DNA from: Selenomonas sp. oral taxon 920
GTDB lineage: Bacteria > Bacillota > Negativicutes > Selenomonadales > Selenomonadaceae
Direction: 5' to 3'
Assembly: GCF_001717585.1 (NCBI RefSeq)
Contig: NZ_CP017042.1
Span: 186,001 to 250,000 of the forward strand
Length of the DNA stretch: 64,000 nucleotides
Part shown: positions 1-64,000 of the stretch, piece after piece
Numbering within the stretch: position 1 is the first letter of the stretch
Layout of the letters: the number at the start of each line of letters is the position of its first letter
Program-made: the position numbers and the translations under genes
The notes under the pieces: model-generated
The model's input: the letters and a program-made list of their open reading frames with translations, nothing else
What the model was told of the DNA's origin: nothing
Database searches by the model: none

Positions 1-566
1 CCAGCTGCGACTGCACGTGCAACGGCACTGAGTGCGCCGCCCGTGGTGAAGGGCTTGCCTTCCTTCTCGTAGTAGGTGAGCATTTCGCCCGCGACTTGAC
101 CAAATGCCGTGAACATATCGGCGTATTTCTTGCTCTCGAAGGCGGGCAGGAATTTCTCCGTGAGGTGCTCAATGCCCTCGTCGGTAATGCGCGTGGCGAG
201 CCTTGTATCCGTGGCGACGTAGTAGGTGTTGTTTTCGGGCGAAAGGAGGAGCAGGACTGCGCCGCGTTCACCGCCGGGGGCGATGGTCTTGATGATGTTC
301 TCCGCGAGCGGCTTCAGCGGTTTGTCTTTCCAATCACCGACGATTGCCGCGAGGATGCGGATGCGGTGTGTCCGTTCCACTGCCGCGAGCTGCGCATCGA
401 GTTTTTGCACCTCGGCATCGGAGAGGAGGTTCATCTCGTCGATGACGCGTGCGTTTCCGATGCCCGCTGCATCTGCCGCTTTGGGGACGGCGAGGACAAA
501 GATGCTGAGGCAGAGGAGGAGCACGGCGAGGAGTGTGCTGCGTCCATATTTCATTTCGTTTATCAT
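1..566 (-). CDS. TPM-domain secreted protein (YdjH-like), C-terminus outside window
   Basis: The reverse strand encodes an N-terminal signal segment (LLAVLLLCLSIFVLAV) followed by a TPM (DUF477) domain: a conserved VIDE start, an alpha/beta core, and the ITDEGIEHLTEKFLP and MLTYYEKEGKP blocks. Both blocks recur in the protein at 1704-2537, so the two are paralogues. The ATG at 566 follows a G-rich ribosome-binding site; a second in-frame ATG lies four codons later. The frame is still open at base 1, so the C-terminal membrane anchor expected for the family is not seen. It begins 13 bases after the stop of the zinc-ribbon gene at 580-1692 and is probably the last visible gene of that operon. 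TPM proteins are membrane-anchored and linked to envelope or photosystem quality control; the exact role here is unknown. Confidence 0.85.
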   Translation of the reverse strand, partial: MINEMKYGRSTLLAVLLLCLSIFVLAVPKAADAAGIGNARVIDEMNLLSDAEVQKLDAQLAAVERTHRIRILAAIVGDWKDKPLKPLAENIIKTIAPGGERGAVLLLLSPENNTYYVATDTRLATRITDEGIEHLTEKFLPAFESKKYADMFTAFGQVAGEMLTYYEKEGKPFTTGGALSAVARAVAA

Positions 567-579
567 TATGCCGCCCCCC

Positions 580-1692
580 CTATAGATCAAACATGAGCCA
601 GCCGAGCCAGAAGAGGACGGCGAAGACGAGGGCGGACGGGATGAGCGGGTAGACGTACTCCTTGAATGTATCCTTGGGGAGATCCGCACCGACGAATTTG
701 CCGGTCTGTCCGTTCATCATGAAGGTGTAGGGCTTGCCCTGATAGTTCGTGGTGAGGATCCAGACGGGCATCATGGCGTAGCAGACATCGCCCGACTGCT
801 TTCGGATCTTCGAGCTGCCGCTCGGGGCGGTGCAGGTATAGCCGCTGACGGTTTTGCTCAGCGCGTGGATGACGCTCGCCGTGAGGCGCGTGTCGGCGCG
901 CGGCAGGGATTCCTTGACATCGACATCGAATTTGTCGGCGAGGTGTCCCGTGAAATACGCAGCGGAGAAGGGGCGGAGGTCGCTGTAGTCGAACGGCTCG
1001 ATGCTGTCCATGTACTTGTCGTCCATGCGTTTGCTCGCGTCGACGGGGATGCCGCGGAACGTCATCTCGCCGCTGCGCTCGCAGCGGTAGTGGCTGGTCT
1101 CGATGATGATCTCGTCCGCCGTATCGCGCCGACTCCTCGTTTCCGCGCTGAAGTCCATGCTGGCGCTTACCTGCGCGTCGAAGAGCCAGAAGGGGACGTA
1201 CATGGACTGGATCTCCTTGATGCGGTTCTCGTCGCGGAACGCCTTCGGGAGCAGTTTTTTCCCCTTGTAGAACTCCTTGAGCGCAGCGACGGCGTCTTCC
1301 TTCGTCTTCTTGAATGGAATGACATAGTCGGGGCGCAGCATGCCGTCGAAGCGGCGCGGGATCATGTTCGGGCTGCCGCAGTAGGCGCACTGGGTCGCCA
1401 TGGTGTTGCCGTCGGAGACGAGCTCCGCACCGCAGGAGGAGCAGGTCTGGATCATCATGTTCGCCGTTTCGGCTCCGTCCCATGCGCTGCCTGCGTTCTC
1501 GGTGTTCCACTGCGCTTCTTTTTCCTCCGCCTTCTCTGCCGTCTGCGCCTCTTTCTGTGCATAGAGGGCATCCATCTCGGCAATGCTGATCTTGGCATCG
1601 CAAAACGCGCAGGTCACATGATTGTGCCCCGGGAGGAAGGTGAGCGGGGCACCGCATTTGGGACATTTGTAGCTGACGCTTGTATCTGCCAT
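580..1692 (-). CDS. Zinc-ribbon membrane protein, YdjG-like
   Basis: This 370-residue protein has three zinc-binding knuckle regions: C10/C13 with C28/C31, and a second pair C84/C87 with C102/C105. A hydrophobic segment of about 20 residues ends the protein (SALVFAVLFWLGWLMF). The middle carries IQSMYVPFWLFDAQV and a late MMNGQTGKFVG block that recur in the genes at 2550 and 23073, so the three form one family. In Bacillus subtilis the corresponding protein, YdjG, works with YdjH (TPM) and YdjI (SPFH) at the membrane; the same gene types are adjacent here. The family assignment is from known architecture, the stress role is inferred. Start ATG at 1692 has a weak AGGAT site. Confidence 0.8.
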   Translation of the reverse strand: MADTSVSYKCPKCGAPLTFLPGHNHVTCAFCDAKISIAEMDALYAQKEAQTAEKAEEKEAQWNTENAGSAWDGAETANMMIQTCSSCGAELVSDGNTMATQCAYCGSPNMIPRRFDGMLRPDYVIPFKKTKEDAVAALKEFYKGKKLLPKAFRDENRIKEIQSMYVPFWLFDAQVSASMDFSAETRSRRDTADEIIIETSHYRCERSGEMTFRGIPVDASKRMDDKYMDSIEPFDYSDLRPFSAAYFTGHLADKFDVDVKESLPRADTRLTASVIHALSKTVSGYTCTAPSGSSKIRKQSGDVCYAMMPVWILTTNYQGKPYTFMMNGQTGKFVGADLPKDTFKEYVYPLIPSALVFAVLFWLGWLMFDL

Positions 1693-1703
1693 AGGGTTGC
1701 ATC

Positions 1704-2537
1704 CTAAAACTTTCCGCCGCCGCCGCCGTGGCTCGAGTCGCTGCTGGAGGTGCTGACATTGGAGCCAGAGGAGGATTCCTTCTTTTCCTTGGTCCGACGT
1801 GTGACGGTGGTATAGAGGAAGTTGTCCTCGTCCTGCGTGAGCCGGAAGCTGTCGTGGTTCAGGTAGGCATCCGCCTCGGCGGCGGACCTGACGTTGCTCT
1901 CATACTCGTACAGCACATAGTAGATGGTGCCGCCGAGGATGAGCGCACACGCGAGAGCGATGCCGAGTGCCATGAGGTTAAAGGCATTGGCGGGATCGTA
2001 CGGCTCGCCTTCCTTCTCGTAGTAGGTCAGCATCTCGTCCGTGGTTGCCGCAAATGTGGTGAATGCGGCGGCGTACTTGCCCTCCTTCAGATCGGGGAGA
2101 AATTCGCCTGAGAGGTACTCGACGCCCTTGCCGTCGGTGATGCGCGCGCGCATCTTGTTGTCGGTGGAGATGTACCAGTCGCGCTCCTTCATCGAGAGGA
2201 GGAGGACGATGGTGCCGTTGTCGGCAGGGATCTGGTCGACCACGTTGTTCGCGATCTTGCCGAGCGGCGTGCCGTCCGTACTCTTCATCGTGCCGATCAG
2301 GATGCGTACCTTATGCGACTGCTCGATTGTGGCAATTTTCGCATCAAGTTCCTTTTCCTCACTGTCCGTGAGAATCTCCGCCTCGTCGATGACGCGATCC
2401 GCGCCGATGCCCTGCTCCTGTGTCTGCGCCTTCGGCGGCGGTGCCTGCTTCGGCACGGCGAGGGCGACGGACGCAGTGCAGAGGAGAAGGAGGAGGGCAA
2501 GGAGTGCACTGAGGCTTTTCTTATTTTTCGTAAACAT
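1704..2537 (-). CDS. TPM-domain membrane protein, YdjH-like
   Basis: The 277-residue product has a signal peptide (residues 1-27, ending SVALA), a proline-rich stretch, a TPM domain at about 45-165, one transmembrane helix at about 188-210, and a low-complexity Ser/Gly tail ending GGGGGKF. This is the usual YdjH/TPM layout: a periplasmic domain held by a C-terminal helix. It sits 12 bases downstream of the zinc-ribbon gene at 2550 and 11 bases upstream of the one at 580, so it is part of one operon with the SPFH gene. No catalytic function should be assigned from sequence alone. Confidence 0.85.
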   Translation of the reverse strand: MFTKNKKSLSALLALLLLLCTASVALAVPKQAPPPKAQTQEQGIGADRVIDEAEILTDSEEKELDAKIATIEQSHKVRILIGTMKSTDGTPLGKIANNVVDQIPADNGTIVLLLSMKERDWYISTDNKMRARITDGKGVEYLSGEFLPDLKEGKYAAAFTTFAATTDEMLTYYEKEGEPYDPANAFNLMALGIALACALILGGTIYYVLYEYESNVRSAAEADAYLNHDSFRLTQDEDNFLYTTVTRRTKEKKESSSGSNVSTSSSDSSHGGGGGKF

Positions 2538-2549
2538 CGCTGCGCCTCC

Positions 2550-3668
2550 TTAATCCGACAGAACGAACTTCGCGAGGTAGTAGAAGACGGGAATGCTCAC
2601 GAGTGCAGGGATGATGGAGCAGAGGAGCACCTTCGCACGGTCGATGGGGACGGAGCCGACGACCTTGCCGGTCTGTCCGTTCATCATAAAGGTGTAGGGC
2701 TTCTCGTGATATTTCGTCGTGAGAATCCAGACGGGTGCCATCGCGTAGCTGACGGTGCCGTCCTCCTTGATGACGCTTGCCTCGCCGTCGAGGGAGCAGC
2801 GATCGTAGCCCTTGACGGTGCTCTCAAGAACGCCGATCGCGCTCTCATTGACGCGTTTGTCGGCACGCGGGACACTCGCCTCGGCATCCACGTCGTATTT
2901 GTCCGCGATGTGCCCCGTGAAGTAGGCGGCGGAGAAGGGGACGAGCTCGCTGTAGTCGAACGGCTCGATGCTCTCCATGTAGCTGTCGTCCATGCGCTCG
3001 CTGCCGTCGACGGGGATGCGCTCAAACGCCATGGAACCGCTGCGCTCGCAGCTGTAGTGACTGGTCTCGGTGATGATCTCGTCCGAGGTCTCGTGCACGC
3101 TGTCGTTCTCCGCGCGGAAGGTCGCGCTCGCGCGTACCTTTGAGTCGAACAGCCAGAAGGGGACGTACATGGACTGGATTTCCTTGATGCGGTTCTCGGA
3201 GGTAAATGCGGTCGGGAGGATGTATTTCCTGAGGCCCTCGCTGTAAAACTCTTTGAGGGCGGCGATGGCGTCCTGCTTCGTCTTTTTGAACGGAATGACG
3301 TAGTCGGGACGCAGCATTCCTCCGAACTGGCTGGGGATCATGTTCGGACTGCCGCAGTAGGCGCACTCAGTCGCCATCGTGTTGCCGTCGGAGACGAGCT
3401 CCGCGCCGCAGGAGGAGCAGGTCTGGATCTTCATGGCTTCTGCTTCGGCGGCATCCCATTCGCTGCCTGCACCGTCGGTTTTCCACTTTGACTCCTTTGC
3501 CTCGGCGGCGAGGGCCGCCTTTTCCTGCGCTTTTTGAAAGAGATTTTCGACGGTTGCAACGTCGAACTCGGTGTTGCAGTACTCGCAGGTTACGTGGTCG
3601 TGCCCCGGGAGAAAGGAGAGGGGGGCGCCACAGTTGGGGCATTTGTAGCTTACGCTTGTGTCTGCCAT
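2550..3668 (-). CDS. Zinc-ribbon membrane protein, YdjG-like
   Basis: This is a 372-residue paralogue of the 580-1692 product with the same start (MADTSVSYKCP) and the same CxxC pairs. It also has the CSSCGAELVSDGNTMAT block, an IQSMYVPFWLFDSKV block, the MMNGQTGK motif, and a C-terminal hydrophobic helix. A GTG three codons further upstream is in frame, but the ATG at 3668 is preferred: it is preceded by AGGTGA at proper spacing and matches the paralogue's start. The gene lies about 66 bases downstream of the SPFH gene. The pairing zinc ribbon-TPM-zinc ribbon-TPM suggests local duplication of a YdjG-YdjH unit. Confidence 0.82.
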   Translation of the reverse strand: MADTSVSYKCPNCGAPLSFLPGHDHVTCEYCNTEFDVATVENLFQKAQEKAALAAEAKESKWKTDGAGSEWDAAEAEAMKIQTCSSCGAELVSDGNTMATECAYCGSPNMIPSQFGGMLRPDYVIPFKKTKQDAIAALKEFYSEGLRKYILPTAFTSENRIKEIQSMYVPFWLFDSKVRASATFRAENDSVHETSDEIITETSHYSCERSGSMAFERIPVDGSERMDDSYMESIEPFDYSELVPFSAAYFTGHIADKYDVDAEASVPRADKRVNESAIGVLESTVKGYDRCSLDGEASVIKEDGTVSYAMAPVWILTTKYHEKPYTFMMNGQTGKVVGSVPIDRAKVLLCSIIPALVSIPVFYYLAKFVLSD

Positions 3669-3734
3669 ATCAGTCACCTCTTTTATGATGATAACACGGT
3701 GGTGTGCGTCCTGCGCGAACGCTTGGCTGCGTAA

Positions 3735-5162
3735 TCACTGTTTATCGTTCTCGTCAAAGACATCGCCGCACTGCGGGCAGAACTTCGGCGGATGCGCGGG
3801 GTCGTCGGGCTTCCAGCCGCATTTGTCGCAGATGTAGAGAGGCGCGCCCGCAGGTTTCGGTTTGCCGCAGTTTGCGCAGAATTTACCCTGATTGATCGTG
3901 CCGCAGGAGCAGCTCCACCCTTCGGCAGAGGGCTGCGGTTTACCGCACTCGGCGCAGAATTTCCCTGTATTGCCCGTATGCCCGCAGGGGCAGTTCCATG
4001 TATTCACGGGGGCGGGCTGCGGTTTGCCGCACTCAGCGCAGAACTTGCCCGTGTTGTCCGTATGTCCGCAGGGGCACGCCCAACCGGCTGCCGCGCCGCC
4101 CGCTGCCATGCCGCCCACAGCGAGGCCTCCTGCGAGCGGGTTGCCCTGCGGGGCGGCTCCGCCCTGCGGCCCGAATGCGCCCATCGCACTGGCACCTGCG
4201 TTGCCTGCCATGCCCATGCCCATGAAGCCGAACGCGCCGCCCATGCCCGCCTCGTTTCCGGCGGCGGTGCGCATGGCATCGGCCGTCGCGCCCGCGAGAC
4301 GACCGGCGCGCAGATTCGGATCGCTCATGATGGCGCTGTCCTGGATCTCCTTGATGCGCTTCTCGTCCTCTTCGTCCGCCTTGACGCTCGACACACCGAA
4401 GGAGACGATCTCAATGCCGCGCCGTTTGCCCCACTCGTCGGACAGTTCCTCGGACAGCTCGTTCCGGATGTCCTTCGTGTAGTTGATGAGCTGCGTATAG
4501 CGGATGCCCTTCGCTGCGATCCGCCCGAACGTCGGCTGCAGCGCGGTCAGCAGTTCGCTCTTGAGCTGTGAGTCGATCTCGCTGCGCTCATACACGCCCT
4601 CGACGTTGCCGCAGACGTTCGTGTAGAAGAGGATCGGATTCGTGATGCGGTAGCTGTACTCGCCGAAGCAGCGGATGTTGACGTTCAGCATGTACTGGCC
4701 GATCATGGTCTCAAACTGGATGGACTGCGCCGTCCCGTACTTGTTGCCCATGATTTCTTTCGTATTGAAATAGTAGATGCGCTGATCCTTCGGTGCGTCG
4801 CCGCCGAACGTGAAACGCTTTCCGATATTCTTGAACACGGACACGAGGTCGTTCGCGAGATCACCGCCAAAGACCGTCGGCTCGGTGGAGCTGTCGTACG
4901 TGAATGCGCCAGGCTCGGCACAGATCTCGACGACCTTACCCTGCTCGACAATGATCATGCACTGTCCTTCGTTGACGGCGATGACGGAGCCGTTCGAGAT
5001 GATGTTGTCCGTTGCGCTCGTGTTCGAGCTGCGGCCGCTGACGCGCTTCTGTCCCTTTGCGACGAGGGAGTCCTTGTCGAGGCTGTCGCAGTAGAAGTAT
5101 TCTTTCCACTGATCGGCAAGAACGCCGCCCACAGAGCCGACTGCTGCTTGGATGAGACCCAT
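3735..5162 (-). CDS. SPFH-domain protein with C-terminal zinc ribbons, YdjI-like
   Basis: The 475-residue protein starts at MGLIQAAVGSVGG, typical of the YdjI / 'virion core' SPFH family, with a strong AGGAGG site ahead of the ATG at 5162. A longer in-frame reading to 5342 lacks such a site and would cross the promoter. Residues ~20-290 are the SPFH-like core. An Ala/Gly/Met-rich linker follows, then four zinc ribbons: two near-identical WxCPCGHTxNTGKFCAECGKPQ units, one WSCSCGTINQGKFCANCG, and one YICDKCGW...FCPQCG. B. subtilis YdjI binds membranes and recruits partners under envelope stress. First gene of an operon with the zinc-ribbon and TPM genes; its promoter carries the palindrome described at 5214. 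Confidence 0.87.
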   Translation of the reverse strand: MGLIQAAVGSVGGVLADQWKEYFYCDSLDKDSLVAKGQKRVSGRSSNTSATDNIISNGSVIAVNEGQCMIIVEQGKVVEICAEPGAFTYDSSTEPTVFGGDLANDLVSVFKNIGKRFTFGGDAPKDQRIYYFNTKEIMGNKYGTAQSIQFETMIGQYMLNVNIRCFGEYSYRITNPILFYTNVCGNVEGVYERSEIDSQLKSELLTALQPTFGRIAAKGIRYTQLINYTKDIRNELSEELSDEWGKRRGIEIVSFGVSSVKADEEDEKRIKEIQDSAIMSDPNLRAGRLAGATADAMRTAAGNEAGMGGAFGFMGMGMAGNAGASAMGAFGPQGGAAPQGNPLAGGLAVGGMAAGGAAAGWACPCGHTDNTGKFCAECGKPQPAPVNTWNCPCGHTGNTGKFCAECGKPQPSAEGWSCSCGTINQGKFCANCGKPKPAGAPLYICDKCGWKPDDPAHPPKFCPQCGDVFDENDKQ

Positions 5163-5213
5163 AATTATTCCTCCTCTGCAGAATAAACAAGAGTGTTCTG
5201 AAAGTTCTTCTCT

Positions 5214-5259
5214 ATTGTAACATATCATGAGAAAAAGCGTACTGTCATAAATAACAGGT
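5214..5259 (-). promoter_or_regulatory. Promoter with palindromic operator (site A) for the SPFH operon
   Basis: On the reverse strand a -10 hexamer TACAAT (5214-5219) with an extended TGT is preceded, 22 bases upstream, by the 16-bp core palindrome CTGTTATTTATGACAG (5242-5257). No good -35 box exists; the palindrome occupies that place, as expected for an activator site. The same layout recurs at five other promoters in the window. Confidence 0.75.
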
Positions 5260-5274
5260 CGGACGAAAAATTTT

Positions 5275-5331
5275 GAAAAAAGCAACAAGAAAGGTGCCGC
5301 ACGAAGCCTGAAACACCTTCGTGCGGCACCT
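5275..5331 (-). terminator. Rho-independent terminator after the first response regulator
   Basis: A 15-bp perfect stem (5292-5306 with 5317-5331) immediately follows the stop codon of the regulator gene. On the reverse strand it is followed by a T-rich run. Confidence 0.88.
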
Positions 5332-5952
5332 CTATTGGGCACTGTCCGTATAGCCCTTCTCCGTTGCCTCGACGGCGAGCCCGACGATGCTCTTGTAGCC
5401 CGTCTTGACGAGCATGTTGCCGACGTGGAAGTTGACCGTTCGCTTGGTGATTCCGAGCGCAGCGGCGATTTCGTCGTAGGACATATTGCGGCAGATGCAG
5501 CGGAGGATGTCGAGCTCGCGGTTCGTCAGCGGTGCCTTAGTACCGCCGAAGGTGGAGTCGGCACACACGTCGGGATAGATGTGCGCGCCCTCCATCGTCG
5601 CGCGGATGCAGGCAGCGAACTCCTCGCCCGAGGCCTCCTTGTAGATGAAGCTGTCCGCGCCCGCTGTCTTTGCCCGCGCGAGAAAGGCGATCTCCTGCAT
5701 GCCTGTCATGAGGACCACGCGCAGCTCTGGGAACCGTGCTTTGAGACGCGCGCAGATCTGTATGCCGCTCGTGCGCCCCTCCATGCAGATGTCCATGAGG
5801 ACGAGATCGGGTGCAAGGCGTGCGCACGCCTCCTCCACGAGCTCTGAGAGGAGGAGGCTGCCGACCACCTCCATGTCGTCGAGGGGGGTGAAGATCTGCT
5901 CCAGTCCTTCGAGCAGAATTTTTTGATCGTCCACGAGCAGAATTTTGATCAT
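5332..5952 (-). CDS. LuxR/NarL-type response regulator, copy 1
   Basis: The 206-residue protein has a receiver domain at 1-120 (acidic DD at residues 8-9, phospho-acceptor D54 in VLMDICMEG, switch T83, K105). A LuxR-type helix-turn-helix follows at about 138-200 (LTNRELDIL, ITKRTVNFHVGNMLVKTG). The ATG at 5952 overlaps the stop of the upstream kinase by the ATGA arrangement, so the two are translationally coupled. Its DNA-recognition region is nearly identical to that of the copy at 14691. This suggests both read the same operator, and the palindrome class in this window is the best candidate. Direct proof of target is absent. Confidence 0.92.
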   Translation of the reverse strand: MIKILLVDDQKILLEGLEQIFTPLDDMEVVGSLLLSELVEEACARLAPDLVLMDICMEGRTSGIQICARLKARFPELRVVLMTGMQEIAFLARAKTAGADSFIYKEASGEEFAACIRATMEGAHIYPDVCADSTFGGTKAPLTNRELDILRCICRNMSYDEIAAALGITKRTVNFHVGNMLVKTGYKSIVGLAVEATEKGYTDSAQ

Positions 5953-7337
5953 CCTGTGTTCTCCCCTATCCGTGCATCAATTTCAAAATGTGGTGTATGG
6001 GTAATGATGAGCCGTCCGCCAAGCTCGTTCACACGGTGCATCATCCCCGACAGTCCGCCGCCTGGATGCAGCTCTGTGCAGCCGATGCCGTTGTCACGGA
6101 TGTGCAGCCGCCGCTCGCCGAGCGTGATCGTGACCGCATTCGCACGCCCGTGGCAGACCGCGTTGCTGAGCGCCTCGCGCGTAATGGCGGCAAAGGCACG
6201 TGCGCGCCGCAGATTGTGCGGCAGGCTGCCTGTGACCGTGAGCCGTATGCCGAGCCGTCGGTAGGTGTCCGTCATATCGGCAAGCAGGGTTGCGGGATGG
6301 GGCTCCTGCGCGAGCGGAACGGACTCCAAGAGGCTGTCGATGCGGACAATCGTACGGAGCGCATCCTTTGGTGCAGAGCTTGCAAGCAGCTGCTGGAGCA
6401 TACTGATCCGCTGCCCGAGGATATCGTGCACGCGTGAGGTGATCTCCTGCAGCGTTCGGCTGCGCTCCGTACGCTCGAGGTTTTGAAGGAGCTCCTTCTG
6501 GGCGCTGAGCGTAGTGCTGAGCTCCTCATTCTTCTCTCTGAGTTCCTGCGTGACGGCGTCCAGCTCCGTAACGCAGGAGGCTGTCAGCTGCCAGCCGGGG
6601 AGCGCACCCAGCAGCTGCACGCGCTGCACGAGCCACACATCGCCTGCGGCAAAGCGCAGGAGCACGGTACCCTCGCGCTGCCGTTTCTCTGCGACAGCGG
6701 GCGCGTCAAACGCCGTGAGGTCCTGCCAGAACACCGCTGCATTCCGATACTGCCGCCCGAAGAGGCGCTCCATGAAGCGCAGCATGGTGATGTTGACGAG
6801 TACCGCAGCGTGATCCTCACGGGCAAAGAGAATTCCCTCGGGCAGGAGGTCGAGTCCTGCACGGATGGAGGAAACCGTCACCTCCCGTGTCCTGCGTGCA
6901 CGTGCACGTGCAGCAAGCAGTACGAGCCGTACGCCGAGCAGCAGAAGGACGAGTGCGGCACTCATCGGGAGGAAGTCGTCCATCATCGGCAGCGAGCAGA
7001 GACCCGCAAATGCGAGCAGGAGCGCAGGAAGCAGTCTGCGTTCGCAGGCAGTGAGCCCGACGACGAGGGAGAGGAGCCCCGCTGTCCACCGCTCCGCTGC
7101 GAGCCAGCCAATCGGCGGCAGCTCTGCAAAGAAGAGCTTCCATGCACCGCCGAGCAGCAGCGTTGTGAGGAGAACGACGGAGAGTGCCGCCGCCTCCGGC
7201 AGCAGGCAGCGGATCCGGCGGCGCGGGAGATGGGCGAGCGCCCAACAGAGCGCGGCACTCTGGGCGATGAGGACAAGGCTCGCAAGCAGTACAAGGATGA
7301 GAATCTCCCCATAGCTGTACGTGGTCAGCCGTTCCAT
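5949..7337 (-). CDS. Membrane histidine kinase (HisKA_3/HATPase type), copy 1
   Basis: The 462-residue protein begins with about six hydrophobic segments (residues ~10-220), then a linker, a coiled coil, the dimerisation/phosphoacceptor helix EITSRVHDILGQRISML with its HD pair, and an HATPase domain. That domain has an N box REALSNAVCHGRA, G1 DNGIGC and G2 GGGLSGMMHRVNELGG. It is a NarL-family kinase expected to phosphorylate the adjacent regulator. The start is ATG 7337 behind GGAGGGATG; a longer frame upstream is only the shadow of the preceding gene. It overlaps the upstream sensor gene by 13 bases. It lacks a recognisable extracellular sensor domain, so input likely comes through the neighbouring sensor protein (inference). 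Confidence 0.9.
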   Translation of the reverse strand: MERLTTYSYGEILILVLLASLVLIAQSAALCWALAHLPRRRIRCLLPEAAALSVVLLTTLLLGGAWKLFFAELPPIGWLAAERWTAGLLSLVVGLTACERRLLPALLLAFAGLCSLPMMDDFLPMSAALVLLLLGVRLVLLAARARARRTREVTVSSIRAGLDLLPEGILFAREDHAAVLVNITMLRFMERLFGRQYRNAAVFWQDLTAFDAPAVAEKRQREGTVLLRFAAGDVWLVQRVQLLGALPGWQLTASCVTELDAVTQELREKNEELSTTLSAQKELLQNLERTERSRTLQEITSRVHDILGQRISMLQQLLASSAPKDALRTIVRIDSLLESVPLAQEPHPATLLADMTDTYRRLGIRLTVTGSLPHNLRRARAFAAITREALSNAVCHGRANAVTITLGERRLHIRDNGIGCTELHPGGGLSGMMHRVNELGGRLIITHTPHFEIDARIGENTG

Positions 7338-9778
7338 GGCGCATCCCTCCGACCCTCGTCCTGTGTACTGCGGGCATCCTCTGCAGTGTATGCGGCTTTG
7401 CCGCCGGTTCTCTTCCCCGCCGCAGCGGTGGGATGGATGGTCAGCGTGCGCGCATAGCCGCGATCCTCTGTGGTGACGGCTGTACCATGTTCCTCCTGCC
7501 ATGCCGCAGCCCACGGCGCGATCCAGTCGGCGCCTTCCAGCAGGAAGGTCAGCGTGTCGTCCGTGAAGCGGCAGAAGATGCGCTCCATCCCCGCAGCGGC
7601 CGCGCGTGTCAGGAACTCCGCGAACGCGTCGAAGAGTGCGAGCCCCGTCTCCGTGTACAGCAGCTCCGTCTGCGTCCACTCCACACCGACGCGCAGTCCG
7701 AGGGGACGCAGGTAGGTGCAGGTCTCCGAGACTGCCATCGCGAGCTCGTCGGTGCGGACCGTACCGTCCTCCTGCCCCTTGAGGAAGAGTACGCAGCGCT
7801 TCTTCAGATAGGAGGAGAGCAGATTGAGCCGTCGGATGAGACGCACGATCTTCTCCTCGTCCTGCGTTTCCATCAGCTCCTCGCGAAAGCGGCGCAGAAG
7901 CGGACGTTTGGCGGCAAGGATTGCCTCCAGTTCCTCGGAGAGCTTTCGCCGGAGCGTCAGGGTGAGCAGCTTTCTGCGGATCGTGTGCTCTGCACGCAGG
8001 AGGGAATGGGAACGCTCCAGTGCATCGCACGCGAGGGCGAGCTGCCGCTGCCGCTCATGCAGGAGCCGCAGATCCTCCTGCCAGAGGAGAGCACCGCCGT
8101 GGATCTCCATGCGCGAGGTGCGTGTATCGCGTCCGGATTCATCCCACTGCAGCGCCGAGGAAAAGACGGGAGTCCCCTCCGCATTCACAAGCCGCATCGC
8201 GAGCCGTGCGTGCGTAAAGAATGCCTCGTGCAGGCGGTTCGACGGCATGAGCCCCGTGTGCATACAGATCTCAAGGAGTGCGAGGAAGAAGAGTGTCGTC
8301 AATGCCGTCAGCTCCGGCCACCGCACCCACGCCACATACTGATAGGCGATGGAGTACGCGATAAAGAGCACGAAGAAGACAAATGGGAGCATCATCATGG
8401 GGCGCAGCACCTGCTGCTGTTTTGCCTTTTCGAGGAGGAGAAGGAGCGCCGCGAGGACCTCGCCGAACCAGAGCGTCCAGTAGACATATGCGCCCCATGC
8501 AAGAGCCACCTGCCACTCCTGCAGAATGTTGTCCCATGTGAACGCGAAGAACTGCTGGTGGAAGTCGTTGCAGAGGATGAGTGCGGCGAGCAGGAGATTG
8601 AGTCCGAACACCGCCTTCAGCCACGGCGGCATCCTGCGGTTGATCGGGTCCTCGTCCGCGCTCCACGCGATCCAGAGGAGTGCGACCGAGAGCCCCGCAC
8701 GGAACATGTAGAAGAGGTACCAGAGCGTGTGCTCCAATGTGCTGTCGTGTACGAACGTGAGGATCTTCGCCATACGCGTCAGCTCCCAGAGGAGCAGCAT
8801 GGCGACGAGGAGGACAACGGCGCGGCGCGCCCCGTGATGGAGCACACGGCGGTAAATGTACGCGCCCCAGATGACCGTGAGCGGCAGCATCAGCACGAGA
8901 ACCATAAATCTCTCGTGCGCCTCTGCAGGCATGAACACCGGCCGCTCCATGATCTGTGCGTGATAGCGCGTGTTCACCGTGCGGAGGACGTGCGGGAAAT
9001 CAGGCGGCATTGCGTGGACAGCTGCGGCAGACGGGGAGAGCGGCGGATAACCTGCGGCATCCAGCTCCTTTGGGAGCGCCTCTGAGAATGTGATGGGGGC
9101 ACGTGAGAGCACGCCCTTTGTCAGTGTGATCGTCCCCTCGGCGGGCACGACGATCCGCAGCCGTGCGCCGCGCCGAATAAGGCGTTCCGCCTCATGGGCA
9201 AAGAGGACGTAGACATCGCTTGCACCCGCATTGGCAAGAATGCCCCACGTTCCGCGGTGCATCGCGTAAAAGCGCAGCCGCCCCTCCGCCTTCATCTGTG
9301 CGAGGTGTGCAAACGCCGTATCGCGGTCGCCGGAGATCCCCTGCGTCAGTGCCAGAAAGAAGATCTCACGCTCCGGCGACTGCTCGGGCATGGCGATCGT
9401 AACGCCCTCCCTGAGATCCGCCCATCCGTGCACGGGAACATGGGGATCCGTGCGTACGGCGAGCACCACCGTTGCTGTGTAATGCGGGTACCAGTAAAGC
9501 TCCTCTGCCGCACCGCGCAGGAACTGTTCTGCCTGAAAATCATAGACCTCGGCCGCGTCCACGCGGCGATCCTGAAACAGCTCAAGCTGCCTTCGCGCAT
9601 ACCCCTGCGCCTCGATCGGCACATCGGCGGTGCTCTGCAGGATGGTCACATATGCCGCACCGTAGTTGCGGTCGTAGGCGAGCGAGAGTGCATCCGCATG
9701 GGCGGCATACAGGAGGAGTGTGCAGAGCAGTGCGGGCAGGAGGGCGAGGAGCAGAGGGAGACGCTGCAGTCTGCCCAT
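7325..9778 (-). CDS. Periplasmic-binding-like / multi-TM / pseudokinase sensor protein, copy 1
   Basis: This 817-residue protein has a signal peptide (1-29, ending AAHADA). A type-2 periplasmic-binding-like domain spans about 33-250 and contains the FQDRRVDAAEVYDFQAEQF block. A membrane region follows at about 300-520 with six to seven helices, then a coiled coil at about 580-640. The C-terminal domain (SSYLKKRCVLFLKGQEDG, MAVSETCTYLRPLG) resembles the DHp/HATPase layout but shows no HD phosphoacceptor and no N, G1 or G2 boxes. It is therefore read as a catalytically dead kinase-like subunit partnered with the next gene's active kinase. ATG 9778 has a GGGAGGTG site. A 49%-like overall resemblance to 16687-19116 is visible by eye, with identical blocks scattered throughout; exact identity was not computed. 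Confidence 0.8.
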   Translation of the reverse strand: MGRLQRLPLLLALLPALLCTLLLYAAHADALSLAYDRNYGAAYVTILQSTADVPIEAQGYARRQLELFQDRRVDAAEVYDFQAEQFLRGAAEELYWYPHYTATVVLAVRTDPHVPVHGWADLREGVTIAMPEQSPEREIFFLALTQGISGDRDTAFAHLAQMKAEGRLRFYAMHRGTWGILANAGASDVYVLFAHEAERLIRRGARLRIVVPAEGTITLTKGVLSRAPITFSEALPKELDAAGYPPLSPSAAAVHAMPPDFPHVLRTVNTRYHAQIMERPVFMPAEAHERFMVLVLMLPLTVIWGAYIYRRVLHHGARRAVVLLVAMLLLWELTRMAKILTFVHDSTLEHTLWYLFYMFRAGLSVALLWIAWSADEDPINRRMPPWLKAVFGLNLLLAALILCNDFHQQFFAFTWDNILQEWQVALAWGAYVYWTLWFGEVLAALLLLLEKAKQQQVLRPMMMLPFVFFVLFIAYSIAYQYVAWVRWPELTALTTLFFLALLEICMHTGLMPSNRLHEAFFTHARLAMRLVNAEGTPVFSSALQWDESGRDTRTSRMEIHGGALLWQEDLRLLHERQRQLALACDALERSHSLLRAEHTIRRKLLTLTLRRKLSEELEAILAAKRPLLRRFREELMETQDEEKIVRLIRRLNLLSSYLKKRCVLFLKGQEDGTVRTDELAMAVSETCTYLRPLGLRVGVEWTQTELLYTETGLALFDAFAEFLTRAAAAGMERIFCRFTDDTLTFLLEGADWIAPWAAAWQEEHGTAVTTEDRGYARTLTIHPTAAAGKRTGGKAAYTAEDARSTQDEGRRDAPWNG

Positions 9779-9846
9779 TCCCCCACCTCCCTTGCACGAT
9801 TCCTGTGTATTGAATCATATATATTTCGCCTGTTATCAACAAAAAT

Positions 9847-9917
9847 CCTTGTGAAAAAAGTCCTAACATGTAAAAAATATATGTAAATTATGAATAAAAT
9901 TTTATGGTTTGTTGTGA
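9847..9917. promoter_or_regulatory. Conserved upstream element shared by both sensor operons (copy 1)
   Basis: About 70 bases upstream of the first sensor operon resemble 19183-19253, upstream of the second. Shared words in order are CCTTG, AAAAGTCC, TAAAAAA, TAAATTATGA, TTTATG and TTGTGA. The intervening genes have diverged more in silent positions than this spacer. The function (shared regulator site or transcript leader) is unknown. Confidence 0.5.
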
Positions 9918-9940
9918 AATCCGTGTTTTCATGCTAGAAT
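9912..9940 (+). promoter_or_regulatory. Promoter for the porin gene
   Basis: TTGTGA (9912-9917), a 17-base spacer, and TAGAAT (9935-9940) preceded by an extended TGC lie about 50 bases ahead of the porin start. The -35 box is the end of the conserved element at 9847. Confidence 0.6.
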
Positions 9941-9991
9941 AGCATAAATTTGCGACGAAATGTGTCATGCTGTTTCGAATGGAGGATGCCC

Positions 9992-11182
9992 ATGCGACAC
10001 ATTCATCAGGTTCTGCCCCTCGCGTTCCTCTGTGTGCCGCTCTCCTGCGCTGCGGCGATGCCTGCTGCCGCAGAAGCGCCTGTCGTGCACGCGGAGGATG
10101 CAGATCGCCGCGCAGCGGAGGAGGCCGACGCACAGGATAGTGCAGCCGCTGCACCCGCCGACCGCACACAAAAGGTGCCGCGTCTCGATGTTTGGGGCGA
10201 CTACCGCTGGCTCTACGGCAAGGCGCACATGGAGATGCCGTCCGTGCGCCAGAAACGTGACGTATTCCTCTCCACGCGCCGCTTCCGCATTGCCCCGACG
10301 GTTCACCTTGGCGGCGGATGGAGTGTCGGCGGGATGCTCGAGGACATCCGCTACGACAAGGACACGATCGCGGGCGCACACCGGAATGACCGGCATCTCT
10401 ACCTCTCGCGCCTCTACGCCGAACACGAGAACGGACATGGCGCGAAGATCCGCGCGGGCAGATTCATCTTCACCCCGATCGAGGGCAACGTCTTCGACAA
10501 GCGCGTCGAGGGGGTACGCTGGCGGTACGGCGACAAGAGCGTCGGGATGACCTCCATCTTCTGCGGGCGCACCGTCGCGCCGACAGGAGACAAGCGGAAA
10601 CGCGGCGTCATCCTCGGCTATGAGCGGAACTGGACGAAGTGGAAGGGCGGTGCGTTCTACTACGATATGGAGACGGAGCTGCCCGCCGTCACGCGGGCGC
10701 GGGCGATGAAAGACCCGCTTGCCCTCCACAACGGGATCGATCGTCAGCGCATCCTCGAACTCTTCGCAGGTTATCGGTTTGACCGATACCGCAGCCTCGA
10801 GGTCGAGTACCTGCACGGGCGCGCAGAGACCGATCTCGACCGCTATGACGACGAGGGACACGGGTATGTGGCGACGCTCCGTCTGCGCCCCTCGCCCGAT
10901 GTGGAGAAGGCGGGCGACTACGGCGCATGGATTGCCTACTACCATCAGCCGCGTGCGACCTATCTTCACCACGCGATGGACGGCGATCCGACCTTCTTCG
11001 GACGTGCGGGATTCCGCGGCTGGGGGGCGCGTGCCGACATCGTCCTCGTGCGCGGCGTCACGCTTGCCGTTGAGGGCTTCGACCTGCGCCCCGCACGTCC
11101 CGCGACGCCACTTTTCATGGGACGCACCTTTAGCGGTGCACGGCAGAGAGTGCTCGGGATGAGCCTCACGGCGTATTTTTGA
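9992..11182 (+). CDS. Outer-membrane beta-barrel porin-like protein
   Basis: The 396-residue product has a signal peptide (MRHIHQVLPLAFLC... ending AMPAAAEA) and an Ala/Asp-rich linker. A series of alternating amphipathic strands follows (DVWGDYRWLYGKAHM, RRFRIAPTVHLGGGWSVGGML, HGAKIRAGRFIF, RSLEVEYLHGRAETDL). The protein ends in MSLTAYF with a terminal Phe, the BAM recognition signature of outer-membrane barrels. This supports a diderm host. The start is ATG 9992 with GGAGG seven bases upstream; the upstream in-frame ATG at 9950-region lacks a site. The gene lies divergently from the sensor operon. Substrate is unknown; putative alginate-export/porin-like is the closest architecture. Confidence 0.78.
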   Translation: MRHIHQVLPLAFLCVPLSCAAAMPAAAEAPVVHAEDADRRAAEEADAQDSAAAAPADRTQKVPRLDVWGDYRWLYGKAHMEMPSVRQKRDVFLSTRRFRIAPTVHLGGGWSVGGMLEDIRYDKDTIAGAHRNDRHLYLSRLYAEHENGHGAKIRAGRFIFTPIEGNVFDKRVEGVRWRYGDKSVGMTSIFCGRTVAPTGDKRKRGVILGYERNWTKWKGGAFYYDMETELPAVTRARAMKDPLALHNGIDRQRILELFAGYRFDRYRSLEVEYLHGRAETDLDRYDDEGHGYVATLRLRPSPDVEKAGDYGAWIAYYHQPRATYLHHAMDGDPTFFGRAGFRGWGARADIVLVRGVTLAVEGFDLRPARPATPLFMGRTFSGARQRVLGMSLTAYF

Positions 11183-11248
11183 TTTTTGTTTACGTTGTAC
11201 TGCAAAAATGATATAATAGATATATAACAAAAAGAGGGAGGTGATCCT

Positions 11249-11563
11249 ATGGCAACCGTATCCGCACAGATCCGCATTGATGCCGACGTCAAGGCGCAGT
11301 CGATGGCACTCTTCCAGAACCTCGGGCTCGATCTCTCCACCGCCGTCAACGTATTCCTGCGCCAGTGCCTCATTCATCGCGGGCTGCCGTTCAGCGTGAA
11401 GGAATCGGAGGCGACACGTCCGCTTCATCGTGCCGATCTCAGTGAGGCAGAACTCGAACGCGAACTGGAAAAGGGGCTGGAAGACCTTGCGGCGGGCAGA
11501 GTCCGTCCGGCGGAGGAAGTTTTTGCGGAGATTATGGAGGGACATCATGCAGTATCGGGTTGA
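11249..11563 (+). CDS. RelB/DinJ-family antitoxin
   Basis: This is a 104-residue ribbon-helix-helix protein. Its N-terminus (SAQIRIDADVKAQSMALFQNLGLDLSTAVNVFLRQ) is the standard RelB/DinJ DNA-binding and dimerisation segment; the C-terminal half, LSEAELERELEKGLEDLAAGR, is the toxin-wrapping region. A strong GGGAGGTGAT site precedes ATG 11249. It overlaps the toxin gene by 17 bases, and the pair is expected to repress its own promoter. Confidence 0.88.
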   Translation: MATVSAQIRIDADVKAQSMALFQNLGLDLSTAVNVFLRQCLIHRGLPFSVKESEATRPLHRADLSEAELERELEKGLEDLAAGRVRPAEEVFAEIMEGHHAVSG

Positions 11564-11864
11564 TGTTTCATCTCAGGCGGCGGCAGACCTTAGAAATCTC
11601 TTTCGATATATTTCGGATGTTTTGCGGGCACCGGAGAATGCATATGCACAGCTTGCGCGGCTTGGGAAACAGATCGGCAGTCTCGCAGAACTGCCGATGC
11701 GATTTCGCGCATATCCGAAAAACTTTGCGGGATACCCACAAGTCCGCATTATGCCGGTGGATCATTTCGAGGTGTTCTACACGGCAGACACAGGGCAGGA
11801 AACCGTTGCCATCCTTCGTGTCATCTATGGCGGACGAGATATTGATCGTGCATTTATGGAATAG
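11547..11864 (+). CDS. RelE/ParE-family toxin
   Basis: The 105-residue protein (MQYRVDVSSQAAADL...) has the RelE/ParE fold pattern: an N-terminal strand, two helices containing ENAYAQLARLGKQIGSLAELPMRF, then strands with VRIMPVDHFEVFYT and VAILRVIYGGRD. The likely start is ATG 11547 inside the antitoxin end; a longer frame reading upstream is a shadow of the antitoxin. A decayed relative of this gene is present at 19264-19400. Whether it is an mRNA interferase (RelE) or gyrase poison (ParE) cannot be decided here. Confidence 0.87.
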   Translation: MQYRVDVSSQAAADLRNLFRYISDVLRAPENAYAQLARLGKQIGSLAELPMRFRAYPKNFAGYPQVRIMPVDHFEVFYTADTGQETVAILRVIYGGRDIDRAFME

Positions 11865-11867
11865 AAA

Positions 11868-11922
11868 AACACAGGAACAGGTGTGCAATGCAGTATTTGC
11901 TTTGCACACCTGTTCCTGTGTT
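11868..11922. terminator. Long bidirectional hairpin between convergent genes
   Basis: A 21-bp perfect stem (11868-11888 with 11902-11922) separates the toxin gene from the convergent gene ending at 11929. The short A/T runs on both sides fit a bidirectional terminator. Confidence 0.75.
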
Positions 11923-11928
11923 CAGCCA

Positions 11929-12786
11929 CTATTCCATCGGATACGCCGCAGTAAAGAGGCGCGGTGCATCCTGTCGTGCAATCGTGAGGGTGAATGCACC
12001 CGCTGCGTAGGAGGCGAGCACGGAGTCCGGGTAGTAGATCACGAGACTCCCGTCCGCTGCCATGTACCAGCAGAATGACGAAAGCCCCTTCTCTGACGGA
12101 TGCTGCATGAGCAGCGCCTCCATGACACCGTGCGGGAAATCCCGCTCCACTGCTGCGGGATACTGCGTTTGGAATGCCGCCTCGATGGCGGCGATCAGGA
12201 GCGTTCGGTTCGTGACAATCTCATCGAGTGCAATTTGCCGCCCCGTTTTCCGATCAAAGGTATACGCATCGACATGGGCGATGGGATGTGCGCCGCCCGC
12301 ATAGGATGACCCCTCCATAAAGAACGAGACGAGCTGCTCATCCACCCGTCCCCACCGCGAGATCGGCGTGATGTCGCTGTAATAGAAGGGGAGCTCGTAC
12401 CCGTCCCTGCGTGCTTCCTCGCTGGCGGTACGGATCGAGCTGTGCCATGCGCTCATGCTCTGCTCCGCAGACCACTCTCTAAATACCTTTGCCAGCGGTG
12501 AGCTGTCATCATCCACGAGCGCAATCTCGGGATAGACGGCGCGGTAAGCTTTGACCTCGTTTGTGTCGTAGACCGTCAGGACATGATCCTCGACAGTGAG
12601 CCACGAGACAGGGGGTTCTACGGAGCGTGACCAGTCCCGCGCCGCCCTGTCCTGCACGTCCGCTAGGGACTGCGGCGGCCGCGTGTGCTTCTCCGTTCGG
12701 TCATTCAGGACACCTTCTGCCGCCGAGAGAGGCGCACAGAGAAGGAGGGCAGACAGGAGAGCGGATAAAAACGTTTTGGTATGCAT
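11929..12786 (-). CDS. Secreted DUF3298/RsiV-like protein
   Basis: The 285-residue protein has a signal peptide (MHTKTFLSALLSALLLCAPLSAAEG). Its C-terminal domain contains the GGAHPIAHVDAYTFDRKTGR stretch typical of DUF3298 (RsiV-type) domains, preceded by a DUF4163-like region. RsiV relatives are periplasmic ligand or lysozyme sensors, but no N-terminal anti-sigma domain is present, so this is a stand-alone secreted form. The start is ATG 12786 with GGAGGAAC; upstream in-frame sequence is a shadow. It is the third gene of an operon with the BamE-like and lipoprotein genes, all downstream of palindrome site B. Confidence 0.75.
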   Translation of the reverse strand: MHTKTFLSALLSALLLCAPLSAAEGVLNDRTEKHTRPPQSLADVQDRAARDWSRSVEPPVSWLTVEDHVLTVYDTNEVKAYRAVYPEIALVDDDSSPLAKVFREWSAEQSMSAWHSSIRTASEEARRDGYELPFYYSDITPISRWGRVDEQLVSFFMEGSSYAGGAHPIAHVDAYTFDRKTGRQIALDEIVTNRTLLIAAIEAAFQTQYPAAVERDFPHGVMEALLMQHPSEKGLSSFCWYMAADGSLVIYYPDSVLASYAAGAFTLTIARQDAPRLFTAAYPME

Positions 12787-12817
12787 GGTTGTTCCTCCCT
12801 TCATAGGTGTGCTTCCT

Positions 12818-13369
12818 TTACTTCTCGTGCAGCCAGATGGAGCGGATGCCGGGGCTGTGCTCGGCGCAGATGTAGAAGGCGAGTTTTGCCGTGTCGCCCT
12901 CGTAGAAGTAGCCGCAGACGGGCGGGGCGTTGTGGCTGCATTTCGGCTTCGGAATGTAGCCGTATGCCTCCTCAAGATCCTCCGCCGTGCTGTCCAGATG
13001 GATGCCGCGCGGGGTCTCGAAGCGCTGTGCCTCCTCGGTCGGGCGCATGTTGTACTCGTTTACATCGTTGACACCGAGCATTACGCTCGTGACGCGGGCA
13101 TCATCATCGGCGGCTTGGCGATAGCTCACGGTGAGTGTATGGCCGTAGTCACGAACCTGGTTGGATGCCGTTATTATGCCGTCTTGTTCCTCCACGCCGT
13201 CTGCAATAGCCATGCCGCTGCCGTAGAGTTCCTCTACCTCGGCGCGTGTCATGCCGATGCGGATGCCGCCGAGCGCCATGTCCTCATCCGTGATCTCTGC
13301 TGAAGAGAGGGATGCGGGGAGGAGGATGAGGGCAACGAGGACGGCGCAGAGGAATGATCGGATCCTCAT
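12818..13369 (-). CDS. Small secreted BamE/SmpA-like protein
   Basis: The 183-residue product has a signal peptide (1-24, LILLPASLSSA) and a segment ALGGIRIGMTRAEVEELYG that is the hallmark opening helix of BamE/SmpA-type domains. The rest (VRDYGHTLTVSYR, VTSVMLG, YFYEGDTAKLAFYI) is compatible with that two-strand fold, with a second repeat near TPRGIHLDSTAEDLEEAYG. No lipobox cysteine is present after the signal. ATG 13369 has an AGGTGAT site. It sits 26 bases downstream of the lipoprotein gene. Confidence 0.72.
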   Translation of the reverse strand: MRIRSFLCAVLVALILLPASLSSAEITDEDMALGGIRIGMTRAEVEELYGSGMAIADGVEEQDGIITASNQVRDYGHTLTVSYRQAADDDARVTSVMLGVNDVNEYNMRPTEEAQRFETPRGIHLDSTAEDLEEAYGYIPKPKCSHNAPPVCGYFYEGDTAKLAFYICAEHSPGIRSIWLHEK

Positions 13370-13395
13370 GGGGGATCACCTCCGTATAGTATTCT

Positions 13396-14433
13396 TTACA
13401 GGTCGATGCGGTAGATGTGCTCGAAGGCGGTGAAGTAGAGGCGGTTCGCGTCGTCCGTCGTCACGTTGCCGGGCGAGAGGCTCTTGCCGTTCAGCTGCAG
13501 CTCAATGTCGCCGACATACTTGCCGTCCTTCTTGTTGAAGACGCGCAGGAAGCCGTTGGCGAAGAAGACGACGTAGTCCTTCGTTGCAATCGACTGGCGC
13601 TCAGCGACCTTGCGTTTCTGCGCATCCGCAGGGATGTCCGTATTCACCTCGAAGGTGCGGACGAGCTTGCCGTCGGGTGCGTGCATGTGGAGCGGCTCCG
13701 TCCAGTTATCCTTGCCGCCGTGCGTGGCGAGCGTCGTGATGTAGAAGCCGTCCGCATCCGCAGCGACGAGCGCGGCGTTCGTCTCATAGTCCGGGGATTT
13801 CGAGTCTTTTCCGAGCTCTTTATAGACCTTCTCGGAAAGCGCGATTTTCGGGTCCTTTACGCCCTCCTTGGAGATTGCGCCGAACAGGATATCGCTCGAG
13901 GCGAACGATCTGCTGATGTAGGCATCCTTGCCGCCGTAGATGGCATAGACGCGGCGGACGTCGCTGCTGTTCGGTACGGTGAAGCTCGTCGCCGTCGTAC
14001 CGTCATAGCAGCCGACTGTCCCCTTGCCGTCGAGGATGTAGTAGATGTTCGTGCCGTCCGAGGAGACGGGCATGTCCTCGGCTGTGCCGAGATCCTCGAC
14101 GCCGGTGATCGCGCCGTCCTTCAGCGCGAATTTTTGCAGATGCGGCTTCTTGTCCGCCCCATAGGCGATGCCGTAGATCGCATCCTTCGTCACGGCGAGG
14201 GTGGTGCCGGAGATGAACTTCGGCAGCTCTGCGCCTGTGTACTCGTAGAGCGGCACGTCCTTGTCGCCGAGTTTGAACTTCGCGGCGGCTTCCTTCGGAG
14301 CGGCGGGTCCGTTGTCCGCCGATCCTTTGCTGCCCATGACTCCACCGCCGGATCCGTCGCCGCAGCCTGCAAAGAGGGCGCCCGCACAGACGAGCGCTGC
14401 TGCTGCCGCGAGGATGGATTTCCATTTCTTCAT
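13396..14433 (-). CDS. Propeller-like lipoprotein, paralogue 1
   Basis: This is a 345-residue lipoprotein with MKKWKSILAAAAALVCAG at the start and lipobox LFAGC (C24). The body has repeated blade-like units (VPLYEYTGAELPKF, TLAVTKDAIYGI, SSDGTNIYYIL, YVVFFANGFLRVFNKKDGKYVGDIEL) and ends YRIDL. The same pattern occurs in the genes at 19504, 20563 and 21853. The regular alternation of 'DGTNIYY' and 'NKKDG' units suggests a beta-propeller; no catalytic motif is seen. First gene of a three-gene operon whose promoter carries palindrome site B. Confidence 0.72.
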   Translation of the reverse strand: MKKWKSILAAAAALVCAGALFAGCGDGSGGGVMGSKGSADNGPAAPKEAAAKFKLGDKDVPLYEYTGAELPKFISGTTLAVTKDAIYGIAYGADKKPHLQKFALKDGAITGVEDLGTAEDMPVSSDGTNIYYILDGKGTVGCYDGTTATSFTVPNSSDVRRVYAIYGGKDAYISRSFASSDILFGAISKEGVKDPKIALSEKVYKELGKDSKSPDYETNAALVAADADGFYITTLATHGGKDNWTEPLHMHAPDGKLVRTFEVNTDIPADAQKRKVAERQSIATKDYVVFFANGFLRVFNKKDGKYVGDIELQLNGKSLSPGNVTTDDANRLYFTAFEHIYRIDL

Positions 14434-14484
14434 GATCCTTCCTCCTTTGTCTTTGTTTGCGCTTATGAGAATCTGATTGCTTTT

Positions 14485-14587
14485 ATCTTAGCATAAAGAT
14501 AAAAGCTTGTGACCTGTCATAAATGACAGGTTTTTGAAAAAACTTTGCAAAAGAAGCGCAGCGTAAATGTACTGTCATAAATGAGAG
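14485..14587 (-). promoter_or_regulatory. Promoter with two palindromic operators (sites B1 and B2)
   Basis: On the reverse strand -10 TAAGAT (forward 14485-14490, extended TGC) lies 23 bases downstream of the near-perfect palindrome B1 ACCTGTCATAAATGACAGGT (14512-14531, core 14514-14529). A second, imperfect copy B2 (core 14572-14587) lies 58 bases further upstream. The promoter drives the lipoprotein operon at 13396. Confidence 0.75.
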
Positions 14588-14593
14588 ACCGGC

Positions 14594-14632
14594 AAAAAAA
14601 GTGGCACAATGTACCGTGTGGTTCATTGTGCC
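14594..14632 (-). terminator. Terminator after the second response regulator
   Basis: A 13-bp stem (14603-14615 with 14620-14632) is followed on the reverse strand by a run of seven T. It ends the response regulator gene at 14691. Confidence 0.85.
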
Positions 14633-14648
14633 GATATGAACGGGCAAT

Positions 14649-14693
14649 AAGATGCACAAAGGCGATGGTGCTGAAATGATCCGTGATTTCTTA
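14649..14693. repeat. Diverged end of the MITE-like element
   Basis: The stretch GATGCACAAAGGCGATGGTG through GTGATTTCTTAG aligns with the right end of the MITE copy at 26891-27055 (GATGCATCAAGG ... GTGATTTCTTTA). The left end is missing. It runs into the last codons of the regulator gene at 14691. Confidence 0.45.
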
Positions 14694-15311
14694 GCTGTGG
14701 ATGCTCGTATAGCCCTTTTCCGTTGCTTCCACCGCAAGGCCGATGACGTTCTTGTGGCCGGTCTTGACGAGCATATTGCTGATGTGAAAGCTCACCGTGC
14801 GCTTCTTGATGCCGAGATCCTCGGCGATTTCCTCATAGCTCATGTTGCGGCAGATGCGCTGCAGGATCTCGAGCTCGCGGCTCGTCAGCTGGGCGTCCGT
14901 GCATCCAAAGGAGGGGGTGCCGCAGATATCCGGATAGATTTGTGCGCCTTCCATCGTAGCGCGGATACAGGAGGCGAATGCCTCGCCCGAGGATTCCTTG
15001 TGGATGAAGCTGTTCGCGCCCGCCTCCTTCGCCCAGTCGAGGAAGGCGATCTCCTGCATCCCCGTCATGAGAATAATGCGCAGGGAGGGGAAGGTGGCCT
15101 TCAGGCGTTCGCAGATCTGTATGCCGCTCGTGCGCCCCTCCATACAGATGTCCATGAGGACGAGATTGGGACGCAGCCGCAGACATGCCTCCTCCGCAAG
15201 CTCTGAGAGCGTACAGGTGCCGATGACTTCGATGTCGGGCAGAGGCGCGAGGATCTTCGCCAGTCCCTCGAGGAGTATTTTTTGATCGTCTACGAGAAGA
15301 ACTTTAATCAT
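14691..15311 (-). CDS. LuxR/NarL-type response regulator, copy 2
   Basis: The 206-residue paralogue of the 5332 protein has the same length and key residues: D54 in VLMDICMEG, T83, K105, and a C-terminal LuxR helix-turn-helix. The recognition-region sequence KRTVSFHISNMLVKTG differs from copy 1 by few residues, while the receiver surface differs more (LAKILAPLPDIEVI versus LEQIFTPLDDMEVV). Divergence is thus concentrated where partner kinases dock. This fits two insulated input modules acting on one set of promoters (inference). ATGA overlap with the upstream kinase gene. Confidence 0.92.
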   Translation of the reverse strand: MIKVLLVDDQKILLEGLAKILAPLPDIEVIGTCTLSELAEEACLRLRPNLVLMDICMEGRTSGIQICERLKATFPSLRIILMTGMQEIAFLDWAKEAGANSFIHKESSGEAFASCIRATMEGAQIYPDICGTPSFGCTDAQLTSRELEILQRICRNMSYEEIAEDLGIKKRTVSFHISNMLVKTGHKNVIGLAVEATEKGYTSIHS

Positions 15312-16699
15312 CCTTGTTTCTCCCCTATCTGTGCGTCAAGTTCAAAATGCGGTGCCGGTGTGATGATCAGGCGCCCGCCGAGTGCGTTCACGCGGCGCAT
15401 CATGCCCGTGAGTCCGCCGCCGGGGCGCAGCTTCCCGGTGCAGCCGATGCCGTTGTCGCGGATGTGCAGGCGGCGCTCCGAGAGGGCGATGACGATCTCG
15501 TTCGCACGCCCATGACAGACCGCGTTGCTGAGTGCCTCGCGGATGATGGCGGCAAAGGCACGTGCACGCCGCATATTGCGCGGCAGAGTACCCGAAAGCG
15601 TGAGCCGCACGCCGAGGCTGCGGTAGGTGTCGGTCATATCGGCGAGCAGGGTTGCGGGATGGGCTTCCTGCGTGAGGGGAACCGCTTCGAGCAGGCTGTC
15701 GATGCGAACGATGGTATCAAGCGCATCCTTGGGCGCGGGACTCGCAAGGAGCTGCTGCAGCATACTGATGCGCTGTCCGAGAACGTCGTGCACGCGCGAG
15801 GTGATCTCCTGCAGGGTGCGGTGGCGCTCCGTCTCCTCGAGCGTGTCGAGCAGATCTTTCTGTGCGCTGATCATGGCGGAGAGGCGTGCGTTTTTCGCCT
15901 CGAGTTCCCGCGTCACGGCGTCGAGTTCCGTCACGCAGGAGGCCGTGAGCTGCCAGCCGCTGAGTCCGTTCATCAGCCGTATGCGCTGCACGAGCCAGGA
16001 GTCTCCGCCCGAAAATCGAAAGAGGATGGCATCGTCCCGCACTTCTTTTTCTGCGAGGGTTGGGTGGTCGAAGTCGATCAGCGCCTGCCAGAAGATCGCG
16101 GCGCTGCGGAACTGCTGACCGAGCAGCCGCTCCATGAAGGCCAGCATCTGGATGTTCACGAGCACGGCTGCGCCGTTTTCGCGTGCAAAGAGAATGCCCT
16201 CGGGCAGGAGATCGAGTCCCTCGCGGATGGAGGCGATGGTGACCTCTCTTTCCAGCATCGTAGATGCAGCACAGGCAAGGATCACGAGCCGCGCCGCGAG
16301 GAGGATGAGGACGAAGAGTGCGCTCCACGGCAGGAGACGGTCAAAAAGCGGGAGTGAGAGCAGACCCGCTGCGGCGAGCGGTACACCTAGCCACGGCCTG
16401 CGCCGACACAAGCAGAATCCCATGACGATGGCGAAGCCGCCTGTGGCACAGCGTTCGAGCGTCATCCAGCCGTATGGCATCAGGCCGCTGACGAACAGGC
16501 TCCAGCTGCCGCCGAAGACCAGTGTGACGGAGAGCAGTATGCCGAGCGCGGCAGCCTCCGGCAGGACGCGCTCGAAACGCTGCCGACCGAGAAACGTCGC
16601 TCCCCAAAAGAGCGCGATACTCTCGGTGATGAGGACGAGCGCGGAGAGGAAGATAAAGGTGATGTGCGCGCTGTAGCCGTATGAGGTCAGACTCTCCAT
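15308..16699 (-). CDS. Membrane histidine kinase (HisKA_3/HATPase type), copy 2
   Basis: The 463-residue product is a paralogue of 5949-7337. About six N-terminal hydrophobic segments are followed by the phosphoacceptor helix EITSRVHDVLGQRISML, an N box REALSNAVCHGRA, G1 DNGIGC, and G2 GGGLTGMMRRVNALGG. ATG 16699 follows GGAGGCAGG, and a longer upstream reading shadows the sensor gene. It overlaps the upstream sensor gene by 13 bases and the regulator by 4, the same architecture as copy 1. The predicted activity is autophosphorylation and phosphotransfer to the adjacent regulator. Confidence 0.9.
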   Translation of the reverse strand: MESLTSYGYSAHITFIFLSALVLITESIALFWGATFLGRQRFERVLPEAAALGILLSVTLVFGGSWSLFVSGLMPYGWMTLERCATGGFAIVMGFCLCRRRPWLGVPLAAAGLLSLPLFDRLLPWSALFVLILLAARLVILACAASTMLEREVTIASIREGLDLLPEGILFARENGAAVLVNIQMLAFMERLLGQQFRSAAIFWQALIDFDHPTLAEKEVRDDAILFRFSGGDSWLVQRIRLMNGLSGWQLTASCVTELDAVTRELEAKNARLSAMISAQKDLLDTLEETERHRTLQEITSRVHDVLGQRISMLQQLLASPAPKDALDTIVRIDSLLEAVPLTQEAHPATLLADMTDTYRSLGVRLTLSGTLPRNMRRARAFAAIIREALSNAVCHGRANEIVIALSERRLHIRDNGIGCTGKLRPGGGLTGMMRRVNALGGRLIITPAPHFELDAQIGEKQG

Positions 16700-19116
16700 G
16701 CCCCTGCCTCCTCCCCGTGCACCGGTGTGCGGACAGCGGCGCTGACGCCCTGCGCGCGGACGGAAAGCGCGTAGCCGAGATCGCTGATCTCGATCGGGAG
16801 ATCGTGCCGCCGCTGCCATTCGCTGATCCACGGACGGATCCAGTCCGCGCACGTCAGCATGCAGATCGCCTCCGGCATTTCGTTTTCTTCAAAACGGCAG
16901 AGTACATCTGCCGCGCCCTCCTCTGCCGCGCGCGAGAGAAGCTCGGCAAAGAGGTCGAAGAGGGCGAGCGCCGCCTCTGCCGCAATGGCGCGCGTCAGCC
17001 GCCACTCCACGGCGACGTGCAGACCAAGGGGGCGCAGATAGGCGCAGGTCTCCGAGACCGCCATCGACAGCTCGTCCGCACGGATCTGTCCGTCCTCCTG
17101 CCCTTTGAGAAAGAGCACGCAGCGCTTCTTGAGGTAGGAGGAGAGCAGGTTGAGCCGGCGGATGAGACATGTGAGCTCCGCCTTATCCGTGCTCGCCATC
17201 AGCTGCTCGCGAAAGCTGCGCAGGAGCGGGCGCTTGCTGTCGAGGATGGCCTCGAGCTCCTCGGAGAGCTGCTTTTTGAGCGTGAGCGCGAGATGCTGCC
17301 CCCGGATGCGGCGCTCTCTGCGCAGGAGGGTATGGGAGCGCTCCTGCGCGTCCTGCAGGAGTGCGAGCTGACGCTGACGTTCGTGCAGGAGACTGAGATC
17401 CTCGTGCCAGATGATGGCGCCGCCGTGAATGTTCATGCGCGATGTGCGGATGTCGTTTGACGCGCCCTGTTCTGCTGCGGCGGCGGAAAAGACCGTATGC
17501 CCCTCCGTATCGACGAGCTGCATGCGCAGGTGCGAATGCGAGAAAAACGCCTCGTGAAAGCGGTTGGACGGCATGAGTCCCGTGCGCAGACAGAGCTCGA
17601 GGAGGAGCAGGAAGAAGAGCGCCGTTACCACTGTGAGTTCCAGCCATGCAAAGCGAGGATCGTAGTGGAGGTCGACGGAGTAGACGACGAAGAGGGAAAA
17701 GAACAGGAAGGGAAGCGCCATCGCAGGGCGCAGCACGCGCTGCCGCTTTGCCTTTTCAAGGAGGAGAAGGAGCGCCGCGAGGATCTCGCAGAACCAGAGG
17801 AGCCAATAGTCATAGGCGCCCCACGCGAGATGCTCTTCCAGCGTCATGGTGGCGGCATTCCAGATGAATGTGAAGAACTGGTAGTGCAGATCGTTGCAGA
17901 GAATCAGGGCGGCCAGCAGGAGGTTCAGCCCGAGAACCGCGCGCAGCCAGCGCGGCATTTTTTTGTTGAACACATACTCATCCGATGCCCAGGCGATCCA
18001 GAGGAGCGCAACCGAGAGCCCCGCGCGGAACACATAGTAGAGGTACGACAGAAAGTGCTGCAGGGAGATATCGACCGAGATGGAAAGGAGTTTTGCAATG
18101 CAGGTCAGCTCCCAGAGGAGCAGCATCGCAATCAGCAGAAGGACGGCGCGCCGCGTACCGTGATGGAGGACGCGTGCGCGCAGGCTTGCACCCCAGAGAA
18201 CCGTGACGACAAGGATTGTGACGAGAATGACCAGGCGCTCATGCGTTTCGATCGGCGTGAACACAGAATGTCCCCAAATTATCTGCCGATAGCGCGCATT
18301 CGCCTCCGTAAGTTCCCGGTAGAGTGCATCGGCGTCGTGGATCTGCGCAGCCCCCGCCGGAGGCGCGATCGGATAGCCCGCTGCGCGCAGATCGCGCCGC
18401 AGGGTATTGGCAAAGGAGATGGGCTTTCGCGCGAGCAGTCCCTTGGTAAAGGAGAGCGTTCCTTCCTTCGGCATACAGATGCGCAGCGGGGCGCCGTACT
18501 GAATGAGCTGCTCCGCTTCGTGCGCAAAGAGCACATAGACATCCCCGCCGCCGTCCTTCTCCGCCAGGCGGTATTGATTGCCGCGTCGGCTGTTGCAGAT
18601 GCGCAGCCGATCCTCTTCCTTCAGCTGCGTGAGCAGAGCGAACGCCTCGTCGAGGTTCGCGTCTGCGGACAGTCCGCGTGCCAGCGCCAAAAAGAAAATC
18701 TCCCGATCGGGGCAGGAATCGGGAAGAACCACGGTGACATTCTCCTGCAGATCGCTCCAACCCTCCACGGGGACAGGGCAGTCCTCCGCCACGGCGAGGA
18801 CGACCACGGCGGAAAAGTGCGGATACCAATAGAGCTGTTCTGTCGAGCCGCGGACAAACTGCTCCGCTTGAAAATCATAGAGTTCGGCGGCATCGACGCG
18901 GTGATCCTGAAAGATCTCCAAGAGATTCGTCGAGACGCCCTGCGTATCGAGGGGCTCCGAAGAGGCGCGGCGCAGGGCGTCGGCATAGGCCGTGCCGAAG
19001 TTGTGCGCATAGACGAGCGACAGCGCATCCGCCGTGCGCATGGATGCGAGGAGAACGAGGGCGCATGCGGCGCAGCAGAGAGAGAACAGGAACATATTCT
19101 GCCGCCGTCGTCTCAT
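16687..19116 (-). CDS. Periplasmic-binding-like / multi-TM / pseudokinase sensor protein, copy 2
   Basis: The 809-residue paralogue of 7325-9778 has an N-terminal signal (ending MRTADA), a periplasmic-binding-like domain with the same FQDHRVDAAELYDFQAEQF block, six to seven helices at about 290-510, a coiled coil, and a C-terminal kinase-like region. That region includes SSYLKKRCVLFLKGQEDGQ and SETCAYLRPLG but lacks phosphoacceptor and ATP-binding boxes. Ligand-contacting loops differ from copy 1 far more than the membrane and C-terminal parts do. This suggests a different ligand. It is first in its operon and starts at ATG 19116. The binding fold assignment rests on pattern only. Confidence 0.8.
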   Translation of the reverse strand: MRRRRQNMFLFSLCCAACALVLLASMRTADALSLVYAHNFGTAYADALRRASSEPLDTQGVSTNLLEIFQDHRVDAAELYDFQAEQFVRGSTEQLYWYPHFSAVVVLAVAEDCPVPVEGWSDLQENVTVVLPDSCPDREIFFLALARGLSADANLDEAFALLTQLKEEDRLRICNSRRGNQYRLAEKDGGGDVYVLFAHEAEQLIQYGAPLRICMPKEGTLSFTKGLLARKPISFANTLRRDLRAAGYPIAPPAGAAQIHDADALYRELTEANARYRQIIWGHSVFTPIETHERLVILVTILVVTVLWGASLRARVLHHGTRRAVLLLIAMLLLWELTCIAKLLSISVDISLQHFLSYLYYVFRAGLSVALLWIAWASDEYVFNKKMPRWLRAVLGLNLLLAALILCNDLHYQFFTFIWNAATMTLEEHLAWGAYDYWLLWFCEILAALLLLLEKAKRQRVLRPAMALPFLFFSLFVVYSVDLHYDPRFAWLELTVVTALFFLLLLELCLRTGLMPSNRFHEAFFSHSHLRMQLVDTEGHTVFSAAAAEQGASNDIRTSRMNIHGGAIIWHEDLSLLHERQRQLALLQDAQERSHTLLRRERRIRGQHLALTLKKQLSEELEAILDSKRPLLRSFREQLMASTDKAELTCLIRRLNLLSSYLKKRCVLFLKGQEDGQIRADELSMAVSETCAYLRPLGLHVAVEWRLTRAIAAEAALALFDLFAELLSRAAEEGAADVLCRFEENEMPEAICMLTCADWIRPWISEWQRRHDLPIEISDLGYALSVRAQGVSAAVRTPVHGEEAGAWRV

Positions 19117-19182
19117 CGCCGCCCTCCCCCTTGCCTATACTCCAACTGATTTTATACTATTTCGTTTGATCTGCATGAAATT

Positions 19183-19253
19183 CCTTGCGCGAAAAGTCCC
19201 ATTATCTAAAAAACCGGAATAAATTATGAGCAATTATTTATGCTTTCTTGTGA
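19183..19253. promoter_or_regulatory. Conserved upstream element shared by both sensor operons (copy 2)
   Basis: This is the second copy of the 70-base element seen at 9847-9917, with the same order of short words, placed about 70 bases upstream of ATG 19116. In this copy the sequence beyond it is a relE remnant instead of the porin promoter. Confidence 0.5.
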
Positions 19254-19263
19254 CCTTGTTTGT

Positions 19264-19400
19264 TCCGGGACAGCGTGAAATTTCTCGGTGCTGCTGCATG
19301 CGCCGGAAAGTGCGTATGCACAGCTTGCTCGCCTGAGGAAGCAAATCAGCAGTCTTTCCGAGCCGGCGATGCGTTTTCGGAACAGCGGCAAAAAAATACA
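19264..19400 (+). pseudogene. relE toxin remnant
   Basis: Translation around 19288-19400 gives HAPESAYAQLARLRKQISSL, then SEPAMRF, closely matching the intact toxin at 11547 (RAPENAYAQLARLGKQIGSL, AELPMRF). The start, the rest of the C-terminal half and the antitoxin are gone. It lies directly after the second sensor operon's upstream element, so it is probably what remains of the relBE unit after segmental duplication. Confidence 0.75.
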
Positions 19401-19437
19401 AGCAGGTCTGCGAAGCGTTTTGCTTCACAGACCTGCT
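19401..19437. terminator. Bidirectional terminator
   Basis: A stem of about 16 bp (19401-19416 with 19421-19437) is flanked by T runs on both strands. It ends the lipoprotein gene at 19504 on the reverse strand. Confidence 0.8.
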
Positions 19438-19503
19438 TTTTCCGATGGGATGAGCGTGTGTCAGGGGGCGATGCGGCAGATGGCCGGCCTCTTTGCATTG
19501 TTC

Positions 19504-20550
19504 TTACAGATCAATGCGGAAGATGCGCTGTGTTCCGCCGTCCTGCGTGTGGAAGTAGACGTGGTTCATATTGTCGGTGAAGATGCCCTTGGGCCGCAGT
19601 GTGCGCTCGCCGTCCGTGATCTCAATGTCGCTGACATACGCGCCGTCCTTCTTGCTGAAGACGCGCAGGATGGGATCGTCCGCTGCGCGGAAGACGATGT
19701 AGTCCTTCGTTGCGACGGCGCAGCGTGCATGCGCAGCGTACCGCTTTGTGCCCTGCGGGATGTTCTCATTCAGCTCGAAGCGGCGGAGTTCCTTGCCGTC
19801 GGGGCTGTATTGGTAGACGGGGATGACCCACGGGTGCTGCTCGTCGTTCTGCAGCGAATTCCCGTATGCCTCGTCGGTGTAGAATCCGTCTGCGTCCGCA
19901 TAGAGCAGCTCTGCGCCGCGCACCATGGAGTAGCCCTCGGGCTTCGGGCGTGCGGGGACGGGGATGGTCTTGGCATCCTTCAGTCCATCTTTGGCGATCG
20001 TGCCGTGGGTGACGCCCTTTTCGTTGACCTGCTCTTCGCCCGCATAGGCGTCCTTCCCGCCGAAGACGGCGCGCCACGTCTCCTTGCCCTGCAGGGGGAT
20101 CGTGGTTGTGGTCTTGCCGTCATAGACGGCGAGCTCGCCCTCCTTCGGGATGTAATAGACGTTCGTTCCGTCCGAGGTGATCGGCCGGTTCAGCACGACG
20201 CCGAGATCCACGATGTCCGTGATTGCGCCGTCTGTGACGGGGAGCTGGCAGAGATGCGTCTTCTTGTCGTCGTGGTCGTAGATGATGCCATAGATGCCAT
20301 CCTTCGTCACGACGGGATCGCTCTTGTTGAAGTCGAAATAGTCGAGGTCGTAGTCGGCGTTCTCGTATTCGTAGAGCGGGAGCGTCTTGTCGCCGAATTT
20401 TACCTGGGTGACGGGCTCTTTCGGCAATGAAAGACTGAGATCGACGGGGGCAGGAGAGCCGCCTTTTGCGGTGTCACCGCCGCCGCAGCCTGCCATGACG
20501 GCGCACGTGAGGACGGCTGCCGCCGCGCAGAGCGTTTTCCATTGTTTCAT
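19504..20550 (-). CDS. Propeller-like lipoprotein, paralogue 2
   Basis: This is a 348-residue lipoprotein, MKQWKTLCAAAAVLTCAV then VMAGC (C22). It has the same repeat words as the 13396 protein (TLPLYEYENAD, VVTKDGIYGI, TSDGTNVYYI, ILRVFSKKDGAYVSDIEI) and ends FRIDL. The gene starts 12 bases after the stop of paralogue 3 (20563) and is in an operon with it. It has an insert around residues 190-230 (EGYSMVRGAELLYADADGF) rather than the shorter loop in paralogue 1. Likely a periplasm-facing lipoprotein of unknown ligand. Confidence 0.72.
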   Translation of the reverse strand: MKQWKTLCAAAAVLTCAVMAGCGGGDTAKGGSPAPVDLSLSLPKEPVTQVKFGDKTLPLYEYENADYDLDYFDFNKSDPVVTKDGIYGIIYDHDDKKTHLCQLPVTDGAITDIVDLGVVLNRPITSDGTNVYYIPKEGELAVYDGKTTTTIPLQGKETWRAVFGGKDAYAGEEQVNEKGVTHGTIAKDGLKDAKTIPVPARPKPEGYSMVRGAELLYADADGFYTDEAYGNSLQNDEQHPWVIPVYQYSPDGKELRRFELNENIPQGTKRYAAHARCAVATKDYIVFRAADDPILRVFSKKDGAYVSDIEITDGERTLRPKGIFTDNMNHVYFHTQDGGTQRIFRIDL

Positions 20551-20562
20551 GTCGGGCTCCTC

Positions 20563-21600
20563 CTACAGATCAATGCGGAAGATGCGCGAATCTTGGTCGA
20601 GGATGTAGACGCGGTTCTCGCCGTCTGTCGTGATCTGCTTGGGCGGGTGGATCTTGCCATCGAAACTCAGCTCGACCTCGTCGATGAATGCGCCGTCCTT
20701 CTTGTTAAAGACGCGCAGAAATTTGCCGTTGTAGAAGACGATATAGTCCTTCGTTGGGATGACCTGACGCGCGTTCGAGTCGGTCTTTTTCTTGTCCGGA
20801 AGGCCGTCGTTGATGGTGAAGGTGCGGATCTTCTTGCCGTCCGGGCCGTACATATGGAGGGGGTACGTCCGCTTGTTCGGCGGGCCGCCGTTGGTGGCGA
20901 TGGTGGAGATGTAGAAGCCGTCTGCATCCGCCCAGAGGAGGAATGCCTGATTCTCCTCATTTTCCTTCTTGTTCTCGTTGAGGGCTGCAAACTCCGCCTT
21001 CGGGAGGACGGACTTCAGGTCTTTGATCCCCTCCTTGGAGATCGTGCCCATCTCGATGTCCTGCGACTTCAAGGGATCGCCGCTCGTGTAGATGTTCGAT
21101 GTGCCGCGCACTGCGCGCATGATGTCCGTCTCGCCGCGCTTGCTCTTCGTCACGGCCGCGCCGTCATAGGCGCAGATCTGCTCGCCGAGCTGGTAGTAGA
21201 CATTTGTCCCGTCCGTTGTGATCGGCTGCGCCGTGAGGATGCCGAGATCCTCGACGGAGGTGATGGCGCCGTCCTTCACGCTCAGCTTCACCAGATGCTG
21301 CTTCTTATCGCCCGAGGCGTCGAATTTGCCCGCATAGATGGCATCCTTCGTCACGGTGAGATTGGTCGTTGTGTGCACCATGTCGGGGAGACCCTCGCCC
21401 TTGTACTCGTAGACCGGTACGTCCTTACCGTTGAATTTGACCTGTCCGATGGCTTCCTTCGGCGCGGAGAGTGCGGTGTCTTTTCCGCCGCCGCCAATGC
21501 CGATGCCGCTGCCTGTGCCGTCACTGCCGCAGCCGGCGAGGACAGAGCCGAGGAAGGCGGCGGTCGCAGCCGCCGCGAGCAGAGATTTCCACTTCTTCAT
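20563..21600 (-). CDS. Propeller-like lipoprotein, paralogue 3
   Basis: This is a 345-residue lipoprotein: MKKWKSLLAAAATAAFLG, then lipobox VLAGC (C24), a Gly-rich linker GSGIGIGGGGKD, and the repeat words VPVYEYKGEGLPDM, LTVTKDAIYAG, TTDGTNVYYQL and FLRVFNKKDGAFIDEVEL; it ends FRIDL. The start ATG 21600 has an AGGAGGAATCC site. Its promoter region is unusual: a decayed MITE end and only a degenerate palindrome are present (see 21627 and 21682). It heads a two-gene unit with paralogue 2. Confidence 0.72.
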   Translation of the reverse strand: MKKWKSLLAAAATAAFLGSVLAGCGSDGTGSGIGIGGGGKDTALSAPKEAIGQVKFNGKDVPVYEYKGEGLPDMVHTTTNLTVTKDAIYAGKFDASGDKKQHLVKLSVKDGAITSVEDLGILTAQPITTDGTNVYYQLGEQICAYDGAAVTKSKRGETDIMRAVRGTSNIYTSGDPLKSQDIEMGTISKEGIKDLKSVLPKAEFAALNENKKENEENQAFLLWADADGFYISTIATNGGPPNKRTYPLHMYGPDGKKIRTFTINDGLPDKKKTDSNARQVIPTKDYIVFYNGKFLRVFNKKDGAFIDEVELSFDGKIHPPKQITTDGENRVYILDQDSRIFRIDL

Positions 21601-21626
21601 TTCGGATTCCTCCTTTGATGCTTCTA

Positions 21627-21666
21627 AGGAATCACTGATAAAATGCAGATGCTTATCAGTGCCCCT
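21627..21666. repeat. Internally deleted MITE-like element in a 5' leader
   Basis: The left terminal repeat AAGGAATCACTGATAAA (21627-21643) is followed after a nine-base remnant by the right terminal repeat TTATCAGTG. The ends form a 9-bp hairpin (CACTGATAA with TTATCAGTG). It sits in the untranslated leader of the lipoprotein at 20563. Confidence 0.6.
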
Positions 21667-21681
21667 AAATCACTTTAATTT

Positions 21682-21726
21682 ATTTTAGCATAAAACAAAC
21701 TAAAATGTATAGCAACAAATGATTGA
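21682..21726 (-). promoter_or_regulatory. Promoter with degenerate operator-like site
   Basis: On the reverse strand an extended -10 TGC-TAAAAT (forward 21682-21687) occurs upstream of lipoprotein paralogue 3. About 22 bases upstream is a partial palindrome (CAATCATTTGTTGCTA) matching 9 of 16 core bases, with one good half-site. It may be a weak or lost member of the operator class. Confidence 0.4.
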
Positions 21727-21852
21727 TTCTTGAAATTTTTGAAAAGTTTTCCATTTTGCGCATTTACTTCGCGCAATGATTCCTTCTCGGCACGGAAAAA
21801 TGCCGGCATGTTTATGAGCGGTCGGGAACGCAGGGATGCTGTGCGCATATTC

Positions 21853-22893
21853 TTAGAGATCAATGCGGTAGATATGCGAATTGTCGTCGATGAAGTAGAT
21901 ATGATTCTCGTCATCTGTCGTGACCCCTGTGGGGGAGAGTTTCCTGCTGTCGCGTCCCAGCTCAATGTCGCCGACGTACGCACCGGTCTTTTTGTTGAAT
22001 GCGCGCAGATAGCCGTCGCTGTAGAACACGACATAGTCCTTTGTCACGACGACGGAGCGTTCCCACGTCGTGCGCTTTTGCGCACTGCTCGGGATATTCT
22101 CGTTGCACTCGAACGTGTGGAGTATTTTGCCGTCCGGGGCGTATGTGTGGAGCGGTTTGGTCCACTCCTTGTCCGTGCTGCCGTACGTTGCAAGGGAGGA
22201 GACGTAGAAGCCGTCCGCATCCGCCCCGATCAGGAATGCGTTTGCCTCGTGCGTCGCGTCTTTCGCACGGGCGAGCTTGTCAAATACGTCCTTGGAGAGA
22301 ACCGTTTTTGCATCCTTTATGCCATCCTTGGATGTTGCGCCGAACATAACGTCGGCATCCGACACGAAACTCCCGCTCGTGTAGGCGTTCTTGCCTCCGT
22401 ATATGGCACGGACGACGCCGATGCCCGGCGTGGGGGTCAGCGTCGCTGCCTTGCCGTTGTAACAGGCAAGCTCATCCTCCCGGGTCAGATAGTAGATGTT
22501 CTTGCCGTCCGAGGAGATCGGCTCGTTGAGAACGATGCCGAGATCCTCCACTGAGGCAATCGCACCGTCCTTTAGCGTCAGCTTTTGGAGGCGGTAGTTT
22601 TTCTCCTCGGCGTCGCTGCGAATGCCGTAGATGGCATCCTTCGTCACGGCGAGATTGGTATTCTTTCCCTCGAGCGCAGGGATGACCGCGCCCGTGTATT
22701 CGTAGAGGGGAACCTCTCTGTCGGCGAACTTGAGCCAGGCGACGGCCTCCTTCGGTGCAGCAGGGCCGTTGTCCGCCGACACTTCGTTGCCGGTGCATAT
22801 GACGCCGCCGTCACCGCTGCCGCAGCCCGTGAAGACGGCGCCCGTAAAGATGGCGACGGCTGCCGCCATGATGAACGATTTCCATTTCTTTAT
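21853..22893 (-). CDS. Propeller-like lipoprotein, paralogue 4, apparent ATA start
   Basis: The family word VPLYEYTGAVIPALEG, the TNLAVTKDAIYGIRSD block, SSDGKNIYYL, YLRAFNKKTGAYVGDIEL and the final YRIDL place this with the other three lipoproteins. The N-terminus reads (I)KKWKSFIMAAAVAIF then VFTGC, which aligns residue by residue with MKKWKSILAA... if translation starts at the ATA at 22893-22891. A GGAGGAG site lies at the right distance from that codon. The first ATG (22869) would remove the two Lys that define the signal and has no ribosome-binding site. Either ATA is used or the start codon is a mutation. The promoter carries palindrome site C. Confidence 0.65.
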   Translation of the reverse strand: MKKWKSFIMAAAVAIFTGAVFTGCGSGDGGVICTGNEVSADNGPAAPKEAVAWLKFADREVPLYEYTGAVIPALEGKNTNLAVTKDAIYGIRSDAEEKNYRLQKLTLKDGAIASVEDLGIVLNEPISSDGKNIYYLTREDELACYNGKAATLTPTPGIGVVRAIYGGKNAYTSGSFVSDADVMFGATSKDGIKDAKTVLSKDVFDKLARAKDATHEANAFLIGADADGFYVSSLATYGSTDKEWTKPLHTYAPDGKILHTFECNENIPSSAQKRTTWERSVVVTKDYVVFYSDGYLRAFNKKTGAYVGDIELGRDSRKLSPTGVTTDDENHIYFIDDNSHIYRIDL

Positions 22894-22945
22894 GTAAACT
22901 CCTCCTTCATCATGATGTGAAAAGTACGATAATTTGGTTGATTCT

Positions 22946-23038
22946 ATCTTAACATAGAAATGATGACTTGTGACCTGTCATTTGTGACAGGTTTTCAAAA
23001 AATTTGAAAAGTGTTTTCCAACCTATCATTTATGACGG
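22946..23038 (-). promoter_or_regulatory. Promoter with two palindromic operators (sites C1 and C2)
   Basis: On the reverse strand -10 TAAGAT (22946-22951, extended TGT) is 23 bases downstream of palindrome C1 ACCTGTCATTTGTGACAGGT (22973-22992, core 22975-22990). A second imperfect copy C2 has its core at 23023-23038, 48 bases upstream. The promoter serves the lipoprotein at 21853. Confidence 0.75.
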
Positions 23039-23072
23039 TATCATCCGCACATGCCGCGCGGATCTTAGTGTA

Positions 23073-24368
23073 TCAAGAGCCGAATCCGAACAGTCCGCGC
23101 AGCTTTTGTCCGAACGATTTCTGCAGCACCTGATCGAGCGGCAGGGCGCGGTGCAGAAACGGTGAACCGACGCGTTTGACCGCAGCGGGCGGCGTGCGGA
23201 CGGTGTGCTCCGTCGACATCGGCCGCGGATGCGCGGGCGCGCGCGTGACGTAGCGCTCCTCCTTGCCATACTGATAGAAGAGTGCGGCGGCCTTACCCGT
23301 CTGCCCGTTCACCGCGATGCGCATCTGCCGCGCCTTTTCGCCATCCTCCGCGCGCCGATCCAGATAGTAGACGGGCAGGAGGAACGTCGCACTCTTGTGC
23401 TTGCGGAAATCCCGTCCCCAGAGCATGATCTCCGCCTTCGTCAGTGCGAAGCTGTCCTTCAGATCCGTGACGAGCCGCTCCGCGAGGAGATTGTCGATCA
23501 CATCCGCGCGGGAAGCGTTGTTTGCCACCGCCGCGATGCGGAAGCGACCCTCGGCAAAGGCGGGATCGAACGGCGTGACTGCACCGAAATCCCACGGGTC
23601 GAGCCGGTCGAGCAGGTGGATGTCATAGAGCGTCGTGTTGGGGCACGCCCAGTTTACGATCTCCTCGTACGCCTCGAAATTGCCGCGATTGCTGTGGACC
23701 ACCATCTTGACGCTGAGATCGGCGAGCGAGAACGGGATGTAGACCGCCGTCATCTCGGTGCGGATGCGCCGCTCGATGTCCTGATTTGCAAACTCCTGCG
23801 GGAACTGCTGTGCGAGCACGCGCGCAGCATTCTGCGCCTGCGTCATCGTGACAGAGAACGGGATCGCCTTCTCCGGCACGTTCTCCGCGCCGACCCCCAT
23901 GATGAACTCCCGCCGATAGCCGCCGGGGCGCACGAGCTCCTCGTCCTCGAACGTGTTGCTGCAGTAGCTGCACGTAAAGAAGTGCTGCGTTGACTCGCCC
24001 GTGAACTCCCCGCCGCAGAAGGGACAGACAAACGTCAGCTGCGTAACGCCTGCAAACGCATCCACCGTCGTATCGTCCCAGAGCGCCAGCTTGTCCGCGA
24101 CACTGTTTTGACGGTATTTTTGACTGAGAACCCGCTCATCGTGCGGATCGACCCCCGTCATCACCTCTACGTGCCCCAGCTTCATCGCCCCGTCAACGAT
24201 CTGCACGGGCTTGTGACGGAACGTGATCGGCGACGTCCAAAAGACCTGCTCGTCTGTCCACGGAACCGACGTGCCGCAGAAGGCACAGACATACGCCGCC
24301 GCCTTTTGGTCGGAGTACATCGCCCCGCCGCAGCTGCGGCACTGTATCGCCCGAATCTCTTCCGGCAT
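23073..24368 (-). CDS. Zinc-ribbon protein, YdjG-like, soluble variant
   Basis: This 431-residue protein has N-terminal CRSCGG...CAFCG and a second CPFCGG...CSYCS ribbon. It also has the family blocks AVYIPFSLADLSVKM and MRIAVNGQTGKAAALF seen in 580 and 2550. Unlike those, there is no C-terminal transmembrane helix; it ends in a basic tail. A DUF-like middle segment is shared. The preferred start is ATG 24368 (AGGTGATCTC site), not the ATG 48 bases upstream. It is a single gene with its own palindromic promoter (site D1) and is probably another member of the envelope regulon. Confidence 0.75.
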   Translation of the reverse strand: MPEEIRAIQCRSCGGAMYSDQKAAAYVCAFCGTSVPWTDEQVFWTSPITFRHKPVQIVDGAMKLGHVEVMTGVDPHDERVLSQKYRQNSVADKLALWDDTTVDAFAGVTQLTFVCPFCGGEFTGESTQHFFTCSYCSNTFEDEELVRPGGYRREFIMGVGAENVPEKAIPFSVTMTQAQNAARVLAQQFPQEFANQDIERRIRTEMTAVYIPFSLADLSVKMVVHSNRGNFEAYEEIVNWACPNTTLYDIHLLDRLDPWDFGAVTPFDPAFAEGRFRIAAVANNASRADVIDNLLAERLVTDLKDSFALTKAEIMLWGRDFRKHKSATFLLPVYYLDRRAEDGEKARQMRIAVNGQTGKAAALFYQYGKEERYVTRAPAHPRPMSTEHTVRTPPAAVKRVGSPFLHRALPLDQVLQKSFGQKLRGLFGFGS

Positions 24369-24451
24369 GAGATCACCTGCCTTTTGATGATAGGAATTTG
24401 GTATGCATCCTTTCACATATGGATGAAAAATGTGAGAATTCGATTGATTTC

Positions 24452-24496
24452 ATCTTAGCATAAAGAGAATCACTTGTGACCTGTCATAAATAACAG
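24452..24496 (-). promoter_or_regulatory. Promoter with palindromic operator (site D1)
   Basis: On the reverse strand -10 TAAGAT (24452-24457, extended TGC) lies 23 bases downstream of palindrome ACCTGTTATTTATGACAGGT (forward 24479-24498, core 24481-24496). It drives the zinc-ribbon gene at 23073, divergently from site D2. Confidence 0.77.
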
Positions 24497-24531
24497 GTTC
24501 TTGGAAGATTTTTGAAATTTTTTTGCTCGAC

Positions 24532-24576
24532 CTGTTATTTATAACAGTACGGTTCCCTATCATTCTCGGATATAAT
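24532..24576 (+). promoter_or_regulatory. Promoter with palindromic operator (site D2)
   Basis: Core palindrome CTGTTATTTATAACAG (24532-24547) lies 23 bases upstream of a perfect -10 TATAAT (24571-24576) on the forward strand. This drives the small secreted protein at 24643. It mirrors the geometry of the reverse-strand members of the set. Confidence 0.78.
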
Positions 24577-24642
24577 AAGAAAAATGAACTGCGCAGTTTC
24601 ATTTTCCGAGCAGTCTGTGTTGATGTAAAAAGGAGATGATGT

Positions 24643-25011
24643 ATGATGAAACGGGCGGCAAAGGTGATGGCACTGGTCTTTACACTGATGCTGGCAATGT
24701 CCTCTATGACATTCGCTATGTGGAGCGGAACGATCAGCCAGAGCGACTTCCAAAACCATGTGAAGGCGGGCAAGTTCGCGATCTTCGTCAAGGACGGCAG
24801 TTCGATCAAGATGTACGAGCCGAGCTCGCCGTCCTCTGCGGTCAGCGAGTTCAAGAGTGCGCTGCCGAGCGGCAGGTACACAGTCTATACGGGCAACAAT
24901 GCCGTGCGGGACTACCTCGAGGAGTATGGCTACTACGACTACTACCATCAGGGTGTGGACATCGGTGGAGGAGCGCGTGCCTACGAGTTTACCGCGTGGG
25001 AGAAGATGTGA
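24643..25011 (+). CDS. Small secreted protein of the palindrome regulon
   Basis: The 122-residue protein has a signal peptide (1-25, MALVFTLMLAMSSMTFA). The mature domain of about 97 residues has patches MWSGTISQSDFQNHVKAG, YTVYTGNNAVRDYLEEYG and YYDYYHQGVDIGGGA. No family was recognised. The start is ATG 24643 (a second ATG follows at once) behind GGAG. The gene is alone, with a strong terminator at 25041. It is placed in the envelope regulon only because of its divergent palindromic promoter. Confidence 0.75.
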   Translation: MMKRAAKVMALVFTLMLAMSSMTFAMWSGTISQSDFQNHVKAGKFAIFVKDGSSIKMYEPSSPSSAVSEFKSALPSGRYTVYTGNNAVRDYLEEYGYYDYYHQGVDIGGGARAYEFTAWEKM

Positions 25012-25040
25012 GTAAAGCAGTAAGTATTTGAGCGTAATGT

Positions 25041-25082
25041 GGGGCTGTACGTCGAAGCTGAAAAGTTTCGACGTACAGCCCC
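25041..25082 (+). terminator. Terminator after the small secreted protein gene
   Basis: A 16-bp perfect stem (25041-25056 with 25067-25082) is followed by TTCTTG. Confidence 0.8.
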
Positions 25083-25206
25083 TTCTTGATTCGGCGCAGC
25101 ATGGGGCGAAAATTTTTGAAAAATGCACGACAATAAGCAGGAATACAATAAGGGAATAACGAAGCTCTACCAATCATAATTTTGCTTTGATAAAGGGGGG
25201 GATGAG

Positions 25207-26745
25207 ATGAAGAAGCTGCTGCTTTTGTGCCTGGCGTTTGCACTGCTTGCACTTGCGGGCGGCTGCAGCGGGGAACGCGCCGATGAGGCGCACGGGGCGC
25301 AGCTCGTCTATGCCACAAAGGACTACGAGGAGATCAATGTGCTGGTGGATGAGCACGCCGAGATCGGGCAGCTGCTGTTCGACGGGCTGATGCGCCGCGA
25401 CGAGAACGATGCTATCGTCCCCGCACTCGCCGAGTCGGTGGAGTACGATCCCGAGACCTATACCTACGTATTTCACCTGCGCGAGGGCGTGCACTGGCAT
25501 GATGGGAAACCGCTGCGGTCGGCGGATGTGAAGTTCACCATCGAGGCGATTAAGAATCCGCTCGTCGACTCCCTCCATGCACCGAACTTCGAGGAGGTGC
25601 GCGAGATCACGGAGGTTGACGACCGGACGGTGCGCATACGTTTGTCCGCACCGAATGCGGCATTCCTCGACTACATGATGCAGCCGATCCTGCCGGCCCA
25701 TCTCCTTGCGGGACAGGATCTCACAACGACGGGCTTTTTCCGCAGCCCCGTCGGAACGGGTCCCTTCCGTATGGAGAGCTGGGCGGCTGGCAAGGAGATC
25801 GTTCTCGTAAAGAATGAGGACTACTATCGCGGCGCACCGAAGATCGACCGCTTCGTCGTCAAGATCGTGGCGGACGATGCCGCCGAGGCAAAGGCGCTTG
25901 CCGACGGGTCGGCGGATCTGGCGCGGCTTTCACCACGGGCTGCGGCACCCTTTGAGGGGAGGGACGGCTACCGCTGCTACGCGATGAAGACCGCGAACTA
26001 CGGCTCGATTCTGATTAACTGCGCCCATCCCTACTGGCAGCGCAACCGCGACCTGCTGCCTGCCATCGCCTACGCCGTCGATCGTGCGGCAGTCATAAAT
26101 GACGCATTGCTCGGGCATGGGATTCCTGCATACAGCCCCCTGCAGCGCAGTTCTTTCAACAATCCGAACGTAGAGCACTATGACTATAATCCTGCGAAGG
26201 CACAGGAGATTCTCGAGGCGGCGGGCTGCAGGAAGGGCTCCGATGGCTACTACACACGCGGCGGAGAGGAGGTCGGATTTGTTCTCACCGTGAAGAATGA
26301 CAAGTACAGCCGCATCGATATCGCCAACGTAGTGGCAGCGCAGCTGCGCGCGGTCGGGATTCACTGCACCGTGGAGACCCCCGCAAAGGTCGACTGGGAC
26401 GGGCAGATGGCATACCTCAGCGGCGTGGGCAACGAGATCGATCCGGATGCGCATACCTATAAGGTGTTCTCGACCAATGGGAGGGGGAATGACGGCCACT
26501 ACTCGAACCCTCGCGTGGACGAATACTTGCTTGCCGCCCGCCGCGCAACCGACACCGCCGAGCGGATGCGCCTCTATGGTCTCTTTCAGGAAGAAGTGAC
26601 GAAAGACCTTCCCTATATCTACATCTGCTACATCGACTTCATCTACGTGACGAACGCACACGTGCACGGCATCACCCCGAACCGCATGCTCGGCTACAGC
26701 GGCGTCGGCTTCTTCTGGAACGTCAACGAGTGGACGGTGGAGTAG
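25207..26745 (+). CDS. Peptide/nickel-type ABC transporter substrate-binding lipoprotein
   Basis: The 512-residue lipoprotein has lipobox ALAGGC (C20) and the SBP_bac_5 fold signatures LRRGVHWHDG-like segment (HLREGVHWHDGKPLRSADVKF), PNVEHYDYNPAKAQEIL, and NPRVDEYLLAARRATD. It belongs to the DppA/OppA/NikA class. No permease or ATPase genes are adjacent, so it is an orphan binding protein or works with a remote transporter. ATG 25207 has a strong GGGGGGGATGAG site. The upstream promoter was not clearly defined. Confidence 0.9.
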   Translation: MKKLLLLCLAFALLALAGGCSGERADEAHGAQLVYATKDYEEINVLVDEHAEIGQLLFDGLMRRDENDAIVPALAESVEYDPETYTYVFHLREGVHWHDGKPLRSADVKFTIEAIKNPLVDSLHAPNFEEVREITEVDDRTVRIRLSAPNAAFLDYMMQPILPAHLLAGQDLTTTGFFRSPVGTGPFRMESWAAGKEIVLVKNEDYYRGAPKIDRFVVKIVADDAAEAKALADGSADLARLSPRAAAPFEGRDGYRCYAMKTANYGSILINCAHPYWQRNRDLLPAIAYAVDRAAVINDALLGHGIPAYSPLQRSSFNNPNVEHYDYNPAKAQEILEAAGCRKGSDGYYTRGGEEVGFVLTVKNDKYSRIDIANVVAAQLRAVGIHCTVETPAKVDWDGQMAYLSGVGNEIDPDAHTYKVFSTNGRGNDGHYSNPRVDEYLLAARRATDTAERMRLYGLFQEEVTKDLPYIYICYIDFIYVTNAHVHGITPNRMLGYSGVGFFWNVNEWTVE

Positions 26746-26812
26746 AACGTACTCCTGTGCGATGTTTAAGGAAGAGAATCATAGGGAGAAGTTTTATAAT
26801 AGAGCTGTTGCC

Positions 26813-26893
26813 ATGTTGGGCGTAGAACGCCGGCAGAAAATCATGGAGAAGCTGCAGCTGGAGCAAAAGGTCTATGTCTCGGAGCGGAGTAAA
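26813..26893 (+). pseudogene. DeoR-family regulator stump truncated by a MITE
   Basis: The frame MLGVERRQKIMEKLQLEQKV then YVSERSK is the opening helix-turn-helix of a DeoR-type regulator. It stops matching exactly where the terminal repeat of the MITE begins (26891). No remainder is found beyond the element. No ribosome-binding site precedes it. Confidence 0.6.
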
Positions 26894-27055
26894 GGAATCA
26901 CTGATAAAACAGACCCTCAGATTGGCGTAGATTTTTCGTCCGAGCAAGGAGACAAACCGGACGCATAGCAAGGGCTATGCGTCCGGTTTGTCGACGAGGA
27001 CAGGGGGAAAAAGATGCATCAAGGTGGCAGTGCTGAATTTATCGGTGATTTCTTT
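26891..27055. mobile_element. MITE-like element, copy 1
   Basis: The 165-bp element is bounded by 18-bp terminal inverted repeats: AAAGGAATCACTGATAAA (26891-26908) and TTTATCGGTGATTTCTTT (27038-27055), with 16 of 18 bases complementary. It holds a 19-bp perfect internal palindrome (26951-26969 with 26974-26992). Another full copy lies at 27676-27842. No transposase is encoded, so it would be non-autonomous. Confidence 0.78.
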
Positions 27056-27078
27056 ATGTCAAACAAATAGGAGTGATG

Positions 27079-27612
27079 ATGTTGAAGCCGAACGCATCGA
27101 AGAATGAGATTGTCTATTTCGTGGGTGACATCACAACGCTTGCCGCAGATGCCATCGTGAACGCGGCGAATCGGAGCCTCCTCGGCGGCGGTGGCGTTGA
27201 CGGAGCGATTCATCGGGCGGCGGGCAGGGAGCTCCTCGCGGAGTGCCGTACGCTTGGCGGCTGCGAAACGGGCGCGGCAAAGATCACGAAGGGATATCGT
27301 CTGCCCGCGCGCTATGTGATTCATACGGTCGGTCCCGTCTACAGCGGCAGTGCATCCGATGCACAGCTCCTGCGTTCCTGCTATTGGAACTCCCTTGATC
27401 TCGCACGGGCATACGGGCTGCATACCATCGCGTTCCCTGCCATCTCGACCGGTGTCTACGGCTATCCGAAGGAGGCGGCGGCAGAGATCGCACTCATGAC
27501 AATTTGGGAGTGGTTTGACGCGCACCCCGATGCGGGCATGCGCGTGACCATCGTGAGCTTCAGCGCACAGGATGATGCGGTCTATCAGAACATACAGAGG
27601 GCACTCCGGTAA
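27079..27612 (+). CDS. Macro-domain protein, O-acetyl-ADP-ribose deacetylase-like
   Basis: The 177-residue protein is a single macro domain of the YmdB type. It has the ADP-ribose-binding signatures [41 protein letters not shown], and CYWNSLDLA. Such enzymes hydrolyse O-acetyl-ADP-ribose or remove ADP-ribose from targets. AGGAG precedes ATG 27079 at five bases; two codons upstream a GTG and ATG are also in frame. It sits between two MITE copies, next to Fic remnants. No partner gene such as a sirtuin is adjacent. Confidence 0.9.
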
Positions 27613-27675
27613 AAATATGCGGTGAGAAATGAGATGAGGGAATACGAATGAATATGATCACTCCACGGGGATGTC

Positions 27676-27842
27676 AAAGGAATCGCTGATAAAATGAAGT
27701 CCGTCAGGTTGGCGTAGATTTTTTCGTCCGAACAAGGAGACAAACCGGACGCATAGCAAGGGCTATGTGGAGGATTTGTCGACACAGTGCGGGCAAAAAA
27801 GATACGTCAAGATGGCGGTGCTGAATTTATCAGTGCTTCCTA
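27676..27842. mobile_element. MITE-like element, copy 2
   Basis: This second copy of the 26891 element has left repeat AAAGGAATCGCTGATAAA (27676-27693) and right repeat from TTTATCAGTGCTTCC to 27842. The internal palindrome is partly destroyed on its right side. Its right end supplies the stop codon of the neighbouring Fic fragment. Confidence 0.75.
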
Positions 27843-28163
27843 AACATAGCCATCATCTTTTTGAAGGTATCCTGCCCGTCAAGACAGCTGTCCGTCAGAT
27901 AGCCTTTTTCTCGCTCCCATTCGGACAGCCCCCTGTAATAAAACGATTTTTTTGCGTCCTCGATGATGAACGGGACAATGGCGTGGCGCAGGCATTCCTT
28001 GAGTGCAATCAATCGTCCTACTCTGCCGTTCCCGTCTTGGAAGGGATGGATGCACTCAAAATCGTGATGAAAGCGAATAATATCGTGGATGCTGACCGAA
28101 TGAAGAGATTCGTATGCAGAAAGAAGTGCACTCATCCGAGCAGGCACTTCTCTTGGTGCGACA
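27830..28163 (-). pseudogene. Fic-domain protein fragment
   Basis: The reverse strand reads TVAPREVPARMSALLSAYES, then FHHDFECIHPFQDGNGRVGR, the complete Fic active-site motif HPFxDGNGRxGR. Only the C-terminal half of a Fic AMP-transferase-like protein is present. Upstream of about 28163 the frame runs into antisense sequence of the hsdR fragment. The stop at 27830 lies in the MITE terminal repeat. There is no start codon or ribosome-binding site. Confidence 0.8.
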
Positions 28164-28953
28164 GTTTCGCGACTACTATGACGGCTATGACGATGAAAAG
28201 GGGCAGCATCACAAGGGATATGCGGAGCTGATTGCAGAGCTGCGTGCGAAGTTCACCGTCGGTGAGCCGATTATGGGCGAGGCGGCACAGAAGGATTTTG
28301 TGCGGATCTTCGGCAACATCCTGCGTCTCAGGAATATCCTCACGGCGTTTGACGACTTCGCGGAGGACGATCCGCTGCTGCCGCCGCGCGATCTGCAGGA
28401 CTACCAGAGTGCCTATCTCGATATACACCATATATTGACGGGGCAGGGGAATGCGGAGAAGGAGAATATCAACGACGATGTCGTGTTCGAGCTGGAACTG
28501 ATTCGGCAGGTAGATATTAACATCGACTACATTCTCATGCTCGTGGAGAAGTATCATGCTGCGAACGGTGCGGACACGAGCATCATCGGCGCAATCGACC
28601 GTGCCGTTGGGTCGAGTCCCGAGCTGCGCAGCAAGAAGGAGCTGATCGACGGGTTCATTGCGACCGTCAATACGGATACTCGGGTGATGGAGGACTGGCG
28701 CAGATACGTCACGGAGGAGAAGGAAAAGGCACTTGCCTCCATTGTGGCGGAGGAGAACCTGAAACCCGACGAGACGGAGCAATTCGTCGCGAGCACGTTC
28801 CGCGACGGTCGGCTCAAGACCACCGGCACCGCCATCGACGCGATCCTCCCACCCGTGCGTCGCTTCGGTGGTGGGCGGGCCGCGAAGAAGCGCAGCGTCG
28901 TTGAGAAGCTGAAGGTATTCTTTGAGAAGTTTATGGGGCTTGTGGGGGAGTAG
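28153..28953 (+). pseudogene. C-terminal fragment of type I restriction subunit HsdR
   Basis: About 267 residues match the helical C-terminal end of EcoR124-type HsdR: QFRDYYDGYDDEKGQHHKGY, then ILRLRNILTAFDDF, DLQDYQSAYLD, and the basic tail. The nuclease and helicase domains, which would need about 700 residues upstream, are absent. At about 28153-28163 the sequence switches to antisense Fic. It is a stable stump, probably non-functional. Confidence 0.82.
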
Positions 28954-29048
28954 AGATGAGAAGGAACTCATGTATGTGGATCAACATATAGAAACCTTAT
29001 ACGCGTGATATAGATGAATCGTGTGCGTAGAAGTAGAAAGGTGATCAT

Positions 29049-29930
29049 ATGGCACGAAAGAAGAAGCAGACGAAATGTCCGGATTATTCATTGCTAATAG
29101 AACCAACATGGCACGCTCTTGTAGCGTTGGGAGGATCGGGTACAAATAACGAGATTGATGCAGAAATTATTAAGCAACTAGATTTACCAGATGAAGTAAT
29201 CGACGAGCCTCACAAGGAAAGTGGGAATGAAACGGAACTGGCGTATCGTGCGAAATGGGCACGAACCTATTTGAAAAAATACGGCTTGATCGAAAATAGT
29301 GCTCGGGGCGTATGGACGATCACCCCTCAATATCAGAAACAAGAAAAGCAGGTTGAAATTGATAAGAATGAAATTATCCGAGCTGTTCATCAACAGGATT
29401 ATCAAAATAGAAAAAATCTCAATGAGAACATAAATAATCAAGGTCTGACTGTTGAGGAAGTATCGGATGAAAGTCAGTCGTGGGAACGGCGTCTTTCGGG
29501 TATTCTCATGGAGATGAACCCTTATGGATTTGAAAAATTAGCGCAACGGCTCTTGCGAGAATGTGGATTTTCTCAAGTCACAGTGACGAAGAAATCGGGG
29601 GATGGGGGCATTGATGGGAATGGAAAGTTGAAAGTCAATGGAATTCTCACATTTAATGTGGCATTTCAGTGCAAGCGATATAAAGGTATTGTAGGAGCAG
29701 CAGATATTCGAGACTTTCGTGGATCATTGACTACGGATATTGAAAAAGGTATCTTCATTACAACAGGCACCTTTTCTAAGGCTGCGAGAGATGAGGCGGT
29801 TAGTCCCGGAAAACAGCAAATAGACCTGATCGATGGAGAAGAACTGGTACAAAAATTAGCAGAGTATAACATAGGTCTCCATCCAGTCAATAGTTATGAA
29901 ATTGACGAGGAATATTTTATGAGCCTCTGA
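29049..29930 (+). CDS. mrr: Mrr-type restriction endonuclease
   Basis: The 293-residue protein has an N-terminal winged-helix Mrr_N-like domain (residues ~10-100, YSLLIEPTWHALVALGGSG) and a C-terminal Mrr nuclease domain. That domain has the active-site pattern SGDGGIDG ... FQCKRYKG (D then Q-x-K). Mrr enzymes cut modified DNA. Base composition is visibly poorer in G+C than all neighbours, so it was probably acquired recently. ATG 29049 follows AGGTGATCAT. Just upstream is the degraded hsdR/fic locus, a plausible restriction island. Confidence 0.92.
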   Translation: MARKKKQTKCPDYSLLIEPTWHALVALGGSGTNNEIDAEIIKQLDLPDEVIDEPHKESGNETELAYRAKWARTYLKKYGLIENSARGVWTITPQYQKQEKQVEIDKNEIIRAVHQQDYQNRKNLNENINNQGLTVEEVSDESQSWERRLSGILMEMNPYGFEKLAQRLLRECGFSQVTVTKKSGDGGIDGNGKLKVNGILTFNVAFQCKRYKGIVGAADIRDFRGSLTTDIEKGIFITTGTFSKAARDEAVSPGKQQIDLIDGEELVQKLAEYNIGLHPVNSYEIDEEYFMSL

Positions 29931-29970
29931 TGCCATTCTGGGGTGATGATGAAGAATATTTTTAATAACA

Positions 29971-30002
29971 AATCCCCCGCCGCAGATCTGCGACGGGGGA
30001 TT
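29971..30002. terminator. Bidirectional terminator between mrr and aldolase
   Basis: A 15-base stem with one mismatch (29971-29985 with 29988-30002) separates the convergent genes. It has A/T flanks on both sides. Confidence 0.8.
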
Positions 30003-30046
30003 GTTCGTGAGAATATAGGGGAAAGGACAGGTCTGTCAGGCTGCCA

Positions 30047-30934
30047 TCAGGTGATGGATGCCTGGTAGATGCTGTCGATTGCCTTCTTGAGGACGGCGTT
30101 GAATTCATCGTCGCTCTGCGAGAAGCGCAGATCCTGCGCGAGGGCGCGGGAGAAGCTGGCGATGAGGCCGTGGTTGCGCGCGAGTTTTTCGTTCGCATCG
30201 TCCATGGTGTAGCCGCCGCTGAGGGCGACGACGCGGACGACGTGGCTGTCCTTCATGATCTCCGCGTAGAGGTTGTCGACGGTCGGGATGGTGACTTTGA
30301 ACATGATCTTGGCATCGGCGGGCAGCTTTGCGAGGTGCTCCTTCATGCAGCCGAGCATGATCTCCTCTGCCTTTGCCTTGTCGGGGCAGTGGATGTCAAC
30401 CTCGGGTTCGAGGATGGGGACGAGCCCCTTGCGGACGATCTGCATGCCGACCTCGAACTGCTGGTCAATGACGGCGCGGATGCCGTCGGGGTTCGCCTGT
30501 TTGATGACGGAGCGCATCTTTGTGCCGAAGATGTGACGCTCGTTCGCGCGGTCGAGCAGGTCGTCGAGCCCCGGGATCGGCTTCATGAGCTGAACGCCGT
30601 CCTTCTCGTCGGCAAGCCCCTTGTCGACCTTGAGGATGGGGACGATGCCCTTCTGATTCCAGAGGAAATCAGCGGAAAAGAGGCTGTCGATCTTGCGGTC
30701 CATCGTGTTCTCGAAGAGGATTGCCGCGAGAATGCGGCTCTTGTCGAACGAGGGGCTCTTGATGATGCGCGTGCGCATCTCGTGGACGCGCGTGAACATT
30801 TCTTCCTCGCCGTGATAGGCGCTCTCGTCGACGCCGTACGCCTTGAGTGCCTTCGGCGTGGAGCCGCCGCTCTGGTCAAGTGCGGCGATAAAGCCTTTGT
30901 CCTCGGTCATGCGTTTGAGCTGCTGCTGATTCAT
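30047..30934 (-). CDS. fda: Class I fructose-bisphosphate aldolase
   Basis: The 295-residue protein is of the class I Staphylococcus-type family: [17 protein letters not shown] near the N-terminus, [14 protein letters not shown], and the Schiff-base lysine region [13 protein letters not shown]. It catalyses cleavage of fructose-1,6-bisphosphate in glycolysis and the reverse reaction in gluconeogenesis. ATG 30934 has an AGGAGG site; a strong promoter is at 31000-31028. It is monocistronic, closed by the terminator at 29971. Confidence 0.95.
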
Positions 30935-30999
30935 TGGACATACCTCCTAGTTGTGAACATATGAGAGCGGGGAAAACTCCCCTGTTGGATTCTGGCCTT

Positions 31000-31028
31000 A
31001 TTATAACGCAGTTGAGAAGCGAAATCAA
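31000..31028 (-). promoter_or_regulatory. Promoter of the aldolase gene
   Basis: On the reverse strand TTGATT (31023-31028), a 17-base spacer, and a perfect TATAAT (31000-31005). A small GGGGA/TCCCC hairpin lies in the leader. Confidence 0.75.
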
Positions 31029-31079
31029 TTATTATAAGAGGATTTATCAAAAATAAATGATGTTCGTGTATCCTTGTGC

Positions 31080-31108
31080 TTGACCCACCGGCTGAAATAT
31101 CGTAAGGT
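31080..31108 (+). promoter_or_regulatory. Promoter of the gene at 31142
   Basis: TTGACC (31080-31085), a 17-base spacer, and TAAGGT (31103-31108) on the forward strand, 34 bases before the start codon. Confidence 0.6.
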
Positions 31109-31141
31109 AACGGCATCGTATATATGGGGAGGATTCCGCTG

Positions 31142-31951
31142 ATGCGCTTATATCATTGGATTCAGGCAAAGATGTTCAGCACCTATGAGGACTGGTGCCT
31201 GAAGTGCAGTTCGATGAACCGTCACGGCTTTCATATTGTGGGGATCGAGAACGAATTGAAGTCCATGCGGGACGGTACGAATATGTTTGTGGAGATCTGC
31301 CCGCCGCAGGAGGTCGAGGGCTGCACGTCGATGAAGGCAATCAGCGGGGCGGCTGCCGATCAGGTGGTGCTCACGCTGGAAATCGGCGGGAAGAAGCATC
31401 GCCGCACGGACCTTTCCTATGACGCCGCGGCGCGGATCATGAAAGACTTCGTGCGAAAAGGAATGCTCCCCGATGTCGAGGCATATGAACCGACCGAAGA
31501 CGATCCCAAAGCGATTGCGGACGCAGTCACTGCGCTTGCAAACATTCTGCGTGTGGATGCCGCATATACGAAGCAGCTGCGAAAAAAGTTACAGGCGAAA
31601 GGTTCCACAGGCATCGACGCTGCATGGGAGGGCCTTTGCAAAAAACTCGAGCGCAGCGGCAGGGCAGCGGCGCTCGACTGGAAGAGCGAGCGGGAGGATT
31701 TTGTTGCTGCCGTGCAGTCGCTGACAGCAGGCACGGGACTTGCTGTTGACGGGGATATGCTCGGTGAGACGGACGGGATTTCTGTCTGGAGCAAGGATGT
31801 GAATGCGCATTGGCACGATCATGTCCTTGCTGCGATGGATATGAACAACGAGGACTATGTCCTGCTTGTTTTGACGCGGGCGGACTTTGCGCGTGCGTCA
31901 GAATATGCACGCGTCCTCCTGCACCGAATTGCACGGGCGGAGGAGATGTGA
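31142..31951 (+). CDS. Conserved protein of unknown function (DUF6630-like)
   Basis: The 269-residue protein starts at MRLYHWIQAKMFSTYEDW, with GGAGG nine bases ahead of ATG 31142. The N-terminal half has short strands (FVEICPPQEVEGC, VLTLEIGGKKHRR). The C-terminal half (LDWKSEREDFVAAVQSLTAGTG, ISVWSKDVNAHWHDHVLAAMDMNNEDYVLLVLTR) resembles DUF6630, an uncharacterised domain; this naming is from memory and not certain. There are no membrane segments or signal peptide. It is monocistronic. Confidence 0.6.
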   Translation: MRLYHWIQAKMFSTYEDWCLKCSSMNRHGFHIVGIENELKSMRDGTNMFVEICPPQEVEGCTSMKAISGAAADQVVLTLEIGGKKHRRTDLSYDAAARIMKDFVRKGMLPDVEAYEPTEDDPKAIADAVTALANILRVDAAYTKQLRKKLQAKGSTGIDAAWEGLCKKLERSGRAAALDWKSEREDFVAAVQSLTAGTGLAVDGDMLGETDGISVWSKDVNAHWHDHVLAAMDMNNEDYVLLVLTRADFARASEYARVLLHRIARAEEM

Positions 31952-32077
31952 GACGCTTAAGGTGGCGCACAGCAAAGGCCGTGTAGAAAAAGTTACTAAA
32001 CTACTTTTCTTTTTCTTATAAATACCTTATTATATAAAAATGAAAAGTGTTTTTTATCGTTTACTTATAAGGGAGAG

Positions 32078-33358
32078 ATGGCCTTGTATCATGTGCAGCT
32101 GAAGATTGCCTTTATCGGCATTGCCGAAGATAAGGCTGCGCTCTGGAAAGGGATCGCCCCCAAGGAGCATTTCAGTCATAGCTTTTACACGATTTGCAAG
32201 GAAGAGGATCTGGTTCGGGAACTGGCAGATGAGGAGCAGCTGCTCGTTGTCATGGATCAAGCAAGTTTCCTGTCGCCAAGCATGGTTCGCAAACGTATGC
32301 CGACGCATGACAGCCTGCTGATTCTGTGCGCCGACGACTCAGATCAGCTGGTGAGCGAGGACTACGATGCGGTCGATGATATCTGGCTGAATGGCGGGCT
32401 GAAGCTTGCACGGTTTCATTTCGCCAATCTCCTGACGCGGATCGCCGAGCGCAAGCGCGCATGGCTGTGGGAAAATTGGCTGCAGACAACGATCAACACG
32501 CTCCCCGATATGGTCTGGTTCAAGGACCTGAAGGGCATTCACCTTGATGTCAATGACGCTTTTTGTACGGCGGTCGCGAAGGAAAAGGCGGATGTCAGAG
32601 GTCGGGATCATTACTATATCTGGGACATTCCGAAGGAAGTCTACGAGGCGAGCGACTATGTCTGCGTTGAGACCGAGGATGAAGTCCTCGCCGCTCGGGC
32701 CACCTGTCTGTTTGATGAAGAGGTCATGAAGGCGGACGGCCGTCTGAGTAAGCTCAAGACCTACAAAACGCCGATTTTCGACGGTGATACGATCATCGGC
32801 ACGGTCGGCATTGCCCGTGATGTAACGAAGGAATACGAATATCAGCAGAATATCGTTTACATGGCGCTGCACGACCAGCTTACAGGACTTGCGAACCGCC
32901 GCCAGCTGGATGAATTTTTGTCTAAGCTGGAGACGAATGAAATGGTTGTCGCTTACCTCGACTTAGATCATTTCAAGTCGGTGAACGATACATACGGCCA
33001 CTTGGCAGGGGATGAGGCGCTCGTACGAACCTCCGAGTTAATCAAAAAACATTTCCCCGATACGCTGAATGTTCGTATCGGCGGCGATGAATTTCTCATC
33101 GTATTCACGGATGGTGTGGTAAGCGAGGATATCCCTGGGCGTATGCAGGATTTTATTGATGATTTCTTTGAGGCGTTCAAAGAGGATAAACGCTTCGGAG
33201 TCCTGTCGGTCAGTGCAGGCATTGCCGAGGGGAAAGTCGGGCATGGCTCGTTTGACCTGCTGCTGCAGAAAGCGGATGAGGCACTCTATGAGGCGAAAGA
33301 GGCGGGACGCGGCCGCTATGTGATCAGTCACCGCGACGAGCATGAAGTGATACGGTAG
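32078..33358 (+). CDS. PAS-GGDEF diguanylate cyclase
   Basis: The 426-residue protein has three parts. Residues 1-120 are a receiver-like or novel input domain without the usual aspartate set, ~125-255 is a PAS domain (TINTLPDMVWFKDLKGIHLDVN, VGIARDVTKEYE), and ~265-426 is GGDEF. The signature RIGGDEFLIVF is intact, and the surrounding DHFKSVNDTYGHLAGDEAL is canonical, so cyclic di-GMP synthesis is predicted. There is no RxxD inhibitory site upstream of GGDEEF-type position. ATG 32078 lies behind AAGGGAGAG. Soluble, no membrane segment. Confidence 0.9.
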   Translation: MALYHVQLKIAFIGIAEDKAALWKGIAPKEHFSHSFYTICKEEDLVRELADEEQLLVVMDQASFLSPSMVRKRMPTHDSLLILCADDSDQLVSEDYDAVDDIWLNGGLKLARFHFANLLTRIAERKRAWLWENWLQTTINTLPDMVWFKDLKGIHLDVNDAFCTAVAKEKADVRGRDHYYIWDIPKEVYEASDYVCVETEDEVLAARATCLFDEEVMKADGRLSKLKTYKTPIFDGDTIIGTVGIARDVTKEYEYQQNIVYMALHDQLTGLANRRQLDEFLSKLETNEMVVAYLDLDHFKSVNDTYGHLAGDEALVRTSELIKKHFPDTLNVRIGGDEFLIVFTDGVVSEDIPGRMQDFIDDFFEAFKEDKRFGVLSVSAGIAEGKVGHGSFDLLLQKADEALYEAKEAGRGRYVISHRDEHEVIR

Positions 33359-33460
33359 GGAATAGGGGCTGTTGCACGTTTTGGACGGGACGATGTCAAG
33401 CATTCGACAGCACTTCGTCCATCATTTATAGGACAGCTGCAAATAATGCCAATACAGAAT

Positions 33461-33499
33461 AAAGCAGCGATTTGCAAGAGCATGCAGATCGCTGCTTTT
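33461..33499. terminator. Terminator after the GGDEF gene and the secreted-protein array
   Basis: An 11-bp stem (33461-33471 with 33488-33498) has A/T runs at both sides, closing two convergent transcripts. Confidence 0.75.
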
Positions 33500-33510
33500 G
33501 TATGTCGCGG

Positions 33511-34377
33511 TTAGTCTTCGTACGACCAGCCGTACCACGAGGAGGCGAGGGCGGCGCGCGTGTCCTTGTCGAGTTCCTCCCACGAGACGAAGTTGACGCG
33601 GCGGCCGCCTCTATCGAGCCGTTCGCGCCGGAACTTCTCGGCTTCTTCGCCGTAGGGGTCGACGTCCTTGTTCAGATAGAGGAGTTTCATGGAGGTGTAG
33701 AACGGCTCGACTTGCTCGCCGTGGACACTCACAGTCCCCTCTGCATGGGCGTTCGTTCCGACGCCGAGGTCGACATCGGCCCAGAGAATCTGGGCATCGT
33801 ATACGATGCCGCAGCGATCCGTTGCGCTCGTTCGGCTTTCGCTGCGCGGCATCCGCTGCGTATCGACTATGTAGATATAGTGTCCATCCGTCTTTTTCCC
33901 TCGGATGTAGAGGCGTGTGAGGTCGGGGAACTGCGTGTTCGCATTATTGATCGCGTACGGCTCGAGCGTTGTCCCGTCCTCGCTGATCTCATACGCCGCG
34001 CCGTAGACCTCACTCGGATAGTTCTCACAGAGATATTGGAGGCCCTTTTTCTGCTCCTCTGAGATGCCGTCCCCCGCATAGCAGAGCGGATCTTTGTTCA
34101 GGAAGTGCCGGCTGATGAGGAGTTCGAGCCGTCCGTTGCGGTCGAGGTCGGTGACGGCGGCGTAGAAGGTATAGTGACTGCGCTCCGCCATGCCGCTCTT
34201 TAGGATGCTGTCCCATGTGTGATACTGGTCGTTGATCTCCTGCTGTATCACACCCGATGCCGCCATGACATTGAGCTGCGCTTCCGTGTCAATTGCTGCG
34301 GGTGCGGCAGCGGTGGATGCCGCCAACGAGAGTGCGGCAAGCGCTGCGCCGAGCGATTTTTTGAGCGAGATTGTCAT
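33511..34377 (-). CDS. Secreted tandem-array protein, paralogue 4
   Basis: The 288-residue protein has a Sec signal peptide (MTISLKKSLGAALAALSLAASTAAA) and an N-terminal repeat domain. That domain includes YAAVTDLDRNGRLELLISRH, a calcium-loop-like DxDxNG motif also present in the other three array members. It is the most divergent member. A long tail rich in Glu and Tyr follows. It is the last gene of a five- or six-gene operon reading from TPM/LemA. Function unknown; the DxDxNG strand looks like an FG-GAP/EF-hand-type loop. Confidence 0.68.
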   Translation of the reverse strand: MTISLKKSLGAALAALSLAASTAAAPAAIDTEAQLNVMAASGVIQQEINDQYHTWDSILKSGMAERSHYTFYAAVTDLDRNGRLELLISRHFLNKDPLCYAGDGISEEQKKGLQYLCENYPSEVYGAAYEISEDGTTLEPYAINNANTQFPDLTRLYIRGKKTDGHYIYIVDTQRMPRSESRTSATDRCGIVYDAQILWADVDLGVGTNAHAEGTVSVHGEQVEPFYTSMKLLYLNKDVDPYGEEAEKFRRERLDRGGRRVNFVSWEELDKDTRAALASSWYGWSYED

Positions 34378-34401
34378 TGTGTGCCTCCTTTTTATGAATG
34401 G

Positions 34402-35271
34402 TTATCCCTTCCCGTCGATGACGCCGTAGGCAAAGCCTGCCCACGAGGCGGCAAGGGCTTCCTGCGGATCGCGATTGAGCTCGTCGCCGCTCACCCAGCG
34501 GATGGAGCTTGGCGGCAGGAGTGCATCGCCAAAGGTCTGATACAGATCGGTCTGCTGAAATTCCCGTCCACTCATATTCGTATGGGCGGGATCGCCGTCA
34601 AAGACACTGGCGGAGACGTGGATTTTCCTGCAGGTGGAGGGGCTGTCCACGTCCCGATAGCTGCCTTTTTCCGCGGCGAGCAGCTGACAGCGCAGCGTTC
34701 CATGGTAGAGGGCGACGCGCTGATAGGACGCTGTATAGGAGTAAGAAGGGTCATTGTCCGTGAAGTAATCGCTCCGGGAGACGGTTACGGTACGGACATG
34801 ATGCCAGCGCGTGCCGTGCTCGTCAATCTCACTGAGGGGCTGGAGGTTCATCAGATCGGGCCAATCGTAGCCGTTCTCTGCGCGGAGGCGTTCGAGCCGT
34901 CCGTCCGCAGAGATCTCGTAGGCGGACAGGCTGATATCAATCGGGATATCCACAACACCCGCCGCATGGGGACCGGATATATCCATCAGTGTCATCGCAT
35001 GGCGCACGAGCAGTTCAAGGCGACCGTTGGCATCGAGGTCGGTGACGGCGATGTGCGTCAGGCGGGGGTTGAAGCGTCTGAGATAGGGAAACGGTGCCTG
35101 ACCCTTATCCCAGCGCGCGACGAACTCATCCTTCCACAGCGGCTCTGCCTCCGCGATCATCTGCAGCTGTGCCTCGGGGCTTGGCGCGGCTGCGGCGGGA
35201 GCGGGGGCGGGCATAATGAGTGCGAGGGTGGCAAGTGCAGCGCCGAGCGCTTTTTTGAGCGAGATTGTCAT
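34402..35271 (-). CDS. Secreted tandem-array protein, paralogue 3
   Basis: This 289-residue secreted protein, MTISLKKALGAALATLALIM, carries the family block HIAVTDLDANGRLELLVRHAM. It also has SAYEISADGRLERL and the PHTNMSGREFQQTDLYQ-like C-terminal segment, then SGDELNRDPQEALAASWAGFAYG. The signal sequence and the last block are nearly identical to paralogues 1 and 2. Start ATG 35271 and an AAAGGAGGCACAC site. The gene lies 24 bases after paralogue 2. Confidence 0.7.
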   Translation of the reverse strand: MTISLKKALGAALATLALIMPAPAPAAAAPSPEAQLQMIAEAEPLWKDEFVARWDKGQAPFPYLRRFNPRLTHIAVTDLDANGRLELLVRHAMTLMDISGPHAAGVVDIPIDISLSAYEISADGRLERLRAENGYDWPDLMNLQPLSEIDEHGTRWHHVRTVTVSRSDYFTDNDPSYSYTASYQRVALYHGTLRCQLLAAEKGSYRDVDSPSTCRKIHVSASVFDGDPAHTNMSGREFQQTDLYQTFGDALLPPSSIRWVSGDELNRDPQEALAASWAGFAYGVIDGKG

Positions 35272-35295
35272 TGTGTGCCTCCTTTTAATGAATGG

Positions 35296-36168
35296 CTACC
35301 CCTTTCCGTCGATGGCGCCGTAGACAAAGCCTGCCCACGAGGCGGCAAGGGCTTCGCGCGGATTGCGTTTCAGCTCATCGCCGCCCATCCAGTATATGAC
35401 ATTGGCCGGTATGTAGATACGACTAAAGTCCTGATAAAATGCGCTCTTCACGAAATCGTCATGACGCATGTTAAGATGGGCGGGGTCGCCGTCGTAAATG
35501 TTTGCGTAGGAGGGAACTGCCTCGACGCGGTCGATGTCATAGACGTTGTAATAGCCTTTTTCCTCCGCGAGCAGATCATATCGCACCACACCGTTTACAA
35601 GGGCGACCCGCTGATAGAAGACGGTATAGTTGTAGAGATGATGCTCGTCCTCTATGAGGATGCTCGTGTCGACGTTGTACCAACGCGTATTGTTGCTGTC
35701 GATCCCATGGAGAGCCAGCCCTGTCAGATTGGGTGCGCCGCCGTTTTCCATCATGGGGAGGCGCGTGAGGCGGCCGTCCGTGCCGATCTCGTAGACCGCC
35801 ATGGCGAGCGCGGTTGGGATGTTGCGGAAGGGATACGGGGTGATGCCTTCATGCACTCTCAGCACGGCGGCGTGACGGAAGAGCAGTTCCAGCCGCCCAT
35901 TGCCGTCGAGATCGGTGACGGCGAAATACGTGCGGGAGGGATCGAAGACAATCGGTTCGGGCTCCGCCGTTTCACCCGGATTCCAATGTGTGACGAACTC
36001 ATCCTTCCAGAGTTTTTCCGCCTTGGCGATGGTATTCAGCTGATCCTTTGCTGCCGCAGGCGATATGATGTGCTGTGCGGTGGAGGATGCGGCAGACGCG
36101 GATGCCGTCGTGAGCATGAGCGCGGCAAGTGCCGCAAGTATGGTCTTTTCGAGCGAGATATGTTCCAT
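35296..36168 (-). CDS. Secreted tandem-array protein, paralogue 2
   Basis: This 290-residue secreted protein has the family signatures SRTYFAVTDLDGNGRLELLFRHAAV, MAVYEIGTDGRLTRL, YYNVYDIDRVEAVPSYANIYDGDPAHLNM, and GDELKRNPREALAASWAGFVYG. Paralogue 1 shares long blocks with it. ATG 36168 with AGGAGG; an upstream ATG-like frame has no site. Signal peptide MEHISLEKTILAALAAL, ending ASA. Unknown role, envelope-associated by context. Confidence 0.7.
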   Translation of the reverse strand: MEHISLEKTILAALAALMLTTASASAASSTAQHIISPAAAKDQLNTIAKAEKLWKDEFVTHWNPGETAEPEPIVFDPSRTYFAVTDLDGNGRLELLFRHAAVLRVHEGITPYPFRNIPTALAMAVYEIGTDGRLTRLPMMENGGAPNLTGLALHGIDSNNTRWYNVDTSILIEDEHHLYNYTVFYQRVALVNGVVRYDLLAEEKGYYNVYDIDRVEAVPSYANIYDGDPAHLNMRHDDFVKSAFYQDFSRIYIPANVIYWMGGDELKRNPREALAASWAGFVYGAIDGKG

Positions 36169-36193
36169 CGCGCACCTCCTTTTGTGCAGGCTG

Positions 36194-37069
36194 TTATCCC
36201 TTCCCGTCAATGACGCCGTAGACAAAGCCTGCCCACGAGGCGGCAAGGGCTTCCTGCGGATCGCGGTTCAGCTCATCGCCGCTCATCCAGTGTACGGCAC
36301 TGGGGGGCGTGTAGATCCAATAGAAGTCCTGATAAAACCCTGTCAGTGCAAAATCCGCAGGGTTCATCTCAATATGGGAGGGGTCACCGTCGTAGATGCT
36401 GACATAGAGGGGAACCTCCTCGATGCGGTCGATGTCATAGACGTTGTAATAGCTGTTTTCCTCTGCGAGCAGTTTGCACGTGACGACACCGTCTGCGAGG
36501 GCAATCTGCTGATAGGCGACGGTACCGTGATAGTGACCGTGCTCGTCCTCTGTGATGGTTCGCGTGCAGATATTGTACGGACGTGTGCCGTCGGCGTTCA
36601 CATGATGGAGCGCATACAGATCCATGAGATCGGGTGCGCCGTAGCCGTTTTCCGCCTCGGGGAGGCGCGCAAGGCGGCCGTCTGTTCCAACCTCGTAGAC
36701 CGCCATGGCGATTGCCGTTGGGATGTTGCGGAGTGGCTCGGGGGTGATGCCCTCCGCAACAGGCAACATGGCGGCGTGTCGGAAGAGCAGTTCCATCCGC
36801 CCGTTGCCGTCGAGGTCGGTGACGGCAAAGCGGGTCTGGGTGGGGTCATAGTTCAGCAGATGGGGCTGCGGTGTCTGCCCTGCGTCCCATCGTGCGACAA
36901 ACTCGTCCTTCCAGAGCGGCTCTGCCTTGGCGATGGTATTCAGCTGCTTCTTTGCTGCCGCAGGCGATGTGATGTGACGTGCGGTGGAGGATTTGGCAGA
37001 CACGGATGCCGCCGTAAGCGTGAGCAGGACAAGTGCCGCAGCGATTGTTTTCTTGAGCGAAATCTTCAT
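36194..37069 (-). CDS. Secreted tandem-array protein, paralogue 1
   Basis: This 291-residue secreted protein, MKISLKKTIAAALVLLTLTA, has RFAVTDLDGNGRMELLFRHAAML, then a repeat MAVYEVGTDGRLARL, the middle YYNVYDIDRIEEVP, and C-terminal GDELNRDPQEALAASWAGFVYG. An AAAGGAGGCATAC site precedes ATG 37069. It is the first of the four array members after LemA, with about 50 bases between. Strong repeat conservation suggests recent tandem duplication. Confidence 0.7.
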   Translation of the reverse strand: MKISLKKTIAAALVLLTLTAASVSAKSSTARHITSPAAAKKQLNTIAKAEPLWKDEFVARWDAGQTPQPHLLNYDPTQTRFAVTDLDGNGRMELLFRHAAMLPVAEGITPEPLRNIPTAIAMAVYEVGTDGRLARLPEAENGYGAPDLMDLYALHHVNADGTRPYNICTRTITEDEHGHYHGTVAYQQIALADGVVTCKLLAEENSYYNVYDIDRIEEVPLYVSIYDGDPSHIEMNPADFALTGFYQDFYWIYTPPSAVHWMSGDELNRDPQEALAASWAGFVYGVIDGKG

Positions 37070-37119
37070 TGTATGCCTCCTTTATCTCTGTTTACGGACC
37101 ATCGTCCCGTACTTTTCGG

Positions 37120-37689
37120 TTAGAACTTCACCTCGGGTACGGCGTCCGCGCCTTCCTTTGCCTTAAACTGGGGCTTTTGCGTCATGCCCATGAAGCCTGC
37201 GAGGAACATTCCCGGGAAGGTCGAGATGCGTACGTTGTACTCACGCACCGCCTCGTTGTAGTCGCGCCGTGCGACGGCGATGCGGTTCTCGGAGCCCGAC
37301 AGCTCGCGCATGAGTTCAAGGTACTGCGTATTCGCCTTGAGATCGGGATATGCTTCGGCGATGGCAAAGAGGCGGCCGAGTGCGCCCGTCAGCTCTGCGT
37401 TTGCCGCGTCCATCTGCTCCACGCCTTGTGCACCTGCAAGTTTGGCACGCGCGTTTACAACCTCCTCGATGATGCTCTTTTCGTGTACGTCATAGCCCTT
37501 GACCGTGTTCACGAGGTTCGGGATGAGGTCGCTGCGCCGCTGCATCTGGTTCTCGACCTGTCCGTAGGAGGCATCGACGCGGATCTCCGCCTCCTTCAGC
37601 CCGTTGTAGAGGGAGAAAAAGCCGAAGATGCCGATGAGGATGACGACGATGAGAACGATCCCAACGGAGATAAAGCCCTTGTTGTTCAT
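37120..37689 (-). CDS. lemA: LemA-family protein
   Basis: The 189-residue protein has one N-terminal transmembrane helix (ISVGIVLIVVILIGIFGFFSLYNGL) and a helical LemA domain with GQVENQMQRRSDLIPNLVNTVKGY and NARAKLAGAQGVEQMDAANAEL, ending FKAKEGADAVPEVKF. LemA often pairs with TPM proteins, as here (gene at 37727 is 37 bases upstream). The start is ATG 37689, not the in-frame upstream shadow. The role of LemA is unknown beyond membrane topology. Confidence 0.9.
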   Translation of the reverse strand: MNNKGFISVGIVLIVVILIGIFGFFSLYNGLKEAEIRVDASYGQVENQMQRRSDLIPNLVNTVKGYDVHEKSIIEEVVNARAKLAGAQGVEQMDAANAELTGALGRLFAIAEAYPDLKANTQYLELMRELSGSENRIAVARRDYNEAVREYNVRISTFPGMFLAGFMGMTQKPQFKAKEGADAVPEVKF

Positions 37690-37726
37690 GGTGAAAACTT
37701 CCTTTCGTGCAGCTTCCTGTGTGTCT

Positions 37727-39055
37727 CTACCAATTCCCCGACGCGCCGCCGCCGCCCGAGGAGCCGCCGCCGTATCCGCCGCCGCCTGAGCTGCCGCCGC
37801 CGCGATAAGTTGGGCGGTCATCCTCATCATATCTGCCGCCGCCCGATCCACCGCCCATGTTGCCGTATTTTCCGGAGCTGAGGAGGTTCAGCAGAGCAGC
37901 CAGCGAGAAGAAGGCAAGCCCGAATACCTGCCCAACAATCCAGAGGAGGAGCAGGAGAAGCGGGATGAAGACGAGAAAGCCGAAGATGTAGACGTAGAAG
38001 GGCTCACTGCCACCCTCGTCGATGGAGTCCGGCACGGCGACATGAGCCTTCTCGCACAGCCCTGCGGCGACGGTGGCATAGCCCTTTCGGATCTCTTCGG
38101 AAATATCGTCCTTGTCAAAGGGAAACTCGGAACGGATACGATTGAGGGCGTAGGTCGTGTCATGCTCCTGTTCCATCTCGGTCAGGGCAGGACCGAATAG
38201 GAAGAACACCTCGCGCTCTTCCTTTGCGATAAAGAGCAGCGCCGTGTTCCCGTGTGCCGCGTCCTTCAGCTGCCAGTCGGCAAAGAGCTGCTGTGCAAAC
38301 CGCCGTGCATCCACGCCTTTGAGCGTCGGCATGGTGACGACAATCATCTGCGTGTCGGTCGCATTCGTGAGGTCGCCGCCCATCCGCTCAATCGCTGCCG
38401 CGTCCTCCGGCATCAGCATTTCGCCAAAGTCTGCCACACTGCCGAGATGCGTGGGCTTCGCAGGGATACCGAGTGCCGCGCCGAGGCTTTCGAGCTCAAC
38501 GCCGTACTCCGCACTCGCCTTTTGCACGAGCGTGACATACGCGGTGAGGATCGCGGGGGAGTAGTTCTCCTTGCGGAACTCCCCCTTCATCGCGTCGAGG
38601 ACGCTGCCCGCGTAGCCGTCCGTGATGGCACCCTCGAGACCATAGCCGACCTCAATGCGGAACGCGCGGTCGTCCTTTGCGATGAGCAGGAGTACGCCGT
38701 TATTCATCCGTGCATCGCCGATGCCCCAGCTGCGAAAGAGTTCGTTCGCGTACGACTCGATGTCCGTGCCGCCGAGCGTCGGTACGGTGACGACGACGAT
38801 CTCCGCCTTTGTTTTGCCGTGCAGCTCCGCTCCGATTTTTGAAATCTGTGCAGCGTCCTCCGCCGAGACCATGCCCGCCGTGTCGACGACGTACGCCCGC
38901 TGCGCAGGTCTTGCGAGCAGATCGCTTGCCGTGACAGTCGTCGTACCGAGCAGCCGGCTTCCGGCGGCATCCGCCGCAGGACTGCCGCCGAGAAGCAGGA
39001 GCGTGAGTGCAAGAAGGGACGCAAAGAGTGCGCGTACACATCTGCTGCCGTTCAT
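37727..39055 (-). CDS. Tandem TPM-domain secreted/membrane protein
   Basis: The 442-residue protein has an N-terminal signal (ALFASLLALTLLLLGG, ending ADA) and TPM domain 1 (AQRAYVVDTAGMVSAEDAAQ through SAILTAYVTLVQ-like). TPM domain 2 (LMPEDAAAIERMGGDLTNATD, MPTLKGVDARRFAQQLFADWQLKDA) follows, then a C-terminal helix (VYIFGFLVFIPLLLLLLWIVGQVFGLAFF) and a Gly/Ser/Tyr-rich tail. Two TPM domains in one chain are uncommon. The GTG at 39064 is in frame but too close to its site; ATG 39055 is preferred. Promoter carries palindrome site E, so it is in the same regulon as the YdjGHI-like locus. Confidence 0.82.
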   Translation of the reverse strand: MNGSRCVRALFASLLALTLLLLGGSPAADAAGSRLLGTTTVTASDLLARPAQRAYVVDTAGMVSAEDAAQISKIGAELHGKTKAEIVVVTVPTLGGTDIESYANELFRSWGIGDARMNNGVLLLIAKDDRAFRIEVGYGLEGAITDGYAGSVLDAMKGEFRKENYSPAILTAYVTLVQKASAEYGVELESLGAALGIPAKPTHLGSVADFGEMLMPEDAAAIERMGGDLTNATDTQMIVVTMPTLKGVDARRFAQQLFADWQLKDAAHGNTALLFIAKEEREVFFLFGPALTEMEQEHDTTYALNRIRSEFPFDKDDISEEIRKGYATVAAGLCEKAHVAVPDSIDEGGSEPFYVYIFGFLVFIPLLLLLLWIVGQVFGLAFFSLAALLNLLSSGKYGNMGGGSGGGRYDEDDRPTYRGGGSSGGGGYGGGSSGGGGASGNW

Positions 39056-39099
39056 ACCTTCCACATCCTTTCAAACAGAATCCGTTGTGTATCAATCTT

Positions 39100-39146
39100 A
39101 CTCTAACATATTCTTTGAATTTTTGTAACTGTCATATATGACAGGT
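39100..39146 (-). promoter_or_regulatory. Promoter with palindromic operator (site E)
   Basis: On the reverse strand -10 TAGAGT (39100-39105, extended TGT) lies 23 bases downstream of the core palindrome CTGTCATATATGACAG (39129-39144). It drives the TPM-LemA-array operon. Confidence 0.75.
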
Positions 39147-39200
39147 TCAAACGTCCTTCTTATAGAAAAAGTACCGAAATTCTCTTTTGCACACAAAAAA

Positions 39201-39224
39201 ACGCTCTCGCATATGCGGGAGCGT
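39201..39224 (-). terminator. Terminator after sucCD
   Basis: A near-perfect hairpin ACGCTC(C/T)CGCAT-ATGCGGGAGCGT is followed by T7 on the reverse strand, 23 bases after the sucD stop. Confidence 0.85.
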
Positions 39225-39246
39225 CTGATGCGTTATGAAATTCACC

Positions 39247-40152
39247 TCAGCAGGTGTGGCACTTGTCGTAGAGACCCTTCTCCTTGAGGAGCTTGACCAT
39301 CGTCTCGCCGATGTGGGCGACGGTGTCGGCGACGGGGATGCCCGCCGCGTTGAGGGCTGCAACCTTGTCCGCTGCCGTGCCCTTGCCGCCGGAGATGATC
39401 GCGCCTGCATGACCCATGCGCTTGCCCGGAGGTGCCTGACGACCGGCGATGAACGCAGACACAGGCTTATCCTTCATATTCTCCTGAATCCACTTCGCGG
39501 CATCCTCCTCTGCCGTGCCGCCGATCTCACCGATGATGAGGACAGCGTAGGTGTCGGGGTCGTCTTTGAAGAGCTGGAGCGCATCGATGAAGTCCGTGCC
39601 CTTGACGGGGTCGCCGCCGATGCCGACGGTGGTCGTCTGACCGATGCCCGCGTTCGTGAGCTGGAATGCCGCCTCATAGGTGAGGGTGCCGGAGCGCGAG
39701 ATGAGTCCGACGTGGCCGGGCTTGCTGACCGTGCCGGGCGTGATGCCGAGCTTGGACTGCTGCGAGGTGAGGAGCCCGGGGCAGTTCGGCCCGACGAGGC
39801 GGGTCTTCTTGCCCTGCATGTAGCGGCGTACCTTCACCATGTCGAGCACGGGGATGTGCTCGGTGATGCAGACGACGAGGTCGAGCTCCGCATCGACTGC
39901 CTCAAGGATGGAGTCCGCTGCAAAGCGTGCGGGGACATAGACGACGGAGGCGGTTGCACCCGTTGCCTTGACCGCGTCTGCAACGGTGTTGAATACGGGC
40001 ACGCCCTCGACGGTCTGCCCTGCCTTGCCGGGGGTGACGCCGCCGACGATCTTTGTGCCGTAGTCGAGCATTTGCTTCGTGTGGAACATCGCAGCCTTGC
40101 CGGTGATGCCCTGGACGATGACTTTGGTGTCCTTATCAATCATTACTGACAT
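39247..40152 (-). CDS. sucD: Succinyl-CoA synthetase alpha subunit
   Basis: The 301-residue protein has the CoA-binding opening [18 protein letters not shown], the [17 protein letters not shown] motif, and the phosphohistidine signature [13 protein letters not shown]. It catalyses succinyl-CoA formation or use with concomitant NTP synthesis, together with sucC 20 bases upstream. The start ATG 40152 with GGGAGGTC. In Negativicutes this fits the succinate/propionate branch, though methylmalonyl genes are not in view. Confidence 0.96.
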
Positions 40153-40171
40153 TGTATGACCTCCCTTTCGA

Positions 40172-41362
40172 TTAAGCCTTCGCCTGTGCGACGAGTTTCA
40201 CGATCTGCTCTGCGCCGCCCTCCATCGTGGCTGCGGGGAAGACGTTGCCGATCGGCGTGTTCTTGAGGATCTCGCGGCCCTCTTCGACCTTCGTGCCCTC
40301 AAGGCGAACGACGACGGGAACAGGGAGGGATTTGCCGTCCTTGGAGATGATCTTTGCCGCCTCGATGATGCCGTTGGCGATGTTGTCGCAGCGGTTGATG
40401 CCGCCGAAGATGTTGACGAAGATGCCCTTCGCCTGACCGCCCTCGAGCATGATGCTGAACGCCTTGGCGATCTTCTCCGGCTCGGAGTCGCCGCCGACAT
40501 CGAGGAAATTCGCAGGCTCGCCGCCGTAGTGCTTGATGATGTCGACGGTCGCCATCGCAAGGCCTGCGCCGTTGACCATGCACGCGACATCGCCGCCGAG
40601 GTTGACGTAGTTGAGCCCTGCCGCAGCAGCCTCGCGCTCCTTCGGATCCTCCTCGGTCTCATCGCGGAGCTCCACGATGTCGGGATGGCGGAAGAGCGCG
40701 CTGTCGTCGAAGTTCAGCTTCGCATCGAGCGCGATGACATCGTCGTCCTCGGTGACGACGAGCGGGTTGATCTCAACCTGAGAGCAGTCCTTGCCGATGA
40801 ATGCGGCATAGAGGCCCTGCATGAGTGCAGCCGCTTTGCGGACAGCGGGACCCGGGATGTTGATCGCATACGCCATGCGCGTTGCCTGGAACGGAGCAAG
40901 TCCAATCACGGGGTCGATGTATTCCTTGATGATCTTCTCGGGGGTCTCGGCGGCGACCTTCTCGATCTCGACACCGCCCTCCTCGGAGCCCATCATGACA
41001 ATGCTTGCCGTCTGGCGATCGACGACGAACGAGAGGTAGAACTCCTTCTTGATCTTCGAGCCTTCCTCGATCAGGAGGCGGCCGACCTTCTTGCCCTCGG
41101 GACCGGTCTGGTGGGTGACGAGCACCTTGCCGAGGAGTTCCTGCGCGTAGGTACGGACTTCATCCACATTCTTTGCAATCTTGACGCCGCCCGCCTTGCC
41201 GCGGCCGCCCGCGTGGATCTGAGCCTTGACAACGATAACGGGGGAGCCCAGCTTCTCTGCGTTCGCGACTGCCTCGTCGACGGTGAACGCCGGCAGTCCG
41301 TTCGGCACGTTGACTCCGAACTCGCGCAGAACTTGCTTGGACTGGTACTCATGAATATTCAT
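40172..41362 (-). CDS. sucC: Succinyl-CoA synthetase beta subunit (ADP/GDP-forming)
   Basis: The 396-residue protein has the ATP-grasp opening [17 protein letters not shown], the [18 protein letters not shown] motif, and later [14 protein letters not shown] with the family NIFGGI block. It is the partner of sucD directly downstream. ATG 41362 follows GGGAGGATTG. A clear promoter is at 41413. It is the beta subunit that determines nucleotide specificity. Confidence 0.96.
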
Positions 41363-41412
41363 TTAGTCAATCCTCCCTTAATTTTTGTGAGCAGAGCTTA
41401 CTTATAGATACT

Positions 41413-41441
41413 ATCTTACGCCCATTTTATAGAAATGTCTA
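41413..41441 (-). promoter_or_regulatory. Promoter of sucCD
   Basis: On the reverse strand TAGACA (41436-41441), a 17-base spacer, and TAAGAT (41413-41418). It lies 51 bases ahead of the sucC start. No palindrome of the stress operator class is present. Confidence 0.7.
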
Positions 41442-41512
41442 GCGATTTTGGATAAATGAGTAATTGAAAAAATTGGATTGCCATAATTCGTTTCTATGGA
41501 TGGCATGTAGTC

Positions 41513-42586
41513 TTACAAATCTTCAAGATGGTATACGGTCTCTGCTTCCCACACCTCATCCATTTTGAGAAGGGGCTGCGGAAAATGCGGATTCGCGGGT
41601 GCGTTCGGAAAGAACTGCGTCTCGAGGCAGAAGCCGCTGCGCCGTGCGAACTCCTTGCCGCCCTTGCCGACGACGGGGGTTTTTCCGAGGAAGTTGCCCG
41701 TGTAGAACTGCATGCCGATCTGTGTTGTGTAGCAGGAGAGGGCAAGCCCCGACTTCTTTGATGTGATGCGTGCTGCTTTTTTGAGATGGGAGTAGGGCTC
41801 CGGAGCAAAGTCACCGCGCAGCACCCAATTGTGGTCGTATCCGCCTGCCATCCGCAGCTGATCGTAGTCTGCATCGATGCGCTCACCGATGCGGTGCGGC
41901 TCCGTGAAGTCCATCGGTGTGCCGACGACAGGGAGGATGCGGCCGTCAGGCAGGGACTCGGCGTCCGCCCATGTGAACGCATCGGCATAGATTTCTGCCG
42001 TGTGGTCAAGTACGGTGTCTGCAGTGGCTCCCTCGAGGTTGAAGTACGTGTGGTTCGTGAGGTTGCAGATGGTGTCCGCGTCGCTGACGGCGCGATAGGA
42101 GATGATGAGGGCATCGTCATCCGTGAGGCGATAGGTGACCCGTACCTTGAAGTTGCCGGGGTAGCCGCCCTCGCCGTCGGGGCTGACAGTGGTAAACGCA
42201 GCACCGCCGCCCGCGATCTCCGCCGTCCAGAGGTGATAGTGCAGTCCCTTCGAGCCGCCGTGGATGTGGTTCTGTTTCTTTGACCCCGTATTCAGCTCGA
42301 GCTGATAGGGATGTCCCGCGATTGTGACGCGTCCGCCCGCAATGCGGTTTGCGTGCCGCCCGACGATCGCCCCCATGCAGGCGCGGTCGGCAACGTAGTC
42401 CTCACCGCAGTCGTAGCCGAGTACGATGTCGAGCGGCTTTCCGTCGACGAGGCGTTCGAACGACACGAGGCGTGCACCGTAGGTAGTGATCGCTGCCCGC
42501 GTCCCGCGTGCGTTGGTCAGTGTGTAGAGCTCGATCCGATCGCCGCCCGGCATCGTGCCAAATGGTGCCATCTTTAATTCCGTCAT
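41513..42586 (-). CDS. galM: Aldose 1-epimerase
   Basis: This is a 357-residue galactose mutarotase. It has RAAITTYGARLVSFERLVDG, the catalytic histidines in HANRIAGGRV and NLTNHTYFNLEG, and the VVGTPMDFTEPH block. It interconverts alpha and beta anomers of aldoses in sugar catabolism. ATG 42586 with GGAGGGAAT. It stands alone, downstream of an extended -10 TGC-TAGAAT at 42650. There are no gal neighbours. Confidence 0.93.
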   Translation of the reverse strand: MTELKMAPFGTMPGGDRIELYTLTNARGTRAAITTYGARLVSFERLVDGKPLDIVLGYDCGEDYVADRACMGAIVGRHANRIAGGRVTIAGHPYQLELNTGSKKQNHIHGGSKGLHYHLWTAEIAGGGAAFTTVSPDGEGGYPGNFKVRVTYRLTDDDALIISYRAVSDADTICNLTNHTYFNLEGATADTVLDHTAEIYADAFTWADAESLPDGRILPVVGTPMDFTEPHRIGERIDADYDQLRMAGGYDHNWVLRGDFAPEPYSHLKKAARITSKKSGLALSCYTTQIGMQFYTGNFLGKTPVVGKGGKEFARRSGFCLETQFFPNAPANPHFPQPLLKMDEVWEAETVYHLEDL

Positions 42587-42662
42587 TGCAGATTCCCTCC
42601 ACAGCGGCTGCGCCGCTCCCAGAAACAACAATCGAAAATGTTTCTCTTATTCTAGCATAAAA

Positions 42663-42869
42663 TTACAAATTTGCCACGAAAAAAGATGAGATAATCGCCC
42701 CTGCGGGGCAGTCCTCCGCCGCCTCGAGCGCGTCGTCCTGTTCCTCTGCGTGCGGCTGCCGAACGATCGCGGCGGAGCGTGCGGTGCGGTCGATGCGAAA
42801 GACGGCGGGCAGGCGCTCCGCGCACATGCCGCAGGAGACGCACGCCGTGCTGTCAATGGACAGGGTCAT
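42663..42869 (-). CDS. Small ferredoxin, one [4Fe-4S] cluster
   Basis: The 68-residue protein has C10, C13, C16 in CVSCGMC and C54 followed by Pro (EDCPAGAI), the four ligands of one [4Fe-4S] cluster. The Cys that would start a second cluster is replaced (AERLPAVF). Start ATG 42869 has AGGAGGATGTT. It is a short electron carrier; its redox partner is not evident nearby. Confidence 0.87.
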   Translation of the reverse strand: MTLSIDSTACVSCGMCAERLPAVFRIDRTARSAAIVRQPHAEEQDDALEAAEDCPAGAIISSFFVANL

Positions 42870-42988
42870 AACATCCTCCTGAAACGAAAAATTCCTGCCG
42901 CACCGGAGCACAGCAGGAAGCTTTCAAATATAACACACGCCTATAGTATGCCGCAACACGGCGTGCTTGTCTGTGCCTTTTGCAACAA

Positions 42989-44722
42989 TCAGAGTCCAAC
43001 GCTCGCGTCCGAGCCTTCGAGCATCTTGTGCAGGTAGGCACGGATCTCGACACCGTGCTCCATCTTCATGACATCGGCGAGGAGCTCCTTCGCCTGCGTC
43101 GATGTGACGGAGCGGATCATCTCCTTGACGCGCGGGATGGACGGTGCACTCATCGAGAGCTCCGTGATGCCCATGCCGAGCAGGATGACGGCGGCGTACG
43201 GGTCGCTTGCCATCTCACCGCACATGCCCGTCCAGATGCCGTGCTCGCGTGCGCTCTGGATCGTGCGCTGGATGAGCCGGAGAACGGCGGGGTTGAACGG
43301 ATTGTAGAGATGTGCGATCTGCGCGTTGCCGCGGTCGACTGCGAGCGTGTACTGGATGAGGTCGTTTGTGCCGATGCTGAAGAAGTCGACGTACTGTGCG
43401 AGCAGCGGTGAGACGACTGCCGCCGCAGGGGTCTCGACCATGATGCCGATCTGTACGTCGTCGGAGTACTCCTTCCCCTCGTGGGTGAGCTCGACCTTTG
43501 CCTGTTCGACAAGCTTTAAGACGCGCTGGATCTCGCTGACACTGATGACCATCGGCACCATCATGGCTGCCTTGCCATAGAGCCCCGCGCGCAGGATCGC
43601 CTTGATCTGCGGGAGGAAGAGGTCGTGCCGATCGAGACTGATGCGCAGAGCTCGGTAGCCGAGGAACGGATTCTCCTCAGGGTCGATGTTGAGGTAGGGC
43701 AGGGGCTTGTCTCCGCCGATGTCCATCGTGCGGATCACGCAGATGTGACCACCGCATTTCTCGACGGCAGCGCGGTATGCCTTGAACTGCTCATCTTCGG
43801 TCGGGATTGTGGTCGAGCCCATGAAAACAAACTCGGAGCGGAAGAGCCCCACACCCTCCGCGCCGTAGGTGAGTGCGTTGTCCACATCCATGTGCGTGCC
43901 GATGTTCGCCGTGAGCTCGATGCGCACGCCGTCCTTCGTCACCGCCGGGAGATCTTTGAGTGCGGCATAGTGTGCCGCGAGCTTCTTTTGCTCCTCGATC
44001 TTGCCCTGATAGAGCGAGCGCTCTGCCTCGGTCGGACGGATGATGATGTCGCCGCGGCTGCCGTCGAGGATGATCTCGTCGCCGTCCTGAATGAGGTTGA
44101 TCTTGTCGCCGATGCCGAGGACGGTTGGGATGGCGCGTGCCTTGGCGATGATGACAACGTGGCTCGTCGCACTGCCCGAGCCGAGGATCACACCTGCGAT
44201 CTGCTCCGTCGGCATGCCGGCGACGACGGACGGCTCGATCTCCTCACCGCAGAGGACGACTTGCCCCGAGCCGATCTCCGGCTCCTTGACACCGAGGACG
44301 TATTTCGCGATGCGCTTGCCCACGTCGCGCAGATCGACGGCGCGTGCGGCGAAGTACTCATCCTCCATCTGCTCGAACATCTGCGCCTGCTCGTTCGCGG
44401 CATCGAGAATGCCCTGCGGTGCGCTGCCCGTCTCGGCGATCTTGCCCTTGATGTTCTCTGCCATCATCGGATCCTGCACCATCATGCGGTGCGCCTCGAG
44501 GATCGCCGCCTGTTCAGCCTGCTCCTCTCGCCGCAGACGCTCAATGGTCGCGAGGAGATTTTCGGTGACGGCGACGAGCGCCGCCTCTGCCTTGCTCTGC
44601 TCCTCTGCAGCGGAGCCCGGCTGATACGCGGCAAGATAGCCGTCGAGGTTCTGCCCTGCGAGCATGACCTGACCGATGGCGATGCCGGAGATAACCCCTT
44701 TTCCACGGATTGCTTCCGCCAT
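42989..44722 (-). CDS. ptsI: PTS enzyme I
   Basis: The 577-residue protein is phosphoenolpyruvate-protein phosphotransferase. It has the phosphohistidine H188 in GSGSATSHVVI, DGDEIILDGSRGDI, the catalytic FRSEFVFMGSTTIPTEDEQF block, and the C-terminal PEP-binding MVETPAAAVVSPLLAQYVDFFSIGTNDLIQYT signature with its active cysteine MCGEMA. It moves the phosphoryl group from PEP to HPr. The gene follows ptsH, separated by a terminator-like hairpin (44755). ATG 44722. Confidence 0.96.
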   Translation of the reverse strand: MAEAIRGKGVISGIAIGQVMLAGQNLDGYLAAYQPGSAAEEQSKAEAALVAVTENLLATIERLRREEQAEQAAILEAHRMMVQDPMMAENIKGKIAETGSAPQGILDAANEQAQMFEQMEDEYFAARAVDLRDVGKRIAKYVLGVKEPEIGSGQVVLCGEEIEPSVVAGMPTEQIAGVILGSGSATSHVVIIAKARAIPTVLGIGDKINLIQDGDEIILDGSRGDIIIRPTEAERSLYQGKIEEQKKLAAHYAALKDLPAVTKDGVRIELTANIGTHMDVDNALTYGAEGVGLFRSEFVFMGSTTIPTEDEQFKAYRAAVEKCGGHICVIRTMDIGGDKPLPYLNIDPEENPFLGYRALRISLDRHDLFLPQIKAILRAGLYGKAAMMVPMVISVSEIQRVLKLVEQAKVELTHEGKEYSDDVQIGIMVETPAAAVVSPLLAQYVDFFSIGTNDLIQYTLAVDRGNAQIAHLYNPFNPAVLRLIQRTIQSAREHGIWTGMCGEMASDPYAAVILLGMGITELSMSAPSIPRVKEMIRSVTSTQAKELLADVMKMEHGVEIRAYLHKMLEGSDASVGL

Positions 44723-44754
44723 ATCTAAACACCCTTCCTAATCTCTATGAAAAA

Positions 44755-44796
44755 ACGCCGCGAGGCTGAACAGTACACTGCAAAACCTCGAGGCGT
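44755..44796 (-). terminator. Leaky terminator between ptsH and ptsI
   Basis: A stem ACGCCTCGAGG with CCTCGCGGCGT (one mismatch) is followed on the reverse strand by TTTTTT. It sits in the 90-base gap, so ptsH would be expressed above ptsI. Confidence 0.7.
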
Positions 44797-44811
44797 CCCG
44801 TAGTGATTCGA

Positions 44812-45078
44812 TTACTCCTCGCCGAACTTCGACTTGACGAGATCCGCGAGTTCCTTCACCGCGGCAGCCTCGTCCTCGCCCTCGGCGATGATGGTGAGCT
44901 CCGTGCCCTTGACAAGCCCCATGCTCATCAGCATGAGGATACTCTTGGCATCGACCTTCTTGCCCTTTGCTTCGATCTGGATCTTGGACTTGAACTTGGT
45001 CGCCGTCTGGACGAATACCGATGCGGGACGTGCATGAATGCCCGTCTTGTTCTCGATCATTACTGTTTCCTGCGTCAT
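44812..45078 (-). CDS. ptsH: Phosphocarrier protein HPr
   Basis: The 88-residue protein has the active-site H15 (NKTGIHARPAS) and the regulatory S46 (DAKSILMLMSMG), the HPr kinase site typical of Firmicutes. The ATG 45078 with GGGAG eight bases upstream is preferred over the upstream in-frame start. It is the central carrier of the PTS. A TATAAT -10 is at 45160-45165 on the reverse strand. Confidence 0.96.
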   Translation of the reverse strand: MTQETVMIENKTGIHARPASVFVQTATKFKSKIQIEAKGKKVDAKSILMLMSMGLVKGTELTIIAEGEDEAAAVKELADLVKSKFGEE

Positions 45079-45339
45079 GTGAACATCTCCCATCCGTTAG
45101 TGAATCAGCATATATTCCCCTCGCGTCCGCATTTTGCCGCGCGAATGAATGTCACAGCCATTATACTATAAAATGATAAATGAAAAAAGGGCAGAAACAA
45201 AAAAGTTTTTCAGAAAAAATAACGCAGTTTTTTTAATATTTCTCGCAAGAGGAAGGAATTTTCGCGTTTGTGTCGAAAAACTTCTAGAATACCTATGAGT
45301 ATGCTCGCTGCTCGAGCGGTGGTTTTGGAAAAGGGGGCG

Positions 45340-46062
45340 ATGCTGTTGCAAACCCGGATTCGCTTTTCCTCGCTTGTTCTTGCTGTACTGATGAGCGTTG
45401 GCGTCGTTGCCGGGATGATTGCCCTGCGTCCGCCGCTGACACAGACGTACTATATACAGCTGGTTTCCCTGATCGCAGGCGCGGGGCTTGTGGTGACGCT
45501 CTACAATGCGTTCGCTTCGGCACGTGCACGGCATCAGGCAGAGAATGCCGCCGCACAGGAGGCGTGCGCAGATACGCAGATGTCCGCAGCGGACAGTGCC
45601 TCTGCACATACCCCTGCCGTCCGCGGTGCAGTGCAGGAGCCGGTATCGTCTGCGGCAGCGGAGCCGCCGGGGTCCGCACTGTCGGAGAAGAGCCTCGATG
45701 TTCTGCTCGACATAGCATACGAGGCATCGGAGCATGCCCCGCTGCGTGCGGTCGCGGCATACCGCGAAGCGCTTCAGCGGTATCCGGATGACTCCTATAT
45801 GCCGTATCTTATCATCGAGCTCTCGACGCTTTACAAGCGTCTGGGGAATTACGATGCAGCGCTTGCCCTCTTTGACGAGGCGCTCGCGCTGCCCATCATT
45901 ACAAAGAACACTGCCATGGCGCAGGAGTTTGAGCGCTCCCGCAGATCCTTGGCCGTCGTTTCTCATATGCTCACAGCGCGGGGGACACCTACACTCCCCT
46001 TCGGCGATGTGCCGAAGGATTTGCTTGCAGAGGCAGATCGGCGCGCAGAGCTCAGTACCTGA
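45340..46062 (+). CDS. Membrane-anchored TPR protein
   Basis: The 240-residue protein has two N-terminal hydrophobic segments (FSSLVLAVLMSVGVVAGMIAL and YYIQLVSLIAGAGLVVTLYNAF). An Ala-rich linker follows, then tetratricopeptide repeats at about 130-210 (APLRAVAAYREALQRYPDD, LIIELSTLYKRLGNYDAALALFDEAL). It is probably a membrane scaffold of unknown partner. ATG 45340 is chosen after the GGGGG; a -10 TAGAAT is at 45286-45291. Upstream ATGs exist in frame but start before the membrane segments with no site. The gene at 46090 follows closely. Confidence 0.7.
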   Translation: MLLQTRIRFSSLVLAVLMSVGVVAGMIALRPPLTQTYYIQLVSLIAGAGLVVTLYNAFASARARHQAENAAAQEACADTQMSAADSASAHTPAVRGAVQEPVSSAAAEPPGSALSEKSLDVLLDIAYEASEHAPLRAVAAYREALQRYPDDSYMPYLIIELSTLYKRLGNYDAALALFDEALALPIITKNTAMAQEFERSRRSLAVVSHMLTARGTPTLPFGDVPKDLLAEADRRAELST

Positions 46063-46089
46063 CATTTTTGGTAAAATGGAGGAATACAC

Positions 46090-47058
46090 ATGAAGAAAAG
46101 CGTTGACATTCTGGGGCTTCCCGTCATCAGTATCACCGAGGGGCGCGAGCTCGGCATGAGCAAGACGCTGCTCATTGACGCGCCGAACCGTGTGGTGGCG
46201 GCGGTCACGATTGAGGACGAGGACTGGTATCGCGGGGTCAAGCTCATCCCCTACGACAATGTCATTGCAGTCGGTGAGGATGCCGTTACAATCAACAACA
46301 GCGAGAACATCCTGACGCTCGATGCGGCGGGCGACTTCGAGACTCTGCTCGACGACAACATCCGCGTCATTGGGACGAAGGCGATCACGCGCACGGGCGT
46401 GATTCAGGGCAACATCACCGAGATCTTCATCGGCGAGGACGGCAGCATTGAGAAATGCGAGATCACGACCCCCGAGGGCTCCACGTCTGAGGTAACGGCG
46501 GATCAGGTCTCGATCTTCGGCAAGGAAGTTACGGTCATCTCTCCGGAGGGCGATGCCGGAAAAAAATTTGATGCAGCGGCTGCACCGGCGGCGCCCGCTG
46601 TGACAGCGCCTGCAGCTTCGGAAGCTGCAGCTGAGCCGGTGGCAGAGGCAGCACCTGCGGCGGAGGAACCTGTCGCTGAGGTTCCTGTTGAGAAACCCGC
46701 ACCTGTGGCTGAAGAGCCCGCCGCCGAGGTGTCCTCTGAGGAGCCTGCACCGGCGGCAGAGGTGCCTGAGGCCGCTGCACCGGAGACACCCGAGGTTCCG
46801 GCAGAGGAGCCTGCACCTGCTGCTGAGGCTGCACCCGCAGCCGAGGAACCGACGGCAGAGTCCGCCGAGGACAAGAGCGCGGATCGCGTGAACGAGGATC
46901 GACACCGCCGCTTCCTGCTCGGCAAGAAGGCGACGCGCACGATCAAGATGGACAACGGCGTTGTCATCGTCGAGGCGGGCGCGGACATCACCGAGGAAGT
47001 CCTGCAGAAGGCGAAGCTCGGCAACAAGTTCATCGAACTCTCGATGAGCGCACAGTAA
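46090..47058 (+). CDS. PRC-barrel domain protein with Pro/Ala/Glu linker
   Basis: The 322-residue protein starts with a PRC-barrel domain (VDILGLPVISITEGRELG, VAAVTIEDEDWYRGVKLIPY), a second barrel-like repeat (NIRVIGTKAITRTGVIQGNI), then about 120 residues of AP/AE/EEP low-complexity linker. A C-terminal small domain (RFLLGKKATRTIKMDNG) ends the protein. PRC-barrels are found in ribosome maturation (RimM) and photosystem proteins; here the role is unknown. GGAGGAATACAC precedes ATG. It lies upstream of the TPP riboswitch, with no gene between. Confidence 0.78.
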   Translation: MKKSVDILGLPVISITEGRELGMSKTLLIDAPNRVVAAVTIEDEDWYRGVKLIPYDNVIAVGEDAVTINNSENILTLDAAGDFETLLDDNIRVIGTKAITRTGVIQGNITEIFIGEDGSIEKCEITTPEGSTSEVTADQVSIFGKEVTVISPEGDAGKKFDAAAAPAAPAVTAPAASEAAAEPVAEAAPAAEEPVAEVPVEKPAPVAEEPAAEVSSEEPAPAAEVPEAAAPETPEVPAEEPAPAAEAAPAAEEPTAESAEDKSADRVNEDRHRRFLLGKKATRTIKMDNGVVIVEAGADITEEVLQKAKLGNKFIELSMSAQ

Positions 47059-47075
47059 CTCCCATACACAACAGA

Positions 47076-47160
47076 ATAAGGGGAGCTGACAGCAGTCGGC
47101 TGAGAGGGGACAATGCGTCCCGACCCATAACCTGATTTGGATAATGCCAACGTAGGGATA
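47076..47160 (+). promoter_or_regulatory. TPP (thiamine pyrophosphate) riboswitch
   Basis: The leader contains the THI-element signatures: CTGAGA within GGCTGAGAGGGG, then CCCGACCCATAACCTGATTTG and GGATAATGCCAACGTAGGGA. This is the full conserved core. Bound TPP would favour the downstream terminator hairpin at 47174-47206, repressing cytX-thiM-thiD-thiW. Confidence 0.95.
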
Positions 47161-47173
47161 TATGTGCACACAG

Positions 47174-47206
47174 CGCGGCTATGTCAGTTGGCATAGCCGC
47201 GTTTTT
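47174..47206 (+). terminator. Riboswitch expression-platform terminator
   Basis: A 10-bp perfect stem CGCGGCTATG/CATAGCCGCG (47174-47183 with 47192-47201) is followed by five T, just ahead of the cytX ribosome-binding site. Confidence 0.85.
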
Positions 47207-47224
47207 GCATAGAAGGAGGTTCAC

Positions 47225-48397
47225 ATGGACAAGCGTACAAGCATCCCCGCAAATGCACTGATCTGGTTCGGTGCGGGCGTTTCGCTCGCGGAGATACTCA
47301 CGGGCACATTCTTCGCGCCGCTCGGCTTTCGTGACGGCGGGATTGCCATTGTAGTCGGGCACATCATCGGCTGTTTTTTACTTTTTCTTGCAGGGCTGAT
47401 CGGTGCACGCACGCGCCGCAGTGCGATGGAGACGGTCAAGATGGCGTTCGGTGCACGCGGCGGGCTGCTCTTTGCCGCGCTGAACGTCCTTCAGCTCGTC
47501 GGCTGGACGAGCATCATGATCTACGACGGTGCACTTGCGGCAAATACGGTGATGGATGCGGGACATTGGCTCTGGTGCCTTGTCATCGGCATACTGATTA
47601 TCGTTTGGATTCGGATCGGGATCCTGCGCATCGAGCGCGTGAACGCCGTCGCCATGACAGGGCTGTTCCTGCTCACCGTGCTTCTCTGTTCCGTCATTTG
47701 GGGCAGCGCGGAGACGACGGGATCTGCTGCAGGCGAGACGATGAGCTTTGCGATGGCACTCGAGCTCTCGATTGCGATGCCGCTCTCATGGCTGCCGCTC
47801 ATCTCGGACTACACGCGCGAGGCAGAGAGACCCGCCGCCGCTGCCGTCGTGAGCGCGCTCGTCTACGGGCTCGTCAGCTGCTGGATGTACTTCATCGGCA
47901 TGGGGGCGGCGATTCTCACGGGCGAATCGGACATCGCACAGATCATGCTCCACGCGGGGCTTGGCGCGGCAGGGCTCGGTATCGTCATCCTCTCGACTGT
48001 TACCACAACGTATCTCGATGCGTACTCGGCGGGGGTCTCGAGCGAGAGCATTGTGCGCTCCGTCTCGGGGCGCACCGTCGGCATCGGCGTGACCGTGCTC
48101 GGCGCAGCTGCGGCATCGCTCTACCCGATGGACGACATCACGGGCTTCCTCTACATCATCGGCTCGGTCTTTGCCCCGATGATTGCCGTCCAGATCGCAA
48201 GCTGCTTCCTCCTGCGCGAGGATGCGGCGGGACGCTCTGTCCACACGGTCAATCTCACTGTCTGGTTCGTCGGCTTCCTCTGCTATCGCTGGCTCATGAC
48301 GCTCGACACGCCCGTCGGCAGCACACTGCCGACCATGGCAATCACGCTTTTGCTTGCACTCCTCGCAAATCGGGTGATGGGGAAACGGGCGGAGTGA
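47225..48397 (+). CDS. cytX: Hydroxymethylpyrimidine permease, NCS1 family (CytX)
   Basis: The 390-residue protein is a polytopic NCS1 transporter with about eleven or twelve helices. It has FGAGVSLAEILTGTFFAPLG near the N-terminus and AMPLSWLPLISDYTREAE in the middle. CytX imports the thiamine precursor HMP and is often TPP-riboswitch controlled, as here. ATG 47225 with AGGAGG. It is the first gene in the salvage operon, so the cell likely imports rather than makes the pyrimidine. Confidence 0.9.
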   Translation: MDKRTSIPANALIWFGAGVSLAEILTGTFFAPLGFRDGGIAIVVGHIIGCFLLFLAGLIGARTRRSAMETVKMAFGARGGLLFAALNVLQLVGWTSIMIYDGALAANTVMDAGHWLWCLVIGILIIVWIRIGILRIERVNAVAMTGLFLLTVLLCSVIWGSAETTGSAAGETMSFAMALELSIAMPLSWLPLISDYTREAERPAAAAVVSALVYGLVSCWMYFIGMGAAILTGESDIAQIMLHAGLGAAGLGIVILSTVTTTYLDAYSAGVSSESIVRSVSGRTVGIGVTVLGAAAASLYPMDDITGFLYIIGSVFAPMIAVQIASCFLLREDAAGRSVHTVNLTVWFVGFLCYRWLMTLDTPVGSTLPTMAITLLLALLANRVMGKRAE

Positions 48398-48463
48398 GAG
48401 GGGGAATGGCGAAGAGGGCGGTGCGCTGCCCAAAAGCGAACCCTAGTGAAGCAAGAGCGAAAA

Positions 48464-48547
48464 GCGTGCGGTATGCCCCAGCGGATTTCTTTCGTTCAAG
48501 CGAAGCGCGTTTAAGAAGTCCGCCGGTATTTGAGCATACAAGCACGC
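48464..48547. other. Nested hairpin element between cytX and thiM
   Basis: The 216-base gap between cytX and thiM holds an outer stem GCGTGC-G-GTATGC (48464-48476) with GCATAC-AA-GCACGC (48534-48547). Inside it is an inner stem GCGGATTTCTT (48481-48491) with AAGAAGTCCGC (48513-48523). There is no T run, so it is not a plain terminator. It may be a REP-like dispersed repeat or a processing signal. Confidence 0.5.
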
Positions 48548-48613
48548 GGGCGATTGCGTAACTAAGCGTTCGCGTTGGGCACGCATCCCCTCCTCAATGA
48601 AAGGAAAATATAA

Positions 48614-49435
48614 ATGCCTACATCAACCCTCGACCAGATCCGAGCGGCATCACCGCTCGTTCACTGCATCACCAACTATGTCACTGTCAATGATGTCGCG
48701 AACGTCCTGCTTGCCGTCGGAGCACGCCCCATCATGGCGGACGATCCGGAGGAGGCGGAGGAGATCACCGCACTCTGCGCGGGGCTCTGCCTCAATATTG
48801 GGACGCTGAATGCACGTACCATTCCGAGCATGATCGCAGCGGGGAAACGTGCCCGCGCACTCGCGCATCCCGTTGTGCTCGACCCCGTCGGCGCGGGCGC
48901 AAGCCGCCTGCGTACCGCGACTGCGCTTCGCATTTTGGACGAGGTTCGCCCTGCCCTTATTCGCGGCAATATTTCAGAGATACGGACACTTGCTGTTGGG
49001 AGCGGCGCGACACAGGGCGTCGATGCAAACGCCGCGGATGCCGTCACCGAGGAGAACCTCGGCGCGGCGGCAGACCTTCTGCACGCCTTTGCCGCACGCA
49101 CGGGCGCAGTCATCGCTGTCACGGGTGCGATCGACATCGTGACGGATGGGCGTGACTGCTATGCCATCCGAAACGGCCGCGCGGAGATGGCGCGCGTAAC
49201 GGGCACAGGCTGCCAGCTCTCCGCACTGCTCACCGCCGCACTTGCCGCCGCGCCGTCCGATCCCCTTGCGGCAGTCGCTGAAACCTCTGCGCTCATGGGC
49301 ACGGCAGGCGAGCTCGCATGGGCGCAGATGGAGGAGAGCGACGGCAACGCGACCTATCGGACGCGTATCATTGATGCCATTTACCATATGACAACGGAAG
49401 AACTCCATGCAAATATGAACATCACAAAACTCTGA
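48614..49435 (+). CDS. thiM: Hydroxyethylthiazole kinase
   Basis: The 273-residue protein carries the ThiM signatures SPLVHCITNYVTVNDVANVLLAVGA, ADDPEEAEEI, VVLDPVGAGA and the catalytic-site TGTGCQLSALL near the C-terminus. It phosphorylates the thiazole (HET) alcohol in thiamine salvage. It uses an AAAGGAAAA site. Second gene of the TPP-controlled operon; a ThiE is needed to join the moieties and is not seen in the window. Confidence 0.95.
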   Translation: MPTSTLDQIRAASPLVHCITNYVTVNDVANVLLAVGARPIMADDPEEAEEITALCAGLCLNIGTLNARTIPSMIAAGKRARALAHPVVLDPVGAGASRLRTATALRILDEVRPALIRGNISEIRTLAVGSGATQGVDANAADAVTEENLGAAADLLHAFAARTGAVIAVTGAIDIVTDGRDCYAIRNGRAEMARVTGTGCQLSALLTAALAAAPSDPLAAVAETSALMGTAGELAWAQMEESDGNATYRTRIIDAIYHMTTEELHANMNITKL

Positions 49436-49448
49436 GGAGGGACGAACA

Positions 49449-50252
49449 TTGAAAATACACACGGCACTCACCATTGCGGGAAGTGATTCGAGCGGCGGCG
49501 CGGGCATTCAGGCAGATCTCAAAACCATGACCGCGCACGGCATCTACGGCATGAGCGCACTTACCGCACTCACAGCGCAGAATACCACGGGGGTCACGGA
49601 CATTCTCGCCGTCCCGCCCGACTTTCTCGCGGCACAGCTCGATGCAGTATTCACCGACATCCCGCCCGATGCCGTAAAGATCGGCATGGTCGCGGATGCT
49701 GCACTCATCCGCGTGATCGCAGAGAAACTCGACCAATACCATGCGCGGAACGTCGTCGTCGATCCCGTCATGGTCGCGACCAGCGGCGCACGTCTCATCA
49801 GTGAGGATGCTGTCGCGGCACTTTGCTCCGAACTCCTGCCGCGTGCGGCGATCATCACGCCGAACATACCCGAGGCGGAGGTGCTTGCGGATACGGCAAT
49901 TACCGACCGAAAGGGCATGACCGCAGCAGCGGCGCGCATCTATGAGCGTGCACATACAGCAGTCCTCGTGAAGGGAGGACACAGCATCGACGATGCGAAT
50001 GATCTGCTCGTCGACGGTGCGGGCGCACGTTGGTTCGAGGGGCGGCGCATTGCGACTACGGATACCCACGGCACAGGCTGCACCCTCTCAAGTGCGGTTG
50101 CCGCGAACCTCGCGCGCGGCATGGATTTGGACATTGCGGTCAAACGTGCGAAGGCATATATCTCGGGCGCACTCGCTGCGGGGCTCGATCTTGGAAAGGG
50201 GAGCGGCCCCCTTGCGCATGGTTTTGATTTGAGGAGTGAATTTATATGCTAG
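49449..50252 (+). CDS. thiD: Hydroxymethylpyrimidine/phosphomethylpyrimidine kinase
   Basis: The 267-residue ThiD has the opening TIAGSDSSGGAGIQADLKTMTAHG, the VDPVMVATSGARLI block, and the anion-hole motif THGTGCTLSSAVAANLARG. It phosphorylates HMP and HMP-P. It starts with TTG at 49449 with a GAGGAGGGACG site at the right spacing; there is no closer ATG in frame. It overlaps thiW by seven bases. Confidence 0.95.
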   Translation: MKIHTALTIAGSDSSGGAGIQADLKTMTAHGIYGMSALTALTAQNTTGVTDILAVPPDFLAAQLDAVFTDIPPDAVKIGMVADAALIRVIAEKLDQYHARNVVVDPVMVATSGARLISEDAVAALCSELLPRAAIITPNIPEAEVLADTAITDRKGMTAAAARIYERAHTAVLVKGGHSIDDANDLLVDGAGARWFEGRRIATTDTHGTGCTLSSAVAANLARGMDLDIAVKRAKAYISGALAAGLDLGKGSGPLAHGFDLRSEFIC

Positions 50253-50734
50253 ACACACGCACCCGCAAGCTCACCCTCGCCGGCATCCTTGTCGCCGTCG
50301 CAGTGCTCGGCGGACTGTTCAGCATCCCCGTACTCGGCAGCCGCTGCGCCCCCGTGCAGCACCTTGTCAACATCCTCGCCGCCGTATTCCTCGGCCCTCT
50401 CTGGGGCATCGGCGTCGCCTTCGCCGCAAGCCTGCTGAGGAACATCACGGGGCTCGGCAGCCTCATGGCGTTCCCCGGAAGCATGATCGGCGCACTCTGC
50501 TGCGGGCTCACCTATCATTATATGAAACGCCTTGGGCTTACCTGCACTGCCGAGGCACTCGGTACGGGCATCCTCGGTGCACTCGCTGCCTATCCCGTCG
50601 CTGCCCTCCTCATGGGGCTGAATCCCGCGAGCTACACCGTCTACATCGTCCCCTTCCTCCTCTCCACGGGTGCGGGCAGCATCCTCGCCTACGTCCTCCT
50701 GCGCTTCCTCCTGCCGAAGCTGCGGCGGAGCTGA
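50246..50734 (+). CDS. thiW: Energy-coupling factor S component ThiW (thiazole uptake)
   Basis: The 162-residue protein has six hydrophobic segments and the ThiW-specific core GGLFSIPVLGSRCAPVQHLVNILAAVFLGPLWG. It imports the thiazole precursor using a shared ECF ATPase/transmembrane module, not encoded here. Last gene of the thiamine salvage operon. The set cytX-thiM-thiD-thiW points to salvage of both moieties. Confidence 0.92.
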   Translation: MLDTRTRKLTLAGILVAVAVLGGLFSIPVLGSRCAPVQHLVNILAAVFLGPLWGIGVAFAASLLRNITGLGSLMAFPGSMIGALCCGLTYHYMKRLGLTCTAEALGTGILGALAAYPVAALLMGLNPASYTVYIVPFLLSTGAGSILAYVLLRFLLPKLRRS

Positions 50735-50785
50735 GATGCGCGCGAGATTGCCGCGCAGTACTAATGTATAGGCGTGGGCCCACAT

Positions 50786-50908
50786 GAGTTGGTAAGTGTA
50801 CTTGCACGGCTGCTCACACTGGTTTATGGTGAGGCGGTTCGCAATATCCGCGGTATCTATCGTGATCTAAACCGATGGATAGAGACGTCCATGGAGATTC
50901 ATGCATGA
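50786..50908 (+). pseudogene. Short C-terminal protein remnant
   Basis: After thiW a frame reads ELVSVLARLLTLVYGEAVRN, then IRGIYRDLNRWIETSMEIHA, stopping at TGA 50906-50908. It has coding-like composition but no start codon with a ribosome-binding site. It looks like the tail of a lost gene; no family was recognised. Confidence 0.4.
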
Positions 50909-50919
50909 GCAGCTGAATA

Positions 50920-51010
50920 AAAAATCCCCCAAGACGGGGCTTCACCTAAAAGATTAGACTTAGGAAAGCTGGCTTTTAGGAAACTGCAGACTGTGTCTTG
51001 GGGGATTTTT
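50920..51010. terminator. Bidirectional terminator with a nested stem in a long loop
   Basis: A 16-bp stem AAAAATCCCCCAAGAC (50920-50935) with its complement (50995-51010) encloses 59 bases holding a further CCTAAAAG/CTTTTAGG stem. T runs are on both strands. The convergent neighbours are thiW's strand and the SDR gene at 51030. Confidence 0.7.
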
Positions 51011-51029
51011 GCGTATCGTGTGAGTGGCG

Positions 51030-51809
51030 TTACACCTTTTGATTGCGTGCAGAGTTCCCTGCATAGGGATACTGCGGGGTGGTGAGACGGAAGGTGAGCG
51101 TCTCACGGTCGACGATGCCGAGCGTTTGGTCGCTGTCATAGAGTTTGAGCAGGAAGTTTGCCATCTCGGCACTCGTATGGTAGGTGCCGAAGGCCTTGTT
51201 GTAGTCATAGGCTGGATTGTTGTTCGCAACGGCACCAAACTCGGTCTGTGTGGCGGCGGGTGCGAGGATTTTGGCGCACAGCTTTGCTCCGTTGGCATGG
51301 AGCTCCTGTGCGAGCCCCTCGGTGAAGGCGCTGACGTAGAACTTCGTTGCGCAGTAGGTGACGACATTCGGGACGATGAGATAGCCGCCGACGGACGAGA
51401 TATTGATGAGCTGCGTCCCTTCGACATCGGCGAAGTCGCGCACAAAGAGCATTGAGAGGATGGTCAGTGCCTCGATGTTGAGATGGAGCATCGGACGAAT
51501 TTTGTCGAGATCCTGCGCGGCAACTTGTCCGTAGTCGCCGAATCCTGCGTTGTTGATCCAGGTCCTGAGCGGCAGGGTGTGAACTTCCTCATAAAAGCGG
51601 AGGACATTTTCCGCCGCAGAGAGGTCAACGGTCTTTACGATGATGTCAATGTCGGGATGTGCCGCGCAAAGCTCCATACGGAGTGCCTCGAGACGATCGG
51701 TGCGCCGTGCGGCGAGGATCAGGCTGTGCCCGCGTGCGGCAAACGCTCTTGCCGCCGCCGCGCCGATGCCTGCGCTTGCTCCCGTGATGACGGTGTAGTG
51801 CTTGCTCAT
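51030..51809 (-). CDS. Short-chain dehydrogenase/reductase
   Basis: The 259-residue classical SDR has the TGASAGIG NAD(P)-binding motif at residues 9-16, a LAARRTDRLEAL region favouring NADP, NNAG at ~88, and the catalytic Ser-Tyr-Lys (SSVGGYLIVPNVVTYCATK). It is of the DltE/YqjQ-like subclass; substrate unknown. Start ATG 51809. It is the third gene after the PNPOx pseudogene and the secreted protein at 52275, in an operon-like run. Confidence 0.9.
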   Translation of the reverse strand: MSKHYTVITGASAGIGAAAARAFAARGHSLILAARRTDRLEALRMELCAAHPDIDIIVKTVDLSAAENVLRFYEEVHTLPLRTWINNAGFGDYGQVAAQDLDKIRPMLHLNIEALTILSMLFVRDFADVEGTQLINISSVGGYLIVPNVVTYCATKFYVSAFTEGLAQELHANGAKLCAKILAPAATQTEFGAVANNNPAYDYNKAFGTYHTSAEMANFLLKLYDSDQTLGIVDRETLTFRLTTPQYPYAGNSARNQKV

Positions 51810-51830
51810 AGTGAGGAGGTTCCTTTCGAT

Positions 51831-52250
51831 TCAGAGCGTGATTTGCGCCCGATGTTCCATATCCACGGTGACGACCGCAGTGTCAAAGGCGATCTCGTAG
51901 AGGATGAGCTCGTCGCCGACGGCGTCGATGGTCTCCTGATAGCGCGGGATCTTCGCCGCGAACAGTGCCGCGAGATCGTAGACGGTGTGTGCGGACTTCA
52001 CGGCGTGCCCGCTTGCGCGGACATGCTCCGTGGTATCGTTGTGCGGGACGGTGGTGAAGGCGATGTTCGGATTCGCCGCAAGCTCGACAACCTTCTCGTT
52101 GTCCTTGAACGTGGCAAAGTAGATACGGCGTTCCTAAGGCGCATAGTAGAAGTTCACGATGCGTACGTGCGGCAGCCCGTCCGTCGTCGTCGCGAGCGCA
52201 ATCTCGCGCTGCTCGCGCATGATTCGCTCGAATTCATCCCTTAGGTTCAT
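51831..52250 (-). pseudogene. Pyridoxamine 5'-phosphate oxidase-family gene with one amber codon
   Basis: The reverse strand from ATG 52250 reads MNLRDEFERIMREQREIALA, then TTTDGLPHVRIVNFYYAP, an in-frame TAG (52136-52134, codon 39), and RRIYFATFKDNEKVVELAAN onward to a TGA at 51831. The flanks are a normal 139-residue PNPOx-like flavin protein; GAG to TAG would be the single mutation. No other disabling change was seen. It could also be a sequencing error. Confidence 0.85.
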
Positions 52251-52274
52251 ACTTTTCCCTCTATCCCTACAGTG

Positions 52275-52745
52275 TTATTTCTCTGTCCGTATTCCTCGGA
52301 CATAGGCGTATCGCGGTGCCCCGCTCCCTGCATCGGCAGCGGCGATGCAGAGGTCAATCTCCGCCGTGCCGATCTCTGTGAACGGGATCGCTGCGGTCTG
52401 CTCATACCCGACGATCACGCGCATATCGTCTGTGAGGGGGGTGCGCTCGACTTCGTGAAAGGCAAGGATGCGCCCCGTCTCCGATCCGCTCCGATAGGTG
52501 AGCAGGTTCCATGCGGGATAACCGATAAAGCGTACTTTGATGTAGAGGTTTTCCCCACGGAACACAGTGCCCTCGGGCAGGCGGTTCGGATAGTTCGCCT
52601 CTGCCGGAATCGCTGCTGTCTCCTCTGACCATACCGCAATTGGTTCCATATGCGTGAGCGGCGGCGCGGAGCCTGCGCTTGCCGTGGGCAGCGCGAGACA
52701 GACGAGTGTGAGCACGGCAAGGAGCGTACGAAACAATGACCGCAT
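52275..52745 (-). CDS. Small secreted protein of unknown function
   Basis: The 156-residue protein has a signal peptide (MRSLFRTLLAVLTLVCLALPTASA), then a mature domain of about 132 residues with PEGTVFRGENLYIKVRFIGYPAWNLLTY and DDMRVIVGYEQTAAIP. There are no recognised catalytic motifs. The start ATG 52745 has AAAGGAGG. It is 25 bases from the PNPOx pseudogene. Probably periplasmic. Confidence 0.68.
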   Translation of the reverse strand: MRSLFRTLLAVLTLVCLALPTASAGSAPPLTHMEPIAVWSEETAAIPAEANYPNRLPEGTVFRGENLYIKVRFIGYPAWNLLTYRSGSETGRILAFHEVERTPLTDDMRVIVGYEQTAAIPFTEIGTAEIDLCIAAADAGSGAPRYAYVRGIRTEK

Positions 52746-52835
52746 GACAGCCTCCTTTATCATATCGTATACAGGTGCTGCATCCACAAGGTGGATGGGA
52801 TAAATCCTGAGGGTATTGTACCATAAAATCCGTAT

Positions 52836-52868
52836 AAAAACACGCCGACATTCTGCCGGCGTGTTTTT
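52836..52868. terminator. Bidirectional terminator of the OPT gene
   Basis: A 12-bp stem AAAAACACGCCG/CGGCGTGTTTTT (52836-52847 with 52857-52868) closes the OPT gene on the reverse strand. Confidence 0.8.
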
Positions 52869-52879
52869 ACGTTGTGAAG

Positions 52880-54907
52880 TTACGATGACTTTTTCACGCT
52901 CAGAACGACCTTGCTGAAGAGGCCGAGGATGCCGAGAAAGACAAGGAGGCCGAGCATCTCAGCGGTGTCGGCAAAGCCCTCGGGGGCGATGGCGAGCGGA
53001 CTCTCGCCGCCGCCGTTCGAGACAGAGACGACGATGACCCCCGCAAGCAGAACACCGACGATGGACTCGCCGACGATGAGGCCCGAGGCAAAGAGCGTGC
53101 CGCGCCTGAGACCTGCCGCCTCGGCGTTCGAGCCACCCGTATTCCGCAGATGGCGGTTGAGGAGGTAGCCGAGGATGGCACCGACAACGAGCGGCGTCTG
53201 GATGACGGGCGGGAGGTAGATACCCATGCCGACGGCAAGCGGCGGCAGGCAGAGACTGCGCGTGGTGCGCTTGAGGAAAAGGTCAATGAGGACAAGCACC
53301 ACACCCAGACCGATGCCGATGTAGATATACTCCCATGCGAGCTTACTGGAGAAAATGCCCTGTGCGATCGTGGTCATGAGCACCGCCTGCGGTGCGGAGA
53401 GTGCCTGCGCAGGATCCATGCCTGCGCGCGGCATCGCTCCCGGGAAGCCGTACGCCTCGTAGAGAAGGTTCAGCACGGGCGCGATGACGAGTGCACCGAC
53501 GAGGCAGCCGATGAGGAGTGCAACCTGCTGACGCCACGGCGTTGCGCCGACGAGCCAGCCCGTCTTGAGGTCCTGCATATTGTCGTTCGAGATACACGCA
53601 ATCGCGAGGATGATCGAGGTGGTAAAGATGGCCGTCGCCGTCGCAAATTTCTCGCCGCCCTCCATCTCGAAGATGCCGAACGATGCGCAGAGCGAGTACA
53701 TGACAAGTGAAGCGACAATGATGCCGAGGATGCCGATGCCGGAGATTGGGCTCGAGGATGTGCCGACGAGACCCGCCATATAGGCACAGGCGGCGGCGAC
53801 GAAGAAGCCCATGAGGACGGATACACCGACGCCGACGATGGTGAAGATGATCTTCTGGCTTGGCGGGATGTGCTCAGGGCTGACAAAGATATAGAAGATA
53901 CCGAGCAAGCCGATGACCGTCACGCCGAAGACGAGCGCGATGCTCTTCATCGACATGTCGATGTCCATGCGGTGCAGCCCTTTCTCTTCGTCACTCGCGC
54001 GTGCACCCGCGATGGACTCCTTCACGCCGTCGATGACGGGACGGGCGAGGGTGATGAGCGTCCAGATTGCGGCGACGCCCATAGCGCCCGCACCGATGAG
54101 ACGCACCTTCTGCTGGTAGACCGCGCCCGCAAATTTCTGGAGGGTCATTCCGTCGGGCAGTGCCTCCGTCATGGTGAAGTAGGGGACGAACCCAGCCCAT
54201 GCGATGGCGATCCCCGTCAGCATGGCAAGTCCGCTCGCAATGCCGATAAGGTAGCCCGCACCCACGAGCGCGGTAGAGTAACCGAGCGGCAGCTGTGTCA
54301 TGCCGCGTCCGACGTGGAACCATGCCGAGAGCGAGCCGCCGAGCACCTGAAGTCCGTTCGTGAGGAATGCGATGATGCCCGCGATCGCGCTGCCCGAGAG
54401 GATCTCCTTCAGCCCTGAGTCGGACTTGCCGTCCTCCTTTGCGTGGCTGCCAACCTTTAGAATCTCGGCTGCCGCTACACCCTCAGGGTAGGCGAGGGGG
54501 CTGTGCACGACCATCGCACGGCGCAGGGGAATGGTGAAGAGTACGCCCAGACAGCCCCCACACGCGGAGACCATGAGCGTCTGCCAGAACTCAAAGCCCT
54601 GCCAGTAGCCGATCATGAGCATGCCGGGGATGATGAAGATGATGGCAGACAGCGTACCCGCCGCTGACGCCTGCGTCTGCACCATGTTGTTCTCGAGGAT
54701 GTTCGCATCCTTTGCCATCTTCAGCACCGCCATCGAGATGACCGCCGCGGGGATCGCCGACGAGAACGTCAGACCGACCTTGAGCCCGAGGTATACATTC
54801 GACGCGGTGAAGATGATCGTGAGGATCGCGCCGAGGATCATGCCGCGCACGGTGAGCTCTGGTAGTCTCAGCTCGTGCTGCATGAACTCGTTCTGCGGAT
54901 CTTTCAT
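52880..54907 (-). CDS. OPT-family oligopeptide transporter
   Basis: The 675-residue protein is an OPT-family transporter with about 14-16 helices and the motif ISNDNMQDLKTGWLVGATPWRQQ. Bacterial members move peptides or metal chelates. The start at ATG 54907 (AGGTGATTC) is chosen; the frame reads much further back into the ncRNA interval but lacks a site and is non-coding there. Promoter at 54957. It is monocistronic. Confidence 0.92.
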   Translation of the reverse strand: MKDPQNEFMQHELRLPELTVRGMILGAILTIIFTASNVYLGLKVGLTFSSAIPAAVISMAVLKMAKDANILENNMVQTQASAAGTLSAIIFIIPGMLMIGYWQGFEFWQTLMVSACGGCLGVLFTIPLRRAMVVHSPLAYPEGVAAAEILKVGSHAKEDGKSDSGLKEILSGSAIAGIIAFLTNGLQVLGGSLSAWFHVGRGMTQLPLGYSTALVGAGYLIGIASGLAMLTGIAIAWAGFVPYFTMTEALPDGMTLQKFAGAVYQQKVRLIGAGAMGVAAIWTLITLARPVIDGVKESIAGARASDEEKGLHRMDIDMSMKSIALVFGVTVIGLLGIFYIFVSPEHIPPSQKIIFTIVGVGVSVLMGFFVAAACAYMAGLVGTSSSPISGIGILGIIVASLVMYSLCASFGIFEMEGGEKFATATAIFTTSIILAIACISNDNMQDLKTGWLVGATPWRQQVALLIGCLVGALVIAPVLNLLYEAYGFPGAMPRAGMDPAQALSAPQAVLMTTIAQGIFSSKLAWEYIYIGIGLGVVLVLIDLFLKRTTRSLCLPPLAVGMGIYLPPVIQTPLVVGAILGYLLNRHLRNTGGSNAEAAGLRRGTLFASGLIVGESIVGVLLAGVIVVSVSNGGGESPLAIAPEGFADTAEMLGLLVFLGILGLFSKVVLSVKKSS

Positions 54908-54956
54908 GCAAGAATCACCTGTCCTTCTATACAATAAAGTGAAAAATAACAGAAGT

Positions 54957-54984
54957 ATTATAACATAGAAATACAGAATGTAAA
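54957..54984 (-). promoter_or_regulatory. Promoter of the OPT gene
   Basis: On the reverse strand TTTACA (54979-54984), a 16-base spacer with extended TGT, and TATAAT (54957-54962). Confidence 0.7.
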
Positions 54985-55092
54985 CGTCTATATTTACATG
55001 TATACAGAAAATTGATGAAAAAAGAAAACAAAACGTGCAATCAAACGAAAATCGACTGCCCACAGAGGAGCCTTCGCATCGCACAGACAATA

Positions 55093-55638
55093 CAAAACCG
55101 CCGACAGGCTTTCTCGTCACCTGTCGGCGGTCTGAGGAAAATACGGGAAGTGATAGGTAACTCTCTTGCATCCAAACGATCTTCGCTTCGTTCCTCGCCC
55201 GAGCTAGCATGAGGCGGGGAACTTTCCTCCAAAACGCTGAGAAACTACCTTGACATACATGGGCGCACACGCCACAACTCCGCTTGTGGGAAAAATCTTT
55301 CACCTGCGCGTCCGGTATGTCCCTGCGCCCGTCCTCTGCGGGCTGCCGCATCCTCCTGCCGCACCTCTCGACTCCTCTGTTCCATCACGTGCTGGAACTT
55401 GATACACCTGTGCGGACACCCTGCGGCCACTCAATGACCCATCGGAATCTCCTCCCAGTCCATCGGGGAAAATCCGGCGTGCCTGCTCCGCTCAGCCAGC
55501 GAAGCTGCGCGCCGTTATCCCTCTCCAACAACCGTCGGTCAACACTGTGGAAACTCCGGAGAACTCTGCCCGTACGCTTACGGAACATACGGGGGGCTGC
55601 CTGTCCTGAATCAAGCTGCCGATGAATCCTCCTTAACT
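55093..55638 (-). ncRNA. Candidate structured ncRNA of about 545 nt
   Basis: The interval 54908-55772 has no convincing gene. On the reverse strand a near-consensus promoter (55645-55673) is followed by a 545-base GC-rich stretch with several strong hairpins: 55570-55592, 55379-55398 and 55272-55289. It ends at a 12-bp stem terminator plus T run at 55097. A Shine-Dalgarno-like AAGGAGG near the 5' end is followed by no long frame. No known family (RNase P, tmRNA, 6S, SRP) could be matched by eye. Confidence 0.55.
55097..55131 (-). terminator. Terminator of the candidate ncRNA
   Basis: A 12-bp perfect stem (55097-55108 with 55120-55131) is followed on the reverse strand by TTTTGTATTG. Confidence 0.8.
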
Positions 55639-55644
55639 ATCTTT

Positions 55645-55673
55645 AGTATAGTCAAACTTCAGAAGATTGTCAA
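55645..55673 (-). promoter_or_regulatory. Strong promoter of the candidate ncRNA
   Basis: On the reverse strand TTGACA (55668-55673), a 17-base spacer, and TATACT (55645-55650). It is one of the best matches to the housekeeping consensus in the window. Confidence 0.8.
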
Positions 55674-55703
55674 TACCATGGAGGAAAATTTTGTAAGGGT
55701 GGA

Positions 55704-55732
55704 TTGACAAAATCCGTATATAGCCATAATAT
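55704..55732 (+). promoter_or_regulatory. Promoter of the cyclase-family gene
   Basis: TTGACA (55704-55709), a 17-base spacer, and TAATAT (55727-55732) lie about 40 bases before ATG 55773. It is divergent from the ncRNA promoter. Confidence 0.78.
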
Positions 55733-55772
55733 ATAGCATATATTCTTTATATGAGATAAAGGAGATGGCGAT

Positions 55773-56540
55773 ATGGCATATCAACTGTGGAATGTTCTTG
55801 ATGAACTGAAGTCAGATGCGTATGAGTGGGTGGATCTGACGCATCCGCTGAACAATGACAGTCCGTTCTGGGCGGGGATTCCGGAGGGCTCTGTGGAGCT
55901 CAGCAAGACGTGCTTTGACTGGGGCAATCCGATGCTCGACTGCCTGATCCAGACGTTCAAGTTCCCGGGGCAGTTCGGGACGCACATTGATTTTCCGGGG
56001 CATTTCGTCCGCAACCGTCCGCTCGCCGAGTCCTATGGGGCGCAGCATATGCTCTATCCGCTGTGCGTGATCGACGTGACGGAGCAGGTCGCACGCGATG
56101 TCCACTATGCGGTGACGGTGGAGGACATCAAGACGTACGAGGCGAAATACGGCGTGATTCCGGACGGTGCATTTGTCGCGCTCTATACCGGATGGAGCAG
56201 GCACTGGCCGGATATGGACGCGATCTCCGGTATCGCGGAGGACGGCAGTGAGAATTTCCCGGGCTGGTCGATGGATGCGCTGAAATACATCTACGAAACG
56301 CGAAATGCGGCCGCGAGCGGGCATGAGACGCTGGACACGGATGCCTCTGTGGAAGCGGCGAAGGCGGGGGATCTTGCCTGCGAGCGATACCTCCTCGACA
56401 AGGGCAAGCTGCAGGTTGAGGTGCTGACGAACCTCGATCGTGTGGCTCCTGCGGGAGCGCTGCTCTTCGTCGCGTGGCCGAATATCGAGGGCGCGACGGG
56501 GCTGCCCGCGCGCGTGATTGCGATTACGCCGAAGAAGTAA
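55773..56540 (+). CDS. Cyclase-family protein (kynurenine formamidase-like)
   Basis: The 255-residue protein belongs to the cyclase/KynB metal-hydrolase family. It has the opening DLTHPLNNDSPFWAG, the metal site FGTHIDFPGHF (HxDxPxH), and HETLDTDAS. Members hydrolyse N-formylkynurenine or cyclic amides; the substrate here is not clear. ATG 55773 is behind AAGGAGATGGCG. A terminator follows at 56552. Confidence 0.85.
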   Translation: MAYQLWNVLDELKSDAYEWVDLTHPLNNDSPFWAGIPEGSVELSKTCFDWGNPMLDCLIQTFKFPGQFGTHIDFPGHFVRNRPLAESYGAQHMLYPLCVIDVTEQVARDVHYAVTVEDIKTYEAKYGVIPDGAFVALYTGWSRHWPDMDAISGIAEDGSENFPGWSMDALKYIYETRNAAASGHETLDTDASVEAAKAGDLACERYLLDKGKLQVEVLTNLDRVAPAGALLFVAWPNIEGATGLPARVIAITPKK

Positions 56541-56551
56541 GCGAATATACG

Positions 56552-56593
56552 GGGGCTGTTGCACGAAGTTTTCTAGCTTCGTGCGACAGCCCC
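56552..56593 (+). terminator. Terminator after the cyclase gene
   Basis: A 17-base stem with one mismatch (56552-56568 with 56577-56593) is followed by TTG. Confidence 0.75.
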
Positions 56594-56665
56594 TTGTATA
56601 TGGCAGGAAAATGCGCCCTGTATGTCGAAAATCCTAATCCATCATATATTTTAGGAGAAGAGAGA

Positions 56666-57751
56666 TTGCACAGCGAATACTTGGAGATTGAGAAGAAAAT
56701 CAAGCACGGTGAGCGGCTGACGCGTGAGGACGGGCTGCGGCTCTTTGCGTGTCCTGACATTGCGTGGATTGGTGCGCTTGCTGACCGCGTGCGGCAGGAG
56801 AAGTGCGGTGACATTGTCTACTACAACGTGAACTGCCATGTGAACCTCACGAATATCTGCCTCGCGCACTGCAAGTTCTGTGCGTTCGGGCGCGATGCGG
56901 GCGACAAGGGCGCATACGAGATGAGCGTAGAGGAGGCGGTGGCGCACGTCGCGGATGCGATGCGCGACCCGCATCTCGCGGGGCTGCATGTGGTGAGCGG
57001 GCTGCATCCGGACTGGACGTTCGAGGACTATTTGGGGCGGCTGAAAGCTCTGCATGAGGCGTTTCCCACGCTCTATCTGAAGGGGTTTACGGGCGTGGAG
57101 ATCACGCATTTTGCAAAGAGTTCGGGCCTCACGGTGCACGATGTGCTCGTGCGCCTGCGTGAGGCAGGGCTGCAGTCGATTGCGGGCGGCGGCGCGGAGA
57201 TCCTGACCGACCGCGTGCGCGGCGAACTTTGTCCGAACAAGGCAACGGCGGACGAGTGGCTCGAAACGCATCGTACGGCGCATACACTTGGGATCAAGAC
57301 GAATGCGTCGATGCTCTATGGACATATCGAGACCATCGAGGAGCGCATCGAGCATATGCTGCGGCTGCGTGAGCTGCAGGATGAGACGGGCGGCTTCCAG
57401 ACGTTCATCCCGTTCCCGTTCCTGCCGTCGAATACGGAGCTCGGACAGACGGTGCGGCAGACGTCGATGTGGGACGATCTCAGGACGATTGCGATCTCGC
57501 GCCTGATGCTCGACAACTTCCGCAACATCAAGGCGTACTGGGTAATGTTGACCGTGCCCGTGGCGCAGGTGGCGCTCTGCTTCGGCGCGAACGATATCGA
57601 CGGCACGGTGCACAAGGAGACGATTCTCCACGATGCGGGCGCGAAGAGTCCCCGCGCACTCTCGGAGGATCATATCATCCGTGTGATTCGTGAGATCGGG
57701 CGCACGCCCGCTGCGTGTGACTCGAACTTTAATATCATCGAGACGTATTGA
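56666..57751 (+). CDS. mqnE: Aminofutalosine synthase (radical SAM), menaquinone biosynthesis
   Basis: The 361-residue radical SAM protein has the CxxxCxxC cluster C65, C69, C72 (NICLAHCKFCAFGR), AGGGAEIL, and the IPFPFLPSNTELG region of MqnE/MqnC-type enzymes. It starts with TTG 56666 (AGGAGAAGAGAGA site); an earlier in-frame ORF start is not supported. MqnE makes aminofutalosine from 3-((1-carboxyvinyl)oxy)benzoate in the futalosine route to menaquinone. It is separated from the LUD gene by 46 bases. Confidence 0.9.
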   Translation: MHSEYLEIEKKIKHGERLTREDGLRLFACPDIAWIGALADRVRQEKCGDIVYYNVNCHVNLTNICLAHCKFCAFGRDAGDKGAYEMSVEEAVAHVADAMRDPHLAGLHVVSGLHPDWTFEDYLGRLKALHEAFPTLYLKGFTGVEITHFAKSSGLTVHDVLVRLREAGLQSIAGGGAEILTDRVRGELCPNKATADEWLETHRTAHTLGIKTNASMLYGHIETIEERIEHMLRLRELQDETGGFQTFIPFPFLPSNTELGQTVRQTSMWDDLRTIAISRLMLDNFRNIKAYWVMLTVPVAQVALCFGANDIDGTVHKETILHDAGAKSPRALSEDHIIRVIREIGRTPAACDSNFNIIETY

Positions 57752-57797
57752 GAGGGAGCGGGTTTGCTGCGGGGCATTCACCGTCAGAGGAGGAGCT

Positions 57798-58427
57798 ATG
57801 TCGGCATACGAGGAGCGCATTGTGCGCACGATGGAGGCATTCCGCCGGAATCGCTACGATGTCTCGCGATTCGCGGAGCGCACAGCGGCGGCGGACCACC
57901 TCGCCGCTGAGATTCGCGGCAAGCGCGTCGGCTTCGGCGACTCCGAGACACTGCGGGCGCTCTCCCTCTACGAGCGTCTGAGCGTGCATAACGAGGTGAT
58001 CGACCCGCCGCGTGCGGGGCATGTCGGCGGCATTGAGGCATTTCTCGCTGCGGGGCGCGAGGCACTGATGACGGACGTGTTCCTGCTCTCGGCGAACGCC
58101 ATCACGGAAGAGGGGCAGATTCTCAACATGGACGGTGCGGGCAACCGTGTCGCGGGCTCGCTTTTCGGGCATGAAAAGACCTACTTCGTCGTCGGAATCA
58201 ACAAACTTGTCCCCGACATCTCGGCGGGCATCGAGCGCATTCACCGCATCGCCGCCCCACGCAACGCCCACCGCAAGGGCAAGAAAACGCCCTGCGCGAA
58301 GGACGGTACGCGCTGCTATGACTGCGCGGCACTTGAGCGCATCTGCAACGCCCTCACCATCCACTACAAGAAGATGAGCTATCGCCCGATGGAGCTCGTG
58401 CTGATCGAGGAGGAACTGGGGTTATAA
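57798..58427 (+). CDS. LUD-domain protein (DUF162)
   Basis: The 209-residue protein is a single LUD domain: GFGDSETLRALSLYERLS, VFLLSANAITEEGQILNMDGAGNRVAGSLFG and YFVVGINKLVPDISAGIERI. It has two late Cys pairs (PCAKDGTRCYDCAALERIC). Such proteins (LutC/LutB-related) function in lactate use or as uncharacterised oxidoreductase adaptors. ATG 57798 with GGAGGAGCT is preferred to upstream in-frame codons. It follows mqnE; a functional link to menaquinone or redox is only suggested. Confidence 0.85.
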   Translation: MSAYEERIVRTMEAFRRNRYDVSRFAERTAAADHLAAEIRGKRVGFGDSETLRALSLYERLSVHNEVIDPPRAGHVGGIEAFLAAGREALMTDVFLLSANAITEEGQILNMDGAGNRVAGSLFGHEKTYFVVGINKLVPDISAGIERIHRIAAPRNAHRKGKKTPCAKDGTRCYDCAALERICNALTIHYKKMSYRPMELVLIEEELGL

Positions 58428-58502
58428 TAGTAAAGCAGATGATGAGAAATGATTGATTTATTCTTACAAACATGATATTCTACAGCAAAGGGGGCGATTG
58501 AT

Positions 58503-58772
58503 ATGGCTCAGGCAATGGTAAATTTTCGGATGGATGCAGAACTCAAGCGTGCGATGGAGGAGACTTGCCGCCAAATGGGGCTGACGTTGACCTCCGCATT
58601 TACAATGTTCGCGGCTAAGGTGACGCAGGAACGCCGCATCCCGTTCGAGGTCACAGCAGAACCGGATCCGTTCTACAGCGAGGAGAATATGGCGCGTCTA
58701 CGTGCGGCGATTGCAGATGTTGAGGCAGGGCGCAGTACGCTGAAACCGCATGAGCTCATCGAGGCCGACTGA
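58503..58772 (+). CDS. RelB/DinJ-family antitoxin
   Basis: The 89-residue protein has the ribbon-helix-helix opening MVNFRMDAELKRAMEETCRQMGLTLTSAFTMFAAKV. It pairs with the YoeB-type toxin directly after it. TGATG overlap couples the two genes. It should bind and neutralise the toxin and repress the promoter. Confidence 0.88.
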   Translation: MAQAMVNFRMDAELKRAMEETCRQMGLTLTSAFTMFAAKVTQERRIPFEVTAEPDPFYSEENMARLRAAIADVEAGRSTLKPHELIEAD

Positions 58773-59035
58773 TGGAGAAACTGTGGCAGGATGAAGCGTG
58801 GGAGGCCTATCTGTACTGGCAGACGCAGGATAAGAAGACGCTGAAAAAGATCAACCGTCTCATTCAGGATATTGACCGCAACGGATACCAATGCCAGGGA
58901 CAGCCGGAACCGCTCAAGGGCGAGCTTTCCGGCTTTTGGAGTGTTCATATTGATGAAAAGAATCGTCTGGTTTTCCGTATTAAGAATGGGCGATTCGAGA
59001 TATGGCAGTGCGGTTCGCACTATCGGGACAAGTAA
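58772..59035 (+). CDS. yoeB: YoeB-family mRNA interferase toxin
   Basis: The 87-residue protein aligns with YoeB without gaps at the catalytic residues E46, R65, H83 and Y84 (CQGQPEP, DEKNRLVFRI, GSHYRDK). YoeB cuts ribosome-bound mRNA. It pairs with a RelB/DinJ-type antitoxin at 58503 rather than YefM, a mixed pairing that is known but less usual. A terminator follows at 59048. Confidence 0.93.
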   Translation: MEKLWQDEAWEAYLYWQTQDKKTLKKINRLIQDIDRNGYQCQGQPEPLKGELSGFWSVHIDEKNRLVFRIKNGRFEIWQCGSHYRDK

Positions 59036-59047
59036 ATAATGACATCA

Positions 59048-59073
59048 AAAAAGGAGGCGTGCGCCTCCTTTTT
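59048..59073. terminator. Bidirectional terminator after yoeB
   Basis: AAAAAGGAGGC/GCCTCCTTTTT forms a perfect short stem with A and T runs at either side, between the convergent yoeB and the TPR gene. Confidence 0.85.
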
Positions 59074-59088
59074 CATATGCAGTAAATT

Positions 59089-61614
59089 CTACTCCTCATC
59101 CTTCGGATTCCCATCCTCATCCAATGGAATGTAGACGCACTTCTCCTGCCACGGGTACTGATACGCGAGCGTAACCTGATTGTCGAGTTCGAAATGCACT
59201 GTGCTCAGCGTGCCCGTTCCCGCATCATCGACGCGTTTCAGCCAGCGCCTATCGTCGAGGCGCTCCTTCTGCGTGCGCAGCCATGCGGGATCGCGCTTCG
59301 AGAGGCCCGCCTCGTTCATGTGAAAGACGAGCCGCACGGATGTATCACCTACGGTATAGTTAAAGCTGCAATAGGGTGCGTTCCGTTCGTAATTTTTCGG
59401 ATCGGGACGGAAGAGATGGCGGAAGTACGAAAGCCCCGCCTCATGTACTGTCATGCAGGCGATGGCGCACTGCTTGTCGTACATTTCTCCATCGGCATCA
59501 ACGCCGTCACGCAGCCCCAGTGTTTCTCCTGATGCGGCCGCTCCTTGCAGCTCTTCGTCAAACGTGGGATCAATCCAGTGGTAGGACATCTGCTCAATGG
59601 TTGCACCCTCCTCGATCTCACGTGCAAGCGTCAGAAATTCATGATCGTCCGGCACGAGCGCAAGCCCCTTCTGCACTGCCTCGTGTGCCCCGTCACGGTC
59701 GCCGAAGTGTGCGCGGAGTTTGCCGAGCTGCAGATATGTCCACGGATAGTCCGGCTCCTCCTGTGCACCCTTCTCTGCCATGCGGAGTGCATCGTCCAGT
59801 CGTCCGCAGTACATGAGGGCGACGGCGTAGCGGTAGTAGTATGTCCCGCAGCCCTTTGCATTTACCGCTGCTGCGGGCATCCACTGCGTTGTACGGTAGT
59901 AGTACTCGTAGGCATCGATATTGTTGCATGCGTATGCATACCACAGTGCAATATCCAGATCGGCACGCGCCTCCTCGCGCGTGAAATTCCCCTTGATGGT
60001 TCCGTTCTTGATGTACGATTCCAGATAGTGCAGCATCTTGTAGAAATAGCCCGTCGAGCCGTCGTCCATCGCCTCGAGTTTCCGAACCGCCGCAGGGGAG
60101 AGCAGGGAGGCTTTCGCGGCGGCGGGGCTTTCCTGCTCCGCGCTTTCCTCCTCCTCCGTACGATCAAAGAGGCTGACGGAATTTGCGTCCCGTCGGAAGG
60201 AGTGGAATACCGCCCACGGCAGATCCGTCTGTTCGAGAAAGTCGTTGGCGGCGTCGAGGACGGCGCGCAGATCCCATGCGAGAAAGTCCAGATAGCCGCA
60301 GTCCGTACCCGTCGCTCCGCCAAGGAAGGTCACAGCATCCGGCTCCTTGGCATCCCTCTCGATTGCCGTCATGAGCGCATCGCGAAACGCGAGGGGAGCC
60401 TCCGAATCCGCGCGCAGCTCCTCCGTCAGCGGATAGGCGAGAAAGCCCGCCACAATCCCGTCCGCATGGTACATATCCACGAGTGTCGCATCGTTTTCCG
60501 TATAGGCGCTGAGGATGGAGGGCAGACGCGTACTGCCCGTGTAGACATCGAACCGCCAGCTCGTATCGGAAATATCCTGCGGCTCGCGTTCGTAGGCGAG
60601 ATAGGAGTGCTCCAGATAGTCCTCTGCATCGCTGTCGAGAGAAAGACCCGCCTCCTCAAGGGCCTTTGGCAGATCCGTCAGTAACATCGGCGGATCTTCC
60701 CGCGGCGCATCGAGGACATCGAAATCATGGATGAGGCGGATGGAGGCGATTTCGCCAAGTGCCTGATCGACGATCGTGGAGAGCATCCACCATGTGCGAT
60801 TCTCGTCCTCCTTCAGGAGAGAAAGGAGTTTTTCGCAGTAGACCATGAGGGCGATCCCCTCTCCCTCCTGTGCGAACCAGACGGCGACATCCTTCATCTC
60901 GATGCTGTTGTCGCCCGTACGCAGGGCACCAAGAGAGGCGGTGCGCCCGACGCGGATGTCCCAGTGCTCGCGCACGGAGGCGGGGGCATGGCGTGCGAAA
61001 TAGACGAGCGGAAAGAGCTTTGCGCGCACGCCCTCGGGCGTTAGGATCAGCTCGTATTTTTCCCCGCCGCGTCCCATCTCGAAGGCTGCGTCGGAGAGGG
61101 CGATGCGCAGAACAGTGTCGCACCGCTCGATGAGCTCCTCGCCGTGATCCGGCCCCGCATCCATCAGCGCGCGCAGCTCCGTCTCTATGTTCTCGAACGC
61201 TGCCCACGCCTCCTGCACGCGGGTGCGGAACGGGCGTTGAAAGAGCGGCATGGAAAGTCCCTTGTGACAGTATGCAATCATACTCTTGGTATCCGCATCC
61301 TCGGGGAGCGCGGCGAGGGCTGCCTCAAAATGTGGGAGGGCGCGGTCCTCGCGGTCGAGGTAGTAGTAGGCGTAGCCCATGCGGAAGTTCCAGAGATGAT
61401 CGCCCGCGAAATAGTCCGCGTGGGGAGAGAGGAGTCCGATTGCCTTTTCAAAATACGCGCGATCGCCCGCGCCTGCCGTATTGTTGTAGGCGCGCGCAAG
61501 CTCACTGTCGAGTTCCGGCGTGCGCTCCTCGCTTGGCAGCGCCTCGATCTCCGCGATGATCTTCTGAAATTCGTTGTTCTCGTGCCAAATTTGGCACTGT
61601 TCGAGTAAGGTCAT
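59089..61614 (-). CDS. TPR-repeat protein of unknown function
   Basis: The 841-residue protein has TPR units at residues ~60-130 (LWNFRMGYAYYYLDREDRALPHFEAALAAL) and near the C-terminal third (YYYRYAVALMYCGRLDDALRMAEKGAQEEP, LGKLRAHFGDRDGAHEAVQKGLALVPD). A central domain of about 400 residues contains MLLTDLPKALEEAGLSLD and FLEQTDLPWAVFHSF, and the ending is VTLAYQYPWQEKCVYIPLDED. It is 16 bases downstream of the SUFU-like gene. No signal peptide, so cytoplasmic. Function unknown. Confidence 0.68.
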   Translation of the reverse strand: MTLLEQCQIWHENNEFQKIIAEIEALPSEERTPELDSELARAYNNTAGAGDRAYFEKAIGLLSPHADYFAGDHLWNFRMGYAYYYLDREDRALPHFEAALAALPEDADTKSMIAYCHKGLSMPLFQRPFRTRVQEAWAAFENIETELRALMDAGPDHGEELIERCDTVLRIALSDAAFEMGRGGEKYELILTPEGVRAKLFPLVYFARHAPASVREHWDIRVGRTASLGALRTGDNSIEMKDVAVWFAQEGEGIALMVYCEKLLSLLKEDENRTWWMLSTIVDQALGEIASIRLIHDFDVLDAPREDPPMLLTDLPKALEEAGLSLDSDAEDYLEHSYLAYEREPQDISDTSWRFDVYTGSTRLPSILSAYTENDATLVDMYHADGIVAGFLAYPLTEELRADSEAPLAFRDALMTAIERDAKEPDAVTFLGGATGTDCGYLDFLAWDLRAVLDAANDFLEQTDLPWAVFHSFRRDANSVSLFDRTEEEESAEQESPAAAKASLLSPAAVRKLEAMDDGSTGYFYKMLHYLESYIKNGTIKGNFTREEARADLDIALWYAYACNNIDAYEYYYRTTQWMPAAAVNAKGCGTYYYRYAVALMYCGRLDDALRMAEKGAQEEPDYPWTYLQLGKLRAHFGDRDGAHEAVQKGLALVPDDHEFLTLAREIEEGATIEQMSYHWIDPTFDEELQGAAASGETLGLRDGVDADGEMYDKQCAIACMTVHEAGLSYFRHLFRPDPKNYERNAPYCSFNYTVGDTSVRLVFHMNEAGLSKRDPAWLRTQKERLDDRRWLKRVDDAGTGTLSTVHFELDNQVTLAYQYPWQEKCVYIPLDEDGNPKDEE

Positions 61615-61630
61615 TTATTGCTCCTGTAGC

Positions 61631-63604
61631 TTAGTCCCACCAGAAATACCAGATGTTTGACTGCCTCAGATCGCGCGCGAGACGCGTGACGCTCATGCCG
61701 GGTGCGCCCTGCTCGATGATGTCGGCGCAGAACGCGTACTGCTCCTTCGCCAGATCCAAGGCGCGCTCCTGCGGCTCTATGGGTGCGGGAACGCTGTATT
61801 CGAGCGTGTCATAGGTGAGGACGGCAGGCACTGCGCCGTGCCGTTCGTGCCAGTATTTCGACACCGCCATCAGCGCGGCGGTGTCGGGGCAGTCGTTCCA
61901 CCCGCCGAACGGCAGATATGCAAACACTGTCCACGGATGTTTCACGGGAATCTTGGCGAGAATCATCGGCTGCGTTTTCTGCGTCTCGTAGTCCCAGTAG
62001 CTGATAAAGTGGTCGGTCTCACGGAACTCTTCCCCATCTCCATCGTCCGGTGTCTCCTTTCGGCTCAGTTCAAAACGTTCGCCGAGCCGCTCCATTAGTA
62101 TCGCCTTGCCGTCCGGCAGAGGCTGTGCAAGCATTTTTTCGCGGTACTTTTCCACGGCATCGGCATCGAAATCATAGTCCTTGAACGCGCCCTTTTCCGC
62201 CTCTGCGTTCATCGTCAGAATCTCCCACAGGGTATCGCTCGGGACGATGAGCAGGGGGACATAGCCGTCGTGCACACTGCGGCGTACGGCATAGCTGTAC
62301 GCCGCCATAATCGGATCGTCGTCCGCCATCGGCGGGAAGTACATCAGGGAGCAGTCTGCCCTGCCGCAGTTCAGGTACTGCATGATTGCGGCAGCGACGT
62401 CGCTTGGCGCCTCATCTTCATTTTCCTTCCGCTCGGCGCTGTTCCGCTTCCACGCCTCCCACCGCTGTGCGATGGTCGCCGCCATTGCTGCATAGTAGTC
62501 CTCATCGAACGGGACGAACAGATATGCCTCGTCGTCGAACTCCTCCGAGAAGTACTGCTCCGTACCGAAGTACGCTAAGGCATGATTGTCGATGTCCGAG
62601 GGAAAGGAGGGGGCCTCGCCGTCGTAGTAATACTGTGCGAACGCCGTGCCCTCCTCGCCAAAGAAGCCGTGCATCAGAATCCCGTGCAGTTCGTCGCGGA
62701 TAAAGGGGCGCAGGTCGGTATCTGCCGGATGCTCCCGCACGGCGCGGACAGTCGCCGCATACTGGCGGACGAACCAATCCGCCATCAGCTCATGCTCGAT
62801 GCACCAGCGCAGATAGATCGCGAGGTGGTTGTACGCCGTGATCTCGTCCACGGGCAGCTTCTTTTCGCGCAGGCTGTCGAGGTGCCACTGCGCATTGTCC
62901 ATTACGAGATCGGTGAAGTCCTCGGGCGCGAGTGCGCTGCGCCTCTCCGGATCAATGACGAAGCTCACACGACGCTCGTCAAAGAGGTTCAGCAGCTCTT
63001 TTGCACTGCGGTCGAACTTGTAGTTGAGTTCATCCCGGTAGAGTGGGATGATCTGATAGAAATTGACCTCATCGCCGTTTGGGAGGGGGCAGACGGTGTC
63101 TCCTCCGCCTTTGATCTGCGCGCTGACGATCAGGGCAGCGGTCAGCTTGGTGTTCTCGGCATAGCAGCGAGCCCTATTATCAATGGTATGCCCCCAGCAA
63201 AGCCATGTATCGTCCTCGATCGGCAGACGTGCGAGGTTCTTCAGCAGGCGGATCGGCCAGTAGTGCACTTCATCGTCCTCGTGGATCTTCCAGTCGGGCG
63301 GCAGGGCGATCGCGAGTTCCGCGCGTTCGAGCTTGTATTCGGCGAGTTCTTTTGGCACGTTCATACGGTGTGCGCCCATCCCGAGGGTGACGAGCATATA
63401 GTAGTTGCGTTCCTCGGTCGGATCGACAATGCAGATGTCCAGGTGGATGTCCGGCGAGACAATCTCATGAAAGACGTTTGCATACGTGCCGAAGTTCGTC
63501 TCAATGTAACTTTCGACGATCTCCAGTTCTTCCTCGGTATAGACCTCTGTGGGCATTGGGGCTTTCTTTTTATATGCAGAATCATTTCTGCCAATTTTTT
63601 TCAT
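61631..63604 (-). CDS. SUFU-like (suppressor-of-fused domain) protein
   Basis: The 657-residue protein starts at MKKIGRNDSAYKKKAPMPTE. Its N-terminal ~60-200 region (VTLGMGAHRMNVPKELAEYK, ERAELAIALPPDWKIHED, WPIRLLKNLARLPIED) is the bacterial suppressor-of-fused domain. The C-terminal half has a second domain with TLWEILTMNAEAEKGAFKDYD. Bacterial SUFU domains often sit in immunity/contact-dependent toxin loci, but no such toxin is in view. ATG 63604 with AAAGGAGAACACG; overlaps the upstream gene by 23 bases. Confidence 0.75.
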   Translation of the reverse strand: MKKIGRNDSAYKKKAPMPTEVYTEEELEIVESYIETNFGTYANVFHEIVSPDIHLDICIVDPTEERNYYMLVTLGMGAHRMNVPKELAEYKLERAELAIALPPDWKIHEDDEVHYWPIRLLKNLARLPIEDDTWLCWGHTIDNRARCYAENTKLTAALIVSAQIKGGGDTVCPLPNGDEVNFYQIIPLYRDELNYKFDRSAKELLNLFDERRVSFVIDPERRSALAPEDFTDLVMDNAQWHLDSLREKKLPVDEITAYNHLAIYLRWCIEHELMADWFVRQYAATVRAVREHPADTDLRPFIRDELHGILMHGFFGEEGTAFAQYYYDGEAPSFPSDIDNHALAYFGTEQYFSEEFDDEAYLFVPFDEDYYAAMAATIAQRWEAWKRNSAERKENEDEAPSDVAAAIMQYLNCGRADCSLMYFPPMADDDPIMAAYSYAVRRSVHDGYVPLLIVPSDTLWEILTMNAEAEKGAFKDYDFDADAVEKYREKMLAQPLPDGKAILMERLGERFELSRKETPDDGDGEEFRETDHFISYWDYETQKTQPMILAKIPVKHPWTVFAYLPFGGWNDCPDTAALMAVSKYWHERHGAVPAVLTYDTLEYSVPAPIEPQERALDLAKEQYAFCADIIEQGAPGMSVTRLARDLRQSNIWYFWWD

Positions 63605-64000
63605 CGTGTTCTCCTTTATGACTGAGGAGCAGGCTCTCCAGCATCGTTTCCAGAAGGCTTGTCGGTGTGATGACGAATCCCTCCGCCGTGATTTTTTCAT
63701 TGAAGAAATCAACGGAGCGGTCGTGGTCAAGGAAGTGATTCCGTGCCAGGTATTGCCCGACATCGTCGAGGGTAAAGGCACACTCCCTGAGCGCCGTGTC
63801 GGTGAAGGAGTTGGCGTAATGGATGCTCTTCATCGTGCGCTTCCGCTTTGTCGCCGGGTAGGCGTTGCATAGTGCCTGTCGGAGCGCTGTCGCCATTTGT
63901 GCGGGCGAGGCATCCTCTGTGACCGGCATGGATGGGAGGATGCGCTCACGGCAAAGGTGCGCGTACAGTGTGCGGAACTTTTCTGCAAGTACGGTATCAT
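63582..64000 (-). CDS. Unknown protein, N-terminus outside window
   Basis: The open reverse-strand frame runs from base 64000 to a TAA at 63582. It reads AEKFRTLYAHLCRERILPSM ... FTDTALRECAFTLDDVGQYL ... LLETMLESLLLSHKGEHDEK. It shows no signal peptide or known motif in the visible 138 residues. It overlaps the SUFU-like start and should be in the same operon. Confidence 0.6.
   Translation of the reverse strand, partial: DTVLAEKFRTLYAHLCRERILPSMPVTEDASPAQMATALRQALCNAYPATKRKRTMKSIHYANSFTDTALRECAFTLDDVGQYLARNHFLDHDRSVDFFNEKITAEGFVITPTSLLETMLESLLLSHKGEHDEKNWQK

Follow-up and report, generated by a model that had tools for sequence, protein, structure and literature searches.

An apparently undescribed structured RNA gene with a putative start-stop micro-ORF in Selenomonas sp. 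oral taxon 920

The stretch of DNA analysed here, which we refer to as the window, comprises 64,000 nucleotides from the genome of Selenomonas sp. oral taxon 920 (contig NZ_CP017042.1, positions 186,001 to 250,000). A putative RNA gene of about 549 nt was identified on the minus strand of the window, between the gene for an OPT oligopeptide transporter and a divergently oriented gene for a putative cyclase. The features of the locus are listed below in window coordinates.

52880..54907, minus strand: OPT oligopeptide transporter gene (Pfam), the downstream neighbour
55092..55640, minus strand: putative RNA gene of about 549 nt, with the start inferred from the -10 box and the end from the terminator
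55097..55131, minus strand: intrinsic terminator hairpin with loop GTGACGAGAAAGC (55120-55108), common to short forms of several genera
55145..55154, minus strand: conserved block ATCACTTCCC, complementary to the Shine-Dalgarno (SD) sequence of the micro-ORF (helix 10)
55203..55210, minus strand: conserved element ATGCTAGC, within which GCTAGC does not vary among the 14 long copies and is found again in many paralogues
55346..55358, minus strand: further SD-like stretch CAGGAGGATGCGG, for which one of the 2 folds predicts pairing with the 3' block
55431..55442, minus strand: putative micro-ORF ATG GGT CAT TGA (M-G-H-stop)
55443..55456, minus strand: SD module GGGAGGAGATTCCG, which can also be read as a small hairpin, GGA-GGAGAT-TCC
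55624..55636, minus strand: 5' SD-like sequence TTAAGGAGGATTC (AAGGAGG), predicted to be paired and with no start codon following it
55645..55650, minus strand: -10 box TATACT, present in 14 of 14 same-genus copies
55668..55673, minus strand: -35 box TTGACA of the RNA gene
55773..56540, plus strand: putative cyclase gene, the divergent neighbour, with a promoter-like site at 55704-55732

The promoter of the RNA gene, TTGACA-17-TATACT (55673..55645 on the minus strand), matched the consensus at 11 of 12 bases in a promoter scan, and 4 promoter-like sites were found in the region compared to a mean of 1.0 in shuffled sequences. The terminator consists of a perfect 12-bp stem, ACCGCCGACAGG/CCTGTCGGCGGT (55131-55120 and 55108-55097), followed by TTTTGT. 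It was absent from the output of the terminator scan, probably because its loop is longer than the 8 nt allowed. Both a near-consensus promoter and a perfect terminator stem had been claimed in a preliminary description of the region, and both were confirmed. The OPT gene has a promoter-like site of its own, TTTACA-16-TATAAT at 54984..54957, which is located 3' of the RNA terminator.

A protein-coding reading of the region, based on an 823-aa ORF on the minus strand (52880-55351) that is open from the RNA into the OPT gene, was rejected because the Pfam OPT domain (residues 17 to 623) lies wholly inside the frame starting at 54907, and because the indels among the RNA copies are not all multiples of three. 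It was also noted that this ORF could mislead gene callers on the start of the OPT gene. Further along the window, at 58503-59035 on the plus strand, are 2 small overlapping ORFs of 89 and 87 amino acids, which we presume from inspection by eye to resemble an antitoxin-toxin pair of the RelB/DinJ and YoeB/RelE types.

The minus strand was predicted to fold to -230.6 kcal/mol, with a z value of -4.75 and a better score than 100 of 100 shuffled sequences. The fold of the plus strand likewise scored better than all 100 shuffled sequences (z of -4.07), so that the strand is not fixed by the folding energy but by the promoter, the terminator, and the conservation. In a DNA search of 100 genomes, exactly one copy was found in each of the 14 genomes of the same genus, including the one from which the window was taken. 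The other 13 copies were 68% to 89% identical to the window RNA, and plain DNA comparison gave no match in the 86 genomes from other genera. The consensus fold inferred from the alignment of the 14 sequences contained 144 base pairs, 38 of which showed two-sided compensatory changes, and 95.0% of the cells were paired. These values were reached by none of 500 shuffles and by none of 6 slid structures. The OPT gene is located downstream in 12 of the 14 copies, and since other genes follow the RNA in the remaining 2 (L014 and L015), where OPT is outside the fetched flank, the RNA is not tied to this gene. The suggestion of a large structured RNA is supported by the conservation and the covariation, and neither of the results that would have counted against it, a significant known family or a lack of conservation among relatives, was obtained. 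Judged from its sequence and that of its relatives, the locus contains a stand-alone, conserved, and covarying RNA gene.

To identify the RNA, the region was scanned with cmscan against Rfam 15 at E-values up to 5. The sole match was to a trypanosomatid snoRNA (E of 0.37, below the gathering score), and no significant known family was thus found for the region. The earlier impression by eye that the RNA is not RNase P, tmRNA, 6S, or SRP RNA agrees with this result. The type-A RNase P RNA of this genome is located elsewhere (G000:C1:1262034-1262392, 309.9 bits), and an identity with RNase P RNA was rejected. No cmscan match to tmRNA, 6S, or SRP RNA was obtained in the window or in the region, and neither a tRNA nor a tmRNA was predicted in the window by ARAGORN. 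A TPP riboswitch was identified at 47069-47175 on the plus strand (61.9 bits). We assume that models for OLE, ROOL, GOLLD, and raiA are contained in Rfam 15; no Rfam match to any of them was found for the window RNA, for 12 loci with short relatives, or for 2 distant relatives, both of which kinds are described below. The scans of these 12 and 2 loci returned only tRNAs, rRNAs, and matches below the threshold. A location in phages or prophages, often close to tRNA genes, is expected for ROOL and GOLLD RNAs. Some of the short relatives (L032, L066, L069, and L077) are located within a few kb of tRNAs.

No DNA match to the RNA was found in phage and plasmid records, a search that did not include prophage genes around the RNA. 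Titles and the openings of abstracts in the literature contained no description of the RNA, but subscription papers were mostly outside the scope of this search, and its absence from print is not shown. Likewise, no matching motif was found in passages of 2 surveys of structured RNAs that mention Negativicutes (PMC6429828, PMC8632094), the supplements of which were outside the scope. The bacterial RNA gene is real and apparently undescribed.

To delineate the wider group, a covariance model built from the long copies (R1) was searched against 189 genomes of the window's family, which is probably the Selenomonadaceae. It matched 15 genomes, 14 of which belong to the genus, whereas the match in G201 was weak. 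The RNA in G201 is only about 180 nt long, with a promoter of its own and the same terminator loop as the long form. A search of the same 189 genomes with the loop pattern GTGACGAGAAAGC identified 59 places in 53 genomes, mostly in short RNAs, compared to 11 matches for the reversed pattern. Among the 14 long copies, 13 share an identical loop, and it is reproduced exactly in the short forms of genera g3, g4, g10, g16, g17, g22, and g25. Eleven loci with the loop pattern were excluded by eye as chance matches in coding sequence (L046, L051-L057, L070, L073, and L085), and one place in G175 and L079, the stretch of which is equal to L077, were also left out.

A second covariance model, R3, was built from 23 short forms and searched against 350 genomes of the class at E-values up to 0.1. 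It matched 64 genomes, 60 of which belong to the family, including 3 with matches judged to be chance (L142-L144), while the 4 matches outside the family were also judged to be chance. At E-values up to 0.001, R3 matched 8 of 398 genomes of the phylum, 7 of them in the family, the other being G745 (L196), where the match lacked the module. The R3 matches L135-L137, L140, L142-L144, and L150 were judged by eye to be non-homologous, and L151 (28 nt) and some weaker second matches, such as those in G202, G209, G198, and G028, were left out of the analysis. By our own reading, the group comprises forms of 165 to 210 nt, paralogues, and forms with 2 and 3 modules in 11 of the 30 genera of the family (g1, g3, g4, g10, g14, g16, g17, g22, g25, g27, and g30), and a second, more divergent copy is present in many of the genomes. 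The 73 RNAs that remained after the exclusions, all from the window's family, were used to tally the modules.

The most conserved inner element of these RNAs was GGAGGnGAkTCCr, directly followed by ATG GGN and a stop codon within a few codons, with GGAGG located about 8 to 10 nt 5' of the ATG. When a stop was not required in the search, 78 instances of the module were found in the 73 RNAs, 77 of which had an in-frame stop within the next 6 codons. Counted as distinct modules, this corresponds to 51 of 52 in frame, compared to 3 of 52 in the +1 frame and 9 of 52 in the +2 frame. The sequences are related and the counts are not independent; nor is the GG of the second codon an independent observation, since the search pattern demands ATGGG. 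In total, 20 different micro-ORF strings were identified, among them MG*, MGH*, MGY*, MGW*, MGR*, MGF*, MGP*, MGQ*, MGN*, MGQGE*, and MGLDNR* (the asterisk denotes the stop). Nineteen of the strings end in a stop, which falls at codon 3, 4, 6, or 7, and TAA, TAG, and TGA are all used. The third residue is H, Y, W, R, F, P, Q, N, or L, or absent, as in 12 of the 77 stopped instances. The lone module without a stop (L083) carries a small local duplication, the second ATG of which reads MGR-stop. Several predicted RNAs contained more than one module, 2 in L118, L123, and L127 and 3 in L058 (at about 1060-1530), each of which has a stop.

The members of a second paralogue group (L121, L122, L124, L128-L134, L139, L141, L145, L148, L149, and L152) read MGP-stop and are located about 80 to 170 nt upstream of a gene from one and the same cluster, the representative of which is an IMP dehydrogenase, with a promoter-like site in between as judged by eye. 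The combination of an SD, a frame of a few codons, and a stop, which is the criterion for a minigene, is met across the family and partly in the 2 distant relatives. A conserved encoded peptide, as expected for a dual-function sRNA, was not found in these frames, where only M-G is constant.

Folded locally, 40 of 51 modules had their AUG in the arm of a hairpin, and only 34 of the 51 left GGAGG mostly unpaired. Duplex formation between the window module and an assumed tail of 16S rRNA (GGAUCACCUCCUUUCU) was predicted at -15.7 kcal/mol. When the most favourable start of each ORF was taken, 6 of the 46 non-overlapping ORFs in the window equalled this value. The SD of the window module is strong, but not unique. 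Patterns for the 3' end of 16S rRNA gave no match in this genome.

According to the preliminary description, the reading frames in the region are short and lack normal starts, which overlooks the three-codon frame with its stop behind a conserved SD at 55456-55431. The description also took an SD-like 5' end as a hint of ribosome contact. This hint is upheld by the internal SD and the micro-ORF, but not by the 5' sequence TTAAGGAGGATTC, which by our reading is not an initiation site. At the level of sequence, a conserved SD with an in-frame start-stop micro-ORF is a feature of the RNA across the family.

In the consensus fold, the micro-ORF SD, GGGAGGAGAU (55456-55447), is paired with a block near the 3' end, AUCACUUCCC (55154-55145), and 8 of the 9 pairs are invariant. 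Since the pairs hardly vary, this closure cannot be tested by covariation. We take the block ATCACTTCCC to resemble the 3' end of 16S rRNA. In an alternative fold, the block adjoining AUCACUUCCC is instead paired with the SD-like stretch at 55358-55346. A switch is permitted by these folds, but it is not shown.

To search for the motif outside the family, one mismatch was allowed and no stop was required. This gave 25 matches in the 350 genomes of the class, all of which were examined. Fourteen of these started frames of at least 108 codons, 6 had frames of 15 to 51 codons, 2 lacked an ATG, and 3 had frames of 2 to 6 codons. Two of the last 3 loci, L197 and L198 in family f15, belong to long RNAs of the same kind, whose predicted lengths are about 560 and 690 nt. 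Both RNAs have a promoter-like site and a terminator but no match in Rfam, and the one in L197 (at about 580-1140) was located directly behind genes for 23S and 5S rRNA. In each of the 2 RNAs the motif occurred 3 times, at positions that correspond between them. Short frames, MG* and MGSTGT* (2 and 6 codons), were confined to the first copies, while the second ran for 21 and 10 codons and the third lacked an ATG. GGAGG was absent from all 6 copies. All 6 fit the pattern GGR-N6-UCC, and 45 of the 52 distinct modules in the family fit GGR-N6-NCC. Since R1 and R3 did not report these 2 loci, other distant relatives may have been missed. The motif copies in L197 and L198 argue against a start-stop role for all copies, and suggest that a small hairpin, GGR-N6-UCC, may be the older of the conserved elements. 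The in-frame pattern in the family itself is unaffected by this.

Other short frames were encountered outside the family. The third of the matches with a short frame (L208), an intergenic sequence in a different family, GGGGGTGAGTCCAATGGGCTAG, is located between 2 genes and reads MG-stop, and the end of a viral contig (L193) reads MGK-stop. Similar loci on 3 Clostridia contigs (L160, L164, and L170) contained an SD and a small ORF that starts with MGSE and includes a PDSSYPH-like stretch, as translated by eye.

Our best reading is that the locus encodes a stand-alone structured RNA that engages ribosomes via start-stop micro-ORFs. In the absence of expression and ribosome data the mechanism is inferred, and we put this reading forward tentatively, with somewhat less than even confidence. 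The sequence evidence suggests that the RNA would be transcribed from its own sigma-70-type promoter and ended by the intrinsic terminator. Its fold would display the SD and a minimal frame of ATG, GGN, a few or no further codons, and a stop, a pattern conserved in the family. By inference, a ribosome that has bound there would link from two to a few residues and terminate immediately, after which it would remain near the SD and could start anew. The RNA might in this manner hold or count initiating ribosomes, either sensing the capacity for initiation or acting as a decoy. It would not act via its peptide, since the third residue varies while the frame and the stop are kept. In the 550-nt form, AUCACUUCCC is inferred to close over the SD, and if the closed fold and ribosome binding are mutually exclusive, the two states would constitute a switch.

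Several observations speak against the start-stop reading. In L197 and L198, a short frame is found at only the first of the 3 motif copies and GGAGG at none of them, and the start-stop logic may thus be a later addition or a by-product. Furthermore, the AUG of most modules is enclosed in a local hairpin, GGAGG is mostly unpaired in no more than 34 of the 51 local folds, and the SD is predicted to be closed in the window form. An extended version of the hypothesis is that the RNAs form a chromosomal class of 165 to about 690 nt with 1 to 3 modules that captures ribosomes, such that occupancy is the signal or the output of a sensor or decoy, and that the long form in the window adds a switch based on a mimic of the anti-SD. 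We consider this version speculative and rather unlikely to hold in full.

The strongest rival to ribosome engagement is a purely structural or protein-binding motif, consisting of the GGR-N6-UCC hairpin followed by a second hairpin, in which the AUG and the stop are mere by-products and no translation takes place. We regard this as unlikely, but as a serious possibility. The motif is kept in the 2 relatives from another family, where none of the 6 copies has GGAGG and 4 of the 6 have no short frame, and the family modules that fit GGR-N6-NCC (45 of 52) point in the same direction. The AUG is part of a hairpin arm in most modules (40 of 51), which also agrees with this explanation, and a loop of U-purine-purine could mimic stop codons. 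What it does not explain is that the stops within the family shift by whole codons (3, 4, 6, 7) with the frame kept. Modules that do not stop at codon 3 do so further on in the same frame, and the +1 and +2 frames are without this pattern. Moreover, GGAGG is kept within the family at a proper distance from the ATG. With regard to CsrA, the RNAs could be sponges with repeated GGA-rich sites that titrate an SD-binding regulator. One to three GGAGGAG-like motifs are present per RNA, and CsrA is present in 167 of the 189 family genomes, including that of the window. However, G022, G050, and G115 in genus g10, which are 99% to 100% complete, contain 2 RNAs each and no match to CsrA, and G034 in genus g22 (91% complete), which has the three-module RNA, also lacks a match to CsrA. 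Conversely, most of the sampled genomes of g12 and g21 have CsrA while the RNA was undetected, one weak match in g21 being judged as chance. Since the in-frame stops would also remain unexplained, a CsrA sponge is unlikely, and we give it very little credence.

The remaining alternatives concern the 3' end of the RNA and its neighbours. The RNA could be a base-pairing sRNA with the terminator loop GTGACGAGAAAGC as its seed, stabilised by ribosomes that load on the micro-ORF. The identity of the loop in 13 of 14 long copies and its exact recurrence in the short forms of 7 genera agree with such a role, but the search with the loop pattern detects only exact copies, and in the second paralogue group it is the micro-ORF module and not the loop that is conserved. 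We find this explanation improbable. It could also be hypothesized that the micro-ORFs and the terminator form a cis-acting leader, that is, a translation-coupled attenuator of the downstream gene. Of 56 distinct short RNAs, 41 have a second frame of about 7 to 15 codons (L031:1592-1621 is an example) that stops at the terminator base. This is suggestive only, since controls with shifted frames reached 12 and 26 of the 56, and in 7 of the 14 long copies, including the window, this frame had no stop at the terminator as judged by eye. In several genomes of g16, a gene for a DUF362 protein starts about 45 nt past the terminator. Yet the genes downstream differ. They include OPT, IMP dehydrogenase, and DUF362, as well as others judged by eye only, such as the ATPase of an ABC transporter, and there is a promoter-like site past the terminator for OPT and, by eye, also for guaB. 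Convergent ORFs follow L068, L069, L126, and L147, those of L126 and L147 with clear Pfam domains and that of L068 with only weak zinc-ribbon matches. Among the relatives' flanks examined, no conserved gene was found downstream on the same strand, as an attenuator would require. Since the neighbours vary (OPT, IMP dehydrogenase, DUF362/ferredoxin, and a convergent ADP-ribosylglycohydrolase), a role as a cis leader is not conserved, and we consider it quite improbable.

Frames of 2 or 3 codons are usually dismissed as noise or as laboratory constructs. If the ribosome-engaging reading is correct, the near-universal frames, the shifts of the stop by whole codons, and the repeated modules suggest that initiation itself, without a protein product, may be the regulatory act. 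The single-copy RNA gene of 550 nt makes this directly testable in cultured relatives. The novelty of the RNA rests on the module and its repeats, and if translation were disproved, what would remain is a new family of structured RNAs only.

Several known systems share some features with these RNAs. OLE, ROOL, and GOLLD are, in the parts of the source available to us, described as long, highly structured bacterial RNAs with poorly understood functions (PMC12286853). The window RNA is also long and heavily structured, but differs from them by having no Rfam family and no match in phage or plasmid records, and by having relatives of 165 to 210 nt that share its core, as well as start-stop modules. 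Minigenes, such as bar of phage lambda, contain very short frames that have been associated with the drop-off of peptidyl-tRNA and with inhibited protein synthesis, according to the accessible portion of a report (PMC8012679). The frame in the window RNA is similarly short. Here, it is a conserved part of a structured RNA gene, present in up to 3 copies, and has GGN as the second codon. SgrS/SgrT and VcdRP exemplify regulatory RNAs that also carry a reading frame, which in VcdRP encodes a small protein of 29 amino acids, as far as described in the excerpts at hand (PMC8672173, PMC4021124). In contrast to VcdRP, the frames of the window type encode only 2 to 6 residues, and the third residue is not conserved. 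The rancRNAs have been proposed to act on the ribosome itself, as stated in the sections available of the corresponding paper (PMC8938821). They differ from the window RNA, which was defined from the sequence alone and without ribosome data. The rancRNAs are not known to contain micro-ORF modules. Finally, CsrB contains several GGA-rich repeats per RNA. Unlike sponges of the CsrB type, RNAs of the window type also occur in genomes without a match to CsrA, and their modules carry an in-frame start and stop.
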